Origin: Phascolarctobacterium sp.
GTDB taxonomy: Bacteria > Bacillota > Negativicutes > Acidaminococcales > Acidaminococcaceae
Direction: 5' to 3'
Assembly (NCBI RefSeq): GCF_030531065.1
Contig: NZ_JAUNOQ010000006.1
Location: 1-64,000 of the forward strand
DNA length: 64,000 nt
Notes under the pieces: model-generated
Seen by the model: only the letters and a program-made list of their open reading frames with translations
What the model was told of the DNA's origin: nothing
The model's database searches: none
Made by a program: the position numbers and the translations under genes
Shown here: one piece after another, positions 1 to 64,000 of the stretch
Layout of the letters: each line of letters starts with the position of its first letter
Position numbering within the stretch: position 1 is the first letter of the stretch

Positions 1-132
1 CCGGCGTACTACCGCAGTACGCGCGGGCGTTGTTTTTATCGCAAACATTCTTTTGGGTAACGATTCGTTCCAGGAAGCGCGCAGGAATAAATTTTTTACG
101 CGTCACCCGGCGATTGGCGGTCTGAAAGCGAA

Positions 133-160
133 GACAGAGCCGCGGTAAACATGGTATAAT
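133..160 (+). promoter_or_regulatory. Promoter-like module ending in TATAAT, repeated at 4168-4195
   Basis: The 28-base stretch GACAGAGC..GCGGTAAA..ATG.TATAAT matches 4168-4195 at 25 of 28 positions by eye. The -10 hexamer is perfect (155-160). A weak GACA-like -35 lies about 17-18 bases upstream. Both copies sit before genes, so a mobile or conserved promoter cassette is a reasonable reading; transcription is not shown. Confidence 0.45.
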
Positions 161-300
161 GTTGTACACAGCGATTCACGAGCCGAAGGCGAAGCGAGAG
201 CTGATGTACAACATATGCCTTTGCGGCGAAATGTAAATGCTTAGCGATTGCGGAGCCGAAGGCGAACGCAGAGCTTAGCAGAACATATACCCTTGTGGTA
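161..300 (+). repeat. Tandem pair of imperfect hairpin repeats (leader element B)
   Basis: Unit 1 (161-232) has outer arms GTTGTACA/TGTACAAC and a core GAGCCGAAGGCGAAGCGAGA. Unit 2 (238-300) keeps the core (GAGCCGAAGGCGAACGCAGA) but has different outer arms (GCTTAGC/GCTTAGC-like). Unit 1 is nearly identical to 56274-56342, and in both places it begins directly after a TATAAT box. It would be transcribed as a structured 5' leader. The function is unknown. Confidence 0.6.
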
Positions 301-425
301 TAATAAAGTAAATCGGTTTGTTCAAATATCGCCGCTTTTTTGCTGACGACGGCGGCTGCAAAATGCAAGTTGGAATGAAATTGAGAACCGAACGGCAGTA
401 ATTTTTGAAAAGAGGTTAGAGCATC

Positions 426-860
426 ATGCCATACGTAGAAAGTAAAATTAAAATTAACGGCGCGGGAGCAAAGATTTACGATATCGTGAAGGACATGGCC
501 GCGTATCCCGATTTTATGAAGGATTTGGTAAGCGTGGAAATTTTGGAGCGCGGCGAGGGCTATACCGTTTCGCATTGGGTCAGCAACGTCGACGGACGTA
601 AAATCGTCTGGACGGAACGGGATACCTTTTACCCCGACGAATTGAAAATTACCTACGCGCAGACCGACGGCGATTTGAAAAAAATGGAAGGGCAGTGGAC
701 CATCGAACCGCAGGAGGACGGCTGCGAGGTAACTCTGGCTGTGGATTTTGAATTTGGCATTCCTATGATAGCAGGTTTGCTGAACCCGATTTTGAAGAAA
801 AAAGTTCGTGAAAACAGTGAAAATATGTTGACATCTATTAAAGAGCAAATTGAAAAATAG
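426..860 (+). CDS. SRPBCC (START-like) family protein, polyketide-cyclase/COQ10-like
   Basis: This 144-residue protein has the size and pattern of a single SRPBCC/START-like hydrophobic-pocket domain. An N-terminal strand (YVESKIKING) leads to helices containing DMAAYPDFMKDLVSVEILER, then a run of antiparallel strands (GYTVSHWVS..GRKIVWTERDTF) and a long C-terminal helix (NPILKKKVRENSENMLTSIKE). The family binds lipids, quinones or other hydrophobic ligands; the ligand here cannot be told. The ATG at 426 is preceded by a fair Shine-Dalgarno (AAGAGG, 410-416). It precedes htpX by 84 bases but shows no clear pathway link. Confidence 0.75.
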   Translation: MPYVESKIKINGAGAKIYDIVKDMAAYPDFMKDLVSVEILERGEGYTVSHWVSNVDGRKIVWTERDTFYPDELKITYAQTDGDLKKMEGQWTIEPQEDGCEVTLAVDFEFGIPMIAGLLNPILKKKVRENSENMLTSIKEQIEK

Positions 861-944
861 CCTTTCTCTTGTTATAATTAAAGCAGCGCGGTAATGCGCT
901 GTTTAATGTTGCGTTATTTTGTCGTTTGAGGAGGAAAACATTTA

Positions 945-1784
945 ATGAAAACCACTTTACTTATGACGCTGATGACCTTGCTTTTAATGCTCATCGGCGA
1001 CTTTTTCGGCGGACTGCGCGGTATGACCGTTATGCTGGTGTTCGGCGTGGCTATGAACTTTTTTACCTACTGGAACAGCGATAAAATGGTTTTGGCCCAT
1101 TACAACGCTCAGCAGGTGGATAAACGCAGCGCGCCTGAGCTTTACGGCATCGTGGAAAAACTGGCTAAAAAGGCGCAGATACCCATGCCTAAGGTATATA
1201 TTATCGACAGTCCCGTGCCCAACGCTTTCGCTACGGGCCGCGACCCGGAGCATGCCGCCGTGGCGGTGAACACAGCTTTGGCGGATATCCTGACGAAGGA
1301 AGAATTGGCCGGCGTTCTGGGCCACGAGCTGAGCCACGTTAAGCACCGCGACATTTTAATCAGCACGGTAGCGGCTTCCATGGCCGGCGCAATTTCCACT
1401 ATTGCCCAGTGGGGAATGTTTTTGACCGGCGGGCGCGACGAAAACGGCGAAAGCCGCAATCCTATCGCCGCTATTTTAGTAATGCTGCTGGCTCCCCTGG
1501 CTGCGGCTTTAATTCAGATGGCCGTTTCCCGTTCCCGCGAATACGAGGCGGATAAGTCCGGCGGCGAGCTGTGCGGCGACCCCAACGCTCTGGCCGACGC
1601 GCTGCTGAAAATTGAAGCCTTTGCCAAACGCCGCGTTATGCCCGGCGCTACGGAAGCCACGGCGCATATGTTCATTATCAATCCTTTTTCCGGCGTGGAT
1701 ATGAAGCAGCTGTTCAGCACGCACCCGGCTACGGCGGAGCGCGTTAAGCTGCTGCGCGAGCAGGCCCGCGCTATGGGAAAATAA
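945..1784 (+). CDS. htpX: Protease HtpX homolog (M48 zinc metalloprotease)
   Basis: HtpX is a membrane-bound zinc endopeptidase for quality control of membrane proteins. The 279-residue length is normal. Two N-terminal membrane segments (about residues 4-20 and 25-42) precede the zinc motif HELSH at 127-131. Two further hydrophobic stretches follow (about 145-160 and 173-192), and the third zinc ligand lies in SREYEAD (197-203). The C-terminus has the typical FSTHPATAERV motif. ATG 945 follows a strong GAGGAG site (929-935). A TATAAT-like box near 875 suggests its own promoter. The active site on the cytoplasmic side is family knowledge. Confidence 0.93.
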   Translation: MKTTLLMTLMTLLLMLIGDFFGGLRGMTVMLVFGVAMNFFTYWNSDKMVLAHYNAQQVDKRSAPELYGIVEKLAKKAQIPMPKVYIIDSPVPNAFATGRDPEHAAVAVNTALADILTKEELAGVLGHELSHVKHRDILISTVAASMAGAISTIAQWGMFLTGGRDENGESRNPIAAILVMLLAPLAAALIQMAVSRSREYEADKSGGELCGDPNALADALLKIEAFAKRRVMPGATEATAHMFIINPFSGVDMKQLFSTHPATAERVKLLREQARAMGK

Positions 1785-1818
1785 TTTTGATATTCTGATT
1801 GCTTAGGAGATGATTCCG

Positions 1819-2910
1819 TTGAAGAAGAAAAAACAGCTGGAAAAGCTGGAATGGCTGCGCCGTTTTTCGGAAACCTGCGGCGTATCCGGCTTTGAAGGCC
1901 GCATGAAGGCTTTGCTGCAGGAGCGTTTGGCCGCTTACGGCGACGTGTCCTACGATAAACTGGGCAGCGTTATCTTTACCAAAAAGGCGGAGGAGGCAGA
2001 CGCGCCTAAAATTATGCTGGCCAGCCATATGGACGAAATCGGCTTTATGGTTAAATATATTACCAAAGAAGGCTTTTTGCGCTTTACCTGTCTGGGCGGC
2101 TGGTGGGAGCAGGTTATGCTCAGCCAGCGCGTTATCGTTCACGGCAGCAAGGGCGATATTGTGGGCGTTATCGGCAGCAAGCCGCCCCACATTTTGCCGC
2201 CGGAGGAACGCACGAAGGTAGTGCAGAAGAAGGATATGTATATCGACATCGGCGCCAATAGCGCGGACGAAGCGCGGGAGCTGGGCGTTTTTGAAGGCTG
2301 CCCCGTTACCCCCGACGTAAAAGTGGCCGCTATGGGCGACGGCAAAACGCTGGTGGGCAAGGCCTGGGACAACCGCATAGGCTGCGCCGTGATGGCCGAC
2401 GTTATGGATAATGTGCTGGCGGACGGCAGCCCCAATACCGTTTACGGCGTGGGGACCGTGCAGGAGGAGGTTGGCCTGCGCGGCGCGCAGACCAGCGCTA
2501 ATTTGCTGAACCCCGATATCGCTTTCGTTCTGGATACCTGTGTAGCGGGCGGCACTCCCGGCGTGGCCGACGACGTGGCTCCCGCCGTTATCGGCAAGGG
2601 CGTGGCGATTACGATTTTTGACGCCAGCATGATTCCCAACACGGCGCTGCGCGATTTTGCGCTGGCAACCGCGAAGGAAATCGGCGTGCCCACGCAAATC
2701 AGCATCAGCGAGGGCGGCGGCACCGACGGCGGACGTATTCATTTGTCCGGCTGCGGCGTGCTGACGCTGACCTTCAGCATTCCTACGCGTTATATCCACA
2801 GCCATCAGTCCGTAATTCACCTGGACGACTACCTGGGCGCCGTGAAGCTGATTACGGCGATGGTAGAAAAGCTGGATAAGGCTAAATATCAGGAACTGCT
2901 GGCGAAATAA
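1819..2910 (+). CDS. M42 family metallopeptidase (glutamyl aminopeptidase/endoglucanase type)
   Basis: This is a 363-residue M42 aminopeptidase, a large cytoplasmic oligomer that trims peptides using two metals. Expected ligands are visible: ASHMDEIGFMV (His), KAWDNRIGCAV (bridging Asp), VQEEVGLRGA (catalytic Glu and ligand Glu), LDTCVAGGTPG (Asp) and HSHQSVIH near the end. The start is chosen at TTG 1819 because the Shine-Dalgarno TAGGAGA (1804-1810) overlaps the ATG at 1810 but sits 8 bases before the TTG. It follows htpX by 34 bases, so co-transcription is likely. Substrate specificity is not predictable. Confidence 0.88.
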   Translation: MKKKKQLEKLEWLRRFSETCGVSGFEGRMKALLQERLAAYGDVSYDKLGSVIFTKKAEEADAPKIMLASHMDEIGFMVKYITKEGFLRFTCLGGWWEQVMLSQRVIVHGSKGDIVGVIGSKPPHILPPEERTKVVQKKDMYIDIGANSADEARELGVFEGCPVTPDVKVAAMGDGKTLVGKAWDNRIGCAVMADVMDNVLADGSPNTVYGVGTVQEEVGLRGAQTSANLLNPDIAFVLDTCVAGGTPGVADDVAPAVIGKGVAITIFDASMIPNTALRDFALATAKEIGVPTQISISEGGGTDGGRIHLSGCGVLTLTFSIPTRYIHSHQSVIHLDDYLGAVKLITAMVEKLDKAKYQELLAK

Positions 2911-3016
2911 GCAGGCTTTGCTAAATTGACCGCAGGCGGGCGGGCAGGCGTTTGCCGGCGCGTTGGCGGCGGTCTGTTAGATAAAATTTATTTTGAAAAT
3001 TAAGGAGAGAAAACTA

Positions 3017-3436
3017 ATGGCTATTGAACAAACCCTGGTACTCGTAAAACCCGACGGAGTAAAGAAAAATCTGATTGGCGACATCATCGCCCGCTTTGAA
3101 CACAAAGGCCTGCAAGTTGCAGCTTTGAAATTGGTTAAAGTAAGCGAAGCTCAGGCTAAATTCCATTATGCCGAGCATGAAGGCAAGCCTTTCTTCGGCG
3201 AGCTGGTCGACTTCATCACTTCCGCTCCGCTGGTTTGCGCAGTAATCCGCGGCGAAAACGCTATTAAAGCAGTTCGTCAGCTGAACGGCGCTACCAATCC
3301 TATCGAAGCTGTTCCCGGCTCCATCCGCGGCGACTTCGCTCTGAGCATCGGCGAAAACATCGTTCACGGTTCCGACAGCCCGGAAGCTGCCGAGCGCGAA
3401 ATCAACAACTTCTTCAAAGCAGAAGAAATTTACTAA
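3017..3436 (+). CDS. ndk: Nucleoside diphosphate kinase
   Basis: Ndk transfers the gamma-phosphate between nucleoside tri- and diphosphates through a phosphohistidine. The 139-residue product has the family start [20 protein letters not shown]. It also has the ATP-binding region ([16 protein letters not shown]) and the active-site segment [16 protein letters not shown] with the phosphorylated His. ATG 3017 is preceded by AAGGAGAG (3002-3009); an in-frame upstream codon at 2993 is spurious because it lies ahead of this site. It stands apart from neighbours by about 105 bases upstream and 86 downstream. Confidence 0.96.
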
Positions 3437-3522
3437 GCGGCCGCGGTTCGACTACCGCAGCAGAATAGTAAAATAAAATTATTTTTACACTCTCACGTCC
3501 ATTTCAGAAAGGATGGTGCAGA

Positions 3523-4035
3523 ATGAAAAAAGCTGCTGTTTACACCAGAACCGGCGATAAAGGCACAACCGGTTTGTACACCGGCGAGCGTGTTCCCAAG
3601 CAATCCCTGCGCGTCGAAGCTTACGGCACGGTGGATGAAATCAGCTCCGCGCTGGGGCTGGCCCGCGCCCAGGTGACCCGCGAGGACGTACGGGAAACGA
3701 TTTTTAACGTACAGAAGCTGCTCATGTCCGTAATGGCTGACATCGCCAGCCTGAACCTGCCTGAGCCTTATATTAAGGAAGAACATGTTAAGCTGTTTGA
3801 AAGCACTATCGATAAATTTGACGCGCTGCTGCAGCCGTTGACGCATTTCCTGATTCCGGGAGATACAGTGGGCGCAGCCGCGCTCGATATCGCCCGCACT
3901 ACGACCCGCCGCGCAGAGCGCTGCCTGCTGCGTCTGGCCGAAACCGAGCCGGTTAATCCCAACGTATTGGTTTGCCTCAACCGTTTATCCGACCTGTGCT
4001 TTATTCTGGCGCGTGTGGAATCCGAAGTAAAATAA
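3523..4035 (+). CDS. Cob(I)yrinic acid a,c-diamide/cobalamin adenosyltransferase, PduO type
   Basis: The enzyme adenosylates cob(I)alamin using ATP, making coenzyme B12. The 170-residue protein carries the N-terminal ATP motif TRTGDKGTTGLYTGERV, the conserved YGTVDEISSALGLAR helix, and the C-terminal RTTTRRAERCLLRL helix of PduO-type enzymes. ATG 3523 has an upstream AAAGGATGG site. A strong terminator follows (4058-4087), so it is a single-gene unit. No cobalamin biosynthesis or B12-dependent enzyme gene is nearby, and no B12 riboswitch is evident in the 86-base leader. Confidence 0.92.
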   Translation: MKKAAVYTRTGDKGTTGLYTGERVPKQSLRVEAYGTVDEISSALGLARAQVTREDVRETIFNVQKLLMSVMADIASLNLPEPYIKEEHVKLFESTIDKFDALLQPLTHFLIPGDTVGAAALDIARTTTRRAERCLLRLAETEPVNPNVLVCLNRLSDLCFILARVESEVK

Positions 4036-4057
4036 AATAGGGCGTGGCCCTGCAAAG

Positions 4058-4087
4058 CTCCTGCTGTGATTATGGCAGGAGTTTTTT
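4058..4087 (+). terminator. Rho-independent terminator after the adenosyltransferase gene
   Basis: The arms CTCCTGC and GCAGGAG close a 10-base loop and are followed by a run of six T (4082-4087). Confidence 0.85.
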
Positions 4088-4167
4088 GTTTGGGAGCGTA
4101 TTTTTCTTTCCGGCAGAGAAACGATAAACGGCTTTAGTGATTACCCGGTTGTTAAAAAGCGGGCGAT

Positions 4168-4195
4168 GACAGAGCGGCGGTAAATATGTTATAAT
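4168..4195 (+). promoter_or_regulatory. Promoter of the AbgT-type transporter gene (copy of the 133-160 module)
   Basis: A perfect TATAAT lies at 4190-4195 with a TGACAG-like -35 near 4167-4172 (17-base spacer). The block matches 133-160 at 25 of 28 positions. The predicted transcript starts about 30 bases before the gene. Confidence 0.55.
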
Positions 4196-4230
4196 TAAAA
4201 GCGATTTTATTCAAAGGAGTGATTTATCCT

Positions 4231-5781
4231 ATGCAAGCAACTCAGGAAAAAACTCAGTCCGGCGGTTTGCTGGGACTGATTGAGCGCATCGGCAACAAAA
4301 TTCCCGATATTACGATTCTGTTTATCGGCGCGTTTGTTATCTGCTGCATTCTGTCGGCCGTTTTATCCACTATGCACTTTGGTTATGTGCACCCGACGAC
4401 GGGTAAGGAAATCGTTGTCAATAATATGCTCAACGGGCAGAATTTAGTAACGCTGCTCAGCAAGATGGTTACGAACTATGCGGGCTTCCCTCCCTTGGGC
4501 ATGGTAATCGTCGCTACCCTGGGTATTGGTATTGCCGACGGTTCCGGTTATATCAATACGGCGCTGAAAAAGATTTTGTCCGTTACGCCTAAATTTTTGA
4601 TTACGCCCATTATCATTCTGGTCGGTATGCTGAGCCATTTGGGCCCCGATACCGGTTATGTTATTATCATTCCCGTAGCCGCTTATATGTTTTACGCCAG
4701 CGGCAAGCATCCCTTGGCTGGCATCGGCGCGTCGTTCGCCGGTATTGCCGGCGCTTTTGCCGCCAACTATACGCCGTCCGCTATCGACCCCGTAATCCAG
4801 GGCTTCACGCAAAGCGCGGCGCAGATTATTGACCCGACTTATCAGGTCAACGTATTGTGCAATTATTTTTACGCCTTTGGCGCAACCTTCATCGTCATTC
4901 CCAGCTGCTGGTACGTTACCGAGCGCGTAGTAGAGCCCTGGCTGTGGAAAAACTGCCCGCTGGATGAGGATATCGACGTGGGCGAGGACGCCAACACTGC
5001 GGTGACGCCTAAAGAAAACCGCGCCTTTTATGCGGCTTCCGGCGTGCTGCTCGTTATGGTTGTGGGGCTGGTGGCGCTGCTGCTGCCCGCCGATTCCATC
5101 TTCCGCGATCAGGACGGCATGCTGGCCAGCTTTAAGGCTCCCGTAATGCAGTCCATCGTTTCGCTGCTCTTTATTTATACCGGCGCTGTGGGCCTGGTAT
5201 ACGGCGCGATGGTCGGCAAGTTTAAATCTCCTAAGGATGTGACCAAGGCTATGGAAGATATTACCAAGACCCTGGTACAGCTCATCGTATTCTATTTCTT
5301 CGCCGCTCAATTCCTGTACGCTTTCGGCGCTTCCAATATGGGCGCGCTGATAGCTATTGCCGGCGCCGAATTTTTGAAGTCGCTGGCTTTGCCGCCGCAG
5401 ATTACCGTTTTCGGCATCATTATTTTCGTAGCGCTGCTGAATTTGATTATTACCTCCGCGTCGGCTAAATGGGCTATCCTGGCGCCCATCTTCGTCCCCA
5501 TGCTGATGGCCGTAGGCATTGCGCCGGAGCTGACTCAGGTTGCTTTCCGCGTCAGCGATTCCGCCGTCAACGTAGTAACGCCTATGTTCGCTTTCTATCC
5601 CTTGATTATTTTGTATTGCCAAAAATATGTGAAGAGCGCCGGCATCGGCACCTTGAGTTCCCTCATGCTGCCCTATACCGTAGCGCTGCTCATCAGCCTG
5701 ACCATTATGCTGTACGTTTTCTGGGGCCTGGATATTCCTTTGGGGCTGCAGGCTGATTACGTATATCCGAGGAGGTTCTAG
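4231..5781 (+). CDS. abgT: AbgT-family transporter (p-aminobenzoyl-glutamate type)
   Basis: AbgT proteins are inner-membrane importers of p-aminobenzoyl-glutamate, or sulfonamide exporters in some members. The 516-residue protein has the family N-terminus (LIERIGNKIPDITILFIGAF), about 11-13 membrane helices, and conserved stretches such as HLGPDTGYVIIIPVAA, NYTPSAIDPVIQGF and TSASAKWAILAPIFVPML. The ATG at 4231 is preferred over GTG 4219 because the AAAGGAG site (4213-4219) overlaps the GTG. Peptidase T lies 249 bases downstream. A transporter for a glutamyl compound next to peptidases hints at peptide or folate-breakdown use, but this is inference. Confidence 0.88.
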   Translation: MQATQEKTQSGGLLGLIERIGNKIPDITILFIGAFVICCILSAVLSTMHFGYVHPTTGKEIVVNNMLNGQNLVTLLSKMVTNYAGFPPLGMVIVATLGIGIADGSGYINTALKKILSVTPKFLITPIIILVGMLSHLGPDTGYVIIIPVAAYMFYASGKHPLAGIGASFAGIAGAFAANYTPSAIDPVIQGFTQSAAQIIDPTYQVNVLCNYFYAFGATFIVIPSCWYVTERVVEPWLWKNCPLDEDIDVGEDANTAVTPKENRAFYAASGVLLVMVVGLVALLLPADSIFRDQDGMLASFKAPVMQSIVSLLFIYTGAVGLVYGAMVGKFKSPKDVTKAMEDITKTLVQLIVFYFFAAQFLYAFGASNMGALIAIAGAEFLKSLALPPQITVFGIIIFVALLNLIITSASAKWAILAPIFVPMLMAVGIAPELTQVAFRVSDSAVNVVTPMFAFYPLIILYCQKYVKSAGIGTLSSLMLPYTVALLISLTIMLYVFWGLDIPLGLQADYVYPRRF

Positions 5782-5859
5782 TTCTGTCGGGCTGCCGATA
5801 AGGCGCCATATAGTGAATTTGACAGCCTTAGCTTTAAGTATATAGTATTGTGAAAAAAT

Positions 5860-5978
5860 AACTCCTTCAGTCGCTTACGCGACAGCTCCCTCGAAGAGGG
5901 AGCAAAATTATGGCTTGGGTTTCAACTTTTTGCCCCCTCTTTGAGGGGGCTGTCACCGCAGGTGACTGGGGGAGTTTA
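5860..5978. repeat. Palindromic intergenic repeat, family A, copy 1
   Basis: Two hairpins, each with a CTCCCTC..GAGGGAG-type core, lie in inverted arrangement around a spacer of about 28 bases. The ends read AACTCC.TCAGTC and its near reverse complement GACTGGGGGAGTT. Copies 2 and 3 are at 18394-18522 and 27375-27467. The structure resembles a MITE or other miniature repeat and may also stop transcription between abgT and pepT. Short open frames over it are not genes. Confidence 0.8.
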
Positions 5979-6030
5979 TTACGTATTTTGTATTTAGAAA
6001 AACTATCACTATTGAAAGGAAGTAATGATA

Positions 6031-7284
6031 ATGAAAACTGCCATGCAGGATCGTTTAGCGCAGCGCTTTCTGCGCTATGCCGCTATCAATAGCCAAAGCG
6101 TCGAGGGCGCGCCCGTAGTTCCCTCCACTCCCGGACAGCGCCGGCTGGCGGAGCTGTTGAAGGCCGACTGCGCCGAGCTGGGCGTCGTTGATTTGGAAAT
6201 CAGCGAGTATTCCGTGCTGACCGGTCGCCTGCCGTCCAATCTGCCCGCAGGCTATCATAAGGTGCCTGCGGTGGGCTGGGTAACGCATTTGGATACGGTC
6301 AACGTCAATTTGTCCGGCGACGTGCATCCGCAAATCGTAGAAAATTATCAGGGCGGCGACGTGCTGCTGAACGCTGAAAAACAAATCTACATTAAAGTAA
6401 GCGAGCATCCGGAGCTGGAAAAATATCTTGGCAGCGATTTAATCGTCAGCGACGGCACTTCCGTGCTGGGCGCCGATAATAAAGCCGCTATCGCCAATAT
6501 TATGGTGACGTTGGAAACCTTGGCCAACGACAAAAGTATTTTGCACGGCGATATTTATCTGGCCTTTGTGCCCGATGAGGAAGTGGGCCTGTGCGGCAGC
6601 AAGAAAATGGATTTCAGCAAATTCCCCGTCGATTTTGCTTACACCATCGACTGCTGCGAGCTGGGCGAGGTCGTGTACCAAACCTTTAACGCCGGCAGCG
6701 CTACGGTGAAGATTAAGGGCGTAACCGCTCATCCCATGTCCGCTAAAAATACGCTGGTCAACCCGACGCTGGTGGCTGTGGACGTTATCAACTGCCTGGA
6801 CAGAATGCAGACGCCGGAACATACCGAAGGCACCGAGGGCTTCATTTGGGTAGAGTCCTTGCAGAGCAACGTGTCCGAGGCCGTGCTAAATTTGAAAATC
6901 CGCGACCATAGCAAGGCGATGTACGAAGCGCGCAAAAAATTCATCGCCGACGCTGTGGACTATGTAAAAGCCAGGAACCCCAGGGCCGGCGTAGAGCTGC
7001 AAATCGTGGACGTTTACGGCAATATCGCCGACGCTATCCGCGACGACAACAGGGCCTGCATCGACCATATTTTTGAAGCCATGAAAGAGCTGAACATCGA
7101 GCCGAAAAATTTGGCGATGCGCGGCGGCACCGACGGCTCCTTTATTTCCACGAAGGGCATTTTGACGCCCAACTATTTCACCGGCGCGCATAATTTCCAT
7201 TCCTACTGCGAATTTATGCCCATGGACGCCGTGGAAAAAAGCTGCCTGATGACCTTGAAGCTGATTGAGTTAATCACGAAGTAA
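6031..7284 (+). CDS. pepT: Peptidase T (tripeptide aminopeptidase, M20 family)
   Basis: PepT removes the N-terminal residue from tripeptides in the cytoplasm using two zinc ions. The 417-residue protein is the usual length. It shows the metal and catalytic motifs WVTHLDTVNV (His/Asp), SVLGADNKAAIA (bridging Asp), VPDEEVGLCGSKKMD (Glu-Glu), TIDCCELGE (Asp) and GAHNFHSYCEFMP (His). ATG 6031 has AAGGAAG 8 bases upstream; ATG 6025 is possible but too close to that site. A strong terminator follows, and family A repeat copy 1 separates it from the transporter. Confidence 0.94.
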   Translation: MKTAMQDRLAQRFLRYAAINSQSVEGAPVVPSTPGQRRLAELLKADCAELGVVDLEISEYSVLTGRLPSNLPAGYHKVPAVGWVTHLDTVNVNLSGDVHPQIVENYQGGDVLLNAEKQIYIKVSEHPELEKYLGSDLIVSDGTSVLGADNKAAIANIMVTLETLANDKSILHGDIYLAFVPDEEVGLCGSKKMDFSKFPVDFAYTIDCCELGEVVYQTFNAGSATVKIKGVTAHPMSAKNTLVNPTLVAVDVINCLDRMQTPEHTEGTEGFIWVESLQSNVSEAVLNLKIRDHSKAMYEARKKFIADAVDYVKARNPRAGVELQIVDVYGNIADAIRDDNRACIDHIFEAMKELNIEPKNLAMRGGTDGSFISTKGILTPNYFTGAHNFHSYCEFMPMDAVEKSCLMTLKLIELITK

Positions 7285-7316
7285 AAATAATTTGTAGCCA
7301 AAAATTAAACGCTGAA

Positions 7317-7356
7317 CTCCGCAGTTACCATTTAGGGACGCTGCGGAGCTTTTTTT
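7317..7356 (+). terminator. Rho-independent terminator after pepT
   Basis: The arms CTCCGCAG (7317-7324) and CTGCGGAG (7341-7348) are followed by seven T. Confidence 0.85.
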
Positions 7357-7357
7357 C

Positions 7358-7387
7358 TTGCTTAGAGGTTGCTAAAGGGGTTATAAT
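7358..7387 (+). promoter_or_regulatory. Probable promoter of the RND efflux operon
   Basis: TTGCTT (7358-7363), an 18-base spacer and a perfect TATAAT (7382-7387) give a leader of about 125 bases. No operator palindrome or regulator gene is seen next to it. Confidence 0.45.
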
Positions 7388-7520
7388 ATAAAATGTGATT
7401 TTATAAATTGAGTTAGACGCAGCAGATATTAAGCCGGTTTTCAGAAAGCCGGTATAAGGTGGAAATGATTTTTAAGATCGAGCATAAAATTTTTTAGAGC
7501 GTGTACGAGGAGTGGAAGCA

Positions 7521-8639
7521 GTGAATTTACAGAGCCGCAAGGTAAGAATTGTCGTCGGCATTTTAGTTGCGATTTGTCTGGTGATCGCCTACCGTATTTA
7601 CAGTAATATCCAAAACGAGCGCGACCGCGCCGCCAGATTATCCCAGTCCCGCGCTATTGCCGTGGAAACCGGGCATCCCGTGCGTCAGACCATTATTCCG
7701 GAGCTGCGCTTCAGCGGCAGTCTGGACCCGGACTGGCAGGCCGACGTGGCGGCGAAGGTTGACGGCCGCCTGGAAAAGGTTTATGTGCGGGAGGGCGACC
7801 GCGTTGCCAAAGGCCAGGTGCTGGCAATTTTGGAGCAGGTGGATACGGACGCGGATTTGCTGAACGCCCGCGGCGCGTATCTCGACGCGCAGACGAATTT
7901 GCGCAAGGCTGAAACCGACGTGCGGCGCTATGAAAATTTATACGCTACGGGCGCCGTTTCCCAGCAGACGGTGGACGATTACCGTTTCGCCCGCGACAAC
8001 GCCGCGGCTAAGCTGGAGTCGGCGCGCGGCAATTTGCAGAGTATGGAAGCAAAATCGGCGGCGACGGTGCTGACTGCGCCTGCCGACGGCATTATTTCCA
8101 AGCGTTATTATCAGGAGGGCTATTACGCTAAGTCGGGCACGCCGCTGTTTTCCGTGGCGGACATCAGCGTGTTGAAAACCGTTATTCATGTGCCGGAGGG
8201 CCAGGTGGCAGGCATCAGCGTGGGCAACGAGGCGCAGGTGACTTTGCCTGCGTATCCCGATAAAAAAATTATCGGTAAGATTACGCGCATTGCGCCGGTG
8301 GCCGACGTGCCGTCCCACACCTTTGCGACAGAAATCAGCGTGGACAACGGCGAGGGTCTTTTGGCCGGCGTATACGCTAACGTAAATTTAGTGGCGCAGC
8401 CCAAGGAAAATGTACTGACGATTCCTGTGCACGCTATCGTAATGCGCGACGACCAGCAGACGGTTTTTGTGGCTGACGCCGAGGGCGTTATTCAGCGCCG
8501 CGTGCTGACCGTGGGCTATTCCAACGATAAGGTGGCGGAAGTTTTAAGCGGGCTGGAGGAAAGCGATCTTATCGTTACCGGAGGCCAGAACAAGTTGCGC
8601 GAGGGCAGCCGGATAGATATGGAAAAGGCTGGTAAATAA
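7521..8639 (+). CDS. RND efflux periplasmic adaptor (membrane fusion protein, HlyD/AcrA family)
   Basis: The 372-residue adaptor links an RND pump to an outer-membrane channel. A single N-terminal membrane anchor (about residues 7-24, VRIVVGILVAICLVIAYRIY) replaces a cleaved signal. Lipoyl half-motifs flank a coiled-coil hairpin: VAAKVDGRLEKVYVREGDRVAKGQ, in two parts, and TVLTAPADGIISKRYYQEG. Beta-barrel and membrane-proximal domains follow. GTG 7521 is chosen because the GAGGAG site (7507-7512) overlaps the GTG at 7512. The pump gene starts 2 bases after the stop, so they form an operon. No TolC-like gene is present here. Confidence 0.9.
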   Translation: MNLQSRKVRIVVGILVAICLVIAYRIYSNIQNERDRAARLSQSRAIAVETGHPVRQTIIPELRFSGSLDPDWQADVAAKVDGRLEKVYVREGDRVAKGQVLAILEQVDTDADLLNARGAYLDAQTNLRKAETDVRRYENLYATGAVSQQTVDDYRFARDNAAAKLESARGNLQSMEAKSAATVLTAPADGIISKRYYQEGYYAKSGTPLFSVADISVLKTVIHVPEGQVAGISVGNEAQVTLPAYPDKKIIGKITRIAPVADVPSHTFATEISVDNGEGLLAGVYANVNLVAQPKENVLTIPVHAIVMRDDQQTVFVADAEGVIQRRVLTVGYSNDKVAEVLSGLEESDLIVTGGQNKLREGSRIDMEKAGK

Positions 8640-8641
8640 GC

Positions 8642-11600
8642 ATGATAGGTACATTTATTAAACGGCCCGTATTTACGACCATGTTTATTTTGCTGCTGGT
8701 CGTATTCGGTATCCGCTGCTATCCGGAAATCGGCGTCGATTTGAACCCCGACGTGGATCTGCCCATTGTCAGCGTGCGCGTTACCTATGACGGCGCTTCG
8801 CCGGAGGAAATGGAAACGCTGGTTACGAAGCCTATCGAAAACCGCGTCAGTCAGGTGTCGGGCATTAAAACTTTGTCGTCCACGGTTTTGGAGGGCTACA
8901 GCGAAACCGTTTTGGAATTTAATTTGGGCGTCGACCCGCAGGTTAAGGCCAGCGAGGTGCGCGAAAAGGTTTCCAGCGTGCGCAAATCTTTGCCGGACGA
9001 TATTGACGAACCTGTCACTCAGACCGTCGATTTGAACGCCCGCGCTATCGTGGCTTATACTTTTTCATCCACTGCCCGCAGCCGCGGCGAGATCCGCCGT
9101 ATTATCGAGGATAATATTTCGGACGAGCTGCAGATGGTGGACGGCGTATCCGAGGTTACGGTGCTGGGCGCCAGCCAGCGTGCTATCCGCATTGTGCTGA
9201 AGCCGGAAAAAATGGCCGAGTATGGCATTTCCTACCATACGATTCGCGATATCATCAATAAAAACAACTACAATACGCCCGGCGGCAAAGCCAGAAGCAA
9301 GGACATGGAAATTACCGTGCGCACCGTGGGCAAGTATAATACGGTCGACGATGTGAAAAAGGTTGTGGTGGCTAACGATAACGGCCGTCCGGTTTATATC
9401 GGCGAGGTAGCCGACGTGCTGGACGATTGGGAGGACGAGGACACCTTTGCCAGCGCTAACGGCGTTCCCAGCGTTATGGCCTTCGTGCGCAAGCAATCCA
9501 AAACCAATACGGTGGACGTAACGGATAATGTCAACGCCAAGATGGAGCTGCTGAAAAAATCCAACCTGCCGCCCGATATTATTGTCGAAAAGGTGCGCGA
9601 CCAGTCCACCTATATCCGCGAAAATATTGCCGACGTATGGAATACCATCCTGTTCGGAGGTTTTCTGGCGCTGCTGATAACCTATTTATTCCTGCGCAAT
9701 TTCCGCGCTACCATTGTGGGCGGCTTGTGTATCCCTACGTCCGTAGTCGCTACCTTCTTTATGATGAAGGTTATGGATTTCACTTTGAATAATATGTCGC
9801 TGATGGCGCTGAGCCTGGCGATCGGCATGCTCATCGACGACGCTATTGTTGTTATTGAAAATATTTTCCGTCATATTGAAATGGGCGAGACGCCTTTCGT
9901 TGCGGCCCGCAAGGCTACGGAGGAGCTGACGCTGGCGATTTTGGCCACGTCCTTTACGCTGATGGCGGTTTTCGTGCCCATCGGCAATATGGGCGAGATC
10001 ATCGGGCAGTTCTTCAAGCAGTTCGGCTTGACGGTTGCCTTTGCCGTGGCTTTTTCCACTATCGTAGCTTTTTCCCTGACGCCCATGGTGTCCGCTTACT
10101 GGATTAAGGTGGAAACGGAGGAGGAAAGCGCCAGGAGCCGCAATAAATATTTGCAGTGGACCTTGGATAAATTTGAGGCGGGCTTTCAGAGCGTGCGCCA
10201 AATGTATAACGATTTGATGGCCTGGGCGCTGGAACGGCCCAAGAGCGTTGTGACCGTGGGCGTTATTTCTCTGGGCTTGAATTTACTGCTGCTGCCTTTC
10301 GTGGGCACGGAATACCAGCCGACCTACGATTCCGGCGAATTTACGGTGAATTTTAAAGCGCCCTACGGCACGAGCCTGATGAAAACGGTCGAGCTGGCGA
10401 CGCCGATGCAGCAATATGTGTCCGGCCTGCCGGAGGTTAAAATCGTCGCGCTGAACATCGGCAACGGGCGCAACCCCGTCAACCAGGGCGCGCTCGATAT
10501 CCGCTTGAAGCCTTCCGGCGAACGCCAGCGTTCCATGCAGCAAATTATGGACGAGCTACGCGGCCGTTTCGGCAACGTGGAGGGTTTGAAGGTAACGGTG
10601 GTTTCCAACCAGGGCGGCGGCCGCGGCGACAGCCGTCCGGTGCAGATCGGCCTGCGCGGCAATAATATTAAGGAGCTGCGTCAGTACGCGCTGGATCTGG
10701 CGGAGATGGTACGCAATACGCCGGGCGCAACGGACGTGGATATTTCCGATTCGGAGGAAGAACCGGAAATTATTATTCGCCTGGATCATGCCAAGGCCAG
10801 CGAGCTGGGGCTGGACGCAACCTATGTGGGCGAGGAAGTGGAAATGGCCTTCATGGGCAAGAGCACCAGCAACAGCTACACCATCGGCGATAACGATTAC
10901 GACGTTATTTTGCAGATGGACCACAGCCGGCGCACGGATATTAACGACGTTATGAACCTGCGCATTTCCTCCAGCGACGGAACTTTCGTGCGGCTGGGCG
11001 ATATTGCCAGCGTAGATTATGGCAGCGGCCCGACCCGTATCGAGCGCGAGGACAAGCAGCGTCAGATTGTGGTGTACGCCAATACCGTCGGCATTTCGCC
11101 GGGCGATTTGATTACTAAAATTACCGACGAATATATTCCGGCTATGAATATGCCGCCCGGCTATAATTATAAAAAGATCGGCCAGGCCGATAACATGGCG
11201 CGTTCCTTTGCGGAAATTACCAAGGCTGTTATTCTGGCCATCGTCGTCGTCTACATGGTATTGGCGGCGCAGTTTGAAAGCTTTTCCCAGCCGCTGATTA
11301 TTATGACCTCTTTGCCCTTCGCCGTTATCGGCGCCGTTCTGGGGCTTTTGGTAGCAGGCCAGACGGCTAATATGATGAGCCTGATCGGCTTTACGATGCT
11401 GCTGGGCCTGGTAACGAAGAACGCTATTTTGCTGCTGGATTATGCCAACCAGGCGCGGGAGCGCGGTCTGCCGCTGCGCGAGGCGGTGTTGGAGGCATGC
11501 TCCTTACGTCTGCGTCCTATTTTTATGACGACGCTGTCCACGCTTTTGGGTATGCTGCCCATTGCGCTGGGCGTCGGCGAGGGCGCGGAGCTGCGCCAAT

Positions 11601-11725
11601 CCATGGGCGTGGTTTTAATCGGCGGCCTGACGACCTCCACACTGCTGACGCTGGTGGTAGTGCCTTTAATCTATCTGCTGTTTGAGGATTGGAAGGAGAA
11701 GCATTACGTCGCCAGGGGCGAATAA
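8642..11725 (+). CDS. RND-family multidrug efflux permease (AcrB/MexB type, HAE1-like)
   Basis: This 1027-residue inner-membrane pump is a proton-driven trimer that exports hydrophobic compounds or drugs across the outer membrane. It has the family start (FIKRPVFTTMFILLLVV) and the porter-domain motif GASPEEMETLVTKPIE. The proton-relay Asp pair lies in TM4 (GMLIDDAIVVIENIFRH). The second half repeats the architecture with GLVTKNAILLLDYANQARERG. Twelve membrane helices and two large periplasmic loops are present at normal length. Its sequence looks closer to the broad HAE1 group of Firmicutes and Bacteroidetes than to AcrB, so the substrate is open. It confirms an outer membrane. Confidence 0.93.
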   Translation: MIGTFIKRPVFTTMFILLLVVFGIRCYPEIGVDLNPDVDLPIVSVRVTYDGASPEEMETLVTKPIENRVSQVSGIKTLSSTVLEGYSETVLEFNLGVDPQVKASEVREKVSSVRKSLPDDIDEPVTQTVDLNARAIVAYTFSSTARSRGEIRRIIEDNISDELQMVDGVSEVTVLGASQRAIRIVLKPEKMAEYGISYHTIRDIINKNNYNTPGGKARSKDMEITVRTVGKYNTVDDVKKVVVANDNGRPVYIGEVADVLDDWEDEDTFASANGVPSVMAFVRKQSKTNTVDVTDNVNAKMELLKKSNLPPDIIVEKVRDQSTYIRENIADVWNTILFGGFLALLITYLFLRNFRATIVGGLCIPTSVVATFFMMKVMDFTLNNMSLMALSLAIGMLIDDAIVVIENIFRHIEMGETPFVAARKATEELTLAILATSFTLMAVFVPIGNMGEIIGQFFKQFGLTVAFAVAFSTIVAFSLTPMVSAYWIKVETEEESARSRNKYLQWTLDKFEAGFQSVRQMYNDLMAWALERPKSVVTVGVISLGLNLLLLPFVGTEYQPTYDSGEFTVNFKAPYGTSLMKTVELATPMQQYVSGLPEVKIVALNIGNGRNPVNQGALDIRLKPSGERQRSMQQIMDELRGRFGNVEGLKVTVVSNQGGGRGDSRPVQIGLRGNNIKELRQYALDLAEMVRNTPGATDVDISDSEEEPEIIIRLDHAKASELGLDATYVGEEVEMAFMGKSTSNSYTIGDNDYDVILQMDHSRRTDINDVMNLRISSSDGTFVRLGDIASVDYGSGPTRIEREDKQRQIVVYANTVGISPGDLITKITDEYIPAMNMPPGYNYKKIGQADNMARSFAEITKAVILAIVVVYMVLAAQFESFSQPLIIMTSLPFAVIGAVLGLLVAGQTANMMSLIGFTMLLGLVTKNAILLLDYANQARERGLPLREAVLEACSLRLRPIFMTTLSTLLGMLPIALGVGEGAELRQSMGVVLIGGLTTSTLLTLVVVPLIYLLFEDWKEKHYVARGE

Positions 11726-11739
11726 ATAAGGAGCTGACT

Positions 11740-12669
11740 ATGAATAAATTGACGGAAGCGGAGTTTGCCGCCTATTTGCAGCAGGTTCGCGCCAAGATAA
11801 GCGCCGCGGTGGGCATTGCGCGGGAGAAGCCTATCAATTACGGGCATCAGCTGGTAGTGGAGCAGGGCGGCGCGAAAATGACGCTGAATATTTATAATGG
11901 CAAAAAGGGCTTGAATTTAGTTTACAGCGGCGACAGCGCTTTGCTGGCCAGGGTGCAGGCCGCCGTAAACGGCGAGGCTGGCGCCGCAGCGGACCAGGCT
12001 GCGCCTGTTGCCGATATTGCTGCCGACGGCTTATGGGCCGGCAGCGACGAATCGGGCAAGGGAGATTTTTTCGGCAGTCTGGTAGTGGCTGCGGTTGTAG
12101 TCGACGCTTCGACGTCCGCCAAGCTGCGTGCTGCCGGAGTGAAGGACTGCAAACTGCTGACCGATAAAAAAATTTTGGAGCTGGAGGACGCCATTAAGGC
12201 TGCGGCTGTGGATTACAGCGTGCTGGAGCTGAAACCCAAAGTTTATAATTTGCGCTATGAGCAGGTGGCGGCGGAGGGCGGCAAGCTGAATCAGCTTTTG
12301 GGCTACGGTCATGTGGCCGCCTTGAGTCAGGTGCTGGCGCGCCATCCCGATTGCCGCCGGGCGCTTATCGACCAGTTTACTACTTCTACCGTCAATGTGC
12401 GGGAATTGTCCCGGCGCTTTGCAGGCTGCCAGGTGCGGCAGCAGCCCAAGGCCGAAAGCGATTTGGCGGTGGCGGCGGCGTCCGTTTTGGCGCGGGCGCG
12501 GTTCCTGCGCACGATGAACGAACTGGCTGCGGCCGCTGGAACCGACTCTTTGCCCAAGGGCGGCGGCAGCGCTGCTACGGCTTGCGCCCGTCAGCTGGCG
12601 CAGAAATTGGGTAAGGCGGCTTTGCATAATTTTGTAAAGCTGCATTTTGCCAATTATAAGAGGCTTTAA
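11740..12669 (+). CDS. rnhC: Ribonuclease HIII
   Basis: RNase HIII cleaves the RNA strand of RNA:DNA hybrids. The 309-residue protein has the N-terminal TBP-like substrate-binding domain (about 1-90) that separates HIII from HII. The catalytic domain opens with GSDESGKGDFFGSLVVAAV (first Asp and Glu) and contains KDCKLLTDKKI and the later acidic positions near ALIDQF and KAESDLAVAAASVLAR. ATG 11740 is preceded by AAGGAG (11728-11733). The upstream in-frame extension overlaps the pump gene and is rejected. Only 14 bases separate it from the pump gene, so it may be read from the same transcript. Confidence 0.93.
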   Translation: MNKLTEAEFAAYLQQVRAKISAAVGIAREKPINYGHQLVVEQGGAKMTLNIYNGKKGLNLVYSGDSALLARVQAAVNGEAGAAADQAAPVADIAADGLWAGSDESGKGDFFGSLVVAAVVVDASTSAKLRAAGVKDCKLLTDKKILELEDAIKAAAVDYSVLELKPKVYNLRYEQVAAEGGKLNQLLGYGHVAALSQVLARHPDCRRALIDQFTTSTVNVRELSRRFAGCQVRQQPKAESDLAVAAASVLARARFLRTMNELAAAAGTDSLPKGGGSAATACARQLAQKLGKAALHNFVKLHFANYKRL

Positions 12670-12671
12670 GA

Positions 12672-13526
12672 ATGAAAAAATTAATTGTCAACGCCGACGA
12701 TTTCGGCTTACATACGCTTATCAATCAAGGGATTATCAAGGGCTATCGCGAAGGCTTCATTACCAGTACCTCGCTGATGCCCGGCGCTCCGGCTTACGCA
12801 GAGGCGGTGGCTTTGGCGAAGGCTAATCCGGGCTTGGGCATTGGCGTCCATTTAACGCTGGTAGGGAGCGTGGCGACGGTGCTGCCCGCATCCCAGGTGC
12901 CGACGCTGGTGGGGGACGACGGCCTGCTGCCTGCGGATTATGTGGCCTTTGCCAAACGCTTTTACAGCGGCGCCGTCAACAGAAGCGAGCTGGAGGCGGA
13001 GCTGCGGGCGCAGATTGAAAAGGCTTTGGGTACGGGGCTGGCGATTACGCATATTGACAGCCATCAGCACACCCATGTGCTGCCCCTGGTCAACCGGCTT
13101 GTGTTAAAGCTTTGCAATGAGTATAATATAAAGAGGATGCGCATTCCCAAGGAGCCCTATGGCTTCAGCGGCGGCTTTACCGCCGGCCTGGGACGCAAAA
13201 TAGGGCGCTGCGGCCTGAGCTTTTGCGCCGATCTGGCGGCGTTGGCTGCCGACGGCAGAGGTGTGCGCCATCCTCAGCATTTTTTCGGCATGCTGGCCGG
13301 AGGGCATTTGAACGCCGCTTTGGTTGGCAATATTATCCGCGCCTTGCCGGAGGGCGTCAGCGAAATTATGACTCATCCCGGATTGGATACCGCGGCCCTG
13401 AGCAGGGAATTCAGCTGGCAGTATCATTGGCGGGAGGAGCTGGACGCTTATCTGGACGCCGGTAATAAGGAGCTGCTGGAGCGGCAGGGCGTGACGCTGA
13501 TAAATTTTGGTGGTTTGGATAAATGA
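12672..13526 (+). CDS. YdjC/ChbG-family carbohydrate deacetylase (HpnK-like)
   Basis: The family removes acetyl groups from acetylated sugars with a metal-dependent TIM-barrel-like fold. The 284-residue protein shows NADDFG (metal Asp) near the start, GVHLTLVG (His), TDSHQHTHVLP-type HIDSHQHTHVLP (His cluster) and a C-terminal EIMTHPGLD. It begins 2 bases after the rnhC stop. Its 3' end overlaps the next gene by 4 bases (ATGA), showing tight coupling. Next to a UPF0104 membrane protein, an epimerase and an ArnT-like transferase, it probably deacetylates a lipid-linked or glycolipid sugar. HpnK of hopanoid clusters is a relative, but no hopanoid genes are seen. Confidence 0.82.
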   Translation: MKKLIVNADDFGLHTLINQGIIKGYREGFITSTSLMPGAPAYAEAVALAKANPGLGIGVHLTLVGSVATVLPASQVPTLVGDDGLLPADYVAFAKRFYSGAVNRSELEAELRAQIEKALGTGLAITHIDSHQHTHVLPLVNRLVLKLCNEYNIKRMRIPKEPYGFSGGFTAGLGRKIGRCGLSFCADLAALAADGRGVRHPQHFFGMLAGGHLNAALVGNIIRALPEGVSEIMTHPGLDTAALSREFSWQYHWREELDAYLDAGNKELLERQGVTLINFGGLDK

Positions 13527-14548
13527 ATAAGAAATTATTACTGCGCTTAACAGTACTCTTTGCCTTTGTGCTGTTGATTTCTGCGGCAGTTATTTACTTT
13601 ACATTCGATATACGGGCGCTGGATTATCTGACGCTGTTTGAACCGCGCTGCATTTTGCTGGCTCTGGGCTGCCTGGCGGTGGGGCTGCTGTTCGACGGCC
13701 TGCGCTTGCTGACGCTGGCCAGCATTACGGATGGGCAGCTGACCTTAAAGCAGGTGGTCAACGTGGTGCTCAGCAACTATTTTCTGGCGTTGGTAACGCC
13801 GGGGGCTAGCGGCGGGGCTATCGCGCAGGTTATGTTCATGCGCAAGGCGGGCGTGCCTGTGGCCAAATCCACGGTGGTGGTGCTGGTGCGCACCATAATG
13901 TCTATTTCTTTTTTGATTTTGCTGGTGCCGGTAGTGCTGCACAGCGATAGCGATATCGTTAAATGGATGCCGGCGTCGGTGCTGACGGTGGTTTCAGTGG
14001 CTTTTATTTCGCTGCCGGTTATCGCCGTGCTTTTGATGCGCTCGCGTTATCCGGAGAGAATTATTTTTTGGTTTACTCGGAAATTTTCTTATACTACGCG
14101 CCGCAACTGTTATATTTGGTATCAACAGTTTAAGCACGCGGTAATCGTTATGGGGCGTCATCCCCTGATGGTGCTGCGGGCCTTTGTGGAATCGGGGCTG
14201 AGCCTGCTCTTTATTTATGCTACGGTTCCGGCTTATTTTGCCGGTTTAAATATCAATTTCGATTTAGTTCAGGTTATGGGGCGTATGGTGCTGCTTAATC
14301 TAGTGCTGTACTTTTCGCCGACTCCGGGCGGCAGCGGCATTGCCGAGGCCGGCTTCGTAGTTTTGTTTTCCAATATTCTTCCCGAAGGCGTGGAGGGCAT
14401 CATGGCCGTTTTGTGGCGCTTTACGGCGGAGTATCTGCCGTTCTTGCTGGGCGCTTTCGTCACGATCAGGGCGTTCGGCTCCGACGTTTTGAATATGGCT
14501 TCGGTGAAAAGCAAGACGAAGCCGGGGAAGAACGCGCCTTCCCAATAA
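13523..14548 (+). CDS. UPF0104/lysylphosphatidylglycerol-synthase transmembrane family protein
   Basis: This 341-residue membrane protein has about eight hydrophobic helices and the LPG_synthase_TM family features LVTPGASGGAIAQVMFM and YFSPTPGGSGIAEAGFVVLF. It lacks the soluble aminoacyltransferase domain of MprF, so it should not be called a lysyl-transferase; stand-alone members may flip or handle lipids. The start overlaps the deacetylase stop by 4 bases. The Lys-rich tail (KSKTKPGKNAPSQ) is probably cytoplasmic. The function in this glycan group is inferred only. Confidence 0.8.
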   Translation: MNKKLLLRLTVLFAFVLLISAAVIYFTFDIRALDYLTLFEPRCILLALGCLAVGLLFDGLRLLTLASITDGQLTLKQVVNVVLSNYFLALVTPGASGGAIAQVMFMRKAGVPVAKSTVVVLVRTIMSISFLILLVPVVLHSDSDIVKWMPASVLTVVSVAFISLPVIAVLLMRSRYPERIIFWFTRKFSYTTRRNCYIWYQQFKHAVIVMGRHPLMVLRAFVESGLSLLFIYATVPAYFAGLNINFDLVQVMGRMVLLNLVLYFSPTPGGSGIAEAGFVVLFSNILPEGVEGIMAVLWRFTAEYLPFLLGAFVTIRAFGSDVLNMASVKSKTKPGKNAPSQ

Positions 14549-14614
14549 AAGGTTCATATTTTATTAAGCCTGGGCGATTACAATCTTAAGAAAAAATCTT
14601 AGGAGATGAAATAT

Positions 14615-15553
14615 ATGAAATTATTAGTGACCGGCGGCGCCGGGTTTATCGGTTCGCATTTATTGCAGCTTTTGGCGCAGCGCCGGGATATCGATACGCT
14701 GGTCTATGACGATTTGTCCAGCGGCTTGCGCGAGTACGTGCCGGAAAATATCCGCTTTGTGCGCGGCGACGTGCGCGAGCCGTTTTTGCGCAGCGTTTTT
14801 GCCGTCGAACATTTCGACGCGGTTATCCATCTGGCGGCGCAGACCATGGTTCCCTACTCATTGGAGCATCCCGGCGAGGACTGCGACGTTAATCTGCGCG
14901 GGTTAATCAACGTGCTGGAATGCTGCCGCCGCTATGGCGTCAAGCACATCAGCTTTTCGTCCAGCGCCGCGGTGTATGGCGATAATCTGAATATTCCGCT
15001 GCGGGAAACGGAACAGCCTCTGCCTACGTCGTTTTACGGGCTGACTAAGTTCGCCGGCGAGCACTACCTGCGGCTGTATCACGATTTGTACGGCGTCGAC
15101 GCTACTGTGCTGCGCTTTGCCAATGTTTACGGCGAGCGTCAGGGAGCAGGCGGCGAGGGCGGCGTGGTCAGCATCTTCTGCCGCCTGCTGGCGCAGGGCA
15201 AGGGCGTGACCGTTTTTGGCGACGGCGAACAGACGCGCGATTTCGTTTACGCCGGCGATATTGCCGAAGCGCTGCTGCGTTCTGTGCAGCTGCCCGGCTA
15301 TAATATAATCAATGTTTCCACGCGGCAGGAAACGTCGCTGAACCAGCTGCTGGCGGCCTTCCGCAAGGCGGTGGGGCATGCTTTTGCCGTTGACTACGGA
15401 CCGGCGCGGAAGGGCGATATTTTGCGCTCCGTTCTGGATAATACGCGCTGCCGCCAGCTTTTGGAATTTTGTCCGTCCATGGATTTGGAGCGCGGCGTCA
15501 GCCTGACCTATGCCGATTATCTGCGGCAAGAGAAGCGGCGTTGCAGCTTTTGA
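14615..15553 (+). CDS. NAD-dependent sugar epimerase/dehydratase (UDP-glucose 4-epimerase-like)
   Basis: This short-chain dehydrogenase-type sugar nucleotide enzyme has 312 residues. The nucleotide-binding motif GGAGFIGSHL opens the protein. The catalytic Ser lies in FSSSAAVYG and the YxxxK pair in FYGLTKFAGEHY. FANVYGERQGAGGEGGVVSI and FVYAGDIAEAL are typical of GalE-like epimerases. ATG 14615 has AGGAGA 8 bases upstream (14601-14606); the ATG at 14606 overlaps it. It probably makes the sugar donor for the adjacent ArnT-like transferase, but the exact substrate (UDP-Glc, UDP-GlcNAc or other) is uncertain. Confidence 0.87.
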   Translation: MKLLVTGGAGFIGSHLLQLLAQRRDIDTLVYDDLSSGLREYVPENIRFVRGDVREPFLRSVFAVEHFDAVIHLAAQTMVPYSLEHPGEDCDVNLRGLINVLECCRRYGVKHISFSSSAAVYGDNLNIPLRETEQPLPTSFYGLTKFAGEHYLRLYHDLYGVDATVLRFANVYGERQGAGGEGGVVSIFCRLLAQGKGVTVFGDGEQTRDFVYAGDIAEALLRSVQLPGYNIINVSTRQETSLNQLLAAFRKAVGHAFAVDYGPARKGDILRSVLDNTRCRQLLEFCPSMDLERGVSLTYADYLRQEKRRCSF

Positions 15554-15576
15554 AAATTTTTTATAAGGGGATAGGA

Positions 15577-17136
15577 ATGAAACAGCTTGAGAAAAACAGC
15601 CTGCTGCTTATTGCTGGGCTGGCGCTTTTTACGATTATGTTCGGCCTGGGCGGCGTGCCCTTGCTGGACCCGGACGAGCCGGTGTATGCGGAAACGGCGC
15701 GGGAAATGCTTCAGACGGGCGATTTTTTGTCGCCGCGGATTTTCGGCGCTTATTGGTACGATAAGCCGCCCATGTATTATTGGCTGGTGGCGTTATCGCA
15801 AATGCTTTTTGGCTTCAGCGAATTTGCCGCCCGCTTTCCGGCGGCGCTCATGGCCTGCTTTACCTCTATAATGATTTACGTTTCCACAACGAAGCTCTTT
15901 AACGAACGGGCCGGTCTGTGGTCTGCCATAATTTTAACCAGCTGTGTGCAGTTTTTTTATATGGGCAAGGCGGCGGTGACGGATACGACGCTGCTCTTTT
16001 TTATGACGGGAGCTATTTTGAGCTTTGCGCATAAAAAATATTGGCTGATGTATATCTGCATGGCGCTGGCTACTGTTACCAAGGGCCCCATCGGCATCGT
16101 TTTTCCCGGCGCGATCATCTTTATCTATTTAGTAATTATGGGACAGCTGCGGGAAATTCTGCGCATGCACGTTATTCGCGGCTTGCTCCTGTATTTCTTA
16201 ATCGCGTCGCCTTGGTATTACGCCATGTATACGGTGCATGGCATGGAATTTATTGAAACCTTTCTGGGTTTTCACAATCTGACGCGCTTTACTACGCCGG
16301 AGCACGCTAACCGCGTTACCTTCTGGTACTATTTCCCCGTAGTGATTTTGGGTATGTTCCCCTGGACGGGGCTGTTATTGCAATCTATCAAGGCATCCAT
16401 CAGCGACAGCCGCATCGACGATATGCGCCAGCTGCTGCTGTTCCACGTTTGGTGGGGCTTTGTCTTTATCTTTTTTACTATTTGCCAAACCAAGCTGGTA
16501 TCCTATATTCTGCCCATGTTCCCGGCTTTGGCGGTGATTATTGGCTGGAATATTTCGCGGATGCTGGCGAAGTTTCGGCACAATACGACCTTTTACGGCT
16601 GGATGGCAGGCAGCGGGTTGATTTTCCTGCTGCTGGGAGCGGGCTGGATTGTTGGCAGCCAGTATTTGCCGGAGGCGTCCTTCAGCCTGATTATGCTGGG
16701 AGCCATGACGCTGATTTTGGGCGCGGCGGCTGTGTTTACGCTGTGGTATTATCGCGATATTCAAATGGCGGCCTGGCTGCACACGCTTATCGGCGTGGTG
16801 ACCATGTGCGTGGCGTTCGCCTTTGTGCTGCCGGTTATCGCCGACCGTTTCAGTGTGAAAACCATGAGCGGCGTTTATCAGGAGCAGTGCGACGGCAGCG
16901 TTCCTATTTATGTGGATAAATTTCTACGCCCCGGCTTTATGTATTACGCAGGCAAGCCCGGCATTGAAATGCTGCCCAAAACCGGCGCTTTAGCCGAAGC
17001 GCTGCGCAGCAACCAGCATAAATATATTCTGGTGCGCGGTTTGGAATACCGCCGCGTGCTGAAAACCAAACAGATTCCGACTAATGTGCATACGGTAAAA
17101 GAAATCAGCGATATTTATTTGCTGGAGCAGCGGTAG
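15577..17136 (+). CDS. ArnT-like/PMT-family (GT39/GT83) membrane glycosyltransferase
   Basis: The 519-residue protein has the features of polyprenyl-phosphate-dependent sugar transferases. The acidic first-loop motif is DPDEPVYAETAREML, followed by GAYWYDKPPMYYWL. About 11-12 membrane helices and a small C-terminal periplasmic domain (from about residue 425) complete it. ArnT adds aminoarabinose to lipid A; other members decorate glycans or proteins, so the acceptor here is open. ATG 15577 is preceded by AAGGGGATAGG, and the longer upstream frame overlaps the epimerase gene. Only 23 bases separate the two genes. Confidence 0.87.
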   Translation: MKQLEKNSLLLIAGLALFTIMFGLGGVPLLDPDEPVYAETAREMLQTGDFLSPRIFGAYWYDKPPMYYWLVALSQMLFGFSEFAARFPAALMACFTSIMIYVSTTKLFNERAGLWSAIILTSCVQFFYMGKAAVTDTTLLFFMTGAILSFAHKKYWLMYICMALATVTKGPIGIVFPGAIIFIYLVIMGQLREILRMHVIRGLLLYFLIASPWYYAMYTVHGMEFIETFLGFHNLTRFTTPEHANRVTFWYYFPVVILGMFPWTGLLLQSIKASISDSRIDDMRQLLLFHVWWGFVFIFFTICQTKLVSYILPMFPALAVIIGWNISRMLAKFRHNTTFYGWMAGSGLIFLLLGAGWIVGSQYLPEASFSLIMLGAMTLILGAAAVFTLWYYRDIQMAAWLHTLIGVVTMCVAFAFVLPVIADRFSVKTMSGVYQEQCDGSVPIYVDKFLRPGFMYYAGKPGIEMLPKTGALAEALRSNQHKYILVRGLEYRRVLKTKQIPTNVHTVKEISDIYLLEQR

Positions 17137-17208
17137 GCGCTGCAGAAAATAAATTTTCCCTGCGCGTTTTACGATAGGAAAGATTTTTCAGGAAAGAGGG
17201 GCTGGAGA

Positions 17209-17928
17209 ATGGCTGTAAAATATAGAAAGAATGGCAAGCGCTTAGGCGTTTTAGGCGGTATGGGGCCGGCCGCCGCCGCGGAATTCCTGCGGCAGCTGGC
17301 GGCTAAGTGCCCCGCTGCTACGGACCAGGAGCATCCCGTAGTGTATATGATCGGCGACGCCGAAATTCCTGACCGGGGAACGGCTATTTTCGGCAAGGGG
17401 CCGTCGCCGCTGCCGCGTCTGCAGGCCGATTTATTGCAGCTTTGCGCGATGGGCGCGGATATTTTGGTTGTGCCCTGCAATACGGCGCATTATTTTATCG
17501 ACCAATTTCAGGAGCCGTTGCCCAAGCCCTTGATTCATATTGTGGGAAGCACGGTGCTGGCGACGAAGGCTATCGCGCCAAATGGCGCGTGGATGCTTTC
17601 CACCAAGGGGACGCGCGCCTGCGGGCTGTACCAAAAGTACGCGGCAAAGCACGGACTGAAACTATTCATTCCCAACGAGGAGCAGAGCGATAAAGCGCAG
17701 CAGGTCATCGACTTTGTGAAAGCCAATAAGCTGGCGGAGGCCGGAATTATAATGCGCGCTTTAGTAGAAGAACTGTGGCGGGAGCGCGACGTGCCCGTAA
17801 TGACGGCTTGCACCGAGCTGCCCCTGGGTTACGACGCTTCGGGCTTGCCCCAGGAGCGCAGCGTGTCCAGCATCGGCGCGTTGGCCGACGCGGTAGTCAG
17901 AGCGTTATACGACGAAGTAGAAGCATAG
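17209..17928 (+). CDS. Aspartate/glutamate racemase family protein
   Basis: PLP-independent racemases invert amino acids with two cysteines acting as acid and base. The 239-residue protein has LGVLGGMGPAAAAEFLRQL at the start, the first Cys in VPCNTAHYFID and the second in MTACTELPLGY. This pattern fits aspartate racemases (YgeA/RacD) better than MurI. ATG 17209 has GAGGGG nearby. A weak terminator follows (18043-18081). D-amino acids are used in the wall and as signals, but the substrate needs assay. Confidence 0.85.
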   Translation: MAVKYRKNGKRLGVLGGMGPAAAAEFLRQLAAKCPAATDQEHPVVYMIGDAEIPDRGTAIFGKGPSPLPRLQADLLQLCAMGADILVVPCNTAHYFIDQFQEPLPKPLIHIVGSTVLATKAIAPNGAWMLSTKGTRACGLYQKYAAKHGLKLFIPNEEQSDKAQQVIDFVKANKLAEAGIIMRALVEELWRERDVPVMTACTELPLGYDASGLPQERSVSSIGALADAVVRALYDEVEA

Positions 17929-18042
17929 GGCGACGATACGCGCGTAGAGGTTTCGGAATAAAATAGAAACTTATTCCGGCGTTACGGACGCTGTAAAGAA
18001 AAATTTGAATTTATAATATTAGGTAGTTGAGTTATAAAGATA

Positions 18043-18081
18043 GCAGGCTCGCGCAATTTGAGAGTGTGGGCTTGCTTTTTT
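18043..18081 (+). terminator. Probable terminator after the racemase gene
   Basis: GCAGGCTC (18043-18050) pairs with GGGCTTGC (18068-18075), allowing G-U pairs, followed by six T. It is weak but well placed. Confidence 0.5.
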
Positions 18082-18129
18082 ATTATATTGTTTCGTGAAG
18101 CGTGCTACCGCAAGTAACTGCTTTTCAAT

Positions 18130-18160
18130 CATACTTTTTCTTAGTGTAAGAAAAAGTATG
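18130..18160. repeat. Perfect 14-bp inverted repeat
   Basis: CATACTTTTTCTTA (18130-18143) and its exact complement (18147-18160) are separated by GTG. No T-run follows on either strand, so it is not a standard terminator. Confidence 0.7.
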
Positions 18161-18393
18161 CAAAAAGAAGCTTTAGCCGCTTGCCGGATTCCGCCGCCTA
18201 CAATCACGCCCCGCTGCATTCCGCGTATGCGCTAGGGAACGAAAAAAGCGGCTGTACGGAGGGAATACACGCGCAGTGAACGGGCGTCCGAATGATCCGT
18301 TGCAATATAACTTTTTCGGCACATCGAAAAACGACCGTAGCCGTCGTGCGTTCCGGTCTGCGCGGCAGGGGACTGCTATCGTAGAAAATGGCA

Positions 18394-18522
18394 AACTCCC
18401 CCAGTCATTTTGCAAGCAAAATGCCAGCCCCCTCTGGGAGGGGGCAAAAGTTACAGACAACATTTTGTGCTCCCTCTTTGAGGGAGCTGGCTGCGAGTTT
18501 GCGAGCAGACTGAGGGAGTGTT
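18394..18522. repeat. Palindromic intergenic repeat, family A, copy 2
   Basis: The ends AACTCCCCCAGTC and GACTGAGGGAGTG flank two CCCTC/GAGGG hairpins in inverted orientation, as in copies 1 and 3. The inner spacer differs from the other copies. Confidence 0.78.
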
Positions 18523-18914
18523 TTGCAGAAAAAAATTTCGACTGCAAAATATCATATTCAAATGATATTGGGCTGCTATCCTACGATAGCATTGCATGGT
18601 TCGCTTACAAATGAAGAACTTTGTCTCTTAAAGCATTTTTTGCCAAGCTTTTTTGTGCGAGCAAAAAAGCGTAAGTTTGTCAAACTTTTTAAAAGTTTGC
18701 CCCTTTCTTGCATCTTCTTTCGGGGACGAAAGAAGATGATTAAAAAAGCACTACCATGCGGTAGCATTGCTTCACAAAAAACCACGTCTACCATCTTTTC
18801 CGTTTCTGCGTTTTTCAAAGCGCCCTTCCATTTTCTAAATAAAAAAACCACCTCTATGCAGAACGTATAGCGCCGCAAGCCCTAAAAAGTAAATATTCGC
18901 AGAACGTAAAAGGC

Positions 18915-18943
18915 TTGCGGGGGGGGTACATATGTGCTATAAT
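18915..18943 (+). promoter_or_regulatory. Adhesin promoter with a G8 tract across the -35/spacer boundary
   Basis: TTGCGG (18915-18920), a 17-base spacer and a perfect extended -10 (TGC then TATAAT, 18938-18943) precede the adhesin ATG by about 65 bases. A run of eight G (18919-18926) covers the end of the -35 and the start of the spacer. Length change in such a tract would alter spacer length. Confidence 0.6.
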
Positions 18944-19009
18944 AATGGAGAGAAGCTATTTTGGTTTAAATATGGACTACGGTCGGTATTTTAGATTGGA
19001 GGGCGTATT

Positions 19010-22000
19010 ATGAATAAGATTTTTAAAGTAATTTGGAGTAAAGCGCGAGGGTGCTATGTAGTAGCGTCCGAATTCGCTAAGAGCCATACCAAAAGCGGCA
19101 GGGCGGTCAAGGCCGTAGCCGTGGCGGCAGCGGCGCTGACCCTAGGGATGAACGGGCTGGCGTTGGCGGCGGGTACTATTGGAGATTTGCCTAAAGGCGA
19201 TGGGCAAGGTATAGCTATTGGCGAAGGTAGCCATGCTGAGCATGATAGTGGGGAAAAGGAGGACAACGTAGCAGGGCATGGCAAAGATATTGCTATAGGA
19301 AGCAATGCTCAAGCTTTAGGCGAAGCGTGGACAGATGATGGAATAACATATGAAGGCAATAGCATCGCCATAGGTTCCGAAGCGTTGGCTCAAAAATACA
19401 GCAGCGTAGCTATAGGAAGTGGAACAAAAAGCATGGGCGTGTATAGCACGGCGTTAGGTTTCGATTCGCAGGCGCTTGGAAATAGAAGCGTAGCTATGGG
19501 CGTTGCTAGTTTCGCTATAGGCGACCATTCCATAGCTTTTGGCGAAAATGCAGCTACAGCCGATGTTCAATACAACGCTGATGGTAGTATAAAAGTGGAC
19601 GAAAACGGAAATCCTGAATACAATACTGCTGGCTTTAAAGCTGTCGCTATTGGTGAAAACTCCGCCGCATATGGAGATAGCAGTATAGCAATTGGCGACG
19701 GAACCAAAAGCACGAACGAGAGGGGTACGGCGTTAGGCAGTAATTCGCGAGCGCTTGGAAGCAGAAGCGTGGTTATGGGCGTTTCAAGTTATGCTATAGG
19801 CGATCGTTCTATAGCTATTGGTGAAAATGCGGCAACAGCCGAAGTTAGCTACAACCCAGATGGCAGTATTGAAGTGGATGAAAATGGGAATCCTAAATAT
19901 AATACAGATAAGAAAGGTTTTAAAGCTGTCGCTATTGGCGAAGCTGCTGTAGCATATGGCACTAGTAGCATAGCGATGGGCGACGGTGCCAAAGCGTATG
20001 CTCAATATAGTACTGCTTCCGGCATTCAGGCGAGAGCTTCAGGAAATAATAGCACGGCGATAGGCCATTATTCTATAGCTAACTCAACAAACGATACGGC
20101 TGTGGGCAGTAATGCGGAAGCGCTAGGTTCCTATGGTACTGCTGTGGGTAAAAGCGCACATGCAGTATGTAATAACAGTACTGCGGTTGGAGTTTCAGCG
20201 AGGGCCGCCAGCGGTTATAGCGTAGCTATAGGCGATACCAGCGTCGCTGCTGGAGATAATTCTTTAGCTTTAGGCTCAAATGCAAGCACAGGCACAGTTG
20301 TGCGTGGTGATGATGATAAAATCATAATTGATCAGCATAATGGAAAGGTTACAGTTAATACTTATGCTAAAAACGCGGTAACTATCGGGGCTTATTCTTC
20401 GGCCGAAAAGGATAATAGTACAGCTATAGGCTATAAGGCAATGGCAAAGGGCCTATATAGTACAGTCGCAGGCGACAATGCAACAGCAGAAGGAGATTAT
20501 AGTTCTGCTTTCGGTAATGAGGCACACTCAATCGGGGCTTATAGCATAGCTGTGGGTTCTAAATCGACAGCAAACGATAAGTCGAGCGTAGCTTTAGGTT
20601 ATCAAGCTGACGCTATTGGAGAAGACAATGTAGCTTTAGGTTCTTACTCTGATAATGCATATTTTGATACCGAAGGGTACAGGGGCTACAGCAATACCAC
20701 CGTATATAAGGATGGGAATGTCGCTGTTTTTGGTACGTCCGACGGTAGTTTAACTAAATTGAGTTTGAAAGTAGGCGACTTTGCCGGGTGGGGCAGTCAA
20801 GTCTATGGTACGGTCAGTGTGGGTTATACTGATGATAAAGGCGGCATTCATACCCGTACCATCACCAACGTCGCCGCAGGTATGATTGCTGAGGGTAGCA
20901 CGGACGCTATCAACGGTAGCCAGCTATACGCGGTGGCCAAAGGGTTGCAGGATCAAATTGATAAAGCCAATAACGACGACCATTACCATACGGTCAATGG
21001 AGAAAAACCAAAAACTGACGCCAGCGATAGTACAACCGGTGATGCTAGTGGTAATGCAAGTTCTGGAAATAACAGTAACAATAATAATGCAGGAAGTACG
21101 GTAACTGCTGGCGGCGCTACAAATACAGGCGTAGCTGATGCTGGGTCTGACGAAAGCACCGATACTTCTAAGGGGCATGAGCCTACGGGTGATGTTCCCG
21201 AGTTAAATGAAGGTTATATAGGCAACAAGGGTAATTTGTCTATCGAGTATGCTACCGATAAAGATGGCAAGAAATACTACGACATTAGCATGAAGGATAA
21301 TCTTGACCTTAGCAATACCGGCAGTATTAAGTTTGGCGATACAAATAATACCTATATTGACGGTGATGAAATCAAGATTGGCGATACGCATATCACCGAC
21401 AAAAGCGTAAAAGTTGGCGATACCTTCAACATCGATAACAGTAAAAAAGAAGTTACCGTCGGCAAAAATGTTAATATCGATATGGGCGATAATATTATTC
21501 ACAACGTAGCTCCCGGCGTTGCCGATACCGACGCCGTGAACGTGAGCCAGCTGAAAGAACTGAACCAAAATATCGAAAACAACTCCGTACAAATCAACAA
21601 GCTCAAAGGCCGCATCGATAAGGTAGGCGCAGGCGCCGCCGCGCTGGCTGCGCTGCACCCGCTGGATTTCGACCCGGACGACAAATTCTACCTGAGCGCG
21701 GGCTACGGCCATTACCGCGGCGAAAACGCCGTGGCTGTGGGCGCGTTCTACCAGCCTAACGACGATACGCTGTTCAGCGTGTCCAGCACCGTGGGCAACG
21801 ACGACGATATGATTAACGCCGGTATTACCTGGCGCTTTGGGCAGCAGAGCCATCAGTCACGCTCCAAGAAGGCGATGGCGAAAGAAATTATCGAGCTGCG
21901 TACCGAGGTGGCGGAACTGAAGGCCATGGTCTACAGCCTGACGGGTTACGGCCTGGATTTGGAAAAGAGCAAGCTGTTCCCCGACACGCCGGAAAACCAC

Positions 22001-22267
22001 TGGGCTTACGATTACGTGGCGGTAGTAGCTGGCAACGGTATTCTGGAGGGCTACCCCAACGGCCAGTTCGACGGCAGCAGGCCGATGACGCGCTACGAGA
22101 TGGCGGCTGTGGTGTACCGCCTGCTGCAAAAGGGCGTGCAGGTGGACAACCGCATGATTCAGGAATTTGCGCCGGAGCTGGCGCGCGTAAGGGTGGACAC
22201 CTTGACGCATTACAACGACGGCACACCGCATATCCAGCGCGTGCGCGTGATCAAGGGACGCGGCTAA
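19010..22267 (+). CDS. Trimeric autotransporter adhesin (YadA/Hia type) with C-terminal SLH domain
   Basis: This 1085-residue surface adhesin is exported by Sec and anchors its own trimeric barrel. The N-terminus has an ESPR-like extension (MNKIFKVIWSKARGCYVVASE) and a hydrophobic signal ending near LALAA (about 54). Residues ~60-570 are YadA-head repeats of the form AIG..S.A.G. A neck or stalk, an Asn/Gly/Ser-rich linker (~665-730) and a coiled coil follow. The membrane anchor (about 860-944) ends in the last strand NAGITWRFG. Unusually, another 141 residues follow: a coiled coil (~955-978) and an SLH domain (990-1042, with FPDTPENHW, GYPNGQFDG and MTRYEMA). The head DNA is less GC-rich than the anchor. 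ATG 19010 follows GGAGGG. Confidence 0.93.
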   Translation: MNKIFKVIWSKARGCYVVASEFAKSHTKSGRAVKAVAVAAAALTLGMNGLALAAGTIGDLPKGDGQGIAIGEGSHAEHDSGEKEDNVAGHGKDIAIGSNAQALGEAWTDDGITYEGNSIAIGSEALAQKYSSVAIGSGTKSMGVYSTALGFDSQALGNRSVAMGVASFAIGDHSIAFGENAATADVQYNADGSIKVDENGNPEYNTAGFKAVAIGENSAAYGDSSIAIGDGTKSTNERGTALGSNSRALGSRSVVMGVSSYAIGDRSIAIGENAATAEVSYNPDGSIEVDENGNPKYNTDKKGFKAVAIGEAAVAYGTSSIAMGDGAKAYAQYSTASGIQARASGNNSTAIGHYSIANSTNDTAVGSNAEALGSYGTAVGKSAHAVCNNSTAVGVSARAASGYSVAIGDTSVAAGDNSLALGSNASTGTVVRGDDDKIIIDQHNGKVTVNTYAKNAVTIGAYSSAEKDNSTAIGYKAMAKGLYSTVAGDNATAEGDYSSAFGNEAHSIGAYSIAVGSKSTANDKSSVALGYQADAIGEDNVALGSYSDNAYFDTEGYRGYSNTTVYKDGNVAVFGTSDGSLTKLSLKVGDFAGWGSQVYGTVSVGYTDDKGGIHTRTITNVAAGMIAEGSTDAINGSQLYAVAKGLQDQIDKANNDDHYHTVNGEKPKTDASDSTTGDASGNASSGNNSNNNNAGSTVTAGGATNTGVADAGSDESTDTSKGHEPTGDVPELNEGYIGNKGNLSIEYATDKDGKKYYDISMKDNLDLSNTGSIKFGDTNNTYIDGDEIKIGDTHITDKSVKVGDTFNIDNSKKEVTVGKNVNIDMGDNIIHNVAPGVADTDAVNVSQLKELNQNIENNSVQINKLKGRIDKVGAGAAALAALHPLDFDPDDKFYLSAGYGHYRGENAVAVGAFYQPNDDTLFSVSSTVGNDDDMINAGITWRFGQQSHQSRSKKAMAKEIIELRTEVAELKAMVYSLTGYGLDLEKSKLFPDTPENHWAYDYVAVVAGNGILEGYPNGQFDGSRPMTRYEMAAVVYRLLQKGVQVDNRMIQEFAPELARVRVDTLTHYNDGTPHIQRVRVIKGRG

Positions 22268-22323
22268 GAGCGGCTTGACAATTACAAAATAGGACGTTGA
22301 TTGTGGGATTGGAGGTAGCGACG

Positions 22324-23118
22324 ATGAGTAAAATATTAACTACGGCCGCGTTGTGCGGGCTGCTGGCGTTAAGCGTCAGCGGCCTGGCTGCCGCGCCGGA
22401 ACAGGATAAAGCGGCAGGAGAAAGAGCCAAGGCTACGCAACAAGCGGCAGCAGAACAAACGAAAGACGCGGCGCAGACGCAGGAGCCGGAAGAAATTACG
22501 CTGCGCGTGGCGATTACGGGGCACGAATTCGGACGCATTTACAAGGTGACGGACGAGGAGGGCAATGTGCTGCGCGCGGACCTGGGCAAGCACGGCGGGC
22601 GTATGCTGAACCGCCACCCGTTTATGCTGACGGCGGAGGTGGACGAGGACGAAAAGGGCGAGGTATTGAAGCTGAAGAAGGTGGAATACGTCGACCCCAT
22701 GCCGCTGATTGAAAAGCAGCCGGAAAAATTGGGCAAGGAAGTTAAGGAAGAAACGCATAAGCTGGAGGATTACCGCGACCACGCTTACGGGCACGCTTTG
22801 AGCAAGAGCCATCAGAAGCGATTTTACCAGTACAATATGGCCAACTTGAGCGAAGCCGATTTGTCGTCGTACAAGAAGGTGGACGTAGCCGCTATCGCTA
22901 ACGAGGAAGCTGGAACGAAGGTGGCCTTTGTTGGCAGCGCGGTGCGGACAGTGAAGAACGACGAAATCATCCGCTTCTGGGGCGGGCCGGTGAAGGGCGG
23001 CCACGTGGAAGTGCTTATGAACGAAGCGTATGTGCCGTTGGGACAGCGCAGCACGGTGTACGGCACGGTGCAGGAGGACGGCAGAGTGTCGTTGGAGCGC
23101 CTGGACAGCGTGGAGTAA
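22324..23118 (+). CDS. Secreted protein of unknown function with OB-like C-terminal region
   Basis: This 264-residue protein starts at ATG 22324 behind GGAGGTAG (22311-22318). It has a clear signal peptide (SKILTTAALCGLLALSVSGLAAA in two parts), then a charged Ala/Gln/Glu-rich stretch (about 25-55). A beta-rich segment beginning ITLRVAITGHEFGRIYKV follows, then a helical, His/Lys-rich middle. The C-terminal 80 residues alternate strands (TKVAFVGSAVRTVKN, STVYGTVQEDGRVSLERL) like an OB fold; this is inference. No Cys lipobox is seen. It begins 56 bases after the adhesin gene with no terminator between, so it may be a periplasmic accessory factor of the adhesin. Confidence 0.7.
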   Translation: MSKILTTAALCGLLALSVSGLAAAPEQDKAAGERAKATQQAAAEQTKDAAQTQEPEEITLRVAITGHEFGRIYKVTDEEGNVLRADLGKHGGRMLNRHPFMLTAEVDEDEKGEVLKLKKVEYVDPMPLIEKQPEKLGKEVKEETHKLEDYRDHAYGHALSKSHQKRFYQYNMANLSEADLSSYKKVDVAAIANEEAGTKVAFVGSAVRTVKNDEIIRFWGGPVKGGHVEVLMNEAYVPLGQRSTVYGTVQEDGRVSLERLDSVE

Positions 23119-23141
23119 GTAGTATAATGTAAAAGCAAAAC

Positions 23142-23193
23142 AGCCTGTCGGGCGGCGTACTTTTAAAGTATGCAGCCCGGCAGGCTAACTTTT
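23142..23193. terminator. Bidirectional terminator between the secreted protein gene and nadE
   Basis: AGCCTGTCGGGC (23142-23153) pairs with GCCCGGCAGGCT (23175-23186). The inner GTACTT/AAGTAT extends the stem. It is flanked by T-rich DNA on the right and A-rich DNA on the left, fitting convergent genes. Confidence 0.75.
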
Positions 23194-23212
23194 TATAAGC
23201 GGTTTAGTTGCG

Positions 23213-25135
23213 CTAAATATTGGCGATGATCTTGTTATTTTTTTGCGCCAGCAGCTCGTCTTTCAGCGCGTAATATTCGCGCGAAAAATACGGCGTCAGT
23301 TGCGCTTCCCGGTGGTCGTAGCCGAAAGCGCGCTTGGTGAGCGACAAAATCGGCGGCGCCTGAATGCGTTTGGCCACGGCAAAGCCGGCGAACAAGCGCC
23401 ACCAGCGTTCAAGGTCGTCGATTAACGCTTGCGCGTTGGGACAGGCCTGTTGCAGCGCTGCTTCTTCGCAGCCCAACTCCTGCGCCAGGACGCCGTTTTT
23501 GTACCAGCGCAGAATGTCGGCGGGAGTTGTCTTGTGCCAGTTTTCGATAAAGGCGCGCAGCAGATAATCATGGTAGGGGTAGACCAGCGGGTCGCCGCCG
23601 CAGCCGACGGTTTGGCTGGCGGATAGCTCGGCGCTGGGACGAATGGTAAAAATTTCCCCGGGAATAATCTCGCGCTGGAAAATTTCTTCGTTTAAGTAAC
23701 GGCCAAGGGCGTAAACCTGGCGCTTCCATAAATCGCCTAAGATGGCTAACGCTCCGGCAATATCGCCGTAGAAGGTGGCGTAGCCCACGGCCAGCTCGGC
23801 CTTGTTGGAATTACAGCTGAACGCGCCGCCGAAGGCTGCCGCTGCTGCGGCAATCAATCGTGCGCCGCGGTCGCGGGCCTGGATATTTTCCTGTACCAGA
23901 CTGCTGAGCTGCAGATTAAATTGGCTGCCGCTGCCTAAATTTACGATGGGCGTGTCCTGTAATTGGGCGAAAGTCAGCCGGCAGCTTTCCGTAATGGGCA
24001 GCACGGCGTAATTAGCTCCCAGCGCTTTGGCTAAACGGTAGGCCAGGTCGCGGGTGGCCGCTGAATTGTAGCGCGACGGCAGATTGAGCAGCAGCAAATT
24101 TTCCGGGCCGAGGATGTCGGCGTACATGGCTGCGGCTACGGCGCTGTCGATGCCGCCGGAAAGACCGATGGTCATTTTGCGGATGCCGCATTGCTGCAAA
24201 AATTTACCTGCGCCGTATTTCAGCGCCAAATAAACGGACTGAGGCTCCTGGGGAAGCGATGCGACCGGGCTGGGGAAGGATAACATGTTGCTTTCCGTGT
24301 CCCAGGCCAGCTCCAGCAGCGTGTCCGCGTACATGGGCGCGGAGGCAATGAGCGAGCCGTCGCCGTTGTAGGCGGAGGTGCAGCCGTCGTAGGTAAAAAT
24401 ATTTTTGCCGTTGTTTTGAATGCCAACATTATTGCAGTAAATCAGCGGGATGCCGGACTGCTGCGCCTGCTGGCCGAAAAGGCGGTTGCGCTTGCGGTTT
24501 TTGCCCAAGGTGTAGGGCGAGCAGGAAAGGTTGCACAGCAGCTGCGCGCCGTTGGCCGCTAGGGTTTGGGGTACGTTGAGACTGTAATTTTCCGTCCAAC
24601 CGTCCTCGCACAGCATGAGGCCGATGCGCAACTTTTCGCCGCGGATACTTACTTCCAGCGGCTGCAAAGCGTCCCGCACGTTGATATTTTCTTCCGCGCA
24701 CAGCTTATGCAGTCCGTAAAAATAGCGGCAGTCGTCAAATTCGCGGTAGTTGGGCAGGGAAGTTTTGATAATATAGCCGCGGCCTAAATATCCGGTAAGT
24801 GGTTGGCCGTTGCAGCAGGCAAAGGCGGCGTTGTATTTGCGCACGCGGCCGTCCTCGTTCAGCCTGCCTGGTTCTGCGGCCACGCTGCCGAACATGACGC
24901 AGAGGCCGCTGCTGGCGGCGATGATTTTTTGCGCGTAATATTCGCAATCGTCCAGAAAGCTCTGCTGCTCCCACAGGTCGCCGATGAGATAGCCGGGCAG
25001 GCACATTTCCGGCAGCAGTAGAATATCTGCCCGGCGCGCCCGCGCTTCGTCCATAACGCCAAGAATTTTTTTGTAGTTCAGGTCGGGACGGCCGGGGATG
25101 ATTTCCAGCTGTCCGCAGATAATTTTAATTTTCAA
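23213..25135 (-). CDS. nadE: Glutamine-dependent NAD+ synthetase
   Basis: NadE makes NAD+ from deamido-NAD+ using ammonia released from glutamine. The 640-residue two-domain form is seen here. The N-terminal nitrilase-like glutaminase has Glu in LLLPEMCLPGYLIGDL, Lys near YIIKTSLPNY and Cys in GLMLCEDGWTENY. The C-terminal synthetase has the ATP pyrophosphatase loop IGLSGGIDSAVAAAMYA and the downstream RPSAELSASQTVG segment. It is one of the few minus-strand genes, transcribed away from ybaK across a short divergent region with a TGCTATTATAGCA palindrome (25191-25203). The length is normal for the glutamine-dependent type. Confidence 0.95.
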   Translation of the reverse strand: MKIKIICGQLEIIPGRPDLNYKKILGVMDEARARRADILLLPEMCLPGYLIGDLWEQQSFLDDCEYYAQKIIAASSGLCVMFGSVAAEPGRLNEDGRVRKYNAAFACCNGQPLTGYLGRGYIIKTSLPNYREFDDCRYFYGLHKLCAEENINVRDALQPLEVSIRGEKLRIGLMLCEDGWTENYSLNVPQTLAANGAQLLCNLSCSPYTLGKNRKRNRLFGQQAQQSGIPLIYCNNVGIQNNGKNIFTYDGCTSAYNGDGSLIASAPMYADTLLELAWDTESNMLSFPSPVASLPQEPQSVYLALKYGAGKFLQQCGIRKMTIGLSGGIDSAVAAAMYADILGPENLLLLNLPSRYNSAATRDLAYRLAKALGANYAVLPITESCRLTFAQLQDTPIVNLGSGSQFNLQLSSLVQENIQARDRGARLIAAAAAAFGGAFSCNSNKAELAVGYATFYGDIAGALAILGDLWKRQVYALGRYLNEEIFQREIIPGEIFTIRPSAELSASQTVGCGGDPLVYPYHDYLLRAFIENWHKTTPADILRWYKNGVLAQELGCEEAALQQACPNAQALIDDLERWWRLFAGFAVAKRIQAPPILSLTKRAFGYDHREAQLTPYFSREYYALKDELLAQKNNKIIANI

Positions 25136-25190
25136 TGTGGAATCCCTTTCGCATTTCCCTTTGTAAAATTTGCATTTTACTGTTATCTAG

Positions 25191-25203
25191 TGCTATTATA
25201 GCA
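25191..25203. promoter_or_regulatory. Palindrome in the nadE/ybaK divergent region
   Basis: TGCTATTATAGCA is a 13-base palindrome lying between divergent genes and over a possible -10 element (TATTAT). It could be an operator, but no regulator is known from the sequence. Confidence 0.3.
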
Positions 25204-25243
25204 GAGATAAAATAATTTCTCTAGCGTAGAGGGGGCTTTTATT

Positions 25244-25729
25244 ATGAAACATAACAAAAAAACTAATGCGGCCCGCAAATTGGACGAGCTGAAAATAGAA
25301 TACCGTCTGGTGGAATATCCGGTGGACGAAGAGCACTTGGACGCCGTGCATGTGGCGCAGGAGGTGGGTATGCCTGCGGCGCAGGTTTTTAAAACGCTGT
25401 GTGTGCGCGGCGATAAAAACGGCGTTATGTTTGCCGTCATTCCCGGCGACGGCGAGCTGGATTTGAAGGCTTTGGCCAAGGCCAGCGGCAATAAACGGGC
25501 CGAGCTGGTGCATTTGAAGGAGGTCTTGCCGCTGACCGGTTATATTCGCGGCGGCTGCTCGCCTTTGGGCGCTAAGAAAAACTATCCCGTATATTTGGAC
25601 GCCAGCTGCAATCAATGGCCGGAAATCGCTATCAGCGCCGGACAGCGCGGTATGCAGATTGTAGCGGCTCCCGCCGATTTGCAGCGCGCTACCAACGCCG
25701 TGGTCACGCCGCTGATTTTTGCGCAATAG
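25244..25729 (+). CDS. ybaK: Cys-tRNA(Pro)/Cys-tRNA(Cys) deacylase YbaK family
   Basis: YbaK hydrolyses Cys wrongly attached to tRNA(Pro). The 161-residue protein matches the single-domain family. KTNAARKLDELKIEYRLVEY opens it, the catalytic-site Lys lies in QVFKTLCVRGDK, and the conserved RGGCSPLGAKKNYPVYLD and SAGQRGMQIVAAPADL follow. ATG 25244 is behind AGAGGGGG. It is separated from thrC by about 140 bases. Housekeeping function; no oddities seen. Confidence 0.92.
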   Translation: MKHNKKTNAARKLDELKIEYRLVEYPVDEEHLDAVHVAQEVGMPAAQVFKTLCVRGDKNGVMFAVIPGDGELDLKALAKASGNKRAELVHLKEVLPLTGYIRGGCSPLGAKKNYPVYLDASCNQWPEIAISAGQRGMQIVAAPADLQRATNAVVTPLIFAQ

Positions 25730-25866
25730 CGCTTGTTCCCACTTAAAAAATATGATATGATTAAAAATGATACGCCTAGCTATCAACAGATAAAAGAAAA
25801 AGCTTGAAAGAAGCGGCAGTCGGGCCTGCGTCCGGCGGACCGCGCAAAGAAGGCAGGTTTTGTATT

Positions 25867-27357
25867 ATGTTATATGTAAGTACACGAGGGAAAACGGATA
25901 TAGTATCTTCGGCGCACGCGATTACCCGCGGGTTGGCCGACGACGGCGGGCTTTTTGTGCCCCAAAGCATTCCGGCTATGCGCATGACGGATATTAAAGC
26001 CATGAGCGGCAAGCCGTACACGGAACGCGCCGTGGATGTGCTGCTGCAATATCTTACGGATTTCAGCGAGGACGAGCTGCGCCAGTGCGTCAACGCCGCC
26101 TACGCGCCGGAAAAATTTGGCGCAGACCCGGCGCCGCTGGTACAGGTCAACGAAAACACCGGCGTTCTGGAGCTGTGGCACGGGCCGACGTCGGCCTTTA
26201 AGGATATGGCTCTGCAGCTTTTGCCACATCTTTTAACGCGCTCCATGCGCAAGACCGGCGAAACGAATAAAGTAGTTATTTTGGTCGCTACTTCGGGCGA
26301 TACCGGCAAGGCGGCCCTAGAGGGCTTTGCCGACGTGGAGGGTACGCAGATCATCGTCTTTTATCCTAAAGACGGCGTCAGCGATATGCAAAAGCGGCAG
26401 ATGATTACCCAGGCCGGTAAAAACGTCAAGGTTTTCGGCATCGAGGGCAATTTTGACGACGCTCAGCGGGGCGTGAAGGAAATTTTTGGCAATACGGCGC
26501 TGGCCGCAGCTTTAGGAACCAAGGGCTACAGCTTTTCTTCCGCCAATTCCATTAACTGGGGCCGTTTGGTGCCGCAGATAGTTTACTATTTCAGCGCTTA
26601 TGTGGACGCAGTAAAGTCTGGTAAAATCGAAGCCGGCGACGGCATCAATTTTGTAGTGCCCACGGGCAATTTCGGCAATATTTTAGCAGGCTATTACGCT
26701 AAGCTGATGGGTCTGCCCATCGAGCGTTTGCTGTGCGCTTCCAACAGTAATAATGTGTTGACGGATTTTATCAACACTGGCACCTACGATAAGCGCCGCG
26801 AATTTTATAAAACGATTTCGCCGTCCATGGATATTTTGGTATCCAGCAATCTGGAGCGGTTGCTGTATAACGTGACCGACTGCGATTCCGCAAGAGTGGC
26901 GGAGTATATGAAGCAGCTGAACACCGAAGGAGTTTACAAGGTGGACAGCGACGATTTGAAGCGCATCCAGAGCGAATTTTTCGGCGCGTGGGTGGACGAG
27001 CTGGAAACTAAGGAGGCTATCGGTCGCATTTACAGCGATTACCATTATCTTATGGATACGCATACGGCGGTGGCCTGGCGGGCTTTGGAAAAATACCGCT
27101 TCCTGACCAGCGACGAAACCTATACTGTAGTACTGTCCACGGCCAGTCCTTATAAATTTGCCGACAGCGTGCTGGACGCTTTGGGCGACGGACAGCTGGC
27201 AGGAAGCGACGCTTTTGCCGAGCTGCACGAGCTGAACGAAAAAACCGGCGTGGAAATTCCGCCGCGTATGCTGGCCCTGCAGGAGCTGCCCGTGCTGCAT
27301 AAGGAGATTGTGGCTGCGGATAAGATGGAGCTGGCGGTAATGACTAATTTGTTATAA
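25867..27357 (+). CDS. thrC: Threonine synthase
   Basis: ThrC converts O-phosphohomoserine to threonine with PLP. The 496-residue protein begins LYVSTRGKTDIVSSAHAITR, typical of the longer bacterial and fungal class. The PLP lysine lies in WHGPTSAFKDMALQLLP and the phosphate-binding loop in LVATSGDTGKAALEGF. ATG 25867 is chosen because homologs start there; the longer TTG frame adds a non-conserved 21 residues. thrC stands alone, without hom or thrB nearby. The leader (25730-25866) shows no riboswitch I can recognise. Repeat family A copy 3 follows the gene. Confidence 0.95.
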   Translation: MLYVSTRGKTDIVSSAHAITRGLADDGGLFVPQSIPAMRMTDIKAMSGKPYTERAVDVLLQYLTDFSEDELRQCVNAAYAPEKFGADPAPLVQVNENTGVLELWHGPTSAFKDMALQLLPHLLTRSMRKTGETNKVVILVATSGDTGKAALEGFADVEGTQIIVFYPKDGVSDMQKRQMITQAGKNVKVFGIEGNFDDAQRGVKEIFGNTALAAALGTKGYSFSSANSINWGRLVPQIVYYFSAYVDAVKSGKIEAGDGINFVVPTGNFGNILAGYYAKLMGLPIERLLCASNSNNVLTDFINTGTYDKRREFYKTISPSMDILVSSNLERLLYNVTDCDSARVAEYMKQLNTEGVYKVDSDDLKRIQSEFFGAWVDELETKEAIGRIYSDYHYLMDTHTAVAWRALEKYRFLTSDETYTVVLSTASPYKFADSVLDALGDGQLAGSDAFAELHELNEKTGVEIPPRMLALQELPVLHKEIVAADKMELAVMTNLL

Positions 27358-27374
27358 GAAAAATAAAATAGGGT

Positions 27375-27467
27375 AGCTCCCTCAAAGAGGAAGCAACAGT
27401 AAAACTCTCAATTGAATTATATTGCCCCCTCTTTGAGGGGGCTGTCATCGAAGATGACTGAGGGAGT
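27375..27467. repeat. Palindromic intergenic repeat, family A, copy 3 (left end truncated)
   Basis: AGCTCCCTCAAAGAGG starts the copy, and GCCCCCTCTTTGAGGGGGC with GACTGAGGGAGT ends it. The outer left arm seen in copies 1 and 2 is missing. Confidence 0.78.
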
Positions 27468-27544
27468 AAGAATAATAAATAAGCAAATTACAGGGACTTA
27501 GTTCGCGCCGCGGACTAAGTCCTTGCTGCAGAAGGAGGAATATA

Positions 27545-28309
27545 GTGGACTCTAGGAGAGTGCTTGAACAGGTGCGGGACGGCTCCCTCTCCATCGCCGA
27601 GGCGGAGCGCTACTTCAACCGCAAGGCATACGAGGATATGGGCTATGCCAAGCTGGATACTTATCGGGAAATTCGCTCCGGCTTTCCCGAGGTGGTTTAT
27701 TGCAGCAATAAGCCGGACGCTTTTTTGCAGTCTATTTATCAACGCCTGGCGGAGCAGTACGGCGAGGTGTTCGGCACGCGGGCGACGCAGGCTCAGTACG
27801 AGCTGGTGCGGCAGGTGTTGCCGGAAGCGGTTTACGACCCGGTGGCACGGACGCTGAAGCTGGAGCGCGCCGATAAAAAGCGCGAGGGCTTGTTGGCGGT
27901 CTGTACGGCCGGTACTGCCGATATACCCGTGGCGGAGGAGGCGGCGCAGACGGCGGAATTTTTCGGCTGCCATGTGGAGCGTTTGTACGACGTGGGCGTC
28001 AGCGGCATTCATCGTTTGTTGGATAAGCTGCCGGTTTTGCAGCAGGCGAATTGCATCGTTGCCGTGGCCGGCATGGAGGGCGCTTTGGCCAGCGTTATCG
28101 GCGGGCTGGTGCGCAACCCGGTTATCGCCGTGCCAACTTCCGTGGGCTATGGCGCCAGCTTTCATGGCGTGGCCGCGCTCTTGACGATGATCAATTCCTG
28201 CGCTAACTGCGTGTCCGTGGTCAATATCGACAACGGCTACGGCGCGGGCTATATTGCGACGCAGATTAACCGTCTGGCTGTAGGCGCTGGGAGTGATAAG
28301 CATGATTAA
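27545..28309 (+). CDS. larB: Nickel pincer cofactor biosynthesis protein LarB
   Basis: LarB carboxylates and hydrolyses nicotinic acid adenine dinucleotide, the first step to the nickel-pincer nucleotide of lactate racemase-type enzymes. The 254-residue protein has an N-terminal helical part (ERYFNRKAYEDMGYAKLD) and a C-terminal AIR-carboxylase-like half. The latter includes CTAGTADIPVAEEAAQTAEF and NPVIAVPTSVGYGASFHG. The GTG start at 27545 follows a strong AAGGAGGAA (27532-27540). It overlaps larE by 8 bases, and larC follows, forming a cofactor operon. Confidence 0.93.
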   Translation: MDSRRVLEQVRDGSLSIAEAERYFNRKAYEDMGYAKLDTYREIRSGFPEVVYCSNKPDAFLQSIYQRLAEQYGEVFGTRATQAQYELVRQVLPEAVYDPVARTLKLERADKKREGLLAVCTAGTADIPVAEEAAQTAEFFGCHVERLYDVGVSGIHRLLDKLPVLQQANCIVAVAGMEGALASVIGGLVRNPVIAVPTSVGYGASFHGVAALLTMINSCANCVSVVNIDNGYGAGYIATQINRLAVGAGSDKHD

Positions 28310-29135
28310 GCGCGTTGATGCAACCGGCGCGGAACAGAAATACGCCGCGCTGCTGGATAAATTGCGCCGTTTAGGCCGGGTAATGGTAGCCTTTTCCGGC
28401 GGCGTCGATTCGACGCTGCTTTTGTTCGCGGCCCGCGCAGCCTTGAGGAAGAACGCTATGGCCGTTACGGCTCGCTCCGGCGTGGTTCCGGAGCGTGATA
28501 TGCAGGATGCGGAGGAATTTTGTCGGCGCTATGATATTCCGCACAGCTATTTTGCTTTTGACGAACTGGCAGTGCCTGGCTTTGCCGCTAATCCGCCGGA
28601 CCGCTGCTATATTTGCAAAAAAACGCTTTTTACGAATTTCCTGCGGTTGGCGGCGGAGCAGCAGGCTGTTTTGTGCGAGGGTTCTAATGTGGACGATTTG
28701 GGCGACTACCGTCCGGGACTTAAAGCGTTAAAAGAGCTTAACGTCGTTAGTCCTTTGCGCGACGCGCAGCTTACGAAAGCGGAAATTCGCCTTTTATCGC
28801 AAAAATTAGCTTTGCCGACTTGGAACAAGCCTTCCTTCGCTTGTCTGGCTTCGCGTTTCGCTTACGGCGAAAAGATTACGAAGGAAAAGCTGGCGGCGGT
28901 GGATAAGGCGGAACAATTTTTGGCGGAGCTGGGCTTTAGTCAGTTCCGCGTGCGCGTGCACGGCAATCTGGCGCGCGTTGAAGTAGCTCCGGCACAGTTG
29001 GGACTGGCTGCCAGGGAACCGCTGCGCAGTGAAATTTATCAGAAATTAAAGAGCTGTGGTTTTACGTATGTCGCGCTGGATTTATTAGGCTATCGCACGG
29101 GCAGCATGAACGAAACGCTGCCGTCGGTAAAATAA
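28302..29135 (+). CDS. larE: Nickel pincer cofactor sulfur transferase LarE
   Basis: LarE installs sulfur on the activated pyridinium dicarboxylate in two rounds. The 277-residue PP-loop ATPase has VAFSGGVDSTLLLFAAR near the start, DRCYICKKTLF and the region KPSFACLASRFAYGEKIT. In Lactiplantibacillus the donor cysteine of the last region is sacrificed; other LarE types carry a [4Fe-4S] cluster with three cysteines. Which type this is cannot be decided by eye. ATG 28302 is preferred over GTG 28293, since GGGAG (28289-28293) would overlap the latter. Confidence 0.92.
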   Translation: MIKRVDATGAEQKYAALLDKLRRLGRVMVAFSGGVDSTLLLFAARAALRKNAMAVTARSGVVPERDMQDAEEFCRRYDIPHSYFAFDELAVPGFAANPPDRCYICKKTLFTNFLRLAAEQQAVLCEGSNVDDLGDYRPGLKALKELNVVSPLRDAQLTKAEIRLLSQKLALPTWNKPSFACLASRFAYGEKITKEKLAAVDKAEQFLAELGFSQFRVRVHGNLARVEVAPAQLGLAAREPLRSEIYQKLKSCGFTYVALDLLGYRTGSMNETLPSVK

Positions 29136-29169
29136 CGATTTTACAATGAAATTTAAGGAGGAAAAATTT

Positions 29170-30126
29170 ATGCGGACTTTATATTTGGAATGCAACGCCG
29201 GTATCAGCGGCGATATGCTGGTTGCAGCTTTATTGGATTTGGGCGCTGACAAGGAAGCTTTGGGCAAAGCGCTGGACAGCATTAGCGCAAAAGGCTTTAC
29301 TTATCAGATCAGCCGCGTAAGCAAGGCCGGAGTGGCTTGCTGCGATTTTGACGTGATACTGGACGCCGAGCATGAAAACCACGACCACGATATGGAATTT
29401 TTGCACGGCGCAGGCGTGGCGCACACGCATGAACATGAGCACGAGCATGAACATGAACATTGCCACATGCACGAGCATGAGCACGAGCATTGTCATGAGC
29501 ACATACATGACCATCAGCACGAGCATTGCCATGAACACGAACATGAGCACGCGCACGAACATTGCCATACGCCGCACGAGCATCATCACGCGCACGAGCA
29601 TCGCGGACTGCCGGAGGTTATGGAAATCATCAACGCTGTGGAAATGAGCGAGCAAGCGCGCGCCGTTGCTTTGAAAATTTTTGATATTATTGCCGACGCC
29701 GAGAGCAAGGCCCACGCCGTTGCCAAGGACGAGGTGCATTTCCACGAGGTTGGCGCGATCGATTCCATCGTGGATATAGTCGCTATCGCCGTTTGCCTGG
29801 ACAGCCTGCATATAGAAGAAGTTATCGTGCCGGAGCTGTGCGAAGGGCGCGGCTGCGTGCGCTGCCAGCACGGCGTGCTGCCCGTTCCCGTGCCTGCAAC
29901 GGCGAATATTATGCAGCAGTACGGTTTGAACGTGCGCCTGCTGCCCGTGCAGGGCGAATTTGTGACGCCTACGGGCGCGGCGGCAGTTGCGGCCATTAAA
30001 ACGAGCGACGAACTGCCGGAGCAATTTAAAATTAAAGCCATCGGTTTGGGCGCGGGCAAGCGCGCTTACGACCGCCCCAGCATTTTGCGCGCTATGCTGA
30101 TTGAAGCAAGTAAAAAAAAACTTTAA
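29170..30126 (+). CDS. larC: Nickel insertion protein LarC, zero-frame part (LarC1), very His-rich
   Basis: LarC is a CTP-dependent nickel insertase (cyclometallase) that completes the pincer cofactor. This 318-residue part starts at ATG 29170 behind AAGGAGG and opens with TLYLECNAGISGDMLVAALL. Residues about 77-140 are dominated by His and Glu (HEHEHEHEHCHMH-type repeats), a plausible nickel reservoir. HFHEVGAIDSIVDIV and LPVPVPATANIM are conserved family segments. The frame ends at TAA 30124 right after an A9 run. The conserved C-terminal half continues in the -1 frame, so a programmed frameshift, known for LarC of Lactiplantibacillus, would give about 465 residues. Confidence 0.92.
   Translation: MRTLYLECNAGISGDMLVAALLDLGADKEALGKALDSISAKGFTYQISRVSKAGVACCDFDVILDAEHENHDHDMEFLHGAGVAHTHEHEHEHEHEHCHMHEHEHEHCHEHIHDHQHEHCHEHEHEHAHEHCHTPHEHHHAHEHRGLPEVMEIINAVEMSEQARAVALKIFDIIADAESKAHAVAKDEVHFHEVGAIDSIVDIVAIAVCLDSLHIEEVIVPELCEGRGCVRCQHGVLPVPVPATANIMQQYGLNVRLLPVQGEFVTPTGAAAVAAIKTSDELPEQFKIKAIGLGAGKRAYDRPSILRAMLIEASKKKL
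30112..30120 (+). other. Probable programmed -1 frameshift site in larC (A9 slippery run)
   Basis: Zero-frame codons are AGT AAA AAA AAA CTT TAA. Slipping back one base on the A run gives ..AAA ACT TTA ACT TCT GAA, which stays open into LarC2 and reaches the conserved KLETNVDDCSGE. The site sits exactly between the two halves where LarC frameshifting is established in Lactiplantibacillus plantarum. Confidence 0.8.
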
Positions 30127-30566
30127 CTTCTGAAGTCGAAACTATTTGCAAGCTGGAAACTAATGTGGACGATTGCAGCGGCGAAATTTTGGGTTACGCC
30201 ATGGAGCGGCTTTTGGCGGCGGGCGCGCTGGACGTGCAGTACCTGCCTGCCTTTATGAAGAAAAACCGCCCGGCGTGGCAGCTGCAGGTGCTGTGCCGTC
30301 AGGAGGATATCGAAAAACTGGAGCAGATTATTTTCAGCGAAACTACGACTATCGGCATTCGCCGTTGCTTCATGGAGCGCAGCGTGCTGCCGCGCAGGCA
30401 GGCGTCGGTACGGACGCCTTACGGCCAGGTGCAGGTGAAGCTGTGCCAAGCACCGCAGGGCGAGCGCCGTTACGTGGAATATGCCGGCGCGGCGCAGCTT
30501 GCCAGGGAGCAGGGTGTGCCTCTGGCCGCAGTTTACGAGGCCGCAGTCAGGGCTGACTTGCCGTAA
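30120..30566 (+). CDS. larC: LarC, -1 frame part (LarC2)
   Basis: This is the C-terminal 148 residues of LarC, in the -1 frame relative to LarC1. The conserved sequence starts upstream of any good start codon (KLETNVDDCSGEILGYAMER), so it is best read as a frameshift product. GTG 30165 has no Shine-Dalgarno and would cut this motif. Later features are YLPAFMKKNRPAWQLQVLC and TTIGIRRCFMERSVLPR, both typical of LarC C-termini. Stop at 30564-30566. Alone it would probably be inactive. Confidence 0.85.
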   Translation, partial: TLTSEVETICKLETNVDDCSGEILGYAMERLLAAGALDVQYLPAFMKKNRPAWQLQVLCRQEDIEKLEQIIFSETTTIGIRRCFMERSVLPRRQASVRTPYGQVQVKLCQAPQGERRYVEYAGAAQLAREQGVPLAAVYEAAVRADLP

Positions 30567-30605
30567 GGTATAATGTTTTTGCTTTTTCTCTGCAGGGAAG
30601 TATGC

Positions 30606-30611
30606 TATAAT
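30606..30611 (+). promoter_or_regulatory. Extended -10 element upstream of the 515-residue protein
   Basis: TGC followed by TATAAT, about 48 bases before ATG 30659. No clear -35 is present at normal spacing. Confidence 0.4.
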
Positions 30612-30658
30612 TATGCTATTGAGAGAATATTTATAGTATGTACAGAGATGGAGAAAGA

Positions 30659-32206
30659 ATGGACAACGTATTTGATTTAGTGGAAGATTTTTACGCGCAG
30701 GACCCGGAATGGAACGGCGTCCTGCAGCAGAGCTATGTGGAAAATTTTCTGCGCATGAAGGCCTGGCAGGGCGCCGACGAAGACGAGCTGGTACAGGCTT
30801 GGGATTATATAACTATTTTATGTATTTATCTGGGAAATTCGGAAAACTTTCTCGGCGATATGTCCAGAGAAAATTTTATCGACTGCGTGGGCTGGTGCGC
30901 TCGCAATGTGTCCGACTTTATGCTGACGGCGGAAAACGTGGGCGCGTTTTTTGATACGGTGATCGAGCTGTACGCTCATTTGAAGAAAAAGCATATTATT
31001 ACCGGCGACAGTGCGCCTGTCGAGGCCAAGGCCAGGCTGCTTGTTGATGGCAAGGTGCAGATGCTCAGGCCGGACGGACGCTTTTTGCCCCAGTACGACC
31101 GCTATAATGTGTATGCTACGCCTGATTTACCGGCCAAGATATTTTTGAATATCGGCGATCGTTTGCAGGATCTGATGGAGTCGGTGCAGACCTTTTTTTC
31201 GCATAAGCGTTATGAGCGCGATGTGGAGCGCGCCACCTTTTTGTACAGCGGTATTTTAATGAGCGGCGCGGCGGAGGAAAAGCCCGGCAGCGAGGAATAT
31301 GCTCAATGCTTCTGGGATTATTTCCTTTTTGATTACCGCATGATCGCCGACGATAAAATTCCCTTACAGCATTTTTACGATAATATTTGCGCCGACAGCT
31401 TCAGCGCGCAGGGCCGCGTCAGCCGCGACGTGCTTTTGGAGCTGCTGCAGGCTCGGCTGGTGCTGTTTACGGTGGAGGGAAGAACGGAGGACGGACTTTA
31501 TAGCTGCTGCAATGTTTTTACCGGCGAGCAGTATATGCTGACGCTGCCCATCAGCGAGAAGGTAGAAACCAAGGATATGGTCTTTTTAGGGCATATTTTT
31601 TATAACCAGAGCATGGTGATGAATTTTGTCCGCGGTATGCTGATGCCTAAAAGCGCGTTCAAGCGTTTTAAAAAGGTTATGCAGCAGGCTAGGGATTGGG
31701 TGGCAGTACGCTGTAATGACGCGATGAGCTGGGAAGATTTCATCAGGCGCTTTCCTGTTTTTGTGCGCCATTTGTCGCTGTTGTATTCGGCCTATGTGCG
31801 CCTGGGCGGCTTTGATTACCGCACGGCTATTACCGCTTATAAACCGCAGCCTGTGCTGCATGACGCGGTTAGCGCCTGCATTGCCAAGATGATGCGGCCC
31901 TACGCTTTTTCGGCTTACGATATCAAGCTGGCGCAGACGATGTGGAGCGATTACTTTAAGCTTTCGGGCAAACAGACGGGGCAAATCCGCGTACCGGAAA
32001 TTTGGGCTGCGGGCGTCATTTATAGTTTTGTGAAATGCAACGGCGTGTATAATTACAACGCCAGCCATATTTCAGATATGTGCTTTGGCGTGCCGGTGAG
32101 TACGATACGCCGCACGGCCAAAGAAATTAAAGAAGTAAATTTGCTGGAGAAGCACGACCCGCGGTATATAAATGAAGAGGGATTGCTGCTCATGCTGTTG
32201 TCATAA
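30659..32206 (+). CDS. Unknown 515-residue protein with cyclin-like/DUF6398-like C-terminal segment
   Basis: I do not recognise the whole protein. It starts at ATG 30659 behind GGAGAAAG; an ATG at 30638 has no good site. It is soluble, acidic, and rich in Tyr, Phe and Trp, with no membrane segment. The last ~90 residues (VPEIWAAGVIYSFVKCNGVY, then ASHISDMCFGVPVSTIRRTA and KEI) look like the helical repeat of TFIIB/cyclin-type or DUF6398 domains. These have a pattern of WAAGIIY..N followed by a helix-turn-helix-like GVS..TIR..AKEI. A nucleic-acid-binding or regulatory role is possible but unproven. The zinc-ribbon membrane gene follows after 15 bases and is likely co-transcribed. Confidence 0.6.
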   Translation: MDNVFDLVEDFYAQDPEWNGVLQQSYVENFLRMKAWQGADEDELVQAWDYITILCIYLGNSENFLGDMSRENFIDCVGWCARNVSDFMLTAENVGAFFDTVIELYAHLKKKHIITGDSAPVEAKARLLVDGKVQMLRPDGRFLPQYDRYNVYATPDLPAKIFLNIGDRLQDLMESVQTFFSHKRYERDVERATFLYSGILMSGAAEEKPGSEEYAQCFWDYFLFDYRMIADDKIPLQHFYDNICADSFSAQGRVSRDVLLELLQARLVLFTVEGRTEDGLYSCCNVFTGEQYMLTLPISEKVETKDMVFLGHIFYNQSMVMNFVRGMLMPKSAFKRFKKVMQQARDWVAVRCNDAMSWEDFIRRFPVFVRHLSLLYSAYVRLGGFDYRTAITAYKPQPVLHDAVSACIAKMMRPYAFSAYDIKLAQTMWSDYFKLSGKQTGQIRVPEIWAAGVIYSFVKCNGVYNYNASHISDMCFGVPVSTIRRTAKEIKEVNLLEKHDPRYINEEGLLLMLLS

Positions 32207-32221
32207 AGAGGGGGAAGGGCT

Positions 32222-32611
32222 ATGAAATGTGACTTTTGCGGACGCGAGGTAGCGCCGGGCACGCTGGAATGTCCTTACTGCCACTATCAATTTAAAATCG
32301 ACGCCCAGGTGCTTACTCCGGACGAGCGCGATACCTTTGAGGGCGTAACTATCGAGGAGGACGGCAGCGCCAGCGATAATAAAAATGTCGGTCGGGGAGA
32401 GGCGCGCAGCGGCGGTTATGAGCGCGGCTATGACCGGCAGAACGTGCCGCCGCGCGTTCAGGTGCATACCTTTGGCTGCGGCAGCGGGCTTTTAATGACG
32501 CTGCTGATTTTGGGCGGCATTTTGGCTTTGTTTTTCTTCCTGCTGCCTACGTTTATTGTTTTTGCCGCCATTGGCGCGGTCGTTGTTTTTGTGCTGCGGC
32601 TTTTTATGTAA
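32222..32611 (+). CDS. Small zinc-ribbon membrane protein
   Basis: This 129-residue protein opens with a zinc-ribbon knuckle pair, MKCDFCGREVAPG and ECPYCHYQF (CxxC..CxxC). A polar, Gly/Arg-rich linker (about 50-80) follows. The C-terminus is strongly hydrophobic with two helices (about 88-106 and 109-127: LLMTLLILGGILALFFFLL, FIVFAAIGAVVVFVLRLF). Such zinc-ribbon plus membrane proteins are common and mostly uncharacterised. ATG 32222 has AGAGGGGGAAGG upstream. Confidence 0.75.
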   Translation: MKCDFCGREVAPGTLECPYCHYQFKIDAQVLTPDERDTFEGVTIEEDGSASDNKNVGRGEARSGGYERGYDRQNVPPRVQVHTFGCGSGLLMTLLILGGILALFFFLLPTFIVFAAIGAVVVFVLRLFM

Positions 32612-32703
32612 AAATTTTTAAATATAAAAGAGGATTTCCTGCTTTTATGGCGAATAACTAGCAGGTACACAATGTGTTAAAAATTAAGAGGAGGCATAAC
32701 AAT

Positions 32704-34791
32704 ATGCATAGTTACAGCATGGATCTTGGCGGCAGAACTCTGACCATTGAAGCCGGCAAGATTGCGAAGCAGGCCAACGGCGCTGTTTTAGTACGTTATG
32801 GCGATACTGCCGTAGTTGTTGCCGTTACCGGCACCAAAACCCCGCGCGAGGGCGTGGACTTTTTCCCTTTGACTGTTGATTTTGAAGAAAAAATGTATGC
32901 CGTTGGCAAAATTCCCGGCGGCTTTATTAAACGCGAGGGTCGTCCCAGCGAGCAGGCTATTTTGACCAGCCGCCTTATCGACCGTCCTATCCGTCCTATG
33001 TTCCCCGAAGGTTATCACAACGACGTGCAAATCGTGGCTACCGCCGTTTCCGTAGACCCGGACAACGCGCCCGATATGCCCGCTATGGTCGGCGCTTCCT
33101 GCGCTCTGTCCATTTCCGATATTCCCTTTGAAGGCCCCATCGCCGGCGTGCGCGTCGGTTTGGTCGACGGGGAGTTCATCATTAACCCGACTGTGGAACA
33201 GGCTAAGGTTTCTCAATTAAACTTGGCCGTAGCCGGTACTAAGGACGCTATCTTGATGGTAGAAGCCGGCGCTCAGGAAGTATCCGAAGAAACCATGCTG
33301 GACGCAATTTGGTTTGGCCATGGCGTTATTAAACAATTAGTAGAATTCCAGGAAAAAATCGTCGCTGAAATCGGCAAGCCGAAAATGGAGGTTCCTTTCT
33401 ACGCTCCTCCTGAAGAGCTGGTAGCGGAAATCGAAGCTTACGGCGCGCAAAAGCTGAAAGACGCTTTGATGGACGCCAATAAACTGGAACGCGAAGAGAA
33501 CGTAGCTAAGGTAAAAGCGGAAATCGCCGAAGTGTTCCTGGAAAAATATCCCGACAACGCTAAAGACGTCGCTTATATTACCCAAAAGCTGGTTAAGAAA
33601 ATTGTGCGCCGCACTATTTCTGTGGATAAGATCCGTCCCGACGGACGTCAGTTGGACGAGGTGCGCCCCGTATCCTGCGAGGTAGGTTTGCTGGCGCGTC
33701 CGCATGGCAGCGCGCTGTTCACCCGCGGTCAAACTCAGATTTTGAATGTTCTGGCTCTGGCTCCGTTGCGTGAAGCGCAGGTTTTGGACGGACTGGGTGC
33801 GGAAGACAGCAAGCGTTATATCCATCATTATAATTTCCCACCGTATTCCGTAGGCGAAACCAAACCGCTGCGCAGCCCCGGCCGCCGCGAAATCGGTCAC
33901 GGCGCTTTGGCTGAACGCGCTTTGAAGCCCGTTATTCCTTCCGAAGAAGAATTCCCTTACGCTATTCGTCTGGTGTCCGAGGTTTTGGAATCCAACGGTT
34001 CTTCCTCCATGGGCTCCGTTTGCGCCAGCACCTTGTCCCTGATGGACGCAGGCGTGCCGATTAAGGCTCCTGTTGCCGGCGTGGCTATGGGCTTGGTAAA
34101 GGACGGCGAATATTTCACTATCCTGACCGATATCCAGGGCTTGGAGGACGCTCTGGGCGATATGGACTTTAAGGTTGCCGGTACCGCTAAGGGTATTACC
34201 GCTATCCAGATGGATATTAAAATCGACGGCATCAACAAGGATATCTTTACCCAGGCTTTGGCGCAGGCTAAACGCGGGCGCGAATTTATCATGGGTAAGA
34301 TGATGGAATGCATCAGCGAACCGCGCAAAGAGCTGTCCAAGTACGCTCCGAAGATTACCACGATTCACGTCGACCCCGATAAGATCGCTAAGGTCATCGG
34401 CCCCGGCGGCAAGACGATTAAAAAGATTGTCGACGAAACCGGCGCGAAAATTGATATTGAAGAAAGCGGGCGCGTTTACATCGCCGCAATCAACAGTGAG
34501 TCGGCTAATATGGCTATCGATATGATTAACGGCATTACCGCCGAAGCCGAACCGGGCAAAATTTACACCGGCAAAGTAACGCGGCTGATGAACTTCGGCG
34601 CATTTGTAGAAATTCTGCCGGGCAAGGAAGGCCTGGTGCATATTTCCCAACTGTCGACCGAGCATGTCGATAAAGTTGAGGACGTTGTTTCCGTGGGCGA
34701 CGAAATCGTCGTTAAAGTGACGGAAATCGACTCTAAGGGCCGCATCAATCTGTCCCGCAAGGCTGTGCTGCTCAAAGGCATGCAGAAATAA
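32704..34791 (+). CDS. pnp: Polyribonucleotide nucleotidyltransferase (PNPase)
   Basis: PNPase is the 3'-5' phosphorolytic exoribonuclease of RNA turnover and works as a trimer. The 695-residue protein has both RNase PH domains (about 5-215 and 300-525), linked by the helical domain. The phosphate site [20 protein letters not shown] (split) and [18 protein letters not shown] lie in the second. Next come the KH domain ([20 protein letters not shown]) and the S1 domain ([20 protein letters not shown]). ATG 32704 lies behind GAGGAGGC; the GTG at 32674 is upstream of this site. Terminator 34821-34852 ends the unit. Confidence 0.97.
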
Positions 34792-34820
34792 AATTTTTCG
34801 TTCGTAAGTAAGATAATATA

Positions 34821-34852
34821 AAGGCTCTCCTAGGATTAGGGGAGCCTTTTCT
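34821..34852 (+). terminator. Terminator-like hairpin between pnp and dut
   Basis: AAGGCTCTCC and GGGGAGCCTT form a 10-bp stem with one G-U pair, followed by only four or five T. The next gene starts 15 bases later, so read-through may supply dut. Confidence 0.6.
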
Positions 34853-34866
34853 ATAAGGAGGACGCT

Positions 34867-35319
34867 ATGAAAGTCAGAGGTTTTGAAAAAATAACGAAAT
34901 ATGCCGCCGTGGATTTTCCCCTGCCGGAACGCAAGACGGAATTGAGCGCAGGCTATGATTTTTGCCTGCCGGAGGAAGTGACGTTGGAGCCGGGCAAGCT
35001 GATGCTGGTTCCCACAGGAGTGAAGGCGTATATGCAGGCAGGCGAGTATTTGGGCATGCACATCCGCAGCAGCATGGCGGTGAAGAAGCATATCATGCTG
35101 GTGAATAACGTGGGCATTATCGACGCCGATTATTATAATAACGCGGATAACGAAGGGCATATTATGCTGGCGCTGCTGAATATGGGCGATGCGGCGGTGA
35201 CTTTGCCCAAGGGCGAGCGCGTGGCGCAGGGCATTTTTTATAATTACCTTACTGCGGACGGCGACGAGCAGGCTGCCAAGGCTGTGCGCGGCGGGGGCTT
35301 TGGCAGCACGGGGCGGTAA
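34867..35319 (+). CDS. dut: dUTP diphosphatase (dUTPase)
   Basis: Dut hydrolyses dUTP to dUMP, keeping uracil out of DNA. The 150-residue trimeric type shows motif I SAGYDFCLP, motif II RSSMAVKK, motif III NNVGIIDADYYNNADNEGHI, motif IV GERVAQGIF and the P-loop-like motif V RGGGFGSTGR. The Asp-Asn-rich insertion in motif III and the first-motif Phe (SAGYDF rather than AGYDL) are mild variants. ATG 34867 follows AAGGAGG. Confidence 0.93.
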   Translation: MKVRGFEKITKYAAVDFPLPERKTELSAGYDFCLPEEVTLEPGKLMLVPTGVKAYMQAGEYLGMHIRSSMAVKKHIMLVNNVGIIDADYYNNADNEGHIMLALLNMGDAAVTLPKGERVAQGIFYNYLTADGDEQAAKAVRGGGFGSTGR

Positions 35320-35382
35320 ACTGTATGTTTCTGTAACAAATTTACACTATGCGCATGTACTCTGCTTTTGCTACATTTGTAT

Positions 35383-35411
35383 TTGACAAACGCTGCTGTG
35401 CGTAATATAAT
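35383..35411 (+). promoter_or_regulatory. Sigma-70-type promoter of the dapB-asd-lysC-dapA operon
   Basis: TTGACA (35383-35388), a 17-base spacer and TATAAT (35406-35411) give a perfect consensus promoter, about 20 bases before the riboswitch. Confidence 0.85.
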
Positions 35412-35429
35412 TTTGCTAATGACAAACCA

Positions 35430-35600
35430 TTAAGATAGAGGCGCGGAAAGCATCAGTAGTCTGTGGAGCGGGAGCTGGGAAGCAGGCGAAAGGGCTAACG
35501 CCGAAGTGCAATGGCAGCCGTGCCGTTGTGCTGGGCCGTCAGTGAAAGCTGCCGGACTGTCGCTGCAAAAGCAGCGGAGGGCTATCTCAGCTATGGTATG
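35430..35600 (+). ncRNA. Lysine riboswitch (L box)
   Basis: Conserved L-box pieces appear in order: TAGAGGCGCGG, AGTAGTCTGTGGA, GGCGAAAGGG, CGCCGAAGTG, CTGGGCCGTCAGTGAAAGC, GACTGTCG and GGAGGGCTATCTC. Lysine binding to the aptamer should favour the downstream terminator and shut off the operon. The downstream genes (aspartate to dihydrodipicolinate steps) are classic targets. Confidence 0.92.
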
Positions 35601-35618
35601 AATGAAAAAGCATGCTTA

Positions 35619-35656
35619 CCGTTGAGATATGTAGACTAATATCTCAACGGTTTTTT
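35619..35656 (+). terminator. Riboswitch-controlled intrinsic terminator
   Basis: CCGTTGAGATAT (35619-35630) pairs perfectly with ATATCTCAACGG (35639-35650), followed by six T. The GAGATAT arm can alternatively pair with the TATCTCAGCTATGG region at the aptamer end, which fits an antiterminator switch. Confidence 0.85.
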
Positions 35657-35687
35657 GTTAACGTAATGTAAGGAGTTGAATTTATTT

Positions 35688-36464
35688 ATGATTAGGGTTT
35701 TGGTAAACGGAGCTTTAGGCCGTGTGGGCGGCGAGGTTTGCAAAAAGGTTTGGGCGGAGCCGGATTTAGATTTGGTTGACGTCGTTGATATTAAAGACGG
35801 CCAGGTTGCCTTGGGCGAAGGCGTAGTTTTCGGCGTGAATACCGATTTGGTCAAGGCCATTGAAAATGTTCGTCCCGACGTGGTGGTAGATTTTACCCGT
35901 CCCAACGTAGTTATGGATAACCTGCGTAAAATGCTGCCGTTAGGCGTGCATGCCGTAGTCGGCACTACGGGCTTCAGCGACGCCGATTTGCAGGAGGTGG
36001 ACGAGCTGGCGCGCGCCAATAATACCGCCGTGCTGATCGCTCCTAATTTTGCTTTGGGCGCAGTCGTGATGATGAAACTGGCCTGCGAGGCGGCTAAATA
36101 TTTCCCCCATGTGGAAATTATTGAAAAGCATCACGATAATAAGCTGGACGCTCCGTCCGGAACCGCTATTATTACCGCTCAAAAAATTGCCGAGGTGCGC
36201 GAGGCTATGCGTCAGGGACATCCCGACGAGCGCGAGACCATGGCCGGAGCCCGCGGCGCCGATTATGAAGGCATGAGGATTCACAGCGTGCGTCTGCCGG
36301 GTTACGTTGCTTCGCAGGAGGTTATTTTCGGCGGGCAGGGCGAAACGCTGCACATCAGCACCGAGCCTGTAAGCCGCGAATGCTATATGCCGGGCGTGGC
36401 GTTGGGCTGCCGCAAGATTTTAGGCCGGACCGGTTTGGTTTACGGCTTGGATAAATTACTGTAA
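35688..36464 (+). CDS. dapB: 4-hydroxy-tetrahydrodipicolinate reductase
   Basis: DapB reduces the DapA product with NAD(P)H in the diaminopimelate/lysine pathway. The 258-residue protein starts IRVLVNGALGRVGGEV (nucleotide-binding loop). It contains VDFTRP, GTTGFSDADL, NFALGAVVMMKLA and the substrate motif EKHHDNKLDAPSGTA with the catalytic His and Lys. ATG 35688 is behind AAGGAG. It is the first gene of the riboswitch operon. asd starts 20 bases after it. Confidence 0.96.
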   Translation: MIRVLVNGALGRVGGEVCKKVWAEPDLDLVDVVDIKDGQVALGEGVVFGVNTDLVKAIENVRPDVVVDFTRPNVVMDNLRKMLPLGVHAVVGTTGFSDADLQEVDELARANNTAVLIAPNFALGAVVMMKLACEAAKYFPHVEIIEKHHDNKLDAPSGTAIITAQKIAEVREAMRQGHPDERETMAGARGADYEGMRIHSVRLPGYVASQEVIFGGQGETLHISTEPVSRECYMPGVALGCRKILGRTGLVYGLDKLL

Positions 36465-36484
36465 TGAAGGAGAGGGAAAGGTTT

Positions 36485-37516
36485 ATGAAAAAATATAACG
36501 TAGCAATTTTAGGCGCTACCGGCGCGGTAGGCAGCGAATTTTTAAAGCTGATCGAGGAGCGCAATTTCCCGTTTAACGAACTGCGCCTTTTGGCTTCCAA
36601 ACGCAGCGCGGGCAAGCAGATAGATTTTATGGGGAAAACATATACTGTGCAGGAAGCTACTAAAGATTCCTTTGCCGGTATCGATATCGCCTTGTTTGCC
36701 GGCGGCAGCATTTCCAAGGAGTTCGCGCCCTACGCCGTAGAGGCCGGCGCAGTAGTTATCGACAATTCCAGCGCTTTCCGCATGGATCCGGAGGTGCCGC
36801 TGGTTGTGCCCGAGGTTAATCCGGAGGATATTTTGAAGCACAAGGGCATTATTGCTAACCCTAACTGTTCCACTATCATCATGGTTATGGCTTTGAAACC
36901 GTTGTACGATTTGGCGCGTATCAAACGCATTGTAGTCAGCACCTATCAGGCGGTTTCCGGCGCGGGCAAGGAAGGCATCGACGAGCTGACCGAGCAGACC
37001 AGGGCTTACAGCGAGGGCCGCGAGATGGAGGCGCATATTCTGCCGTCCGCCAGCCTGGCTAAGCATTATCCCATCGCTTTTAATCTGATTCCGCAGATCG
37101 ACGTTTTCTTGGATAATTTGTATACTAAAGAAGAAATGAAAATGGTCAACGAAACCAGGAAGATTATGCACGACGACGAGCTGCGCATTACCGCGACTAC
37201 GGTGCGTGTGCCTGTTTACCGCAGCCACAGTGAATCTGTGAACATCGAGTTTGAGCATGATTTGGAATTAGCGGATATGGCGAAGGCTATCGACGCTTTC
37301 CCCGGCGTACAGATGCAGGACGATCCGCAGAACCAGATTTATCCCATGCCTTTGTATACATCTGAAACTGACGATTGCTTCGTAGGCCGTCTGCGCCGCG
37401 ACGAATCCAATCCCAATACCTTCAACCTGTGGGTGGTAGGCGACCAGATCCGCAAGGGCGCGGCGCTGAATACTTTGCAGATTGCTGAGGTGATGATTGC
37501 CAACGGCTGGCTCTAA
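36485..37516 (+). CDS. asd: Aspartate-semialdehyde dehydrogenase
   Basis: Asd makes aspartate semialdehyde, the branch point to lysine/DAP and threonine/methionine. The 343-residue protein has AILGATGAVGSEFLKLIEER (NADP site). The catalytic Cys lies in NPNCSTIIMVMAL, and the substrate Arg/His segment near HDDELRITATTVRVPVYRSH. ATG 36485 has GGAGAGGGAAAGG upstream; the ATG at 36464 overlaps the dapB stop and is unlikely. A structured gap of 141 bases separates it from lysC. Confidence 0.96.
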   Translation: MKKYNVAILGATGAVGSEFLKLIEERNFPFNELRLLASKRSAGKQIDFMGKTYTVQEATKDSFAGIDIALFAGGSISKEFAPYAVEAGAVVIDNSSAFRMDPEVPLVVPEVNPEDILKHKGIIANPNCSTIIMVMALKPLYDLARIKRIVVSTYQAVSGAGKEGIDELTEQTRAYSEGREMEAHILPSASLAKHYPIAFNLIPQIDVFLDNLYTKEEMKMVNETRKIMHDDELRITATTVRVPVYRSHSESVNIEFEHDLELADMAKAIDAFPGVQMQDDPQNQIYPMPLYTSETDDCFVGRLRRDESNPNTFNLWVVGDQIRKGAALNTLQIAEVMIANGWL

Positions 37517-37520
37517 ATAT

Positions 37521-37627
37521 TAAGACCGAAGATAATATGCCATCTACTTCGTAAACGCTCCTAGGAGTATTAGATATACGCCGTCGTCGCGTTTACTTGT
37601 ATCTGGCACATTCTATTCGGTCTGTTG
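37521..37627 (+). ncRNA. Candidate structured RNA/long imperfect hairpin between asd and lysC
   Basis: The left arm GACCGAAGATAATATGCCA pairs with the complement of TGGCACATTCTATTCGGTC with few mismatches. A second helix GTAAACG/CGTTTAC and an inner palindrome CTCCTAGGAG follow. No T-run is present, so it is not a plain terminator. It may be an internal regulatory or processing element of the dap operon, or a miniature repeat. I know no Rfam family to assign. Confidence 0.5.
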
Positions 37628-37657
37628 AGTATCTTAATATATTGAGGAGAAAAATCT

Positions 37658-38878
37658 ATGAAAATTATTGTACAAAAATTCGGCGGCACCTCCGTTGCTA
37701 GCGACGAAGCGCGTATTGCGGTTAAGGATAAGGTACAGCAGGCAGTACGCAAGGGCTATTCCCCGGTGGTGGTGGTTTCCGCCATGGGACGCAAGGGCGC
37801 TCCTTATGCTACGGATACGCTTATCGATACCTTAAAGAGCGTTAATTTATCTGTGAATGTGCGCGAAATGGATATGCTCATGTGCTGCGGCGAAATTATT
37901 TCCGCTTGCGTGATGGCCGCTACGCTGCAAAAATACGGCATCAACGCTATGGCGCTGACCGGCGGCCAGGCAGGCATCATCACCGATTCGCAGTTCGGCG
38001 CTGCCCGCATTAAAAATATCAATGTTTCTAATCTCATGCATTTGCTGGAGTCCGGCATCATTCCCGTTGTCTGCGGCTTCCAGGGCGTGACGGAAAATAA
38101 TTTTAAGTTTACTACCTTGGGACGCGGCGGCAGCGATACCTCCGCCGCAGCCTTAGGCGCGGCCCTGAAGGCTGATTTTGTGGAAATATATACCGACGTA
38201 GAAGGCATTATGACCGCCGACCCGCGTTTGGTGAAGGAAGCCAATATTTTGCAGCAGATTTCTTACGCCGAAGTTTGCCAGATGGCGTACAACGGCGCGA
38301 AGGTTATTCATCCCCGCGCTGTAGAAATTGCTATGAGCAGCAATATCCCCATGTACGTTAAATCTACCTTCAGCGACGCTCCGGGAACGCTGATTACCAG
38401 CGAGTCCAACGGACGCCGCAACGGCTCGGAAATAGCTATCAACGAATCCTGCGTCAGCGGCGTGGCGCATCTCAGCGATTTGGCACAGTTCCGCATCGAG
38501 CTCAATCCTGCCGATTTCGCTGCCGGACGCAATCTCTTTGAAGACTTGGCCGACGCCGGCATCAGCGTAGGTAGTCTGAACTTGTCGGAAAAGGAGGCCA
38601 TGTTCGCCGTCTTTTCGCCGGATGTAGAGCATACCTGTAAAGTGCTGGAGGAAACTGGCTTTAAATATACCTGCAATACTGAATGCGCCAAGGTTTCGGT
38701 AGTAGGCAGCGCTATGCGCGGCGTACCGGGAGTTATGGCTAATTTTGTATCCGCGCTGGCTTCTAAAAATATCTCTATTTTGCAGACCATGGATTCGGAT
38801 ACGACGATTTCCGCTATCATTAAAGAGGAGCATCTGGTGGACGCTGTGACGGCGCTGCATCAGGCTTTCAAATTATAA
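37658..38878 (+). CDS. lysC: Aspartate kinase
   Basis: LysC phosphorylates aspartate, the first step of the aspartate family. The 406-residue monofunctional form has the kinase domain (IIVQKFGGTSVASDEARI, FTTLGRGGSDTSAAALGAAL, YTDVEGIMTADPRLV). Two C-terminal ACT modules (from about 265) bind effectors such as lysine or threonine. ATG 37658 follows GAGGAG. It is in the riboswitch operon between asd and dapA, but the gap before it contains an extra structured element, so its expression may differ from dapB-asd. Confidence 0.96.
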   Translation: MKIIVQKFGGTSVASDEARIAVKDKVQQAVRKGYSPVVVVSAMGRKGAPYATDTLIDTLKSVNLSVNVREMDMLMCCGEIISACVMAATLQKYGINAMALTGGQAGIITDSQFGAARIKNINVSNLMHLLESGIIPVVCGFQGVTENNFKFTTLGRGGSDTSAAALGAALKADFVEIYTDVEGIMTADPRLVKEANILQQISYAEVCQMAYNGAKVIHPRAVEIAMSSNIPMYVKSTFSDAPGTLITSESNGRRNGSEIAINESCVSGVAHLSDLAQFRIELNPADFAAGRNLFEDLADAGISVGSLNLSEKEAMFAVFSPDVEHTCKVLEETGFKYTCNTECAKVSVVGSAMRGVPGVMANFVSALASKNISILQTMDSDTTISAIIKEEHLVDAVTALHQAFKL

Positions 38879-38933
38879 ACTATCTATCTTGCACTTAATT
38901 GTGGGGTTCAATAAATAAAGAGGTGTAAATTCC

Positions 38934-39830
<897 letters not shown>

Positions 39831-39831
39831 A

Positions 39832-40236
39832 ATGAGCAAGCTGTTGGTTGTTCTTCAGTGCGAGCATGTGCAGAAGCGTTGCTGCGGCTATAATTGCACT
39901 CATGCGTTTTACAGCAGGGAGGGCAAATTCGCCGGTTATGAGGAGGATACGCGCTATATGTCCTTTACCTGCGGCGGCTGCTGCGGCGCGGGACTTTCCG
40001 TGAAGCTGGAAAATTTGCGCAAGCGCTTGCGCCGTTTTAAAGAGGATGATCAGGAGATTATCGTACATTTATCCTCCTGCATGGTCAGCGATAATTATCA
40101 CAAAGCTCCCTGCCCGCATGTGGATTATATTATGAATCTGCTGGCGAAGAAGGGCTTCGTCGTGGTAAAGGGGACGTACATCTCCAAGTCGGCGGAAAAG
40201 AAACGCGAAGCCGGAATTTATCGCAGCTTGGACTAG
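39832..40236 (+). CDS. CGGC-domain protein (Cys-rich)
   Basis: The 134-residue protein matches the CGGC family: CEHVQKRCCGYNCTHAF, the name-giving FTCGGCCGAGL, VHLSSCMVSDNYHKAPCPH and a closing DYIMNLLAKKGF helix. Ten cysteines or more suggest metal or redox binding; the function of the family is not known to me. It starts one base after dapA and ends before a strong terminator, so it is the last gene of the lysine operon by position. Whether that has meaning is open. Confidence 0.82.
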   Translation: MSKLLVVLQCEHVQKRCCGYNCTHAFYSREGKFAGYEEDTRYMSFTCGGCCGAGLSVKLENLRKRLRRFKEDDQEIIVHLSSCMVSDNYHKAPCPHVDYIMNLLAKKGFVVVKGTYISKSAEKKREAGIYRSLD

Positions 40237-40303
40237 ATTATAAATAAATTTTTTATGATGCTGAATTTGCTTCGGCGTTTATGTTTTTATATATTGGATA
40301 TAA

Positions 40304-40337
40304 CTTAGCCCCCGCCAATGGCAGGGGCTAAGTTTTT
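40304..40337 (+). terminator. Terminator of the dap operon
   Basis: CTTAGCCCCCGCC and GGCAGGGGCTAAG form a strong stem with a 3-base loop, followed by five T. Confidence 0.88.
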
Positions 40338-40414
40338 GGGCGCAGGTAAATTTATAGCGGTATAATAACTAAACAAGCAGCTATCTTTTGGGAAAATAGA
40401 CAGCTGTTGAAAAT

Positions 40415-40444
40415 AAAAAAGCCCTGCAACCTTAGGTGCAGAGC
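40415..40444 (-). terminator. Terminator of tRNA-Arg (minus strand)
   Basis: On the minus strand, GCTCTGCA pairs with TGCAGGGC (40421-40444), allowing one G-U pair, followed by six T (40415-40420). Confidence 0.65.
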
Positions 40445-40455
40445 AATTTTGCAAG

Positions 40456-40532
40456 TGGTGGCCCCAGCAGGATTCGAACCTGCGACCTTTTGATTCGTAG
40501 TCAAACGCTCTATCCAGCTGAGCTATGGAGTC
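40456..40532 (-). tRNA. tRNA-Arg (anticodon ACG)
   Basis: Read on the minus strand this is a full cloverleaf of 77 bases including encoded CCA. The D arm is TAGCTCAGCTGGATAGAGC, the anticodon loop CTACGAA (ACG, probably A34 to I by TadA) and the T arm GCAGGTTCGAATCCTGC. The acceptor stem has an A-C mismatch at the second pair (GACTCCA against TGGGGCC). It lies 68 bases beyond the lgt stop end. Confidence 0.92.
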
Positions 40533-40600
40533 ACAAGATTGTGCTTGTTTCAAGTAACAGTGATATTATAGCGAAAGGGAATAGATTTGTCAACGCTTTT

Positions 40601-41425
40601 TTATAATTTATTTGACGTTGGCTTTTTGCTTTTGTTTTTTTGTTTAGCAGTATTGACGCGCTTTTCCGCCCAGCCGCAGTAAATGAAGCAGGCCAGAGCG
40701 AAGAGGAAGAAGCCGAGGCTGGTAGCCTGGGCCGACTTTAAGCCAAAAAGCCAGGGCTCGGCGTAATCGCCGCGCAGCATTTCCAAAAAGAAACGGACTA
40801 CGGAATAGAGCATGGCGTACATGCACAGCGCCTGGCCGCGGGCGTGCCTGGTAGTGCGGAAGAGCAGCAGCAGGGCGAAGATTACGACGTCCAGCTGCCC
40901 CTCCCAGACTTCGGCGGGCCAAAGCGGTACAGGTCCGTAGGTTTTATAGGCCAGCGTCCCTTCCGGGTAAAGCAGGCCAAAGCTGCCGCCCGTAGGCGTG
41001 CCGAAAGCGTCGCCGTTGAGCAGATTAGCCATACGCCCGATGGCCTGGCCGATGAGCAGGGAGGGGGATACGATGTCGCCGAAGGTTACCCAGTCGATAT
41101 CATGCAGCTTGCAGTACACTACGCCTGCGGCGATGCCTGCCAGCATACCGCCCTGCACTGCCATGCCGCCCTGCCAGACGAAGGGGATTTCCAGCAGATG
41201 CTCGCTGTAATAATCCCAATCGAAAAAGAATACGTCCCATAAGCGACCGCCGATGAGTCCGGCAAAACCGCCGTAAATACCGATGTCCAAAACGTGCTGG
41301 TGCCAGCGCCCGTCCTGCTTGGCTAAAAAGTAGGCCGTACCCGTAGCCAAAAAGATAGCGGTGCAAAGTATCAGGCCGTACATGCGCACGGGGAAATCGC
41401 CTATAAAAAATAAATATTGATGCAT
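40601..41425 (-). CDS. lgt: Prolipoprotein diacylglyceryl transferase
   Basis: Lgt attaches diacylglycerol to the lipobox Cys of prelipoproteins in the inner membrane. The 274-residue protein has seven predicted membrane helices. It has the family start (YLFFIGDFPVRMYGLILC), GLIGGRLWDVFF and the signature region GQAIGRMANLLNGDAFG. The usual signature GRxGNxxNxExxG has A and D at two positions here. The GG loop reads WQGGMAVQGGMLAG, with Gln where E. coli has the essential-looking His of HGG; other Firmicutes also vary there. The tail is Lys-rich. Lipoproteins at 42104 and 46209 would be its substrates. Confidence 0.93.
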   Translation of the reverse strand: MHQYLFFIGDFPVRMYGLILCTAIFLATGTAYFLAKQDGRWHQHVLDIGIYGGFAGLIGGRLWDVFFFDWDYYSEHLLEIPFVWQGGMAVQGGMLAGIAAGVVYCKLHDIDWVTFGDIVSPSLLIGQAIGRMANLLNGDAFGTPTGGSFGLLYPEGTLAYKTYGPVPLWPAEVWEGQLDVVIFALLLLFRTTRHARGQALCMYAMLYSVVRFFLEMLRGDYAEPWLFGLKSAQATSLGFFLFALACFIYCGWAEKRVNTAKQKNKSKKPTSNKL

Positions 41426-41591
41426 AGCTACGCCTCCTTGGTATGTAATGTCGCCGTGATTTTTACCGGCGACGCTGTTTTGCTGCTTAGAACTTTATTG
41501 TAACATATTTGGCTCGATTTATCAGCGATAATCTTGTGACTTTTATAGTTTGCAATGCTAAGCCTGAGCATTATTATTGATAGTATAAAAC

Positions 41592-41620
41592 AAAAAACTC
41601 CAAGCATTTTTGCTTGGAGT
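41592..41620 (-). terminator. Terminator of the tRNA-Gln/tRNA-Glu unit (minus strand)
   Basis: On the minus strand ACTCCAAGCA and TGCTTGGAGT form a perfect 10-bp stem followed by T6. Confidence 0.8.
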
Positions 41621-41629
41621 TAATTTCTT

Positions 41630-41704
41630 TGGTAGCGCCACGGGGAATCGAACCCCGGATTTCGCCTTGAGAGGGCGACGTCTTAGCCGCTTGACCATGG
41701 CGCC
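41630..41704 (-). tRNA. tRNA-Glu (anticodon CTC)
   Basis: On the minus strand: acceptor GGCGCCA/TGGCGCT, D arm with GGTCAAGCGGCTAAGAC, anticodon loop CTCTCAA (CTC) and T arm CGGGGTTCGATTCCCCG. The CCA is encoded. The length is 75 bases with CCA. It lies 3 bases downstream of tRNA-Gln, in one transcript with terminator 41592-41620. Confidence 0.93.
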
Positions 41705-41707
41705 ATT

Positions 41708-41781
41708 TGGCTCCGGGACTAGGACTCGAACCCAGACCGAATGATCCAGAGTCACTTGTGCTACCATTACACCATCCCGGA
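41708..41781 (-). tRNA. tRNA-Gln (anticodon CTG)
   Basis: On the minus strand: acceptor TCCGGGA/TCCCGGA, D arm GTGTAATGGTAGCAC, anticodon loop CTCTGGA (CTG) and T arm CTGGGTTCGAGTCCTAG. Discriminator G and encoded CCA are present. It is the first member of the Gln-Glu pair. Confidence 0.93.
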
Positions 41782-42103
41782 GTACTTAGTGTTCATCAGA
41801 ACAATGAGAATTATAGCAGGTTTCAAAGAATTTGGCAAGCTTTTTTTGAGAAAAAATAATATTTTTGCGCAGTTTTTTTAGTAGAGAGTTTTATCAGCTT
41901 TGATAAAACAGCCTAGCTTCGTCCAAAACGGGTCTTTCTAAGAAATATATGAATAAATGAATGAACTTTGAAATTTGTTAGGCTGACTTCTTGACAAGCA
42001 TAATAGCACGAGTTACAATTAAATATATAATATGATGATTAAGGATACGAGATTAAGTTGCGCGTCCTTAATCATAAAACGGAATTAAATAGGAGGCTTA
42101 TGT
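41782..42103 (+). other. Promoter and leader region of the binding-protein gene
   Basis: No gene is seen in this 322-base gap. It contains a promoter at 41991-42019 and a stem-loop at about 42036-42074 (GATTAAGGATACG with CGCGTCCTTAATC) just before the Shine-Dalgarno AGGAGG. The rest is AT-rich without clear structure. Confidence 0.65.
41991..42019 (+). promoter_or_regulatory. Promoter of the periplasmic binding protein gene
   Basis: TTGACA (41991-41996), a 17-base spacer and TACAAT (42014-42019) form a near-consensus promoter. Confidence 0.7.
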
Positions 42104-43183
42104 ATGAAATTAGTATCGAAACTTATGGTTGGACTTTTGGCATTCAGCCTGAGCGCTTTCACTGCTGGATGCAGTCAGGAGCAAAAGGACGCCAACGCTC
42201 CGGCGAGCATGCAGCAGACGTTGGCTGATAAAGCCAGCAAAGCGGAGGTAAAGCAGGATTTTACTCCCGTTACCGAAATTAAGGAAGGCCGCAAAAATGT
42301 TTACGCGCTTGTCAAGGTCATTAAAGGCGATTACTGGAAGGAAGTAGTGCGCGGCTTGAAGGACGGCGGCGACGCCGCCGATTGCAATGTTTACGTAGGC
42401 GGCCCATTTAAGGAAATGGACTGGCAGACGCAGCAGGCTATGCTGAAAGAGCTGGGCGGCAAAAAAGCGGACGCCGTTATTCTGGCGCCCTCCGACAGCT
42501 TGAAGCTTATTCCGGAAGCGGAAGCTATACAAAAGCAGAAACTTCCTTTAGTTTTGATTGATACGGGTTTGAACAGCAAAAGCTATGACGCCGCCTTTAT
42601 GACTAATAACTACGCGGCGGGAACAAAAGCGGCGGCTGAAATGATAAAATTACTGCACGACAACGGCGTTAAGGATAATGCTAACGCTACCGTGGCTATT
42701 AAGGTCAGCAACTTAGCGAGCCAGAATATGGTGGAGCGCGTGGAGGGTATTAACGCTTATTGGAAGGCTAACGCTCCCGCAGCCTGGAAGCTTGACGACA
42801 AAGTATTAGTGGATTTTGGCGATAAAGATTTGTCCACCAAGCTGGGCGAAGAAGCTATGGCTAATATTAGCAATTTGAAGGGCTTTATCGCCTGCAATAA
42901 CCGCGCTGCCGTGGCGACTGCTACCGCCGTTAAAAACAGTAAACGCAAGGACGTTATGCTGGTTGGCTTCGACTATTCTAAAGAAATCGCCGAATTGATT
43001 GCCAACCCGGATTTAAAGACCGTTTCCATTGCGCAAAACCAATATACTATGGCCGTGGAAGGCGTAAAAGCAGCCGTAGCGCTGGCTAAAGGCGCAAAGC
43101 CGGAGCAGGCTGAAGTCGACACTGGCGTAGAAGTCGTTACTATCGACAACCATAAAGACTTTGAGGCACGGCATAAAAAATAA
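42104..43183 (+). CDS. Periplasmic sugar-type substrate-binding lipoprotein (Peripla_BP_4), orphan
   Basis: This 359-residue lipoprotein has a signal peptide with lipobox SAFTAGC (Cys about 23). The body follows the ribose/galactose-binding protein fold: VYALVKVIKGDYWKEVVRG, KKADAVILAPSDSLKLIPEA, KLPLVLIDTG and DVMLVGFDYSKEI with later AQNQYTMAVEGVKAAVALA. Such proteins feed ABC importers, but no permease or ATPase gene lies beside it. The gene has its own promoter and leader hairpin and a terminator after it. It could serve a distant transporter or act as a sensor. ATG 42104 follows AGGAGG. Confidence 0.85.
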   Translation: MKLVSKLMVGLLAFSLSAFTAGCSQEQKDANAPASMQQTLADKASKAEVKQDFTPVTEIKEGRKNVYALVKVIKGDYWKEVVRGLKDGGDAADCNVYVGGPFKEMDWQTQQAMLKELGGKKADAVILAPSDSLKLIPEAEAIQKQKLPLVLIDTGLNSKSYDAAFMTNNYAAGTKAAAEMIKLLHDNGVKDNANATVAIKVSNLASQNMVERVEGINAYWKANAPAAWKLDDKVLVDFGDKDLSTKLGEEAMANISNLKGFIACNNRAAVATATAVKNSKRKDVMLVGFDYSKEIAELIANPDLKTVSIAQNQYTMAVEGVKAAVALAKGAKPEQAEVDTGVEVVTIDNHKDFEARHKK

Positions 43184-43203
43184 AATATTAAAGCATTAAC
43201 TTA

Positions 43204-43240
43204 GGCGCAGGCGGCGGACAAGCAGCCTGCGCCGATTTCT
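43204..43240 (+). terminator. Terminator after the binding-protein gene
   Basis: GGCGCAGGC and GCCTGCGCC form a strong stem, followed by a broken T-run (GATTTCTTTT). Confidence 0.65.
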
Positions 43241-43307
43241 TTTGGCAACAGCCGCCGTTTGTGTTAAACTATCACTACGTAGTGTGATGTAAAACGGGGA
43301 GAATAAG

Positions 43308-44075
43308 GTGGAACGAGAAAATACAACGCGACGGCCTGCGCGGTATTCTTTAATAGATAGTATACGCGGCGTTGCCATCATGGGCGTGGTTCTGTACCAT
43401 TTTTTGTATGATTTGAATATAGTGTTCGGCTTGAACCCGGCGTGGGTAAAGCTACCTTTAGTACAGTTCTGGCAGGAAGGAACCTGCTGCTTGTTTATCA
43501 TGGTTTCGGGGTTCGTCTGGCGCCTGGGAAAAGCGTCGTGCCTGCGCCGGGGCCTGCAGCTCAATTTGCTGGGGCTTGGCATCACGCTGCTGACGTTTGC
43601 GGTTGCGCCTTCGCAGCTGATTTTATTCGGCATGCTTAATTTTATGGGCTGCGCCGCCTTATTGATGCTGCCTTTAAGCGGGCAGGCCGATAATTTACCG
43701 CCGCTTTTCGGTATGGCGCTTAGCTTGATGGCGTTCGTTTTCTTCCATGACGTTGCCGAAGGCGCGGTGGGTTTAGGCGCGTTATGGTCGGTGGCGTTGC
43801 CGGAAGCCTGGTATGAAAGCAAAATTTTGCTGCCGTTGGGTTTGCCTTATGCGGGCTTTTATTCCAGCGATTATTTTCCGCTGCTGCCGTGGTTCGGTAT
43901 GTTTGCGTTTGGGTATTATTTGTACGCTTATTGCCGGGAACGCGGAGCGCTGGAGCGACTGGCTGTTGGCGAGACGCCTCTGCTAAGCTGGGCAGGACGT
44001 CATACTTTAAAAATTTATTTGCTGCATCAGATTGTATGTATGCCGTTGGCAGCAGCCATTGCTTACGTTAGCTAA
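43308..44075 (+). CDS. DUF1624/HGSNAT-like acyltransferase-type membrane protein
   Basis: The 255-residue protein has about seven membrane helices and starts with the family motif SLIDSIRGVAIMGVVLYHFL, which carries the conserved Arg, Gly and His. Further pieces are FIMVSGFVWRLGKA, LLPWFGMFAFGYYLYAY and WAGRHTLKIYLLHQIV. Related proteins transfer acetyl groups across membranes (heparan glucosaminide acetyltransferase type), but the substrate is unknown. GTG 43308 follows GGGGAGAA. It stands alone between the binding protein and the TRAP transporter. Confidence 0.78.
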   Translation: MERENTTRRPARYSLIDSIRGVAIMGVVLYHFLYDLNIVFGLNPAWVKLPLVQFWQEGTCCLFIMVSGFVWRLGKASCLRRGLQLNLLGLGITLLTFAVAPSQLILFGMLNFMGCAALLMLPLSGQADNLPPLFGMALSLMAFVFFHDVAEGAVGLGALWSVALPEAWYESKILLPLGLPYAGFYSSDYFPLLPWFGMFAFGYYLYAYCRERGALERLAVGETPLLSWAGRHTLKIYLLHQIVCMPLAAAIAYVS

Positions 44076-44205
44076 ATTGCGCTTTTGCTCACTGCCGTCC
44101 GGTTATGAGAATTTTGTCAAAAACACATGAAAAATATTCGCGAAAGGTGTATAATAAACAGGACTCTTACATTTGAATATATCGCTGTTAGGGGAGATTG
44201 GTAGT

Positions 44206-46149
44206 ATGGTAGAAAAACAAGCGTCGCAGGAAAATTTGGATAAAAAGGCGCAGGCGCTATTGGAAGAGAAAGATTCCGATGCGCGTATGCGCACGTATAA
44301 AGAACCGCTGAATAAGCTGATTGTCGGACTGCTGTGCGTCTGGGCTGCGTTCCAGCTGTATTTTACGACGTTGGGCGCTATCAGCGCTATCAATTTGCGC
44401 GCCGTGCACTGCATATTTTTGCTGGTCTTTACTTTTTTGCTGTTCCCAACATATAAAAAAGAAAAACGGCTGCGCAGCCTGCCACCGGTGTGGGATATGC
44501 TGCTCATCGCCGTGGGCGTCGGCAGCTTTGCGTATCTGATTTTGAATTTCCCGCGTATCGCTATGACGGGCGGACGCATCGACGATTTTGAAGTGGCGAT
44601 TGCGGGCGCGGCTTTGCTGGTTGTTTTTGAAGCGGCTCGCCGTGCTTCCGGAAATTTGGCGGTGCTGGCGCTGCTGTTTTTGGGCTACAACTGGTTCGGC
44701 GAATATTTGCCGGGCTATCTGGGGCATAACGGCTTTACGCTCAAGCGCGTGCTGATTACGCAATTCTGGGGGACGCAGGGCGTACTGGGTACTGGTATCG
44801 GCGTATCCGCCACTTATATTTTCCTGTTCGTACTTTTTGGCGCGTATTTAAAATACAGCGGCTTTTCCAAATTTATCAACGACTTTTCGCTGACGCTGGT
44901 AGGTCAGACTCCCGGCGGCCCGGCGAAGGTTGCCGTGCTGGCTTCCGCGCTTATGGGCATGATTAACGGCTCCGCTGTAGCCAACGTAGCTACTACGGGC
45001 ACGATTACGATTCCTTTGATGAAGCAGACGGGCTACAAGAAGGAATTTGCCGGAGCCGTCGAGGCGGTGGCTTCTACCGGCGGCCAGTTCTGCCCGCCGA
45101 TTATGGGCGCGGTGGGCTTTGTTATGGCGGAATTTTTGGGCATCAGCTATACTAAGGTTATGCTGGCGGCCATTGTTCCGGCGCTTTTGTATTACGTGGG
45201 CCTTTTAATGGCTGTGCATTTTGAGGCGATGCGCCTGGGGCTGTCCGGTTTGTCTAAAGAAAATATTCCCAACGCTATGAAGGTAGTGAAGGAGCAAGGC
45301 CATCTGGTTATCCCGCTGGTGATGCTCATCGGTTTGATGTTCGCGGGTTATACGCCTCTATACGCGGCCGTCTTTTCCATTTTCGGCACCATCGCCGCCA
45401 GCTGGCTGCGCAAGGAAACGCGCATGACGCCGCAAAAAATTCTGGACGCTACGGTGGAGGGCGCGAAGGGCGCCGTTTCCGTCGGCGTGTGCTGCGTTAT
45501 CATCGGCGTCATTATCGGCACGGTAACGCTGACTAGTATGGGCCTGAATATGGGCTATTTAATTCTCTATCTGGTGGAGAATAATAATATTTACCTGACG
45601 GGCTTTTTGGTAATGATTATGTCCACAATTTTGGGCATGGGCGTACCGGGCGTGGCGGCCTACGTTATTGTGCAGGCCGTAGCCGTGCCCGTGCTTATCG
45701 ACGCGGGCGTTCTGCCGCTGACTTCGCATTTGTTCTGCCTGATTTACGCCTGCCTGTCCAATATTACGCCGCCCGTGGCCATCAGCGCCTACGTGGCTTC
45801 CGGCATTGCCGGTTCCGACCAGACGAAAACGGGGCTGTGGGCGATGCGCCTGGGCATCATCGGCTTTATCATCCCGTTTTTCTTTTTGGATAATCCGGTA
45901 CTGCTCATCGGCGTGGACCCGGACGCTACCATGTATTCCACTCTTTGGGCCGTATTCACGGCTTTGCTGGGCACGGCGGGCTTGGTAGCCGGTCTGGAGG
46001 GCTGGTTCATCAAGCGCTGCAATATTCTGGAGCGCATAATTTTAATCGCGCTGGCGCCGACGCTGCTGTACCCAGGTGTGCTGACGGACGCCATCGGCAT
46101 CGCGGCTTTTGCCGTCGTGGCCGGCGTGCAGTTGTGGCGTAAAAAATAA
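44206..46149 (+). CDS. TRAP transporter permease, fused 4TM/12TM (TAXI type)
   Basis: This 647-residue inner-membrane protein fuses the small (4TM) and large (12TM) TRAP subunits, as is usual for TAXI-TRAP systems. Features include GGQFCPPIMGAVGFVMAEF, GMINGSAVANVATTGTITIP and GMGVPGVAAYVIVQAVAVPV with many helices. Import is driven by an ion gradient. ATG 44206 is chosen because AGGGGAGA lies 8 bases before it; the TTG at 44173 is upstream of that site. Its binding protein follows 59 bases later. Substrates of TAXI systems are often dicarboxylates or amino acids; not decidable here. Confidence 0.92.
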   Translation: MVEKQASQENLDKKAQALLEEKDSDARMRTYKEPLNKLIVGLLCVWAAFQLYFTTLGAISAINLRAVHCIFLLVFTFLLFPTYKKEKRLRSLPPVWDMLLIAVGVGSFAYLILNFPRIAMTGGRIDDFEVAIAGAALLVVFEAARRASGNLAVLALLFLGYNWFGEYLPGYLGHNGFTLKRVLITQFWGTQGVLGTGIGVSATYIFLFVLFGAYLKYSGFSKFINDFSLTLVGQTPGGPAKVAVLASALMGMINGSAVANVATTGTITIPLMKQTGYKKEFAGAVEAVASTGGQFCPPIMGAVGFVMAEFLGISYTKVMLAAIVPALLYYVGLLMAVHFEAMRLGLSGLSKENIPNAMKVVKEQGHLVIPLVMLIGLMFAGYTPLYAAVFSIFGTIAASWLRKETRMTPQKILDATVEGAKGAVSVGVCCVIIGVIIGTVTLTSMGLNMGYLILYLVENNNIYLTGFLVMIMSTILGMGVPGVAAYVIVQAVAVPVLIDAGVLPLTSHLFCLIYACLSNITPPVAISAYVASGIAGSDQTKTGLWAMRLGIIGFIIPFFFLDNPVLLIGVDPDATMYSTLWAVFTALLGTAGLVAGLEGWFIKRCNILERIILIALAPTLLYPGVLTDAIGIAAFAVVAGVQLWRKK

Positions 46150-46208
46150 TACGTTACCTTGCCTTCGGCTGAAGGCTCAATAATAAAATTTACGAGGGAG
46201 AGGATTTT

Positions 46209-47213
46209 ATGAAATCATTTGCTAAATTCAAAAAGCTGGCCTGCGTCGCTCTGGCCGTTTCTATGCTGGCCGGCGCTCTGGCAGGCTGCGGCGGCGAAAA
46301 AAAGGAAGCCGCCAAGGCTCCGGAAAAAATTGTGAAGATTAACTTCCCGACCGCCGGCGCTTCCGGCGCGCTGTATGCAGTTGGCGCCGCCATTACCAAC
46401 AACTGGACGAAAAATGTTCCGGGCGTGCAGGCTGCTAGCCAGGCGTCCGCGGGCGGTATCGCCAATTTGAATATGGTTGCCGGCAACGAGGCGCAGGTTT
46501 CTATCGCCATCAGCTCCAACGTGCTGCAATGCCTGAACGGTACCGACAGCTTTAAGGACCATGCTTATAAAGATTTAAAGGTTATCGGCGGCCTGTATAT
46601 GAACCCAAATCAGGTAGTCGTTACCAAAAACTCCGGCATTAAAACTTTGGCCGACGTTAAGGGCAAGCATTTTGCCGTAGCGGCTGCCGGTTCTTCCGTT
46701 TATAACGAATGCGAAAATCATTTTACTACCGTGGGCTTAAAATTCCCGGAGGATATTAAAGCCGAGCTGATTGCCTTCGGCCCCGCCGCCGATATGCTGC
46801 AAAACGGCACGCTGGACGGCGCGTGGATTATGTCCGGCGCTCCCGCCGCCGCTGTGTCCCAGGCGTTGACCGCTAACTGCCAGCTGGTGGAAATCGACGA
46901 CCAAACACTGGACGCTTTGAAAGCTAAATATCCCTGGTACGCTAAATATACTATTCCTGCCAAGACCTATCCGAATCAGGATAAGGATATCCAAACCTCC
47001 GCTATTAAAATGGTTATGTTCTGCCGCCACGATTTGAGCGAGGATACCGTGTATAAGCTGACGAAATCTTTCTGGGAGCACATCGACGAATTGGGCAAGG
47101 CGCAGAAAAATTTGCAGGGCTTAAAGCCTGCCGACGCTGTTAAGGATATCGCCAACCTGCCGCTGCATCCCGGCGCTGAAAAATATTATAAAGAAATCGG
47201 CGTGCTGAAATAA
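46209..47213 (+). CDS. TAXI-family TRAP transporter solute-binding lipoprotein
   Basis: The 334-residue protein has a lipoprotein signal (LAGALAGCGGE; Cys about 27) and then the TAXI domain. Its conserved parts are FPTAGASGALYAVGAAI, ASAGGIANLNMVAGNEAQVSIA and VAAAGSSVYNECENHF with a later GTLDGAWIMSGAPAAAV. It supplies substrate to the upstream permease. ATG 46209 has GAGGGAGAGG. Directly after its stop begins a remnant of an unrelated symporter gene, so this 3' end borders a rearrangement. Confidence 0.92.
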   Translation: MKSFAKFKKLACVALAVSMLAGALAGCGGEKKEAAKAPEKIVKINFPTAGASGALYAVGAAITNNWTKNVPGVQAASQASAGGIANLNMVAGNEAQVSIAISSNVLQCLNGTDSFKDHAYKDLKVIGGLYMNPNQVVVTKNSGIKTLADVKGKHFAVAAAGSSVYNECENHFTTVGLKFPEDIKAELIAFGPAADMLQNGTLDGAWIMSGAPAAAVSQALTANCQLVEIDDQTLDALKAKYPWYAKYTIPAKTYPNQDKDIQTSAIKMVMFCRHDLSEDTVYKLTKSFWEHIDELGKAQKNLQGLKPADAVKDIANLPLHPGAEKYYKEIGVLK

Positions 47214-47378
47214 GCGGCTGCCAAAACTAAATGGCCTGCGGAGCAGGGCTTGGTATCCATGACGGGAACCTTTATCGATACGATTATCATCTGCACGATG
47301 ACGGGCCTGACTCTGGTGGTCAGCGGCGTGTGGAACGGCGACGTGAGCGGCGCCGTTTTAGGTATGGAGCAGCGCTGA
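47214..47378 (+). pseudogene. Remnant of an alanine/glycine:cation symporter (AGCS/AlsT) gene
   Basis: A 54-codon open stretch begins directly after the TAXI stop codon, without a start of its own. It contains EQGLVSMTGTFIDTIIICTM and TGLTLVVSGVW, which are the conserved late segment of AGCS symporters (about 450 residues when whole). The N-terminal ~300 residues and the C-terminus are missing; it ends at TGA 47376 followed by a terminator. It is best explained as a deletion relic. Confidence 0.8.
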
Positions 47379-47398
47379 CGCCACGGGAAGCTTTTCTT

Positions 47399-47428
47399 CA
47401 CCGCCTTTCGGGGCGGTGATTTTTTTTT
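47399..47428 (+). terminator. Terminator after the TAXI gene and symporter remnant
   Basis: CACCGCC (47399-47405) and GGCGGTG (47412-47418) form a stem with a TTTCGG loop region, followed by eight or more T. Confidence 0.88.
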
Positions 47429-47589
47429 CGCGGGCGGCGGCTAATTCTTCGCGCTTCATAGACAAAGCGCAAGCGAATATGCTAAAATAATATGATAAGA
47501 ACGGCGCGGAATTTTGCGGAGCGCGCCGTCGGGATAATTGCAGAAGCAATCTTTGCTGTAAATTCGCTGACGAGTGGGAGGCACTGAAA

Positions 47590-48291
47590 TTGTTGGCTGA
47601 TAATTTAAAGCAGGTACAAAAAAATATAGCGGACGCTGTGGCGCGGCGCAAGGATAAAAATTTGCTCACCGGGAATACGGTGACGCTGGTCGCCGTGACG
47701 AAAAATCATCCGCCGGAAGTGATTACGGAAGCTTTGGCTTTGGGCGTGCGGAACATCGGCGAAAACCGCGTGCAGGAGGCCAGGCATAAGCAGGAGACAC
47801 TGGGCAAGCAGGGAACCTGGCATCTTATCGGCCATTTGCAGAGCAATAAGGCGCGGCAGGCCGTAGCGTTGTTCGACCTCATCGAATCGGTGGACAGCGA
47901 GCATTTGCTGGCGGCGGTGAATAAAGAAGCCGAGCGTATCGGCAAGGTGCAGGATATTCTGCTGCAGCTGAATATTGCCCATGAGGAGCAAAAGAGCGGG
48001 CTCGGCAGGGAGGATTATTTAGCCCTGCTGCCTGAGCTGGCGGCTTATAAAAACGTGCGCCTGCGCGGGCTGATGGTTATCGCCCGGAAGTGCGACGACG
48101 TGGAGGAAACGCGGCCCGTGTTCGCCGCCGGTTATCGCGCTTTCGCTCGCTTAAAGGAGCAACGCCCGGAGATAGATATTCTTTCCATGGGCATGAGCGG
48201 CGATTATATGATCGCTGTCGAAGAGGGCGCGAACTGCGTCCGCGTAGGCACAGCGCTTTTTGGTCAGCGCGATTATAGTTTGAAATTCTAA
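47590..48291 (+). CDS. yggS: YggS/PLPBP family pyridoxal-phosphate homeostasis protein
   Basis: This single-domain PLP-binding protein balances PLP and amino acid pools and has no known catalytic activity. The 233-residue protein has the PLP Lys in TLVAVTKNHPPEVI. The conserved NIGENRVQEARHKQE, WHLIGHLQSNKARQAV and SMGMSGDYMIAVEEGANCVR (phosphate site) with GTALFG follow. The start is TTG 47590 behind GGGAGG (47575-47580). It leads the ylm-type cell division locus (ylmE position) and is followed by sepF 25 bases later. Confidence 0.94.
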   Translation: MLADNLKQVQKNIADAVARRKDKNLLTGNTVTLVAVTKNHPPEVITEALALGVRNIGENRVQEARHKQETLGKQGTWHLIGHLQSNKARQAVALFDLIESVDSEHLLAAVNKEAERIGKVQDILLQLNIAHEEQKSGLGREDYLALLPELAAYKNVRLRGLMVIARKCDDVEETRPVFAAGYRAFARLKEQRPEIDILSMGMSGDYMIAVEEGANCVRVGTALFGQRDYSLKF

Positions 48292-48316
48292 AAATTTATG
48301 TAAAGCTGGTGAATAT

Positions 48317-48883
48317 ATGAAATTTATCGACCGTATTATGGACGCTTTAAGCTTATATGACGAGGAGGAGCTGCTGGACGAGGAGCTGGAATTGAAAAAG
48401 CCCCTGCCTAAGGAGGAGCCGCCTAAGGAAAAGCCTTCCATTTTCAAACCCAAAAATATCGCGGCGGTTAAGCCGCAGGAGGCAGCAGCGCCCGCGAAGG
48501 AAAAGAAACCGCTGCTGAGCTTCAAAAAGCCGCAGGCCGCCGCGCCGCAGCTGGAAGAAGGCAAGATGAGCAGCCGCACTTTAAATCTGCCCGTGGCTAA
48601 TAAATTAGTGAGCGTGGTGGTGTTGGAACCTGCGAGCTTCGACGATTCGCAAAAAATTGCCGACTACCTGCGCGGCGCCAAGCCCGTGGTAGTAAATTTC
48701 CAGAACACGGACAATGTGGTGGCCAAGCGCATGACCGATTTTATCAGCGGCACTATTTACGCTTTAGGCGGCAGTATGCGCAAGCTGGGACGCAATATTT
48801 TAGTGTGCGCGCCCAAAAACGTGGATATTGACGCCGGTGAGGAAATGTATGACGATAAAGGAGAGCAGCCATGGAAAAAATAA
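48317..48883 (+). CDS. sepF: Cell division protein SepF
   Basis: SepF bundles FtsZ filaments and ties them to the membrane. The 188-residue protein has an N-terminal amphipathic start (KFIDRIMDALSLYDEEEL). A Pro/Lys/Ala-rich linker (about 30-85) follows, and then the SepF core, with VVLEPASFDDSQKIADYLRG, KPVVVNFQNTDNVVAKRMTD and FISGTIYALGGSMRKLGRNI. It overlaps proC by 13 bases. In Bacillus ylmG follows sepF; here proC takes that place. Confidence 0.93.
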   Translation: MKFIDRIMDALSLYDEEELLDEELELKKPLPKEEPPKEKPSIFKPKNIAAVKPQEAAAPAKEKKPLLSFKKPQAAAPQLEEGKMSSRTLNLPVANKLVSVVVLEPASFDDSQKIADYLRGAKPVVVNFQNTDNVVAKRMTDFISGTIYALGGSMRKLGRNILVCAPKNVDIDAGEEMYDDKGEQPWKK

Positions 48884-49701
48884 AGGCTTTATCCGTTAAA
48901 AAGCTGGCCTTTGTAGGCGGCGGCGCTATGGCCGAGGCGATAATTAAAGGCGTTCTCGCCGGGGGTCTGCTGCCTGCCGACGCTATCAGCGTAGGCAACC
49001 GCACCCAAAAACGCTGCGATTATTTGCACGATACTTACGGCGTGCGCGCTACGACCGACAATCTTGCCGCCGTAGCCGAAGCCGACCTGGTTATTTTCGC
49101 CGTGAAGCCGCAGGTAGCGCCCGTTGCTTTGACGCCGGAGCTGGCTGCGGCGATGAAAAAGGACGCCTGGGCGCTGTCCATTATGGGCAGCGTAACGCTG
49201 GAGCAGCTGCACCGCTATGCGCCGGGGTTCCCCGTAATCCGCACCATGCCCAACACGCCGCTGGCGGTGGGCGCGGGCATGACGGCGCTGTGCTGCGACG
49301 AGCGCGTGACGGAAGCTATGAAGCGGGACGCCGCCGCGATTTTCGGCTGCTGCGGTGAAACTGAATTTGTGGGCGAAAGCGCTATCGAAGCTATTACGGC
49401 GATTTCCGGCTGCGGTCCGGGCTATTGCTTCGTGATTATTGACGCGCTGGCCGACGCCGGCGTGCGCGCCGGGCTGCCCAGGGCGCTGGCGATTAAGCTG
49501 GCGGCGCAGACGCTGGCAGGCAGCGGCAAGCTGTGCGTTGAAAGCGGCCTGCATCCCGCGCAGCTGCGCGACCAGGTAACTTCTCCCGGCGGCACGACTA
49601 TCGCCGGCATCCACGCGCTGGAAAACCACGGTGTGCGCGGCGCTTTTTACGACGCGGTACAGGCGGTGCTGCAGCGCAGCCGCGAATTGCAGGGTAAATA
49701 A
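48871..49701 (+). CDS. proC: Pyrroline-5-carboxylate reductase
   Basis: ProC makes proline from pyrroline-5-carboxylate with NAD(P)H. The 276-residue protein has the Rossmann motif FVGGGAMAEAIIKGVL, FAVKPQVAPV, IRTMPNTPLAVGAGMTALC and the active-site region DQVTSPGGTTIAGIHALENHG (in two parts). ATG 48871 follows GGAGAGCAGCC inside the sepF 3' end, so translation is coupled. The metabolic gene sits inside the division locus, between sepF and ylmH. Confidence 0.95.
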   Translation: MEKIKALSVKKLAFVGGGAMAEAIIKGVLAGGLLPADAISVGNRTQKRCDYLHDTYGVRATTDNLAAVAEADLVIFAVKPQVAPVALTPELAAAMKKDAWALSIMGSVTLEQLHRYAPGFPVIRTMPNTPLAVGAGMTALCCDERVTEAMKRDAAAIFGCCGETEFVGESAIEAITAISGCGPGYCFVIIDALADAGVRAGLPRALAIKLAAQTLAGSGKLCVESGLHPAQLRDQVTSPGGTTIAGIHALENHGVRGAFYDAVQAVLQRSRELQGK

Positions 49702-49703
49702 TT

Positions 49704-50489
49704 ATGGCGGACAGAGAAAAAATTTTACGTTATTTTAAAGCCGGCGGCGACGAGCAGCTGGCGGCTAAGCTCTTGGATTTAGCCGAGGGCGCGCATAAAA
49801 GCCGCAAGTTCCGCGTCAGCGAATTTTTAGACCCCCACGCCTATAATGTGGCGGAAATTATCGCCGCAAATTTTGACAGCGTGAAGCTGGAGGCGGACGG
49901 CGGTTTCGCCAACGCCGAAAGAGTGAAGGCGGCTTTTGTGGCCGAAGATTTTTACGGACGGCCGGATTTCGGCATGGCCTTCCTCCTGGCGTCCTGGGAT
50001 AAGCGCTATTACGATTTGTCCCACCGCGATATTCTGGGCGCGTTTATGGGCACGGGCTGCAAGCGCGAAGCCTTGGGCGACATCGTTTTCGTTCCCGAAG
50101 GCGCACAGCTGGTAGTGGATAAGACGCTCTTGAATTATCTGCTGGGCAATCTGACGCAAATCGGCGCGGCCCCCGTAGCGCTGACGGAAATTCCGCGGGA
50201 AGAATTGCTGCAGAAGGAAGAAAAGGTGAAGGTCATTAACGCTACGGTGGCGGACCTGCGCCTGGACGCAGTGGCGGCGGCAGGATACGGCGTGTCCCGC
50301 AGCCGAATGGCGGATGAAATAAAGAGCCTGAACGTCAAGGTCAACTGGAAGGAAGCCAAAAAGGCGGCGCAGCCCGTCAGCGAAGGCGACGTTTTATCCT
50401 TCCGCGGCCGCGGGCGCGTAGAAGTAGCGGAAATTCGCGGCACGACGAAAAAAGGGCGCATCAGCGTAACGCTGAAGCGTTATATATAA
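49704..50489 (+). CDS. ylmH: S4-domain RNA-binding protein YlmH
   Basis: YlmH proteins bind rRNA or stalled 50S subunits (ribosome quality control in Bacillus) and lie in the division locus. The 261-residue protein has the YlmH N-terminal and middle domain (FLDPHAYNVAEIIAANF, YYDLSHRDILGAFMGTGCKR). The S4 domain is at the end (DAVAAAGYGVSRSRMADEIK, VSEGDVLSFRGRGRVEVAEI). It starts 2 bases after the proC stop; translational coupling is likely. Confidence 0.92.
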   Translation: MADREKILRYFKAGGDEQLAAKLLDLAEGAHKSRKFRVSEFLDPHAYNVAEIIAANFDSVKLEADGGFANAERVKAAFVAEDFYGRPDFGMAFLLASWDKRYYDLSHRDILGAFMGTGCKREALGDIVFVPEGAQLVVDKTLLNYLLGNLTQIGAAPVALTEIPREELLQKEEKVKVINATVADLRLDAVAAAGYGVSRSRMADEIKSLNVKVNWKEAKKAAQPVSEGDVLSFRGRGRVEVAEIRGTTKKGRISVTLKRYI

Positions 50490-50507
50490 TAAAGTAGGAG
50501 GAAAAAG

Positions 50508-51323
50508 ATGCTGACTCCTGACGATATAAAAAATAAAAGCTTTTCCAAGGGCTTCCGCGGTTACGAAACGGAAGAAGTGGATAAGTTTATGTCCGAGCTG
50601 ATTAAGGAATATCAGTATTTGTATCTGGATAATCTGGAGCAGAAGGAAACCATCGAGCGGGTAAGCTCCAAGCTGGAATATTATCAGCAGATGGAGGCCA
50701 CCATGCAGAGCACGCTGACGGTAGCGCAGGAAACTGCCGACGAGGTGAAGGCCAACAGCGAAAAGAAGGCGGCGCTTTTGGAGCAGGAAACCGCCGTGAA
50801 GTGCGAGCAGCAGCTGGCGGACGCTAAGGCGGCGGCGCAAAAGCTGCACGACGATACTATGGCTCACGCGGAAAACCTTTATAATCAGACCAAGGTCAAA
50901 ACGGATAATATGCTGCAGGCGGCTATGGCCGAAAGCAATAAGCTGCGCGAGGAGGCCAAGGCTTATGCCGATAATTTGCGGCGCACCGCCGAGGCGGAAA
51001 CGGATAAGCTGCGTTTGACGACCGAGGATTTGTGCAAAAAGCGCGGCAATGCGGCGGCGGCGGAAGCCAATAAGCTGCTGGAGGATGCCCGCAGCGAGGT
51101 GGGCAAAATGATGCTGGAGGCCAACAGCAAGTACCGTAAAATTGTCGGCGACGCCGAGGAGCGCAGCCGCAAAATAATTTTTGAAGCCGAGGCTAGGGCC
51201 TCGCTGGCGGAGCAGACCTACGCCGAGCAGGTGAAAAAATCCATGCTGCACCGCAAGCATATGCAGCATCTGCTGGAAACGCAGCTGGAGCTGATAAAAA
51301 ACTTTAACAATCAATCCGAATAG
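50508..51323 (+). CDS. divIVA: DivIVA-domain cell division protein
   Basis: DivIVA marks curved membranes at poles and septa. The 271-residue protein opens with the DivIVA lipid-binding motif MLTPDDIKNKSFSKGFRGYE. A long coiled coil follows, rich in Ala, Glu and Lys (about 30-260) with repeats such as EANKLLEDARSEVGKMMLEA. It is longer than Bacillus DivIVA (164) because of the extended coiled coil. ATG 50508 follows AGGAGG. Confidence 0.9.
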   Translation: MLTPDDIKNKSFSKGFRGYETEEVDKFMSELIKEYQYLYLDNLEQKETIERVSSKLEYYQQMEATMQSTLTVAQETADEVKANSEKKAALLEQETAVKCEQQLADAKAAAQKLHDDTMAHAENLYNQTKVKTDNMLQAAMAESNKLREEAKAYADNLRRTAEAETDKLRLTTEDLCKKRGNAAAAEANKLLEDARSEVGKMMLEANSKYRKIVGDAEERSRKIIFEAEARASLAEQTYAEQVKKSMLHRKHMQHLLETQLELIKNFNNQSE

Positions 51324-51341
51324 TGGAGCGGAGGTTTAGCG

Positions 51342-52013
51342 ATGATTATTTTGGTGCGACATGGCGAGGCGACTCACCATACTCTGCATCTGACCGGCGG
51401 CTGGACGGACTCGCAGCTGACGGATAAGGGAAGGGCGCAGATTAGGGCGGCGGCGGTCAAGCTGGCGCTGGATTTTGACGGACGCAAGGAAAAGCTGCGC
51501 ATTTTAGCCAGCGATTTGCAGCGGGCCGCCGAATCGGCGCGGATTATTGCGCAGGCAATGAATTTTTCGGGCGAGATAGAATACTGCTCTTTTTTGCGCG
51601 AAAAGAATAACGGCATTGCGGCGGGCATGACCGAGGAGGAGGCCAAGGGCTGCTTTCGTAAGGCGGCGTCGGATAGGGAGCTGGACCACCGCAATTATCC
51701 CGGCGGGGAAACGCGCCGCGAATTTTATGAGCGCAATGTTAAGGGCCTGTGGCGCTGCGCCGATTTGGAAAAGGAAAATCTTTTAATCGTGGCGCATAAG
51801 GGCACGGTGCAGAATATTATTTTTCGCTGGTTGGGGATGGATATGCAGCAGGTGGTGGATTTTAATTTTTCGGTGGATATCGCGCCTGCCAGCGTGACGG
51901 TTTTGGGCATCAATAAATGGCACGAGCATAATATTTACCGCCTGAACGATATCAGTCACTTAACTCATACCGACGGCTTCGGCGTTTTTGATTTTAAGTA
52001 CGAGAAAAAGTAG
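51342..52013 (+). CDS. Histidine phosphatase family protein
   Basis: The phosphoglycerate-mutase-like family uses a phosphohistidine. This 223-residue protein has the catalytic VRHGEATHH at the start. SDLQRAAESARIIAQAM, EKNNGIAAGMTEEEA (acid region) and the second His in LIVAHKGTVQNIIFRWLGM follow. The substrate is unknown; alpha-ribazole phosphatase and PhoE-like enzymes are alternatives. It sits between divIVA and ileS, an addition to the usual locus. ATG 51342 follows GGAGGTT. Confidence 0.87.
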   Translation: MIILVRHGEATHHTLHLTGGWTDSQLTDKGRAQIRAAAVKLALDFDGRKEKLRILASDLQRAAESARIIAQAMNFSGEIEYCSFLREKNNGIAAGMTEEEAKGCFRKAASDRELDHRNYPGGETRREFYERNVKGLWRCADLEKENLLIVAHKGTVQNIIFRWLGMDMQQVVDFNFSVDIAPASVTVLGINKWHEHNIYRLNDISHLTHTDGFGVFDFKYEKK

Positions 52014-52036
52014 GGCAGGAAAAATTACCGTTTGGG

Positions 52037-52065
52037 TTGACTTCTACAGTTCCCTAAGATATAAT
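52037..52065 (+). promoter_or_regulatory. Promoter of the ileS T-box transcript
   Basis: TTGACT (52037-52042), a 17-base spacer and TATAAT (52060-52065). Confidence 0.8.
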
Positions 52066-52084
52066 GATAGTTGTTTTAAATATT

Positions 52085-52330
52085 GCTAACGCGATGATAA
52101 AGACAGTAGCCTGCGGCGCGGAGCAAGCGAGCTGGGGATGGTGTGAGCCCGGCCGTCAGCAAAACAGGTGAAAATCACTTTGGAGCGGATGGGACGAAGG
52201 CAGTAGTTCCATACGGTTGCGCCCGATAAAGCGCACACGAGTGGCGGCGGCTTGGGTCGCTGTCATGAGGGTGGTACCACGGAGTATTTATTGGCTTCGT
52301 CCCTTGTTAGCGGGACGGAGCTTTTTTATT
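52085..52330 (+). ncRNA. T-box leader with Ile (ATC) specifier
   Basis: The conserved T-box sequence AGGGTGGTACCACGG lies at 52268-52282. Stem I ends with GGTGAAAATCACTTTGGAGCG, where ATC (52174-52176) occupies the specifier position and matches isoleucine. The terminator follows: CGTCCC..GGGACG with T6 (about 52298-52328). Uncharged tRNA-Ile should stabilise the antiterminator and switch on ileS. Confidence 0.92.
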
Positions 52331-52361
52331 GTATTATATTTTCACTTGGAGGTTATGGACA

Positions 52362-55151
52362 ATGGATTATGGTAAAACACTGAATCTGCCTGAAACTGAG
52401 TTCCCGATGCGCGCAGGCTTACCGCAGCGTGAACCGGACTTTTTGAAATTTTGGCAGGAAAATGACATTTATAATAAAAAGCAGGCGCTGCATGCCGGCC
52501 GGCCGAAATTTGTGCTGCACGACGGCCCTCCCTATGCCAACGGCAAGATTCACATGGGCACGGCGCTGAATAAAATTTTGAAGGATATCATCATTAAATA
52601 TAAATATGCCCGCGGTTTCGATACTCCGTATGTTCCGGGCTGGGATACTCACGGTATGCCCATCGAGCACGCCTGCATCAAGGAGCTGGGCCTGAACCGC
52701 AACGAGCTGGACGTGCTGACGCTGCGCGCTAAGTGCCACGATTTCGCTTTGAAATGGGTGGATATCCAGCGTGAGGATTTTAAACGCCTGGGCGTGCTGG
52801 GCGATTGGGAAAACCCGTACATTACTCTGCGTCACAGCTTTGAAGCGGAGCAGATTCGCGTATTCGGCACGATGGCCAATAAGGGATATATCTACAAGGG
52901 CAAAAAGACCGTGTACTGGTGCCCCCATTGTGAAACTGCGCTGGCTGAAGCGGAAATTGAATATGGCGAGCAAAAGACTCCCACTATTTTCGTAAAGATG
53001 CCTTTGGTTAAGGATAACGGCATGACGCCGGAGGCCGCAAAGGGCAAAAAGGCTTACATGGTAATCTGGACGACCACGCCCTGGACTATTCCGGCGAACG
53101 TGGCGGTGGCTCTGAACCCTGATTTGGAATATGCCTGGGTGGAGTGCGAAGGCGAAGTGCTCTTTATGGCGAAGGAGCTGTTGGACGAGGTCGGCAAAAA
53201 ATGCCATAAGGATTTGTCCAACGTGCTGGGCACTACTATGGGCCGCGATATGGAGTACGCCGAGTGCGTACATCCCTTCCCCGAATATAACAACCGTCGT
53301 TCCCTCGTAGTTATGGCCGACTATGTAACGCTGGAAGCAGGTACGGGCTGCGTACATACCGCTCCCGGACACGGCGATGTGGACTTTGAAACCGGTTTGA
53401 AATACAAGCTGCCAGTTCTGTGCCCGGTAGATTCCCAGGGCAAGCTGACGGAAGAAGCGGGCGAGCGCTTTAAGGGCATGTTTGTTTTCGACGCCAATAT
53501 TCCGGTACTGAAATACCTGGCCGAGCTGAACTGCCTCTTGGGCAAAGAAAACATTAAGCACCAGTACGCTCACTGCTGGCGTTGCAAGAACCCCATCATT
53601 TTCCGCGCTACCGCTCAATGGTTCGCTTCCGTCGACGGCTTCCGCGACGAAGCTTTGCAGGCTATCGACAAAGACGTACAGTGGATTCCCTCCTGGGGCC
53701 GTCAGCGTATCCATAATATGGTCAGCGACCGTCACGATTGGTGCATCAGCCGCCAGCGCGTCTGGGGCGTGCCCATCCCCGTATTCTACTGTGATAAATG
53801 CGGCGAGCATTTGATTAACGAGGCTACCATCAACGCCGTTGCCGATTGGTTTGAAAAAGAGGGCAGCGACGCCTGGTGGGCGCATTCCGCCGAAGAGCTG
53901 TTGCCGTCCGGGACTGTTTGCTCCAAGTGCGGACACAATCATTTCCGCAAGGAAACGGATATCATGGACGTATGGTTTGACAGCGGTTCTTCCCATATGG
54001 CTGTGGCCGCTAAACGTCCGGAGCTGTGCTGGCCCGTGGATATGTATCTGGAAGGCAGCGACCAGCACCGCGGCTGGTTCCAGTCCTCTTTGCTGACTTC
54101 CGTTGCCGTTACCGGCAAGGCTCCTTATAAATCCGTGCTGACCCACGGCTATGTAGTTGACGGCGAAGGCCGCAAGATGTCCAAATCCGTCGGCAACGTC
54201 ATTGTGCCGCAGGACGTAATCAAGCAATACGGCGCGGACATTATCCGCCTGTGGGCCGCTTCTTCAGATTATAAGGCCGATATCCGCATTTCGCCGAAGA
54301 TTTTGAAGCAGCTGTCCGAGGTGTACCGCAAGATTCGCAATACCATGCGCTACATCCTGGGCAATACCAACGATTTTGATTATGAAAAGGACGCTGTGCC
54401 CTTCAATGAAATGCTGGAGCTGGATAAGTGGGCGCTGATGCATTTGCAGCTTTTGAAAAAAGAGGTTACCGCCGCTTACGACAGCTACGATTTCCATGTG
54501 CTGTACCACGCCATCCATAATTTCTGCACCGTGGAAATGTCCAGCTTCTATCTGGATATTGTCAAAGACCGCCTGTACGCTTACAAGGCCGGCAGCAAGG
54601 AGCGCCGCAGCGCGCAGACCGCGATGCACGAAATTCTTATGGATTTGATTGTGATGCTGACGCCTGTGTTGAGCTTCACTATGGAGGAGGTATGGCAGTT
54701 CATGAAGAAGCCCGCCAACGCTCCCGAATCCGTACAGATGCTGCCGTGGCCGGAGGTTAAAGAAGAATATATCGACGAAGCTTTGGAAACCAAATGGGAT
54801 AATTTTATCGGTATCCGCAGCGAAATTACTAAGGTGCTGGAGCTGGCGCGCCGCGACAAGAAGATTGGCCACTCCCTGGACGCTAAGGTAGAGCTGCACG
54901 CCGAGGGCGAAGCTCTGGCTATTCTGCAATCCGTAGAAAAGGATTTGGCAACGCTGCTCATCGTTTCCCAGACCGTTATCGTTGAAGGCGCTGCCGGTGG
55001 CGCAGAAGCTACGGGCCGCGAGGATTTGAAGGTTACGGTAATGCCGGCCGAAGGTCATAAGTGCGAACGCTGCTGGATTTACAGCGACGAAGTGGGGCAG
55101 GACGCCGAACATCCGACGCTGTGCCACCGCTGCGCAGAAGCGGTAAAATAA
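52362..55151 (+). CDS. ileS: Isoleucyl-tRNA synthetase
   Basis: IleRS charges tRNA-Ile and edits valine. The 929-residue protein starts [20 protein letters not shown]. The HIGH-type motif reads [15 protein letters not shown], with Thr where His is usual. The editing domain ([20 protein letters not shown], then [17 protein letters not shown]) and [10 protein letters not shown] (KMSKS) follow. The C-terminal zinc finger [19 protein letters not shown] is of the bacterial type. ATG 52362 follows GGAGGTTATGGACA. The T-box upstream fixes the start of the unit. Confidence 0.97.
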
Positions 55152-55179
55152 CACGCTTCGTCGGCCAATACTAATTCTA

Positions 55180-55220
55180 AAACCGTGTGAGATGAAAATT
55201 TTCTTGCACGGTTTTTCTTT
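55180..55220 (+). terminator. Terminator after ileS
   Basis: AAACCGTG pairs with CACGGTTT around a loop of about 19 bases, followed by a T-rich run. Confidence 0.75.
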
Positions 55221-55280
55221 TTATGATATCGTTTACGATATACAATTTAATTTTTAATTTGTCTTGAGGGGGTAAAATTT

Positions 55281-56204
55281 ATGTTGGATTTACAAAAGAC
55301 GTGCCGCGTTGCCGTAGTGCAAATGGCTCCTGTAATGTTTGATAAGGATGCGACCTTGGAAAAATGCGTGGCGCTGATAAAAGAAGCTGGCAGGAAAAAG
55401 GCGGATTTAATCGTGCTGCCGGAGCTTATTATTCCCTGCTATCCCTTCGGTATGACCTTTGGCTTTACTGTGGGCAGCCGCAAGGAAGCGGGGCGCTCGG
55501 ACTGGACGCGTTATTACGACGGCTCCATTGTGGTCCCCGGCGCGGAAACTGCCGCTTTAGGCAAGGCCGCTAAAAAGGCTAAGGCTTTTGTGAGCATTGG
55601 CGTGTCCGAGCGCGACGCCGTCAGCGGTACGCTGTACAACAGCAATCTTATTTTCGCGCCGGACGGAACGCTGGCCGCCGTACATCGCAAGCTGAAGCCC
55701 ACCGGCTCGGAGCGCGTGGTTTGGGGAGACGCTGATAAAAATTATTTTCCGGTTGTCGCAAGCCCCTGGGGTCCCATAGGCAATCTTATTTGCTGGGAAA
55801 GCTATATGCCCCTGGCGCGGGTGGCGCTGTATCAGAAGGGCGTAACGCTGCTCATATCCTGCAATACCAACGATAACCCGGAATGGCAGGCGACCATTCA
55901 GCACATCGCCCTAGAGGGACGCTGCTACTACATCAACTGCGACCAATTTTTTACGAAGGCAATGTATCCTGCGGATTTGCAAAGCGCGGACGAAATCGCC
56001 GGGCTGCCGGAGATTGTCTGCCGCGGCGGCAGCTGCGTTATCGACCCTTACGGCCATTATGCGACCGAGCCGGTCTGGGATAAGGAAGAAATTATTTACG
56101 CCGATTTAGATATGGATAAGGTTCCTGCCAGTCGCATGGAGTTCGACGCTTGCGGTCATTATTCCCGTCCGGACGTTTTGCAGCTCAACGTGCTGGATAA
56201 GTAA
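55281..56204 (+). CDS. Carbon-nitrogen hydrolase (nitrilase branch)
   Basis: The 307-residue enzyme has the nitrilase triad: Glu48 (IVLPELIIPCYP), Lys137 (VHRKLKPTGSERVVWGD) and Cys171 (NLICWESYMPLAR). The surroundings of the Cys (CWESYMPL) and GSERVVWGD fit true nitrilases or cyanide/arylacetonitrilases more than amidases. It may convert a nitrile to the acid, substrate unknown. ATG 55281 follows GAGGGGG. It stands alone between terminator 55180-55220 and the leader repeat at 56274. Confidence 0.88.
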   Translation: MLDLQKTCRVAVVQMAPVMFDKDATLEKCVALIKEAGRKKADLIVLPELIIPCYPFGMTFGFTVGSRKEAGRSDWTRYYDGSIVVPGAETAALGKAAKKAKAFVSIGVSERDAVSGTLYNSNLIFAPDGTLAAVHRKLKPTGSERVVWGDADKNYFPVVASPWGPIGNLICWESYMPLARVALYQKGVTLLISCNTNDNPEWQATIQHIALEGRCYYINCDQFFTKAMYPADLQSADEIAGLPEIVCRGGSCVIDPYGHYATEPVWDKEEIIYADLDMDKVPASRMEFDACGHYSRPDVLQLNVLDK

Positions 56205-56260
56205 AAACCATTTAAAATTTATCTGCCTGCTTAAAATATTATTTTTATTTGCTGACGAAT

Positions 56261-56342
56261 TATGATATAATGCTTGTACACAGCGATTCGCGAGCTGAAA
56301 GCGAAGCGAGAGCTGATGTACAACATATGCCTATGGCGAAAT
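56261..56342 (+). repeat. Leader element B, third copy, after a TATAAT-like box
   Basis: TATGATATAATGC is followed by TTGTACACAGCGATTCGCGA and GCTGATGTACAACATATGCC, the same order as at 155-232. The outer arms TTGTACA/TGTACAA form a hairpin. It lies in the leader of the CNNM gene. With copy 1 it defines a repeated promoter-proximal element. Confidence 0.65.
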
Positions 56343-56367
56343 AAGAATACTATAATTTTTTACGGAG

Positions 56368-57762
56368 GTGAACCTGTCCCGCTGCGTTTTGTGCAGCCGA
56401 CAGATGTGTTTGGACTATCTTATAATTATCTTTAATATTATCGTAGTGTTTTTCCTGGTGGCGCTGAACGGTTTTTTTGTGGCGTCGGAATTTTCCATTG
56501 TGAAGGTGCGCCCCTCGCGTTTGGACACCTTAATTAAAGAAGGCAACCGCCGGGCGGTACACGCTAAAGAGGTAACGGAGCATCTGGACGCTTTCCTTTC
56601 CGTAACCCAGCTGGGCATTACCATTGCTTCCCTGGGTCTTGGCTGGATTGGCGAGCCTACGGTGGCGCAGATTATGCACCCCGTATTTCAGCTGTTGAAC
56701 CTGTCGCCGCAGATGGAGCATACGCTGGCCTTTGTGGTGGGCTTCAGCGTTATTACCGCTCTGCACATTGTTTTAGGCGAGCTGGTGCCCAAGTCTTTGT
56801 CCATTCAGCGCACGGAAGAGATCGTACTTTTTGTATCATGGCCGCTGCTGATGTTCGACAAGCTGATGTATCCCGCCGTGTGGATTTTGAACCATGTGGC
56901 TAACTGGGTGCTGCGCCGTTTGGGCGTGGAAGCCGCCAGCGAGGCGGAAGAAGCCCATAACGAGGAAGAGATACGTATATTAATGGAAGAAAGCCATAAG
57001 CACGGCTATATCGATAAGACGGAGCTGACCTATCTGGATAATGTTTTCGATTTTTCCGACCGCCGCGCCAGCGATATTATGGTGCCGCGCACGGATATGG
57101 TATGCCTGTATTTAGAGGAAGCTGTGGAGGAAAATATCAAAACGGCGCTCAACGAGCGCATGACGCGCTATCCTATTTGTCAGGAGGACAAGGACCATAT
57201 CGTCGGCTTTTTGCATATCAAGGATTTGCTGCGCGATTTAAACGCCGGGACTACGCCGGATTTGCGCGCTTTGGCCCGCGACGTGCTGCTGGTGCCGGAA
57301 TCTCTGCCCATCAGTAAGCTGCTGCGCATGCTGCAGAAGCACCGCAGCCAGCTGGCAATTTTAATCGACGAATACGGCGGCACCGCCGGTATGGTGACTG
57401 TCGAGGATATTCTGGAGGAAATCGTCGGCGAGATTCAGGACGAGTTTGATGAGGAACGGCCGGAGGTAGAGGATAAGGGCAGCAAGACTTATTCTGTGGA
57501 CGGCAAAATGCTGCTGGAGGACGTCAACGACTTCTTCGAGCTGGAGCTGGATACGGAAAACTGCGATACCATCGGCGGCTGGGTGTACGCGCAAATAGAT
57601 TATCCGCCTAAGGTGGGGCAGAAGGTGAAAACTGACGCCGCCGAATTTACGGTGGAGGAAGTGGACAAAATGCGCATTACGCGCGTGCGCATCCAGCTTT
57701 TGCACGAGCCGGAAAATATTCACGAGGAGCTGCAGGAGGAATATCTGGACGACGTGCAGTAA
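56368..57762 (+). CDS. CNNM/CorC (HlyC) family transporter-like protein with CBS pair
   Basis: The 464-residue protein (452 if it starts at ATG 56404) has a DUF21/CNNM membrane domain with four helices (about 14-200; FNIIVVFFLVALNGFFVASE, GELVPKSLSIQRTEE). Two CBS domains follow (IMVPRTDMVCLYLEE, and AILIDEYGGTAGMVTVEDIL with EEIVGEI), then a C-terminal CorC_HlyC domain. The family is linked to magnesium export; the old name hemolysin is misleading. The start is uncertain: GTG 56368 overlaps the GGAGG site, and ATG 56404 has none. Confidence 0.88.
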   Translation: MNLSRCVLCSRQMCLDYLIIIFNIIVVFFLVALNGFFVASEFSIVKVRPSRLDTLIKEGNRRAVHAKEVTEHLDAFLSVTQLGITIASLGLGWIGEPTVAQIMHPVFQLLNLSPQMEHTLAFVVGFSVITALHIVLGELVPKSLSIQRTEEIVLFVSWPLLMFDKLMYPAVWILNHVANWVLRRLGVEAASEAEEAHNEEEIRILMEESHKHGYIDKTELTYLDNVFDFSDRRASDIMVPRTDMVCLYLEEAVEENIKTALNERMTRYPICQEDKDHIVGFLHIKDLLRDLNAGTTPDLRALARDVLLVPESLPISKLLRMLQKHRSQLAILIDEYGGTAGMVTVEDILEEIVGEIQDEFDEERPEVEDKGSKTYSVDGKMLLEDVNDFFELELDTENCDTIGGWVYAQIDYPPKVGQKVKTDAAEFTVEEVDKMRITRVRIQLLHEPENIHEELQEEYLDDVQ

Positions 57763-57792
57763 GGATATTTGAAAAATAAAAAAAGATTTTTT

Positions 57793-57834
57793 GAACAGCC
57801 ATCAAGCAAATCAGCTTGGCGGCTGTTTTTTGTT
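57793..57834 (+). terminator. Terminator after the CNNM gene
   Basis: ACAGCC..CAAGC pairs with GCTTG..GGCTGT, followed by T6 (57825-57830). Confidence 0.8.
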
Positions 57835-57838
57835 CATT

Positions 57839-57887
57839 AATAAATCTTGGAAGCTAACAAAAATCAGATTCCAAGATTTATTTTTTT
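57839..57887 (+). terminator. Second terminator in tandem
   Basis: TAAATCTTGGAA (57841-57852) pairs with TTCCAAGATTTA (57869-57880), followed by T7. Confidence 0.75.
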
Positions 57888-58001
57888 GCTGCATTTTTAG
57901 CTTCAGCGGCGGTGGGGCTGCGCTTAAATTTTAGAAATTTGTCAAATGAGGAATGCCAGCACGGTAGTGCTGCAACGCAAAAGTGCTCGATGCACTTTTG
58001 C

Positions 58002-58029
58002 TTGACTGGGGGGGACAAGGGGCTATAAT
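58002..58029 (+). promoter_or_regulatory. Polysaccharide locus promoter with a G7 tract in the spacer
   Basis: TTGACT (58002-58007), a 16-base spacer starting with seven G (58008-58014), and a perfect TATAAT (58024-58029). The transcript would start about 100 bases before the sugar transferase gene. Confidence 0.7.
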
Positions 58030-58135
58030 AATAGATGATATTATTTTAGATAATCATAGAATGACAAGCGCGATAATTTTGGCGCAAGAGATATTGCATA
58101 TTTGAATAATCAGGCAGAGGGATGGGGAGTAGGTT

Positions 58136-59548
58136 TTGTTTAATCGATATTACGGAGCTGTGTTAATGCTGCTGTTCGTGTTGATGGATTATGCAGCGTT
58201 GATTGCAGCAGAACAAGGCGCTTTCATGCTACGCAATCTGATTCTGCGTTCGCAAAATCTGTATCTTTCCTGGCTCAACTTTTGGATAGTATTTCCCAGT
58301 CTGTTCCTGCTCTTTATTCATCTGGGACAGCTCTACAGCCGCCGTATGCCCTTCTACAAGGAAGTGGAAAAGCTGTTCCACGCCTGCTGTTATGGAACGC
58401 TGGCCGTAATTTTTGTGCTTTATGTGGCGCGCATTGCCGCCACCACCAGCAGGATGTTCGTGGGCTTATTCGGCATACTGGCTTTTATTTTGCTGGCTAT
58501 TTGCCGCTATTTGGTTAAACGCTTTTTGCTGCATAAACAGTTACTACAAGTACCAATTGTAATTATTGGCGCGGGCAAAACGGCGGAGCTGCTGGTTAAG
58601 GGCATCGTCGGCGACGCTGGCTTAGGCTACAAAATCGTGGGTCTGTTGGAGGATAACCGCGTACAGCCGGGCATTTTGGAAAAATACCCTGTGCTGGGGC
58701 GCTTTGCCGACGCGGAAAGAGTTATCAAAGAAACAGGCGTGAAGCGCGTCTTTATCGCCGCTCCGGGGCTGGCAGAACGCAAATTGGGAATGCTGATTTA
58801 CCGTATTCAACCGCTGGTAAAAAACATCGGCGTTATTCCTAACTTAGTAGGCGTGCCTACAGGAGCGGTGGAAGTAGAGAGCATGTTCAACGAGCGCCTG
58901 GTGCTGCTGCGTTTGAAGAATAATCTGGCGCGGCCGCTGAACCGCTGGCTGAAAACAATTTTCGATTACACGCTGACGATTGTTGGCACGATTTTGATTT
59001 CTCCGGTTTTACTGTTTATCGCCGCCTGGATTTATAAGGATTCGCCGGGGCCGGTGATTTTTAAACACACGCGCGTCGGGAAGAACGGCAAGCCGTTCCC
59101 CTGCTATAAATTCCGCAGTATGTGCGTGGACGCCAAGGAAAAGCTGGCGGAACTGCTGGCTAACGACCCGGCGGCGCGGGCAGAGTGGGAAAAAGACTTT
59201 AAGCTGAAAAACGACCCGCGCATTACCAAAAGCGGCGCGTTCTTGCGCAAGACCAGCCTGGACGAGCTGCCGCAGATTTTTAACGTGCTGCGCGGCGAGA
59301 TGAGCTTAGTCGGGCCCAGACCGATTATTGCGGAAGAACTGCCGCGCTACGGCGAGTATGTGGGCGATTATCTGATGGTGAAGCCGGGCATAACCGGTAT
59401 GTGGCAGGTCAGCGGTCGCAGCGACACGACGTATAACGAGCGCGTGCAGTTGGACAGCTGGTATGTGCGCAACTGGAGCGTGTGGCTGGACGTGATGTTG
59501 TTGTGGCGGACTGGGAAAGCAGTCATTGTTAGAAAAGGTGCATATTAA
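58136..59548 (+). CDS. Polyprenyl-phosphate sugar-1-phosphate transferase (WbaP/WcaJ type)
   Basis: This enzyme starts a surface polysaccharide by moving a sugar-1-phosphate to undecaprenyl phosphate. The 470-residue protein has four to five N-terminal membrane helices and a Rossmann-like middle (VPIVIIGAGKTAELLVKGIV). The C-terminal bacterial sugar transferase domain has DSPGPVIFKHTRVG, PCYKFRSM, TSLDELPQIFNVLRGEMSLV with GPRP, and KPGITGMWQVSGRSD. The start is TTG 58136 behind GGGGAG. It is the first gene of the locus and is still GC-rich, unlike the genes that follow. Confidence 0.93.
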   Translation: MFNRYYGAVLMLLFVLMDYAALIAAEQGAFMLRNLILRSQNLYLSWLNFWIVFPSLFLLFIHLGQLYSRRMPFYKEVEKLFHACCYGTLAVIFVLYVARIAATTSRMFVGLFGILAFILLAICRYLVKRFLLHKQLLQVPIVIIGAGKTAELLVKGIVGDAGLGYKIVGLLEDNRVQPGILEKYPVLGRFADAERVIKETGVKRVFIAAPGLAERKLGMLIYRIQPLVKNIGVIPNLVGVPTGAVEVESMFNERLVLLRLKNNLARPLNRWLKTIFDYTLTIVGTILISPVLLFIAAWIYKDSPGPVIFKHTRVGKNGKPFPCYKFRSMCVDAKEKLAELLANDPAARAEWEKDFKLKNDPRITKSGAFLRKTSLDELPQIFNVLRGEMSLVGPRPIIAEELPRYGEYVGDYLMVKPGITGMWQVSGRSDTTYNERVQLDSWYVRNWSVWLDVMLLWRTGKAVIVRKGAY

Positions 59549-59592
59549 GTTGCTGTATTGCTGCGGATTATAGACGAGAGGATATATAGGTT

Positions 59593-60717
59593 ATGAAGAT
59601 TGCTATTGTACATGAATGGTTTGATACTTACGCTGGGTCGGAAAAAGTATTGGAACAAATATTGTCTATATATCCAGATGCTGATTTATATGCAGTAGTT
59701 GATTTTTTACCTAATGAAAAACGTGATTTTATTCAGATGAAGCCTGTAATTACAACATTTATTCAGCATTTGCCTAAAGCAAAAAAAGCTTTTAGAAAAT
59801 ATTTGCCTCTTATGCCTTTAGCTGTTGAACAGCTGGATGTACGTAATTATGACATAGTTATAAGTAATACTCATTGTGTAGCTAAAGGGATAATTACGGG
59901 GCCTAGTCAACTACATATTTCTTATACACATTCACCTATGCGCTATGCATGGGATTTGCAGAAACAATATTTGCAGGAAACTAATTTAGACCATGGCGTC
60001 AAGGGATGGTTAGCTAAATTAATTTTGCATTATTTACGTATTTGGGATATTCGCAGCAGTAATAATGTAGATTATTTTATATGCAATTCTCATTATATTG
60101 CCAAACGAATACAGAAATGCTATCGCAGAAATGCGACAGTTATTTATCCTCCTGTAGCAGTCGATGATTTTACATTGAACGAACAAAAAGAAGATTTTTA
60201 TCTAACCGCTTCACGTATGGTTCCCTACAAGAAAATGGATTTAATTGTAGAGGCCTTTAGTAAAATGCCTGATAAAAAGCTTATTGTAATAGGTGATGGT
60301 CCGGATTTTTCTAAGATTAAAGCAAAGGCTGGAAAAAATGTAACCTTAATGGGTTATCAGCCGTTTGAAATTCTTAAAGAACATATGCAGAAAGCAAAGG
60401 CTTTTGTGTTTGCTGCGGAAGAAGATTTTGGCATTGTTCCTGTGGAAGCACAGGCTTGCGGTACGCCTGTTATTGCTTATGGAAAGGGCGGTTCACTAGA
60501 AACAGTACGCGGATTGGGAAAAGAAGAGCCTACGGGAATATTTTTTCAGGAACAGACCGCAGATAGTTTGATTGATGCAGTTAAGTTATTTGAAGAGCAA
60601 GAAGCATTGCTTACACCGCAGAATTGTCGTAAACATGCTGAAAAATTTGGTATAAAGCGTTTTAGGGAAGAATTTAAAAGCTTTGTAGAAAATAAATTTG
60701 ATGGGAGTGGTGGATAA
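59593..60717 (+). CDS. Glycosyltransferase family 4 (mannosyltransferase-like)
   Basis: The 374-residue GT-B enzyme starts IAIVHEWFDTYAGSEKVLEQ, typical of WbaZ/WcaI-like mannosyltransferases. The donor-site Glu pair (EX7E) lies in EEDFGIVPVEAQACGTPVIA. ISYTHSPMRYAWDLQKQYL marks the acceptor half. With manC, manA and gmd next to it, GDP-mannose or a derivative is the likely donor. The gene is clearly AT-rich compared with the sugar transferase, suggesting transfer of the block. ATG 59593 has a GAGAGGATATATAGG leader. Confidence 0.9.
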   Translation: MKIAIVHEWFDTYAGSEKVLEQILSIYPDADLYAVVDFLPNEKRDFIQMKPVITTFIQHLPKAKKAFRKYLPLMPLAVEQLDVRNYDIVISNTHCVAKGIITGPSQLHISYTHSPMRYAWDLQKQYLQETNLDHGVKGWLAKLILHYLRIWDIRSSNNVDYFICNSHYIAKRIQKCYRRNATVIYPPVAVDDFTLNEQKEDFYLTASRMVPYKKMDLIVEAFSKMPDKKLIVIGDGPDFSKIKAKAGKNVTLMGYQPFEILKEHMQKAKAFVFAAEEDFGIVPVEAQACGTPVIAYGKGGSLETVRGLGKEEPTGIFFQEQTADSLIDAVKLFEEQEALLTPQNCRKHAEKFGIKRFREEFKSFVENKFDGSGG

Positions 60718-60721
60718 AGTT

Positions 60722-62026
60722 ATGAATATAATACTTCTTTCGGGAGGAAGCGGTAAAAGATTATGGCCGATTTCCAACGATGTACGCAGTAAGCAGTTTA
60801 TCAAATTATTTAAGGATGCTCATGGAAATTATGAATCTATGGTACAGCGCGTTTATAGGCAAATTAAAACTGTAGCTCCCAACGCTAGTATTACTATTGC
60901 TACGAGCGCAACCCAATTGAGTTCTATCCATAATCAGTTAGGCAGTAATGTGTCTGTGTGTATTGAGCCCTGCCGCAGAGATACATGCCCTGCTATTTTA
61001 TTAGCCGCCGCCTATTTACATGAAGTACTGCATGTTAGCGAAGAAGAAACCGTAGTTGTTTGTCCGGTAGACCCGTATGTGGAGAATAGTTATTATGAGG
61101 CGGTTATAGAATTAGACAAATATGTTCAAAATAATACAGCAAATTTAACATTAATGGGAATTGAACCAACTGTTCCTAGCGATAAGTATGGTTATATTAT
61201 TTCTGAAAGTAATGCGGCTGTAAGCAAGGTTAAAGAATTTAAAGAAAAGCCGAATACAGAAACTGCTAAGCAATATATTGCTGCAGGAGCTTTGTGGAAT
61301 GCAGGTGTCTTTGCATTTAAATTGGGGTATTTGCTGGCTAAAGCCCATCAAATAGTCGATTTTGTTGATTATAAGGATTTGTTTACCAAATATGAAACTT
61401 TAGAAAAAATCAGCTTCGACTATGCTGTAGTAGAAAAGGAAAAATCTATTCAAGTCACTCGTTATGCAGGGGAATGGAAGGATGTCGGTACATGGAACAT
61501 GATGTCCGAAGTAATGAGCGACAATAGTAAGGGCAATGTTACTTTGGATGATGCTTGTGACAACACTCATGTTATCAATGAGTTGGAGATACCTGTACTT
61601 TGTATGGGGTGCAAAAATATGGTTGTAGCTGCCAGTAGCGACGGTATTTTTGTGGCCGATAAAGAACGCAGCGGCAGTATAAAAAATTATGTTGAAAAGA
61701 TAAGTACAGATATCCGTTATGCAGAAAAATCATGGGGAACCTATAATGTGGTTGATGCTCAAACAGGCGCCGTTACGATCAAAGTATCTTTGGATGCCGG
61801 TAAGGGCATGAGCTATCATTGTCATGATTTTCGCGACGAGGTTTGGAATGTGCTTTCTGGCGAGGGCACAGTAACCGTTGACGGTATGGAGCAAATTGTT
61901 AAAGCCGGAGATGTAGTAACTATAGCTGCCGGTTGCAAACATACTATAAAAGCTGTTACCGATATGCAGTTGATTGAAGTACAAATTGGCAGCGTTATTA
62001 GCGTGGAGGATAAAACGATATTCTGA
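60722..62026 (+). CDS. manC: Mannose-1-phosphate guanylyltransferase
   Basis: ManC makes GDP-mannose. The 434-residue protein has the nucleotidyltransferase motif ILLSGGSGKRLWPISNDVRS, the metal region VVCPVDPYV, the KEKP motif (KEFKEKPNTETAKQYI) and WNAGVFAFK. A C-terminal cupin (about 350-434; GKGMSYHCHDFRDEVWNVLS) resembles the type II isomerase part. It lacks the full length of bifunctional enzymes, and the separate manA next door supplies isomerase. ATG 60722 follows GGGAGTGG. Confidence 0.92.
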   Translation: MNIILLSGGSGKRLWPISNDVRSKQFIKLFKDAHGNYESMVQRVYRQIKTVAPNASITIATSATQLSSIHNQLGSNVSVCIEPCRRDTCPAILLAAAYLHEVLHVSEEETVVVCPVDPYVENSYYEAVIELDKYVQNNTANLTLMGIEPTVPSDKYGYIISESNAAVSKVKEFKEKPNTETAKQYIAAGALWNAGVFAFKLGYLLAKAHQIVDFVDYKDLFTKYETLEKISFDYAVVEKEKSIQVTRYAGEWKDVGTWNMMSEVMSDNSKGNVTLDDACDNTHVINELEIPVLCMGCKNMVVAASSDGIFVADKERSGSIKNYVEKISTDIRYAEKSWGTYNVVDAQTGAVTIKVSLDAGKGMSYHCHDFRDEVWNVLSGEGTVTVDGMEQIVKAGDVVTIAAGCKHTIKAVTDMQLIEVQIGSVISVEDKTIF

Positions 62027-62027
62027 T

Positions 62028-62993
62028 ATGGAACCAATGCTGTTGAAACCTGTAGGAAAAGATAATTTATGGGGTGGGAATAGACTGAAAACCGAATACA
62101 ATAAAGATATTCCTTTAACGCCTTTAGCGGAAACATGGGAATGTTCGGCACATCCATCGGGGCCCAGTATAATTGTTAATGGACAGTTTGCGGGAAGTAC
62201 AATGGAGGTTGTGCTGCGGCAGCATGATGAATTCTTAGGAAACAGAGTGGATAAAAAATATGGCTTGCCCATATTGATTAAATTCATTGATGCGGAAAAA
62301 GATTTATCCATACAAGTTCACCCAGACGATGATTTTGCCAGAGAAAATGAAAATGACTTTGGTAAAAGTGAAATGTGGTATGTCGTGGATGCAACAGATA
62401 CCGCTTCGTTAGTGCATGGTTTTGCGCATGACGTTAATGAAGCTATGCTGCGTCAGGCTGTGGCTGACGGTGATTTAGATAAACACTTAAATAAAGTACA
62501 TGTGCATAAGGGAGATGTCTTTTATACTCCTGCCGGAACTATTCATGGCATTGGCGCAGGCTGCTTAATTGCAGAGATTCAGGAAAGCTCTGATGTAACG
62601 TATAGGGTTTATGATTACAATAGGGTGGACAAAAATGGGCAAAAACGCGAGCTGCATTTTGCTAAAGCTATGCGCGTACTAAACATGAAAACAACTGCTA
62701 AATATAAGCAAAGGGCTAGGTTGGTACATTACTATCCTGGCTGTTCACGGGAAATCTTATGCAGATGTCAATATTTTGAGACAGAGCGTATCACAGTTAC
62801 CAAAGGGCTTGCCTTTACGGTTATGGACACTTCGTTTCAAGTAGTCTTGTGTATAAATGGTTGCGGCGGTTTGGAAACATCAGAGTATAAGAAACCACTG
62901 CGGTTTAAAAAGGGAGACTGCATATTTTTACCGGCTGGCTTGGGCAGGTGCTTTATTATAGGCGAATGTGAAATTTTAAAAGTCAGGGTATAG
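62028..62993 (+). CDS. manA: Mannose-6-phosphate isomerase, class I (small Firmicutes type)
   Basis: ManA interconverts fructose-6-P and mannose-6-P using zinc. The 321-residue protein has the small-type pattern: LLKPVGKDNLWGGNRLKTEY, ETWECSAHPSGPS, SIQVHPDDDFA (Gln/His), KSEMWYVVDA (Glu) and FYTPAGTIHGIGAGCLIAEI (His). It starts right after the manC stop with no good Shine-Dalgarno at normal distance (GGAGGA is about 16 bases away), so it is probably translated by coupling. ATG 62037 is an alternative. Confidence 0.93.
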   Translation: MEPMLLKPVGKDNLWGGNRLKTEYNKDIPLTPLAETWECSAHPSGPSIIVNGQFAGSTMEVVLRQHDEFLGNRVDKKYGLPILIKFIDAEKDLSIQVHPDDDFARENENDFGKSEMWYVVDATDTASLVHGFAHDVNEAMLRQAVADGDLDKHLNKVHVHKGDVFYTPAGTIHGIGAGCLIAEIQESSDVTYRVYDYNRVDKNGQKRELHFAKAMRVLNMKTTAKYKQRARLVHYYPGCSREILCRCQYFETERITVTKGLAFTVMDTSFQVVLCINGCGGLETSEYKKPLRFKKGDCIFLPAGLGRCFIIGECEILKVRV

Positions 62994-63027
62994 AAATTTT
63001 ATAATAAAATTTGAAGGAGCGTTGTAA

Positions 63028-64000
63028 ATGGCAAAAGTAGCTTTAATCACAGGTATTACCGGTCAAGATGGGTCGTATTTAGCAGAGTTTTTATTGGGAA
63101 AGGGGTATGAAGTGCATGGGATTGTGCGCAGGTCTTCTTTTCCTAATACGGGAAAAATAGACCATATTATCGATAAAATTAAATTACATGATGGGGATCT
63201 AGCCGATTCCTCCAGCATAATTCGTATTATTAATGAAACGCAGCCGGATGAAATTTATAATTTAGCTGCGCAAAGCCATGTACAGGTTAGTTTTGATGTA
63301 CCGGAATACTCTGGTGATATAGATGCTATAGGCGTATTACGTATTTTAGAGGCCTGTCGTATTTTAGGATTAACTAAAAAAACAAAGATTTATCAAGCCT
63401 CTACAAGTGAACTTTATGGCAAAGTTGAAGAAGTTCCTCAAAAAGAAACGACGCCTTTTCATCCGTATAGTCCATATGCAGTAGCTAAGCAGTATGGCTT
63501 TTGGATTACTAAGGAGTATAGAGAAGCTTATGGAATGTTTGCCGTTAATGGTATTTTGTTTAATCATGAATCTGAGCGCCGTGGCGAAAATTTTGTGACT
63601 CGTAAAATAACTCGCGCAGCTGGACGCATTGCTGAAGGGCTTCAAGAGTATTTGGAGTTAGGAAACCTAGATTCTTTACGTGATTGGGGCTATGCTAAAG
63701 ATTATGTAGAATGCATGTGGTTAATTTTACAGCAAGATACTCCTGATGATTTTGTTATTGCCACAGGTGTACAGCATACTGTTCGTGACTTTACAGAAAA
63801 AGCCTTTGCTGCTAATGGCATTACGATTCGTTGGGAGGGTACAGGTGTAGATGAAAAAGGTTATGATGCAATGAGTGGGAAAATGTTGGTATGTGTAAAT
63901 CCCAAGTGGTTTCGCCCAACTGATGTAGATAATTTATGGGGTGATCCTACTAAGGCTAAAACTGTTTTAGGGTGGAATCCGCAAAGTACGACATATGAAC
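63028..64000 (+). CDS. gmd: GDP-mannose 4,6-dehydratase (cut by window end)
   Basis: Gmd converts GDP-mannose to GDP-4-keto-6-deoxymannose, the precursor of GDP-fucose, rhamnose or perosamine. From ATG 63028 (GAAGGAGC upstream) 324 codons are visible without a stop. They have [40 protein letters not shown], the catalytic TSELYG and YAVAKQYG (YxxxK), and [20 protein letters not shown]. The closing [20 protein letters not shown] is near the usual end (about 340-350 residues), so only ~20 residues are missing. The next genes beyond the edge should tell which sugar is made. Confidence 0.95.

Follow-up and report, generated by a model that had tools for sequence, protein, structure and literature searches.

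The eight-G tract at positions 18919-18926 of a Phascolarctobacterium sp. contig most probably forms the variable spacer of a sigma-70-type promoter belonging to a genome-wide family, in which surface genes would be switched independently by the number of Gs; we give this reading a probability of about two in three. The window, by which we mean the whole analysed stretch of 64,000 nucleotides, holds two such tracts. Both were noted at the outset, and both belong to this promoter family, which has an upstream inverted repeat (dyad) as an additional part.

All features of the adhesin promoter lie on the forward strand. Its -35 hexamer, TTGCGG (18915-18920), was read from the sequence and aligned with 36 other promoters; the G8 tract (18919-18926), assigned from the sequence and the family alignment, puts it in the 17-bp spacer state; and the extended -10, TGC-TATAAT (18935-18943, with TATAAT at 18938-18943), has the TGnTATAAT form conserved in related genera. 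The gene that follows (19010-22267, ATG at 19010) encodes a trimeric autotransporter adhesin of 1085 aa with an ESPR, a YadA head, stalk and anchor, and a C-terminal SLH domain. The sequence-only reading had placed the eight Gs across the boundary between the -35 and the spacer, ahead of an extended TATAAT serving this gene; the position proved exact, and the first two Gs are part of the hexamer itself. The dyad (18873-18920) consists of the arm CCGCAAGCC (18873-18881), a 30-nt loop and the arm GGCTTGCGG (18912-18920), the latter containing the -35, and its arms covary across promoters. Because TTGCGG matches the -35 weakly, the promoter was not picked up by a generic consensus scan. No syntenic relative of the adhesin locus was found among the genomes searched. 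In the trimeric autotransporters at 19010-22267, L093 and L083, the SLH domain follows the YadA anchor on its C-terminal side, an unusual order by which the anchor could be attached to the cell wall of a diderm Firmicute.

The second tract, a G7 at 58008-58014 on the same strand, represents the 16-bp spacer state and lies between a -35, TTGACT (58002-58007), and a -10, TATAAT (58024-58029). The gene behind it (58136-59548) encodes a capsule/exopolysaccharide initiating sugar transferase (PF02397 with CoA_binding_3), one of six paralogues located behind poly-G promoters. Two hairpins precede the promoter: hairpin A, CAGCAC-GGTA-GTGCTG (57957-57972), and hairpin B, GCAAAAGTGC-TCGAT-GCACTTTTGC (57977-58001), a class 1 dyad (described below) immediately 5' of the -35. 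This promoter scored 11/12 in the generic consensus scan.

It had been remarked by eye that these two were the only G runs of seven or more in the window, and that both sat in promoters of surface loci. Both remarks held: they are the sole G or C runs of at least seven on either strand, one in the adhesin promoter and one in that of the capsule sugar transferase, and runs of exactly six are absent from the window. An excess of G-runs by chance was ruled out, since the observed count of three (overlapping) G7 matches is below the 7.8 expected in dinucleotide shuffles; their placement alone is special.

When the own genome of the window (Acidaminococcaceae; 2.37 Mb in 27 contigs) was searched for seven Gs, 71 overlapping matches were obtained, corresponding to 53 distinct tracts as judged by flanking sequence. 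Thirty-two of these tracts fall within a TTG...TAnnnT frame spaced at 15-18 bp, compared to 0.7% of random positions (binomial p ~1e-55), and at least 37 poly-G promoters are present once G6 and weaker -35 sites are counted in. As in porA-type promoters, the homopolymer is located between the -35 and the -10 and alone sets the length of the spacer: with three TTTGAC/TTTTAC (plus 10) copies re-registered to a TTGACA-like -35, the spacer equals the number of Gs plus nine in 37/37, the 9 bp of non-G spacer keeping the same register. Because this portion is fixed, each G gained or lost would shift the spacer by one base. Thirty promoters are in the G7/16-bp state, six (the window's adhesin promoter among them) in the G8/17-bp state and one in the G6/15-bp state. 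Where the run sits depends on the sequence class (TTGACY-G7-ACAAG-N4, TTGTC-G7-ACAAG-N5 and TTGT-G7-TACAAG-N5), and none of about 20 own-genome family members found with the spacer left free had an interrupted tract.

For comparison, ordinary promoters without G-runs were collected by scanning 663 kb of own-genome sequence, in which some stretches overlapped and duplicate sites were removed. At a match of at least 11/12 these peak at 17 bp (35 promoters, versus 5 at 16 bp and 8 at 18 bp), in contrast to the 30 poly-G promoters at 16 bp and 6 at 17 bp (Fisher p 3e-10 for the counts at 16 and 17 bp). Because ordinary promoters peak at 17 bp, spacing is best in the G8 copies, with the G7 copies a single slip away: G7 is one base below the optimum, and G8 reaches it. 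From this we infer stronger expression of a gene in the G8 state.

The genes driven are predominantly surface genes. Of the 35 promoters for which a downstream gene was available, 32 precede surface, secreted or capsule products, again as in porA-type promoters, which drive surface-exposed products. The 35 genes encode classical autotransporters (PF03797; 14), capsule-initiating sugar transferases (PF02397; 6), YadA-type adhesins (4), signal-peptide or lipoprotein-like proteins (3), SLH porins (2) and one each of a TonB-dependent receptor, a ShlB-type transporter, a sulfatase (behind the G6 copy), a Type III restriction-modification methyltransferase, a dynamin/Sel1 protein and a GNAT protein. 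Phase-variable regulators classically include Type III mod genes, and the methyltransferase gene with its G7 spacer promoter (C4:174963, locus L144) is a possible candidate for a phase-variable epigenetic regulator. An example of a phase-variable Type III mod gene is modM of Moraxella (PMC6902483).

We hypothesize that slipped-strand gain or loss of one G would change the distance between the -35 and the -10 by one base. G8, carried by the window's adhesin gene and five others, would represent the high-expression state, G7 a lower one and G6 a state near off. With the surface genes each switching independently, the adhesins, autotransporters and capsules of a population would form a combinatorial set. 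That slippage takes place within one culture and affects transcription would be expected by analogy with porA, tp0126 and uspA1.

Other species of the window's genus have the same layout, as do further genera of the family (g5, g6, g9, g14 and g18), reversed-pattern controls giving zero or near zero. Across 200 genomes of the class, scattered copies occurred in at least five other families and the control was without a match, and a pattern search of a named genome collection gave two matches, a Phascolarctobacterium MAG and a contig labelled Christensenella. Among the family matches listed outside the own genome with runs of at least seven, the spacing was 16 bp in 67, 17 bp in 11, 18 bp in 2 and 19 bp in 2, and four apparent cases of 13-14 bp include minimal-match artefacts of the pattern. 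Ten listed cases retained 16 bp despite longer runs (eight with G8, two with G9); in these, therefore, adjacent bases had turned to G with the spacing kept. ACAAG follows the run in the own-genome and g9 promoters and is lost in genus g6, where only TTG, the G7 run and TGnTATAAT are retained. We also considered spread by phages and rejected it: one pattern matched no viral contig, and the other matched a single contig in which the spacer was not a pure G-run.

Tract lengths were then set side by side at orthologous loci, with synteny checked over 0.4-2.4 kb of flank. Between two species of g9 (G029 and G031), four of seven loci differ (8/7, 7/8, 7/8 and 7/8), two are equal and one has its tract interrupted by a substitution in G029. 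An autotransporter locus has tracts of 7, 9, 7 and 8 in four species of g6, and one locus in the window's genus (g1) has 9 in G004 versus 7 in G006. At five of the six g6 loci compared, all species compared have G7. Outside these five loci, the flanks of most pairs differ by few substitutions or none and lack indels, those of L207 and L224/L225 being more divergent. Length variation between genomes with conserved flanks, a further trait of the porA type, is thus seen at a subset of loci other than that of the window's adhesin (4/7 in g9, 1/6 in g6 and one in g1). The tract is the fastest-changing part of the promoter at some loci and is held at G7 at others; single length differences may be homopolymer assembly errors, and differences between species could accumulate slowly. 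In two species, the G9/G7 promoter of L224 and L225 is followed after ~800 bp by a gene whose product resembles an aminoacyl-tRNA synthetase.

The initial proposal of a phase-variable switch survives in part. The position of the tract in the spacer, the surface gene and the one-base spacer steps stand, and the proposal is strengthened by the 37 promoters and by the length differences between orthologues; hypermutability is not evident for every tract, most tracts being fixed at G7 and several having G7 in all species compared. An extended -10 usually reduces dependence on the -35, and the presence of this element in many copies counts against a switch acting through the spacer. So does the length of the tract, as G7 is short for a hypermutable one, and, given the longer runs that kept 16 bp, this length may simply be the selected spacing.

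In most poly-G promoters an inverted repeat is present, its 3' arm either overlapping the -35 or directly adjoining it. In class 1 it is a short hairpin with the loop TCRAY (57977-58001 in the window), often with a second hairpin 5' of it (57957-57972); in class 2, arms of 6-10 bp stand ~28-34 nt apart (18873-18881 with 18912-18920), and the loop of 28-34 nt carries a AGAAAAAGTAA-like sequence. In the own genome, for both classes, the arms match their own partners better than those of other promoters (0/5000 permutations reached the observed value), and a direct-repeat control was flat; pairing has therefore been kept by compensatory change. Arm covariation for class 1 in other genomes was not significant in a small set of seven. 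Some G7 promoters, e.g. L004, L006 and L016, have no clear dyad.

Several interpretations of the repeats could be set aside. Pairing of CTTG with CAAG across the tract as a conserved hairpin was ruled out by the loss of the downstream ACAAG in genus g6. An intrinsic terminator is not a general explanation, as copies including L220 and L221 have no T-run and a terminator scan did not list the hairpins. With inverted repeats only ~30 nt apart and the -35 inside the 3' arm, the arrangement is also a poor fit to a promoter segment inverted by a recombinase. At the promoters, an Rfam search of the window found no family match at gathering score, its only hits being a T-box leader (52085-52307, forward strand), a lysine riboswitch (35428-35592, forward strand) and three tRNAs. 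Candidate roles for the dyad are to stall replication as a hairpin next to the G-run, to cover the -35 in a supercoil-sensitive manner or to serve as a regulator site.

The last of these roles leads to an alternative that we regard as rather unlikely, though deserving of real weight: the G7 run and the dyad would serve a regulator common to the surface genes as a binding site or structural element, and this regulator would hold the length at seven, changes in length being tolerated noise. The predominance of G7 (30/37 promoters, with many orthologues fixed at this length) agrees with it, as do the covarying arms beside most tracts, the frequency of non-optimal spacers in regulator-dependent promoters and the joint action of a CRP homologue with poly-G tracts in Treponema (PMC7864442). 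However, the arms covary rather than keep one sequence as a normal operator would, g6 promoters persist with only TTG, G7 and TGnTATAAT after losing ACAAG, and length changes are commoner than interruptions among the matches seen. The Type III mod and surface genes also make up the usual phase-variable repertoire.

If, instead, the dyad acted as a hairpin (cruciform) sensitive to replication or supercoiling, promoting slippage or hiding the -35, tract length would be secondary to DNA structure. The self-complementarity kept by covariation in the own genome and the placement of the 3' arm at the -35 suit this idea, which the G7 promoters devoid of a clear dyad make quite improbable. We find it very improbable, and the least likely reading of all, that ordinary promoters were merely copied along with duplicated surface genes and the G-run inherited as a functionless passenger. 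Several promoters are indeed near-identical, and many lie at contig ends, like repeats; yet the genes downstream belong to unrelated families, several sequence classes share only TTG, the G-run, the spacing and the -10, and the tract stays pure while its flanks diverge and recurs in other genera and families.

Switching by G number, our preferred reading, would be of a known type. The anatomy appears to be that of porA and tp0126, an assignment well supported by position, spacing and target. In Neisseria meningitidis, porA, fetA and opc have a homopolymer in or at the promoter spacer, and the likeness is closest to porA and fetA, where the tract between the -35 and the -10 of an outer-membrane protein gene changes the spacer (PMC2791445). 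Unlike these three named genes, the present set comprises 37 promoters in one register, with tracts mostly of 7-8 and an upstream dyad, and is known from sequence alone. In Treponema pallidum, the spacer poly-G of tp0126 works best at 17 bp (PMC7864442). The tp0126 and tpr genes resemble our set in having poly-G in promoters of outer-membrane proteins, with the tp0126 tract in the spacer; Treponema differs in belonging to an unrelated phylum and having a smaller promoter set. We know of no common promoter module or dyad in the Treponema poly-G promoters. The uspA1 tract of Moraxella catarrhalis is situated in the leader and not in the spacer. Like the window's gene, uspA1 encodes a trimeric autotransporter adhesin with a poly-G tract 5' of it, and its transcription is graded from high to low (PMC7302503). 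That tract is described upstream of the reading frame, whereas ours lies between the -35 and the -10. In the invertible capsule promoters of Bacteroides, also a gut commensal, several capsule loci and surface genes each have their own switchable promoter of one design. One promoter design across capsule and surface genes is found here too; the switching in Bacteroides, however, is by DNA inversion through recombinases.

Judged by title and abstract, the papers searched on phase variation with Phascolarctobacterium, Negativicutes or Veillonella appear to describe no such promoters, nor is a poly-G spacer promoter family described there for this group, and we found in them no report of phase variation in Acidaminococcaceae. 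Tentatively, and at well below even odds, one may go further and picture a family-wide switch module (covarying dyad, -35, G7/G8 and often an extended -10), set one base short of optimal spacing, that exerts independent control over almost all of the surface repertoire in a diderm Firmicute. Such a set would rank among the largest of spacer-type phase-variable promoters known, and the dyad would be a dedicated component that sets the rate of slippage or the off state. Phascolarctobacterium and other Acidaminococcaceae commonly live in the gut as commensals; if the module switches, a strain would have very many surface states, with consequences for its resistance to phages, its recognition by the immune system, colonisation and the tracking of strains. 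The family also provides many parallel natural promoters that differ in one spacer base.

The non-promoter G tracts of the genome lie largely in surface-glycan genes. They comprise tracts in acyltransferase genes (C9:72769, G10; C20:89798, G9, called by the sequence start only; C10:79521, G8; C19:169986, G8), in glycosyltransferase genes (C5), in the gene of a YrbL-like protein (C21:202601, G8) and in an hsdS gene (C26:180325). These in-gene tracts support, short of proof, the use of G/C-run slippage in this organism. At C10:79521 (L173) the acyltransferase frame stops at the G8 and the remainder continues in another frame, both parts matching Acyl_transf_3, a split that resembles a contingency gene in the off state. 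The C10/G10 run in the acyltransferase gene at C9:72769-72778 (L172) lies ~14.8 kb downstream of the window's capsule promoter, ~8.8 kb past the window end; it probably belongs to the same locus and might possibly act as a translational switch on top of the promoter one.

Follow-up and report, generated by a model that had tools for sequence, protein, structure and literature searches.

Trimeric autotransporter adhesins in which the membrane anchor is followed by an SLH domain are known from Veillonella. In the sections on domain layout, Poppleton 2017 (PMC5491611) describes three V. parvula adhesins with an SLH domain behind the anchor, proposes a periplasmic, peptidoglycan-binding role for it and states that only Negativicutes have this arrangement. 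The corresponding sections of Bechon 2020 (PMC7549365) assign a post-barrel SLH domain or coil to all Veillonella adhesins, extend the SLH-tailed layout to other Negativicutes, again with peptidoglycan binding as the proposed role, and mention other post-barrel domains in other phyla. The same text describes trimeric autotransporters of Streptobacillus moniliformis that also carry a peptidoglycan-binding domain behind the barrel in the same chain, there of the OmpA family instead of SLH. Novelty of the YadA_anchor–SLH architecture is thus ruled out by PMC5491611 and PMC7549365, and the adhesin reported here is a real and well-supported member of the kind already described. The Veillonella Vta proteins of strain SKV38 share its order of anchor and SLH domain and differ from it in species and passenger. 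What our analysis adds to this kind is a residue-level link to OmpM, a hairpin in the tail, a partner gene and a promoter type, and neither the hairpin nor the OmpM-type residues are discussed for the Veillonella SLH adhesins in the sections cited.

Two further systems are closely related in principle. OmpM (VpOmpM1, PDB 8BZ2/8BYM/8BYS), which takes over tethering in these bacteria without Braun's lipoprotein, is likewise a trimeric barrel of the outer membrane; each chain carries one OmpM-type SLH domain, giving three in the trimer, and a coiled coil makes the connection. Its SLH domain is N-terminal and its barrel a porin, whereas in the adhesin the SLH domain is C-terminal and the barrel is a type Vc translocator for a surface passenger. 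AtaA of Acinetobacter sp. Tol 5 is a trimeric autotransporter coupled to peptidoglycan from the periplasmic side, as proposed here, but two proteins are involved: the AtaA barrel is bound by the separate periplasmic peptidoglycan binder TpgA, which doubled the extraction force in simulation (PMC13082670), while the present adhesin has its SLH domain on the same polypeptide.

The window analysed is a stretch of 64,000 nucleotides of Phascolarctobacterium sp. (assembly GCF_030531065.1, contig NZ_JAUNOQ010000006.1, positions 1 to 64,000), in which the adhesin occupies positions 19010–22267 of the plus strand, stop codon included, as a single uninterrupted frame of 1085 amino acids; its domains, the promoter-like site in front of it and the partner gene behind it lie on the same strand. 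Its Pfam matches are all above the gathering cut-off and comprise an ESPR extended signal peptide (residues 1–45, 19010–19144, PF13018, E 1.2e-16), a YadA_head repeat region of 14 stretches (residues ~115–547, approximately 19352–20650, PF05658, E 1.8e-57, the bounds being approximate and derived from NCBIfam matches to further trimeric autotransporter adhesins), a stalk/neck (residues 830–867, 21497–21610, PF05662, YadA_stalk), the YadA_anchor with barrel strands (residues 888–943, 21671–21838, PF03895, E 7.9e-10) and one SLH repeat (residues 990–1032, 21977–22105, PF00395, E 8.9e-10), which is also backed by an alignment of 81 homologues. Signal, head and stalk repeats and anchor barrel are those of a type Vc protein, and a fold search with the single-chain AlphaFold2 model matched the barrel to those of Hia, AtaA and YadA. 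The barrel does not stand at the very C-terminus, as 142 residues follow the YadA_anchor match; such a tail defines a sub-kind within type Vc rather than excluding the protein from it, and according to published work such exceptions are regular in Negativicutes. With the SLH domain 3' of the YadA_anchor in one chain, the protein is an SLH-tailed trimeric autotransporter. It is not an OmpM, which is defined by an N-terminal SLH domain, a coiled coil and a porin barrel in this order. No Rfam elements were found around the gene.

The AlphaFold2 model of residues 870–1085 represents one chain of a trimer (mean pLDDT 63.6, pTM 0.38), and only its local secondary structure was used. It places four barrel strands at ~893–941, a helix at 951–978 (helix 82–109 of the modelled fragment, 21860–21943) that we regard as the periplasmic coiled coil, the two SLH helices, and a short helix followed by a terminal beta-hairpin with strands 1060–1067 and 1073–1080. 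The SLH domain gave no fold match in the search with this model, which is unsurprising with a query that models one chain of a trimer at low confidence. A preliminary description, made from the window alone, had placed 141 residues behind the barrel, a coiled coil at about 955–978, an SLH domain at 990–1042 and a basic tail, in the reverse of the OmpM order. Layout and order agree with our results, whereas the basic tail is more aptly called a conserved element: residues 1047–1080 (22148–22249, block pLDDT ~70–84) form a helix and a hairpin. Across the 81 homologues the motif EF.PEL.RIRVD.I..dkdG.P.IERVRV is kept, R1077 in 98% and R1079 in 99% of the sequences.

Five YadA_anchor proteins are encoded in the genome, of which three carry the SLH tail; over the C-terminus the two paralogues share 94% and 89% identity with the window adhesin. 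In the remaining two, a coiled coil or a short tail forms the end, a pattern described for Veillonella in the sections of PMC7549365 cited above, and so the SLH domain is not required for this type of secretion. The search for a YadA_anchor followed by SLH across the class, which had been suggested as a check, was run with a profile (A1) built from three sequences, and matches were counted by hand; with up to 12 candidates scored per genome, the numbers are lower bounds. Full-length matches of anchor, coil and SLH were found in at least 81 of 250 Negativicutes genomes from six families, namely at least 28 of 58 in Acidaminococcaceae, to which the window belongs, at least 17 of 17, 20 of 28, 10 of 11 and 4 of 4 in four others, and at least two genomes of one genus in the sixth. 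The family of the window also follows from a 764-aa frame that genome G005 and the Acidaminococcus fermentans record L084 have in common, which suggests Acidaminococcaceae. Among the named records are Veillonella parvula SKV38, Megasphaera, Dialister, Acidaminococcus, Mitsuokella, Phascolarctobacterium and Negativicoccus. The 299 phylum genomes sampled gave matches solely inside the class. The concern that the SLH region might be a mis-joined neighbouring gene, to which we give practically no chance, is ruled out by the single reading frame and by the same join in both paralogues and in the 81 genomes from six families. Phoenicibacter congonensis is an actinobacterium; the 8.5-kb contig of a MAG labelled with this name (L086, JAUMVS010000063.1) that encodes an SLH-tailed adhesin is most likely a binning error.

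The SLH repeat of the tail bears the signature of Negativicutes OmpM, made up of residues that are proposed in OmpM to recognise polyaminated peptidoglycan. In the alignment, W998, Y1000, G1022 and T1027-R-Y-E1030 of the adhesin correspond to W34, Y36, G58 and the TRYE of residues 63–66 in VpOmpM1 with identical spacing, and among the 81 tail sequences the equivalent of W34 is kept in all 81, Y36 and G58 each in 80, Y65 in 79 and T63 in 75. When a larger, roughly classified set is counted, 98 of 100 tail SLH domains and 26 of 27 N-terminal single SLH domains have Y36, whereas the residue is absent from all three multi-SLH segments seen, a small control, and from Sap of B. anthracis. The OmpM paper (PMC10628300) reports the same contrast. 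The SLH domains of non-OmpM proteins, pooled there with no separate group for adhesins, lacked a conserved Y36 as a whole, which speaks against the wall grip proposed below. The nearest solved relative by sequence is the OmpM1 stalk of V. parvula (8bz2, E 5e-10), and this alignment runs beyond the Pfam SLH match into the EF..EL segment. An annotated porin of Synechococcus phage S-SRM01 (hit H1, MW015081.1, 185045–185290) also has a match to the SLH region in the tail of the adhesin, at 40% identity (E 4e-7).

In type V secretion the barrel is the exit route of the passenger, and its last strand ends on the periplasmic side, wherefore the post-barrel tail should be periplasmic. As its SLH domain is of OmpM type, with the same tyrosines and spacing and 8bz2 as nearest solved relative, peptidoglycan binding is its most likely function as predicted from the sequence, and the number of repeats, one per chain and three per trimer, most likely provides an OmpM-like grip on the wall. 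We therefore consider it probable that the protein is a type Vc adhesin anchored twice, by its barrel and by an SLH grip on polyamine-modified peptidoglycan. Three chains would build the barrel in the outer membrane and export head and stalk through it, while the three C-termini would remain in the periplasm, where the short coiled coil would carry three single SLH repeats. These may come together as a single threefold SLH unit like that of OmpM, a unit that the three-repeat SLH proteins of Gram-positive bacteria would mimic, and could bind polyamine-modified peptidoglycan non-covalently, tying the adhesin to the wall. A pulling force on the fibre would then be borne by the wall and not by the barrel alone. 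The preliminary description had suggested that the adhesin could also be a clamp between outer membrane and wall. Type Vc topology and the OmpM-type SLH domain speak for the contact with the wall as such, but general clamping falls to OmpM, with ten copies encoded in the genome, and the adhesin more likely secures only its own hold when it is pulled. An outer-membrane adhesin can hence carry its own predicted wall anchor in the same chain, and the shared OmpM-type residues turn the statement that the tail could bind peptidoglycan into a prediction on two tyrosines.

Full-length OmpM binds the polyaminated sacculi of V. parvula and not those of E. coli, whereas its isolated SLH domain adopts a compact crystal form and does not bind V. 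parvula sacculi (PMC10628300). An SLH domain alone is consequently no guarantee of binding, and a pull-down with the adhesin fragment 945–1085 could be falsely negative. The main rival to a wall grip, which we judge unlikely without dismissing it, is that coiled coil and SLH domain form a trimerising periplasmic plug that aids assembly and prevents extraction of the barrel, as a nut secures a bolt, and that binds the wall little if at all. The AtaA simulation serves here as precedent and as support for the rival at once, since the periplasmic complex of AtaA with the N-terminal part of TpgA doubles the extraction force by itself, without coupling to peptidoglycan (PMC13082670), and the SLH-less coil or short tail kept by the other adhesins of the genome, as in the Veillonella proteins covered above, suits a plug as well. 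A mere plug would, however, have no need of the conserved W34, Y36, G58 and TRYE equivalents, which are the putative ligand-side residues in OmpM.

Considerably less probable still is that the SLH domain holds another envelope component than polyaminated peptidoglycan, be it a pyruvylated polymer, OmpM trimers or the two-OB-like protein encoded downstream. SLH domains of Gram-positive bacteria do bind pyruvylated wall polymers (as cited in the relevant part of PMC10628300), and some of the SLH adhesins have the gene of a conserved exported partner directly behind them, but the SLH residues found here are of the Negativicutes OmpM type, and as a general ligand the downstream protein is contradicted by its absence from ~93 of 109 distinct SLH-adhesin loci.

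The partner gene lies at 22324–23118, ~56 nt past the stop codon of the adhesin, and encodes 264 amino acids with a Sec-type signal peptide recognised by eye. No Pfam or NCBIfam family was found above cut-off, the Pfam BOF match (E 0.055) reaching 14 bits against a cut-off of 25.8, and a model built from a three-sequence alignment shows two beta-rich domains resembling OB folds. A relative stands directly behind each of the three SLH adhesins of the genome. Among 250 genomes of the class, 13 contain 17 distinct copies, 16 of which directly follow an SLH adhesin on the same strand with a spacing from a 7-nt overlap to 142 nt; for the lone exception (L195, G233:C20:5458–5952) there is no SLH adhesin upstream, and its N-terminus was not found. 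Copies behind SLH adhesins (window 22324–23118, L003, L005, L020, L022–L025, L052, L056, L057, L060, L063, L072 and L079, the last from Anaeroglobus geminatus) come from several Negativicutes families. The partner is the only widely recurring downstream family among the 109 distinct loci, present at ~16 of them with 15 in one cluster, which rules out a general partner for all SLH adhesins; behind the one copy examined from V. parvula SKV38 (L078), none was detected. We regard the protein as a putative anchoring or assembly accessory of the adhesin. Auxiliary genes also stand beside SadBA and further adhesins (Grin et al. 2014, as cited in part of PMC13082670), where the small envelope protein that accompanies the adhesin is a trimeric lipoprotein, while the partner is modelled as two OB-like domains and shows no visible lipobox. 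If confirmed, it would add a biogenesis or anchoring factor. The literature searched, which covers work on C-terminal extensions and auxiliary genes in part, contained no description of the partner gene or of the promoter type below.

Upstream of the adhesin, at 18915–18943, lies a promoter-like site, TTGC-GGGGGGGG-TACATATGTGC-TATAAT (TTGC-G8-N11-TATAAT), with a tract of eight G within the spacer between −35 and −10. The paralogues have TTGACC-G7-ACAAGCGTG-TATAAT and TTGACA-G7-ACAAGCGTA-TATAAT, so that all three SLH adhesins of the genome carry a G7–G8 tract inside the spacer. A scan with the sigma-70 consensus missed the site in front of the window adhesin, owing to its degenerate −35. The pattern GGGGGGGN{7,12}TATAAT has 24 matches in the genome, one tract being counted twice, against none for the reversed control; sites are located at window positions 18915–18943 and 58002–58029, at G000:C9:93759–93786 and G000:C22:8364–8385, and at ~20 further places. 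The promoter type precedes ~20 genes, mostly surface ones, among them nine PF03797 autotransporters, the three SLH adhesins, a ShlB/FhaC transporter, a TonB-dependent receptor, sugar transferases and OmpM, and a few sites precede other or unclear genes. A wider form of the pattern gave ~127 matches, summed by hand, in 58 of 300 genomes of the class against 4 in reversed controls.

Slippage-type promoter switches are known for Neisseria, and a homopolymer between −35 and −10 is what characterises such a phase-variable promoter. Within the one assembly, two promoters whose flanks are almost identical have tracts that are one G apart in length (C14:97578 with G8, C22:8364 with G7). The sequences suggest that the G-tract promoters control a candidate phase-variable surface regulon switched by tract length through slippage; a fixed promoter element also fits, for which the narrow range of G7–G8 speaks. 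If confirmed, the promoters would give a common gut lineage a candidate means of switching its surface repertoire. Taking both neighbours of the adhesin together, it is a tentative possibility that one sub-lineage possesses a two-gene module, in which a wall-tethered adhesin is co-transcribed with an exported two-OB-like protein that supports or modulates the way it is anchored, and that in this genome the module belongs to a large surface set switched by G-tract length, which would comprise adhesins, classical autotransporters, the TpsB transporter, the TonB-dependent receptor, sugar transferases and OmpM under a shared promoter type. Directly upstream of the −35 at many of the G-tract promoters (L207, L211, L212, L215, L216, L222 and L223) we observe a palindrome, CAAAAGTGC-TCGA-TGCACTTTTG or AAAGTCGC-TCGA-CGCGACTTT, which is a candidate terminator of the preceding gene or a candidate operator.
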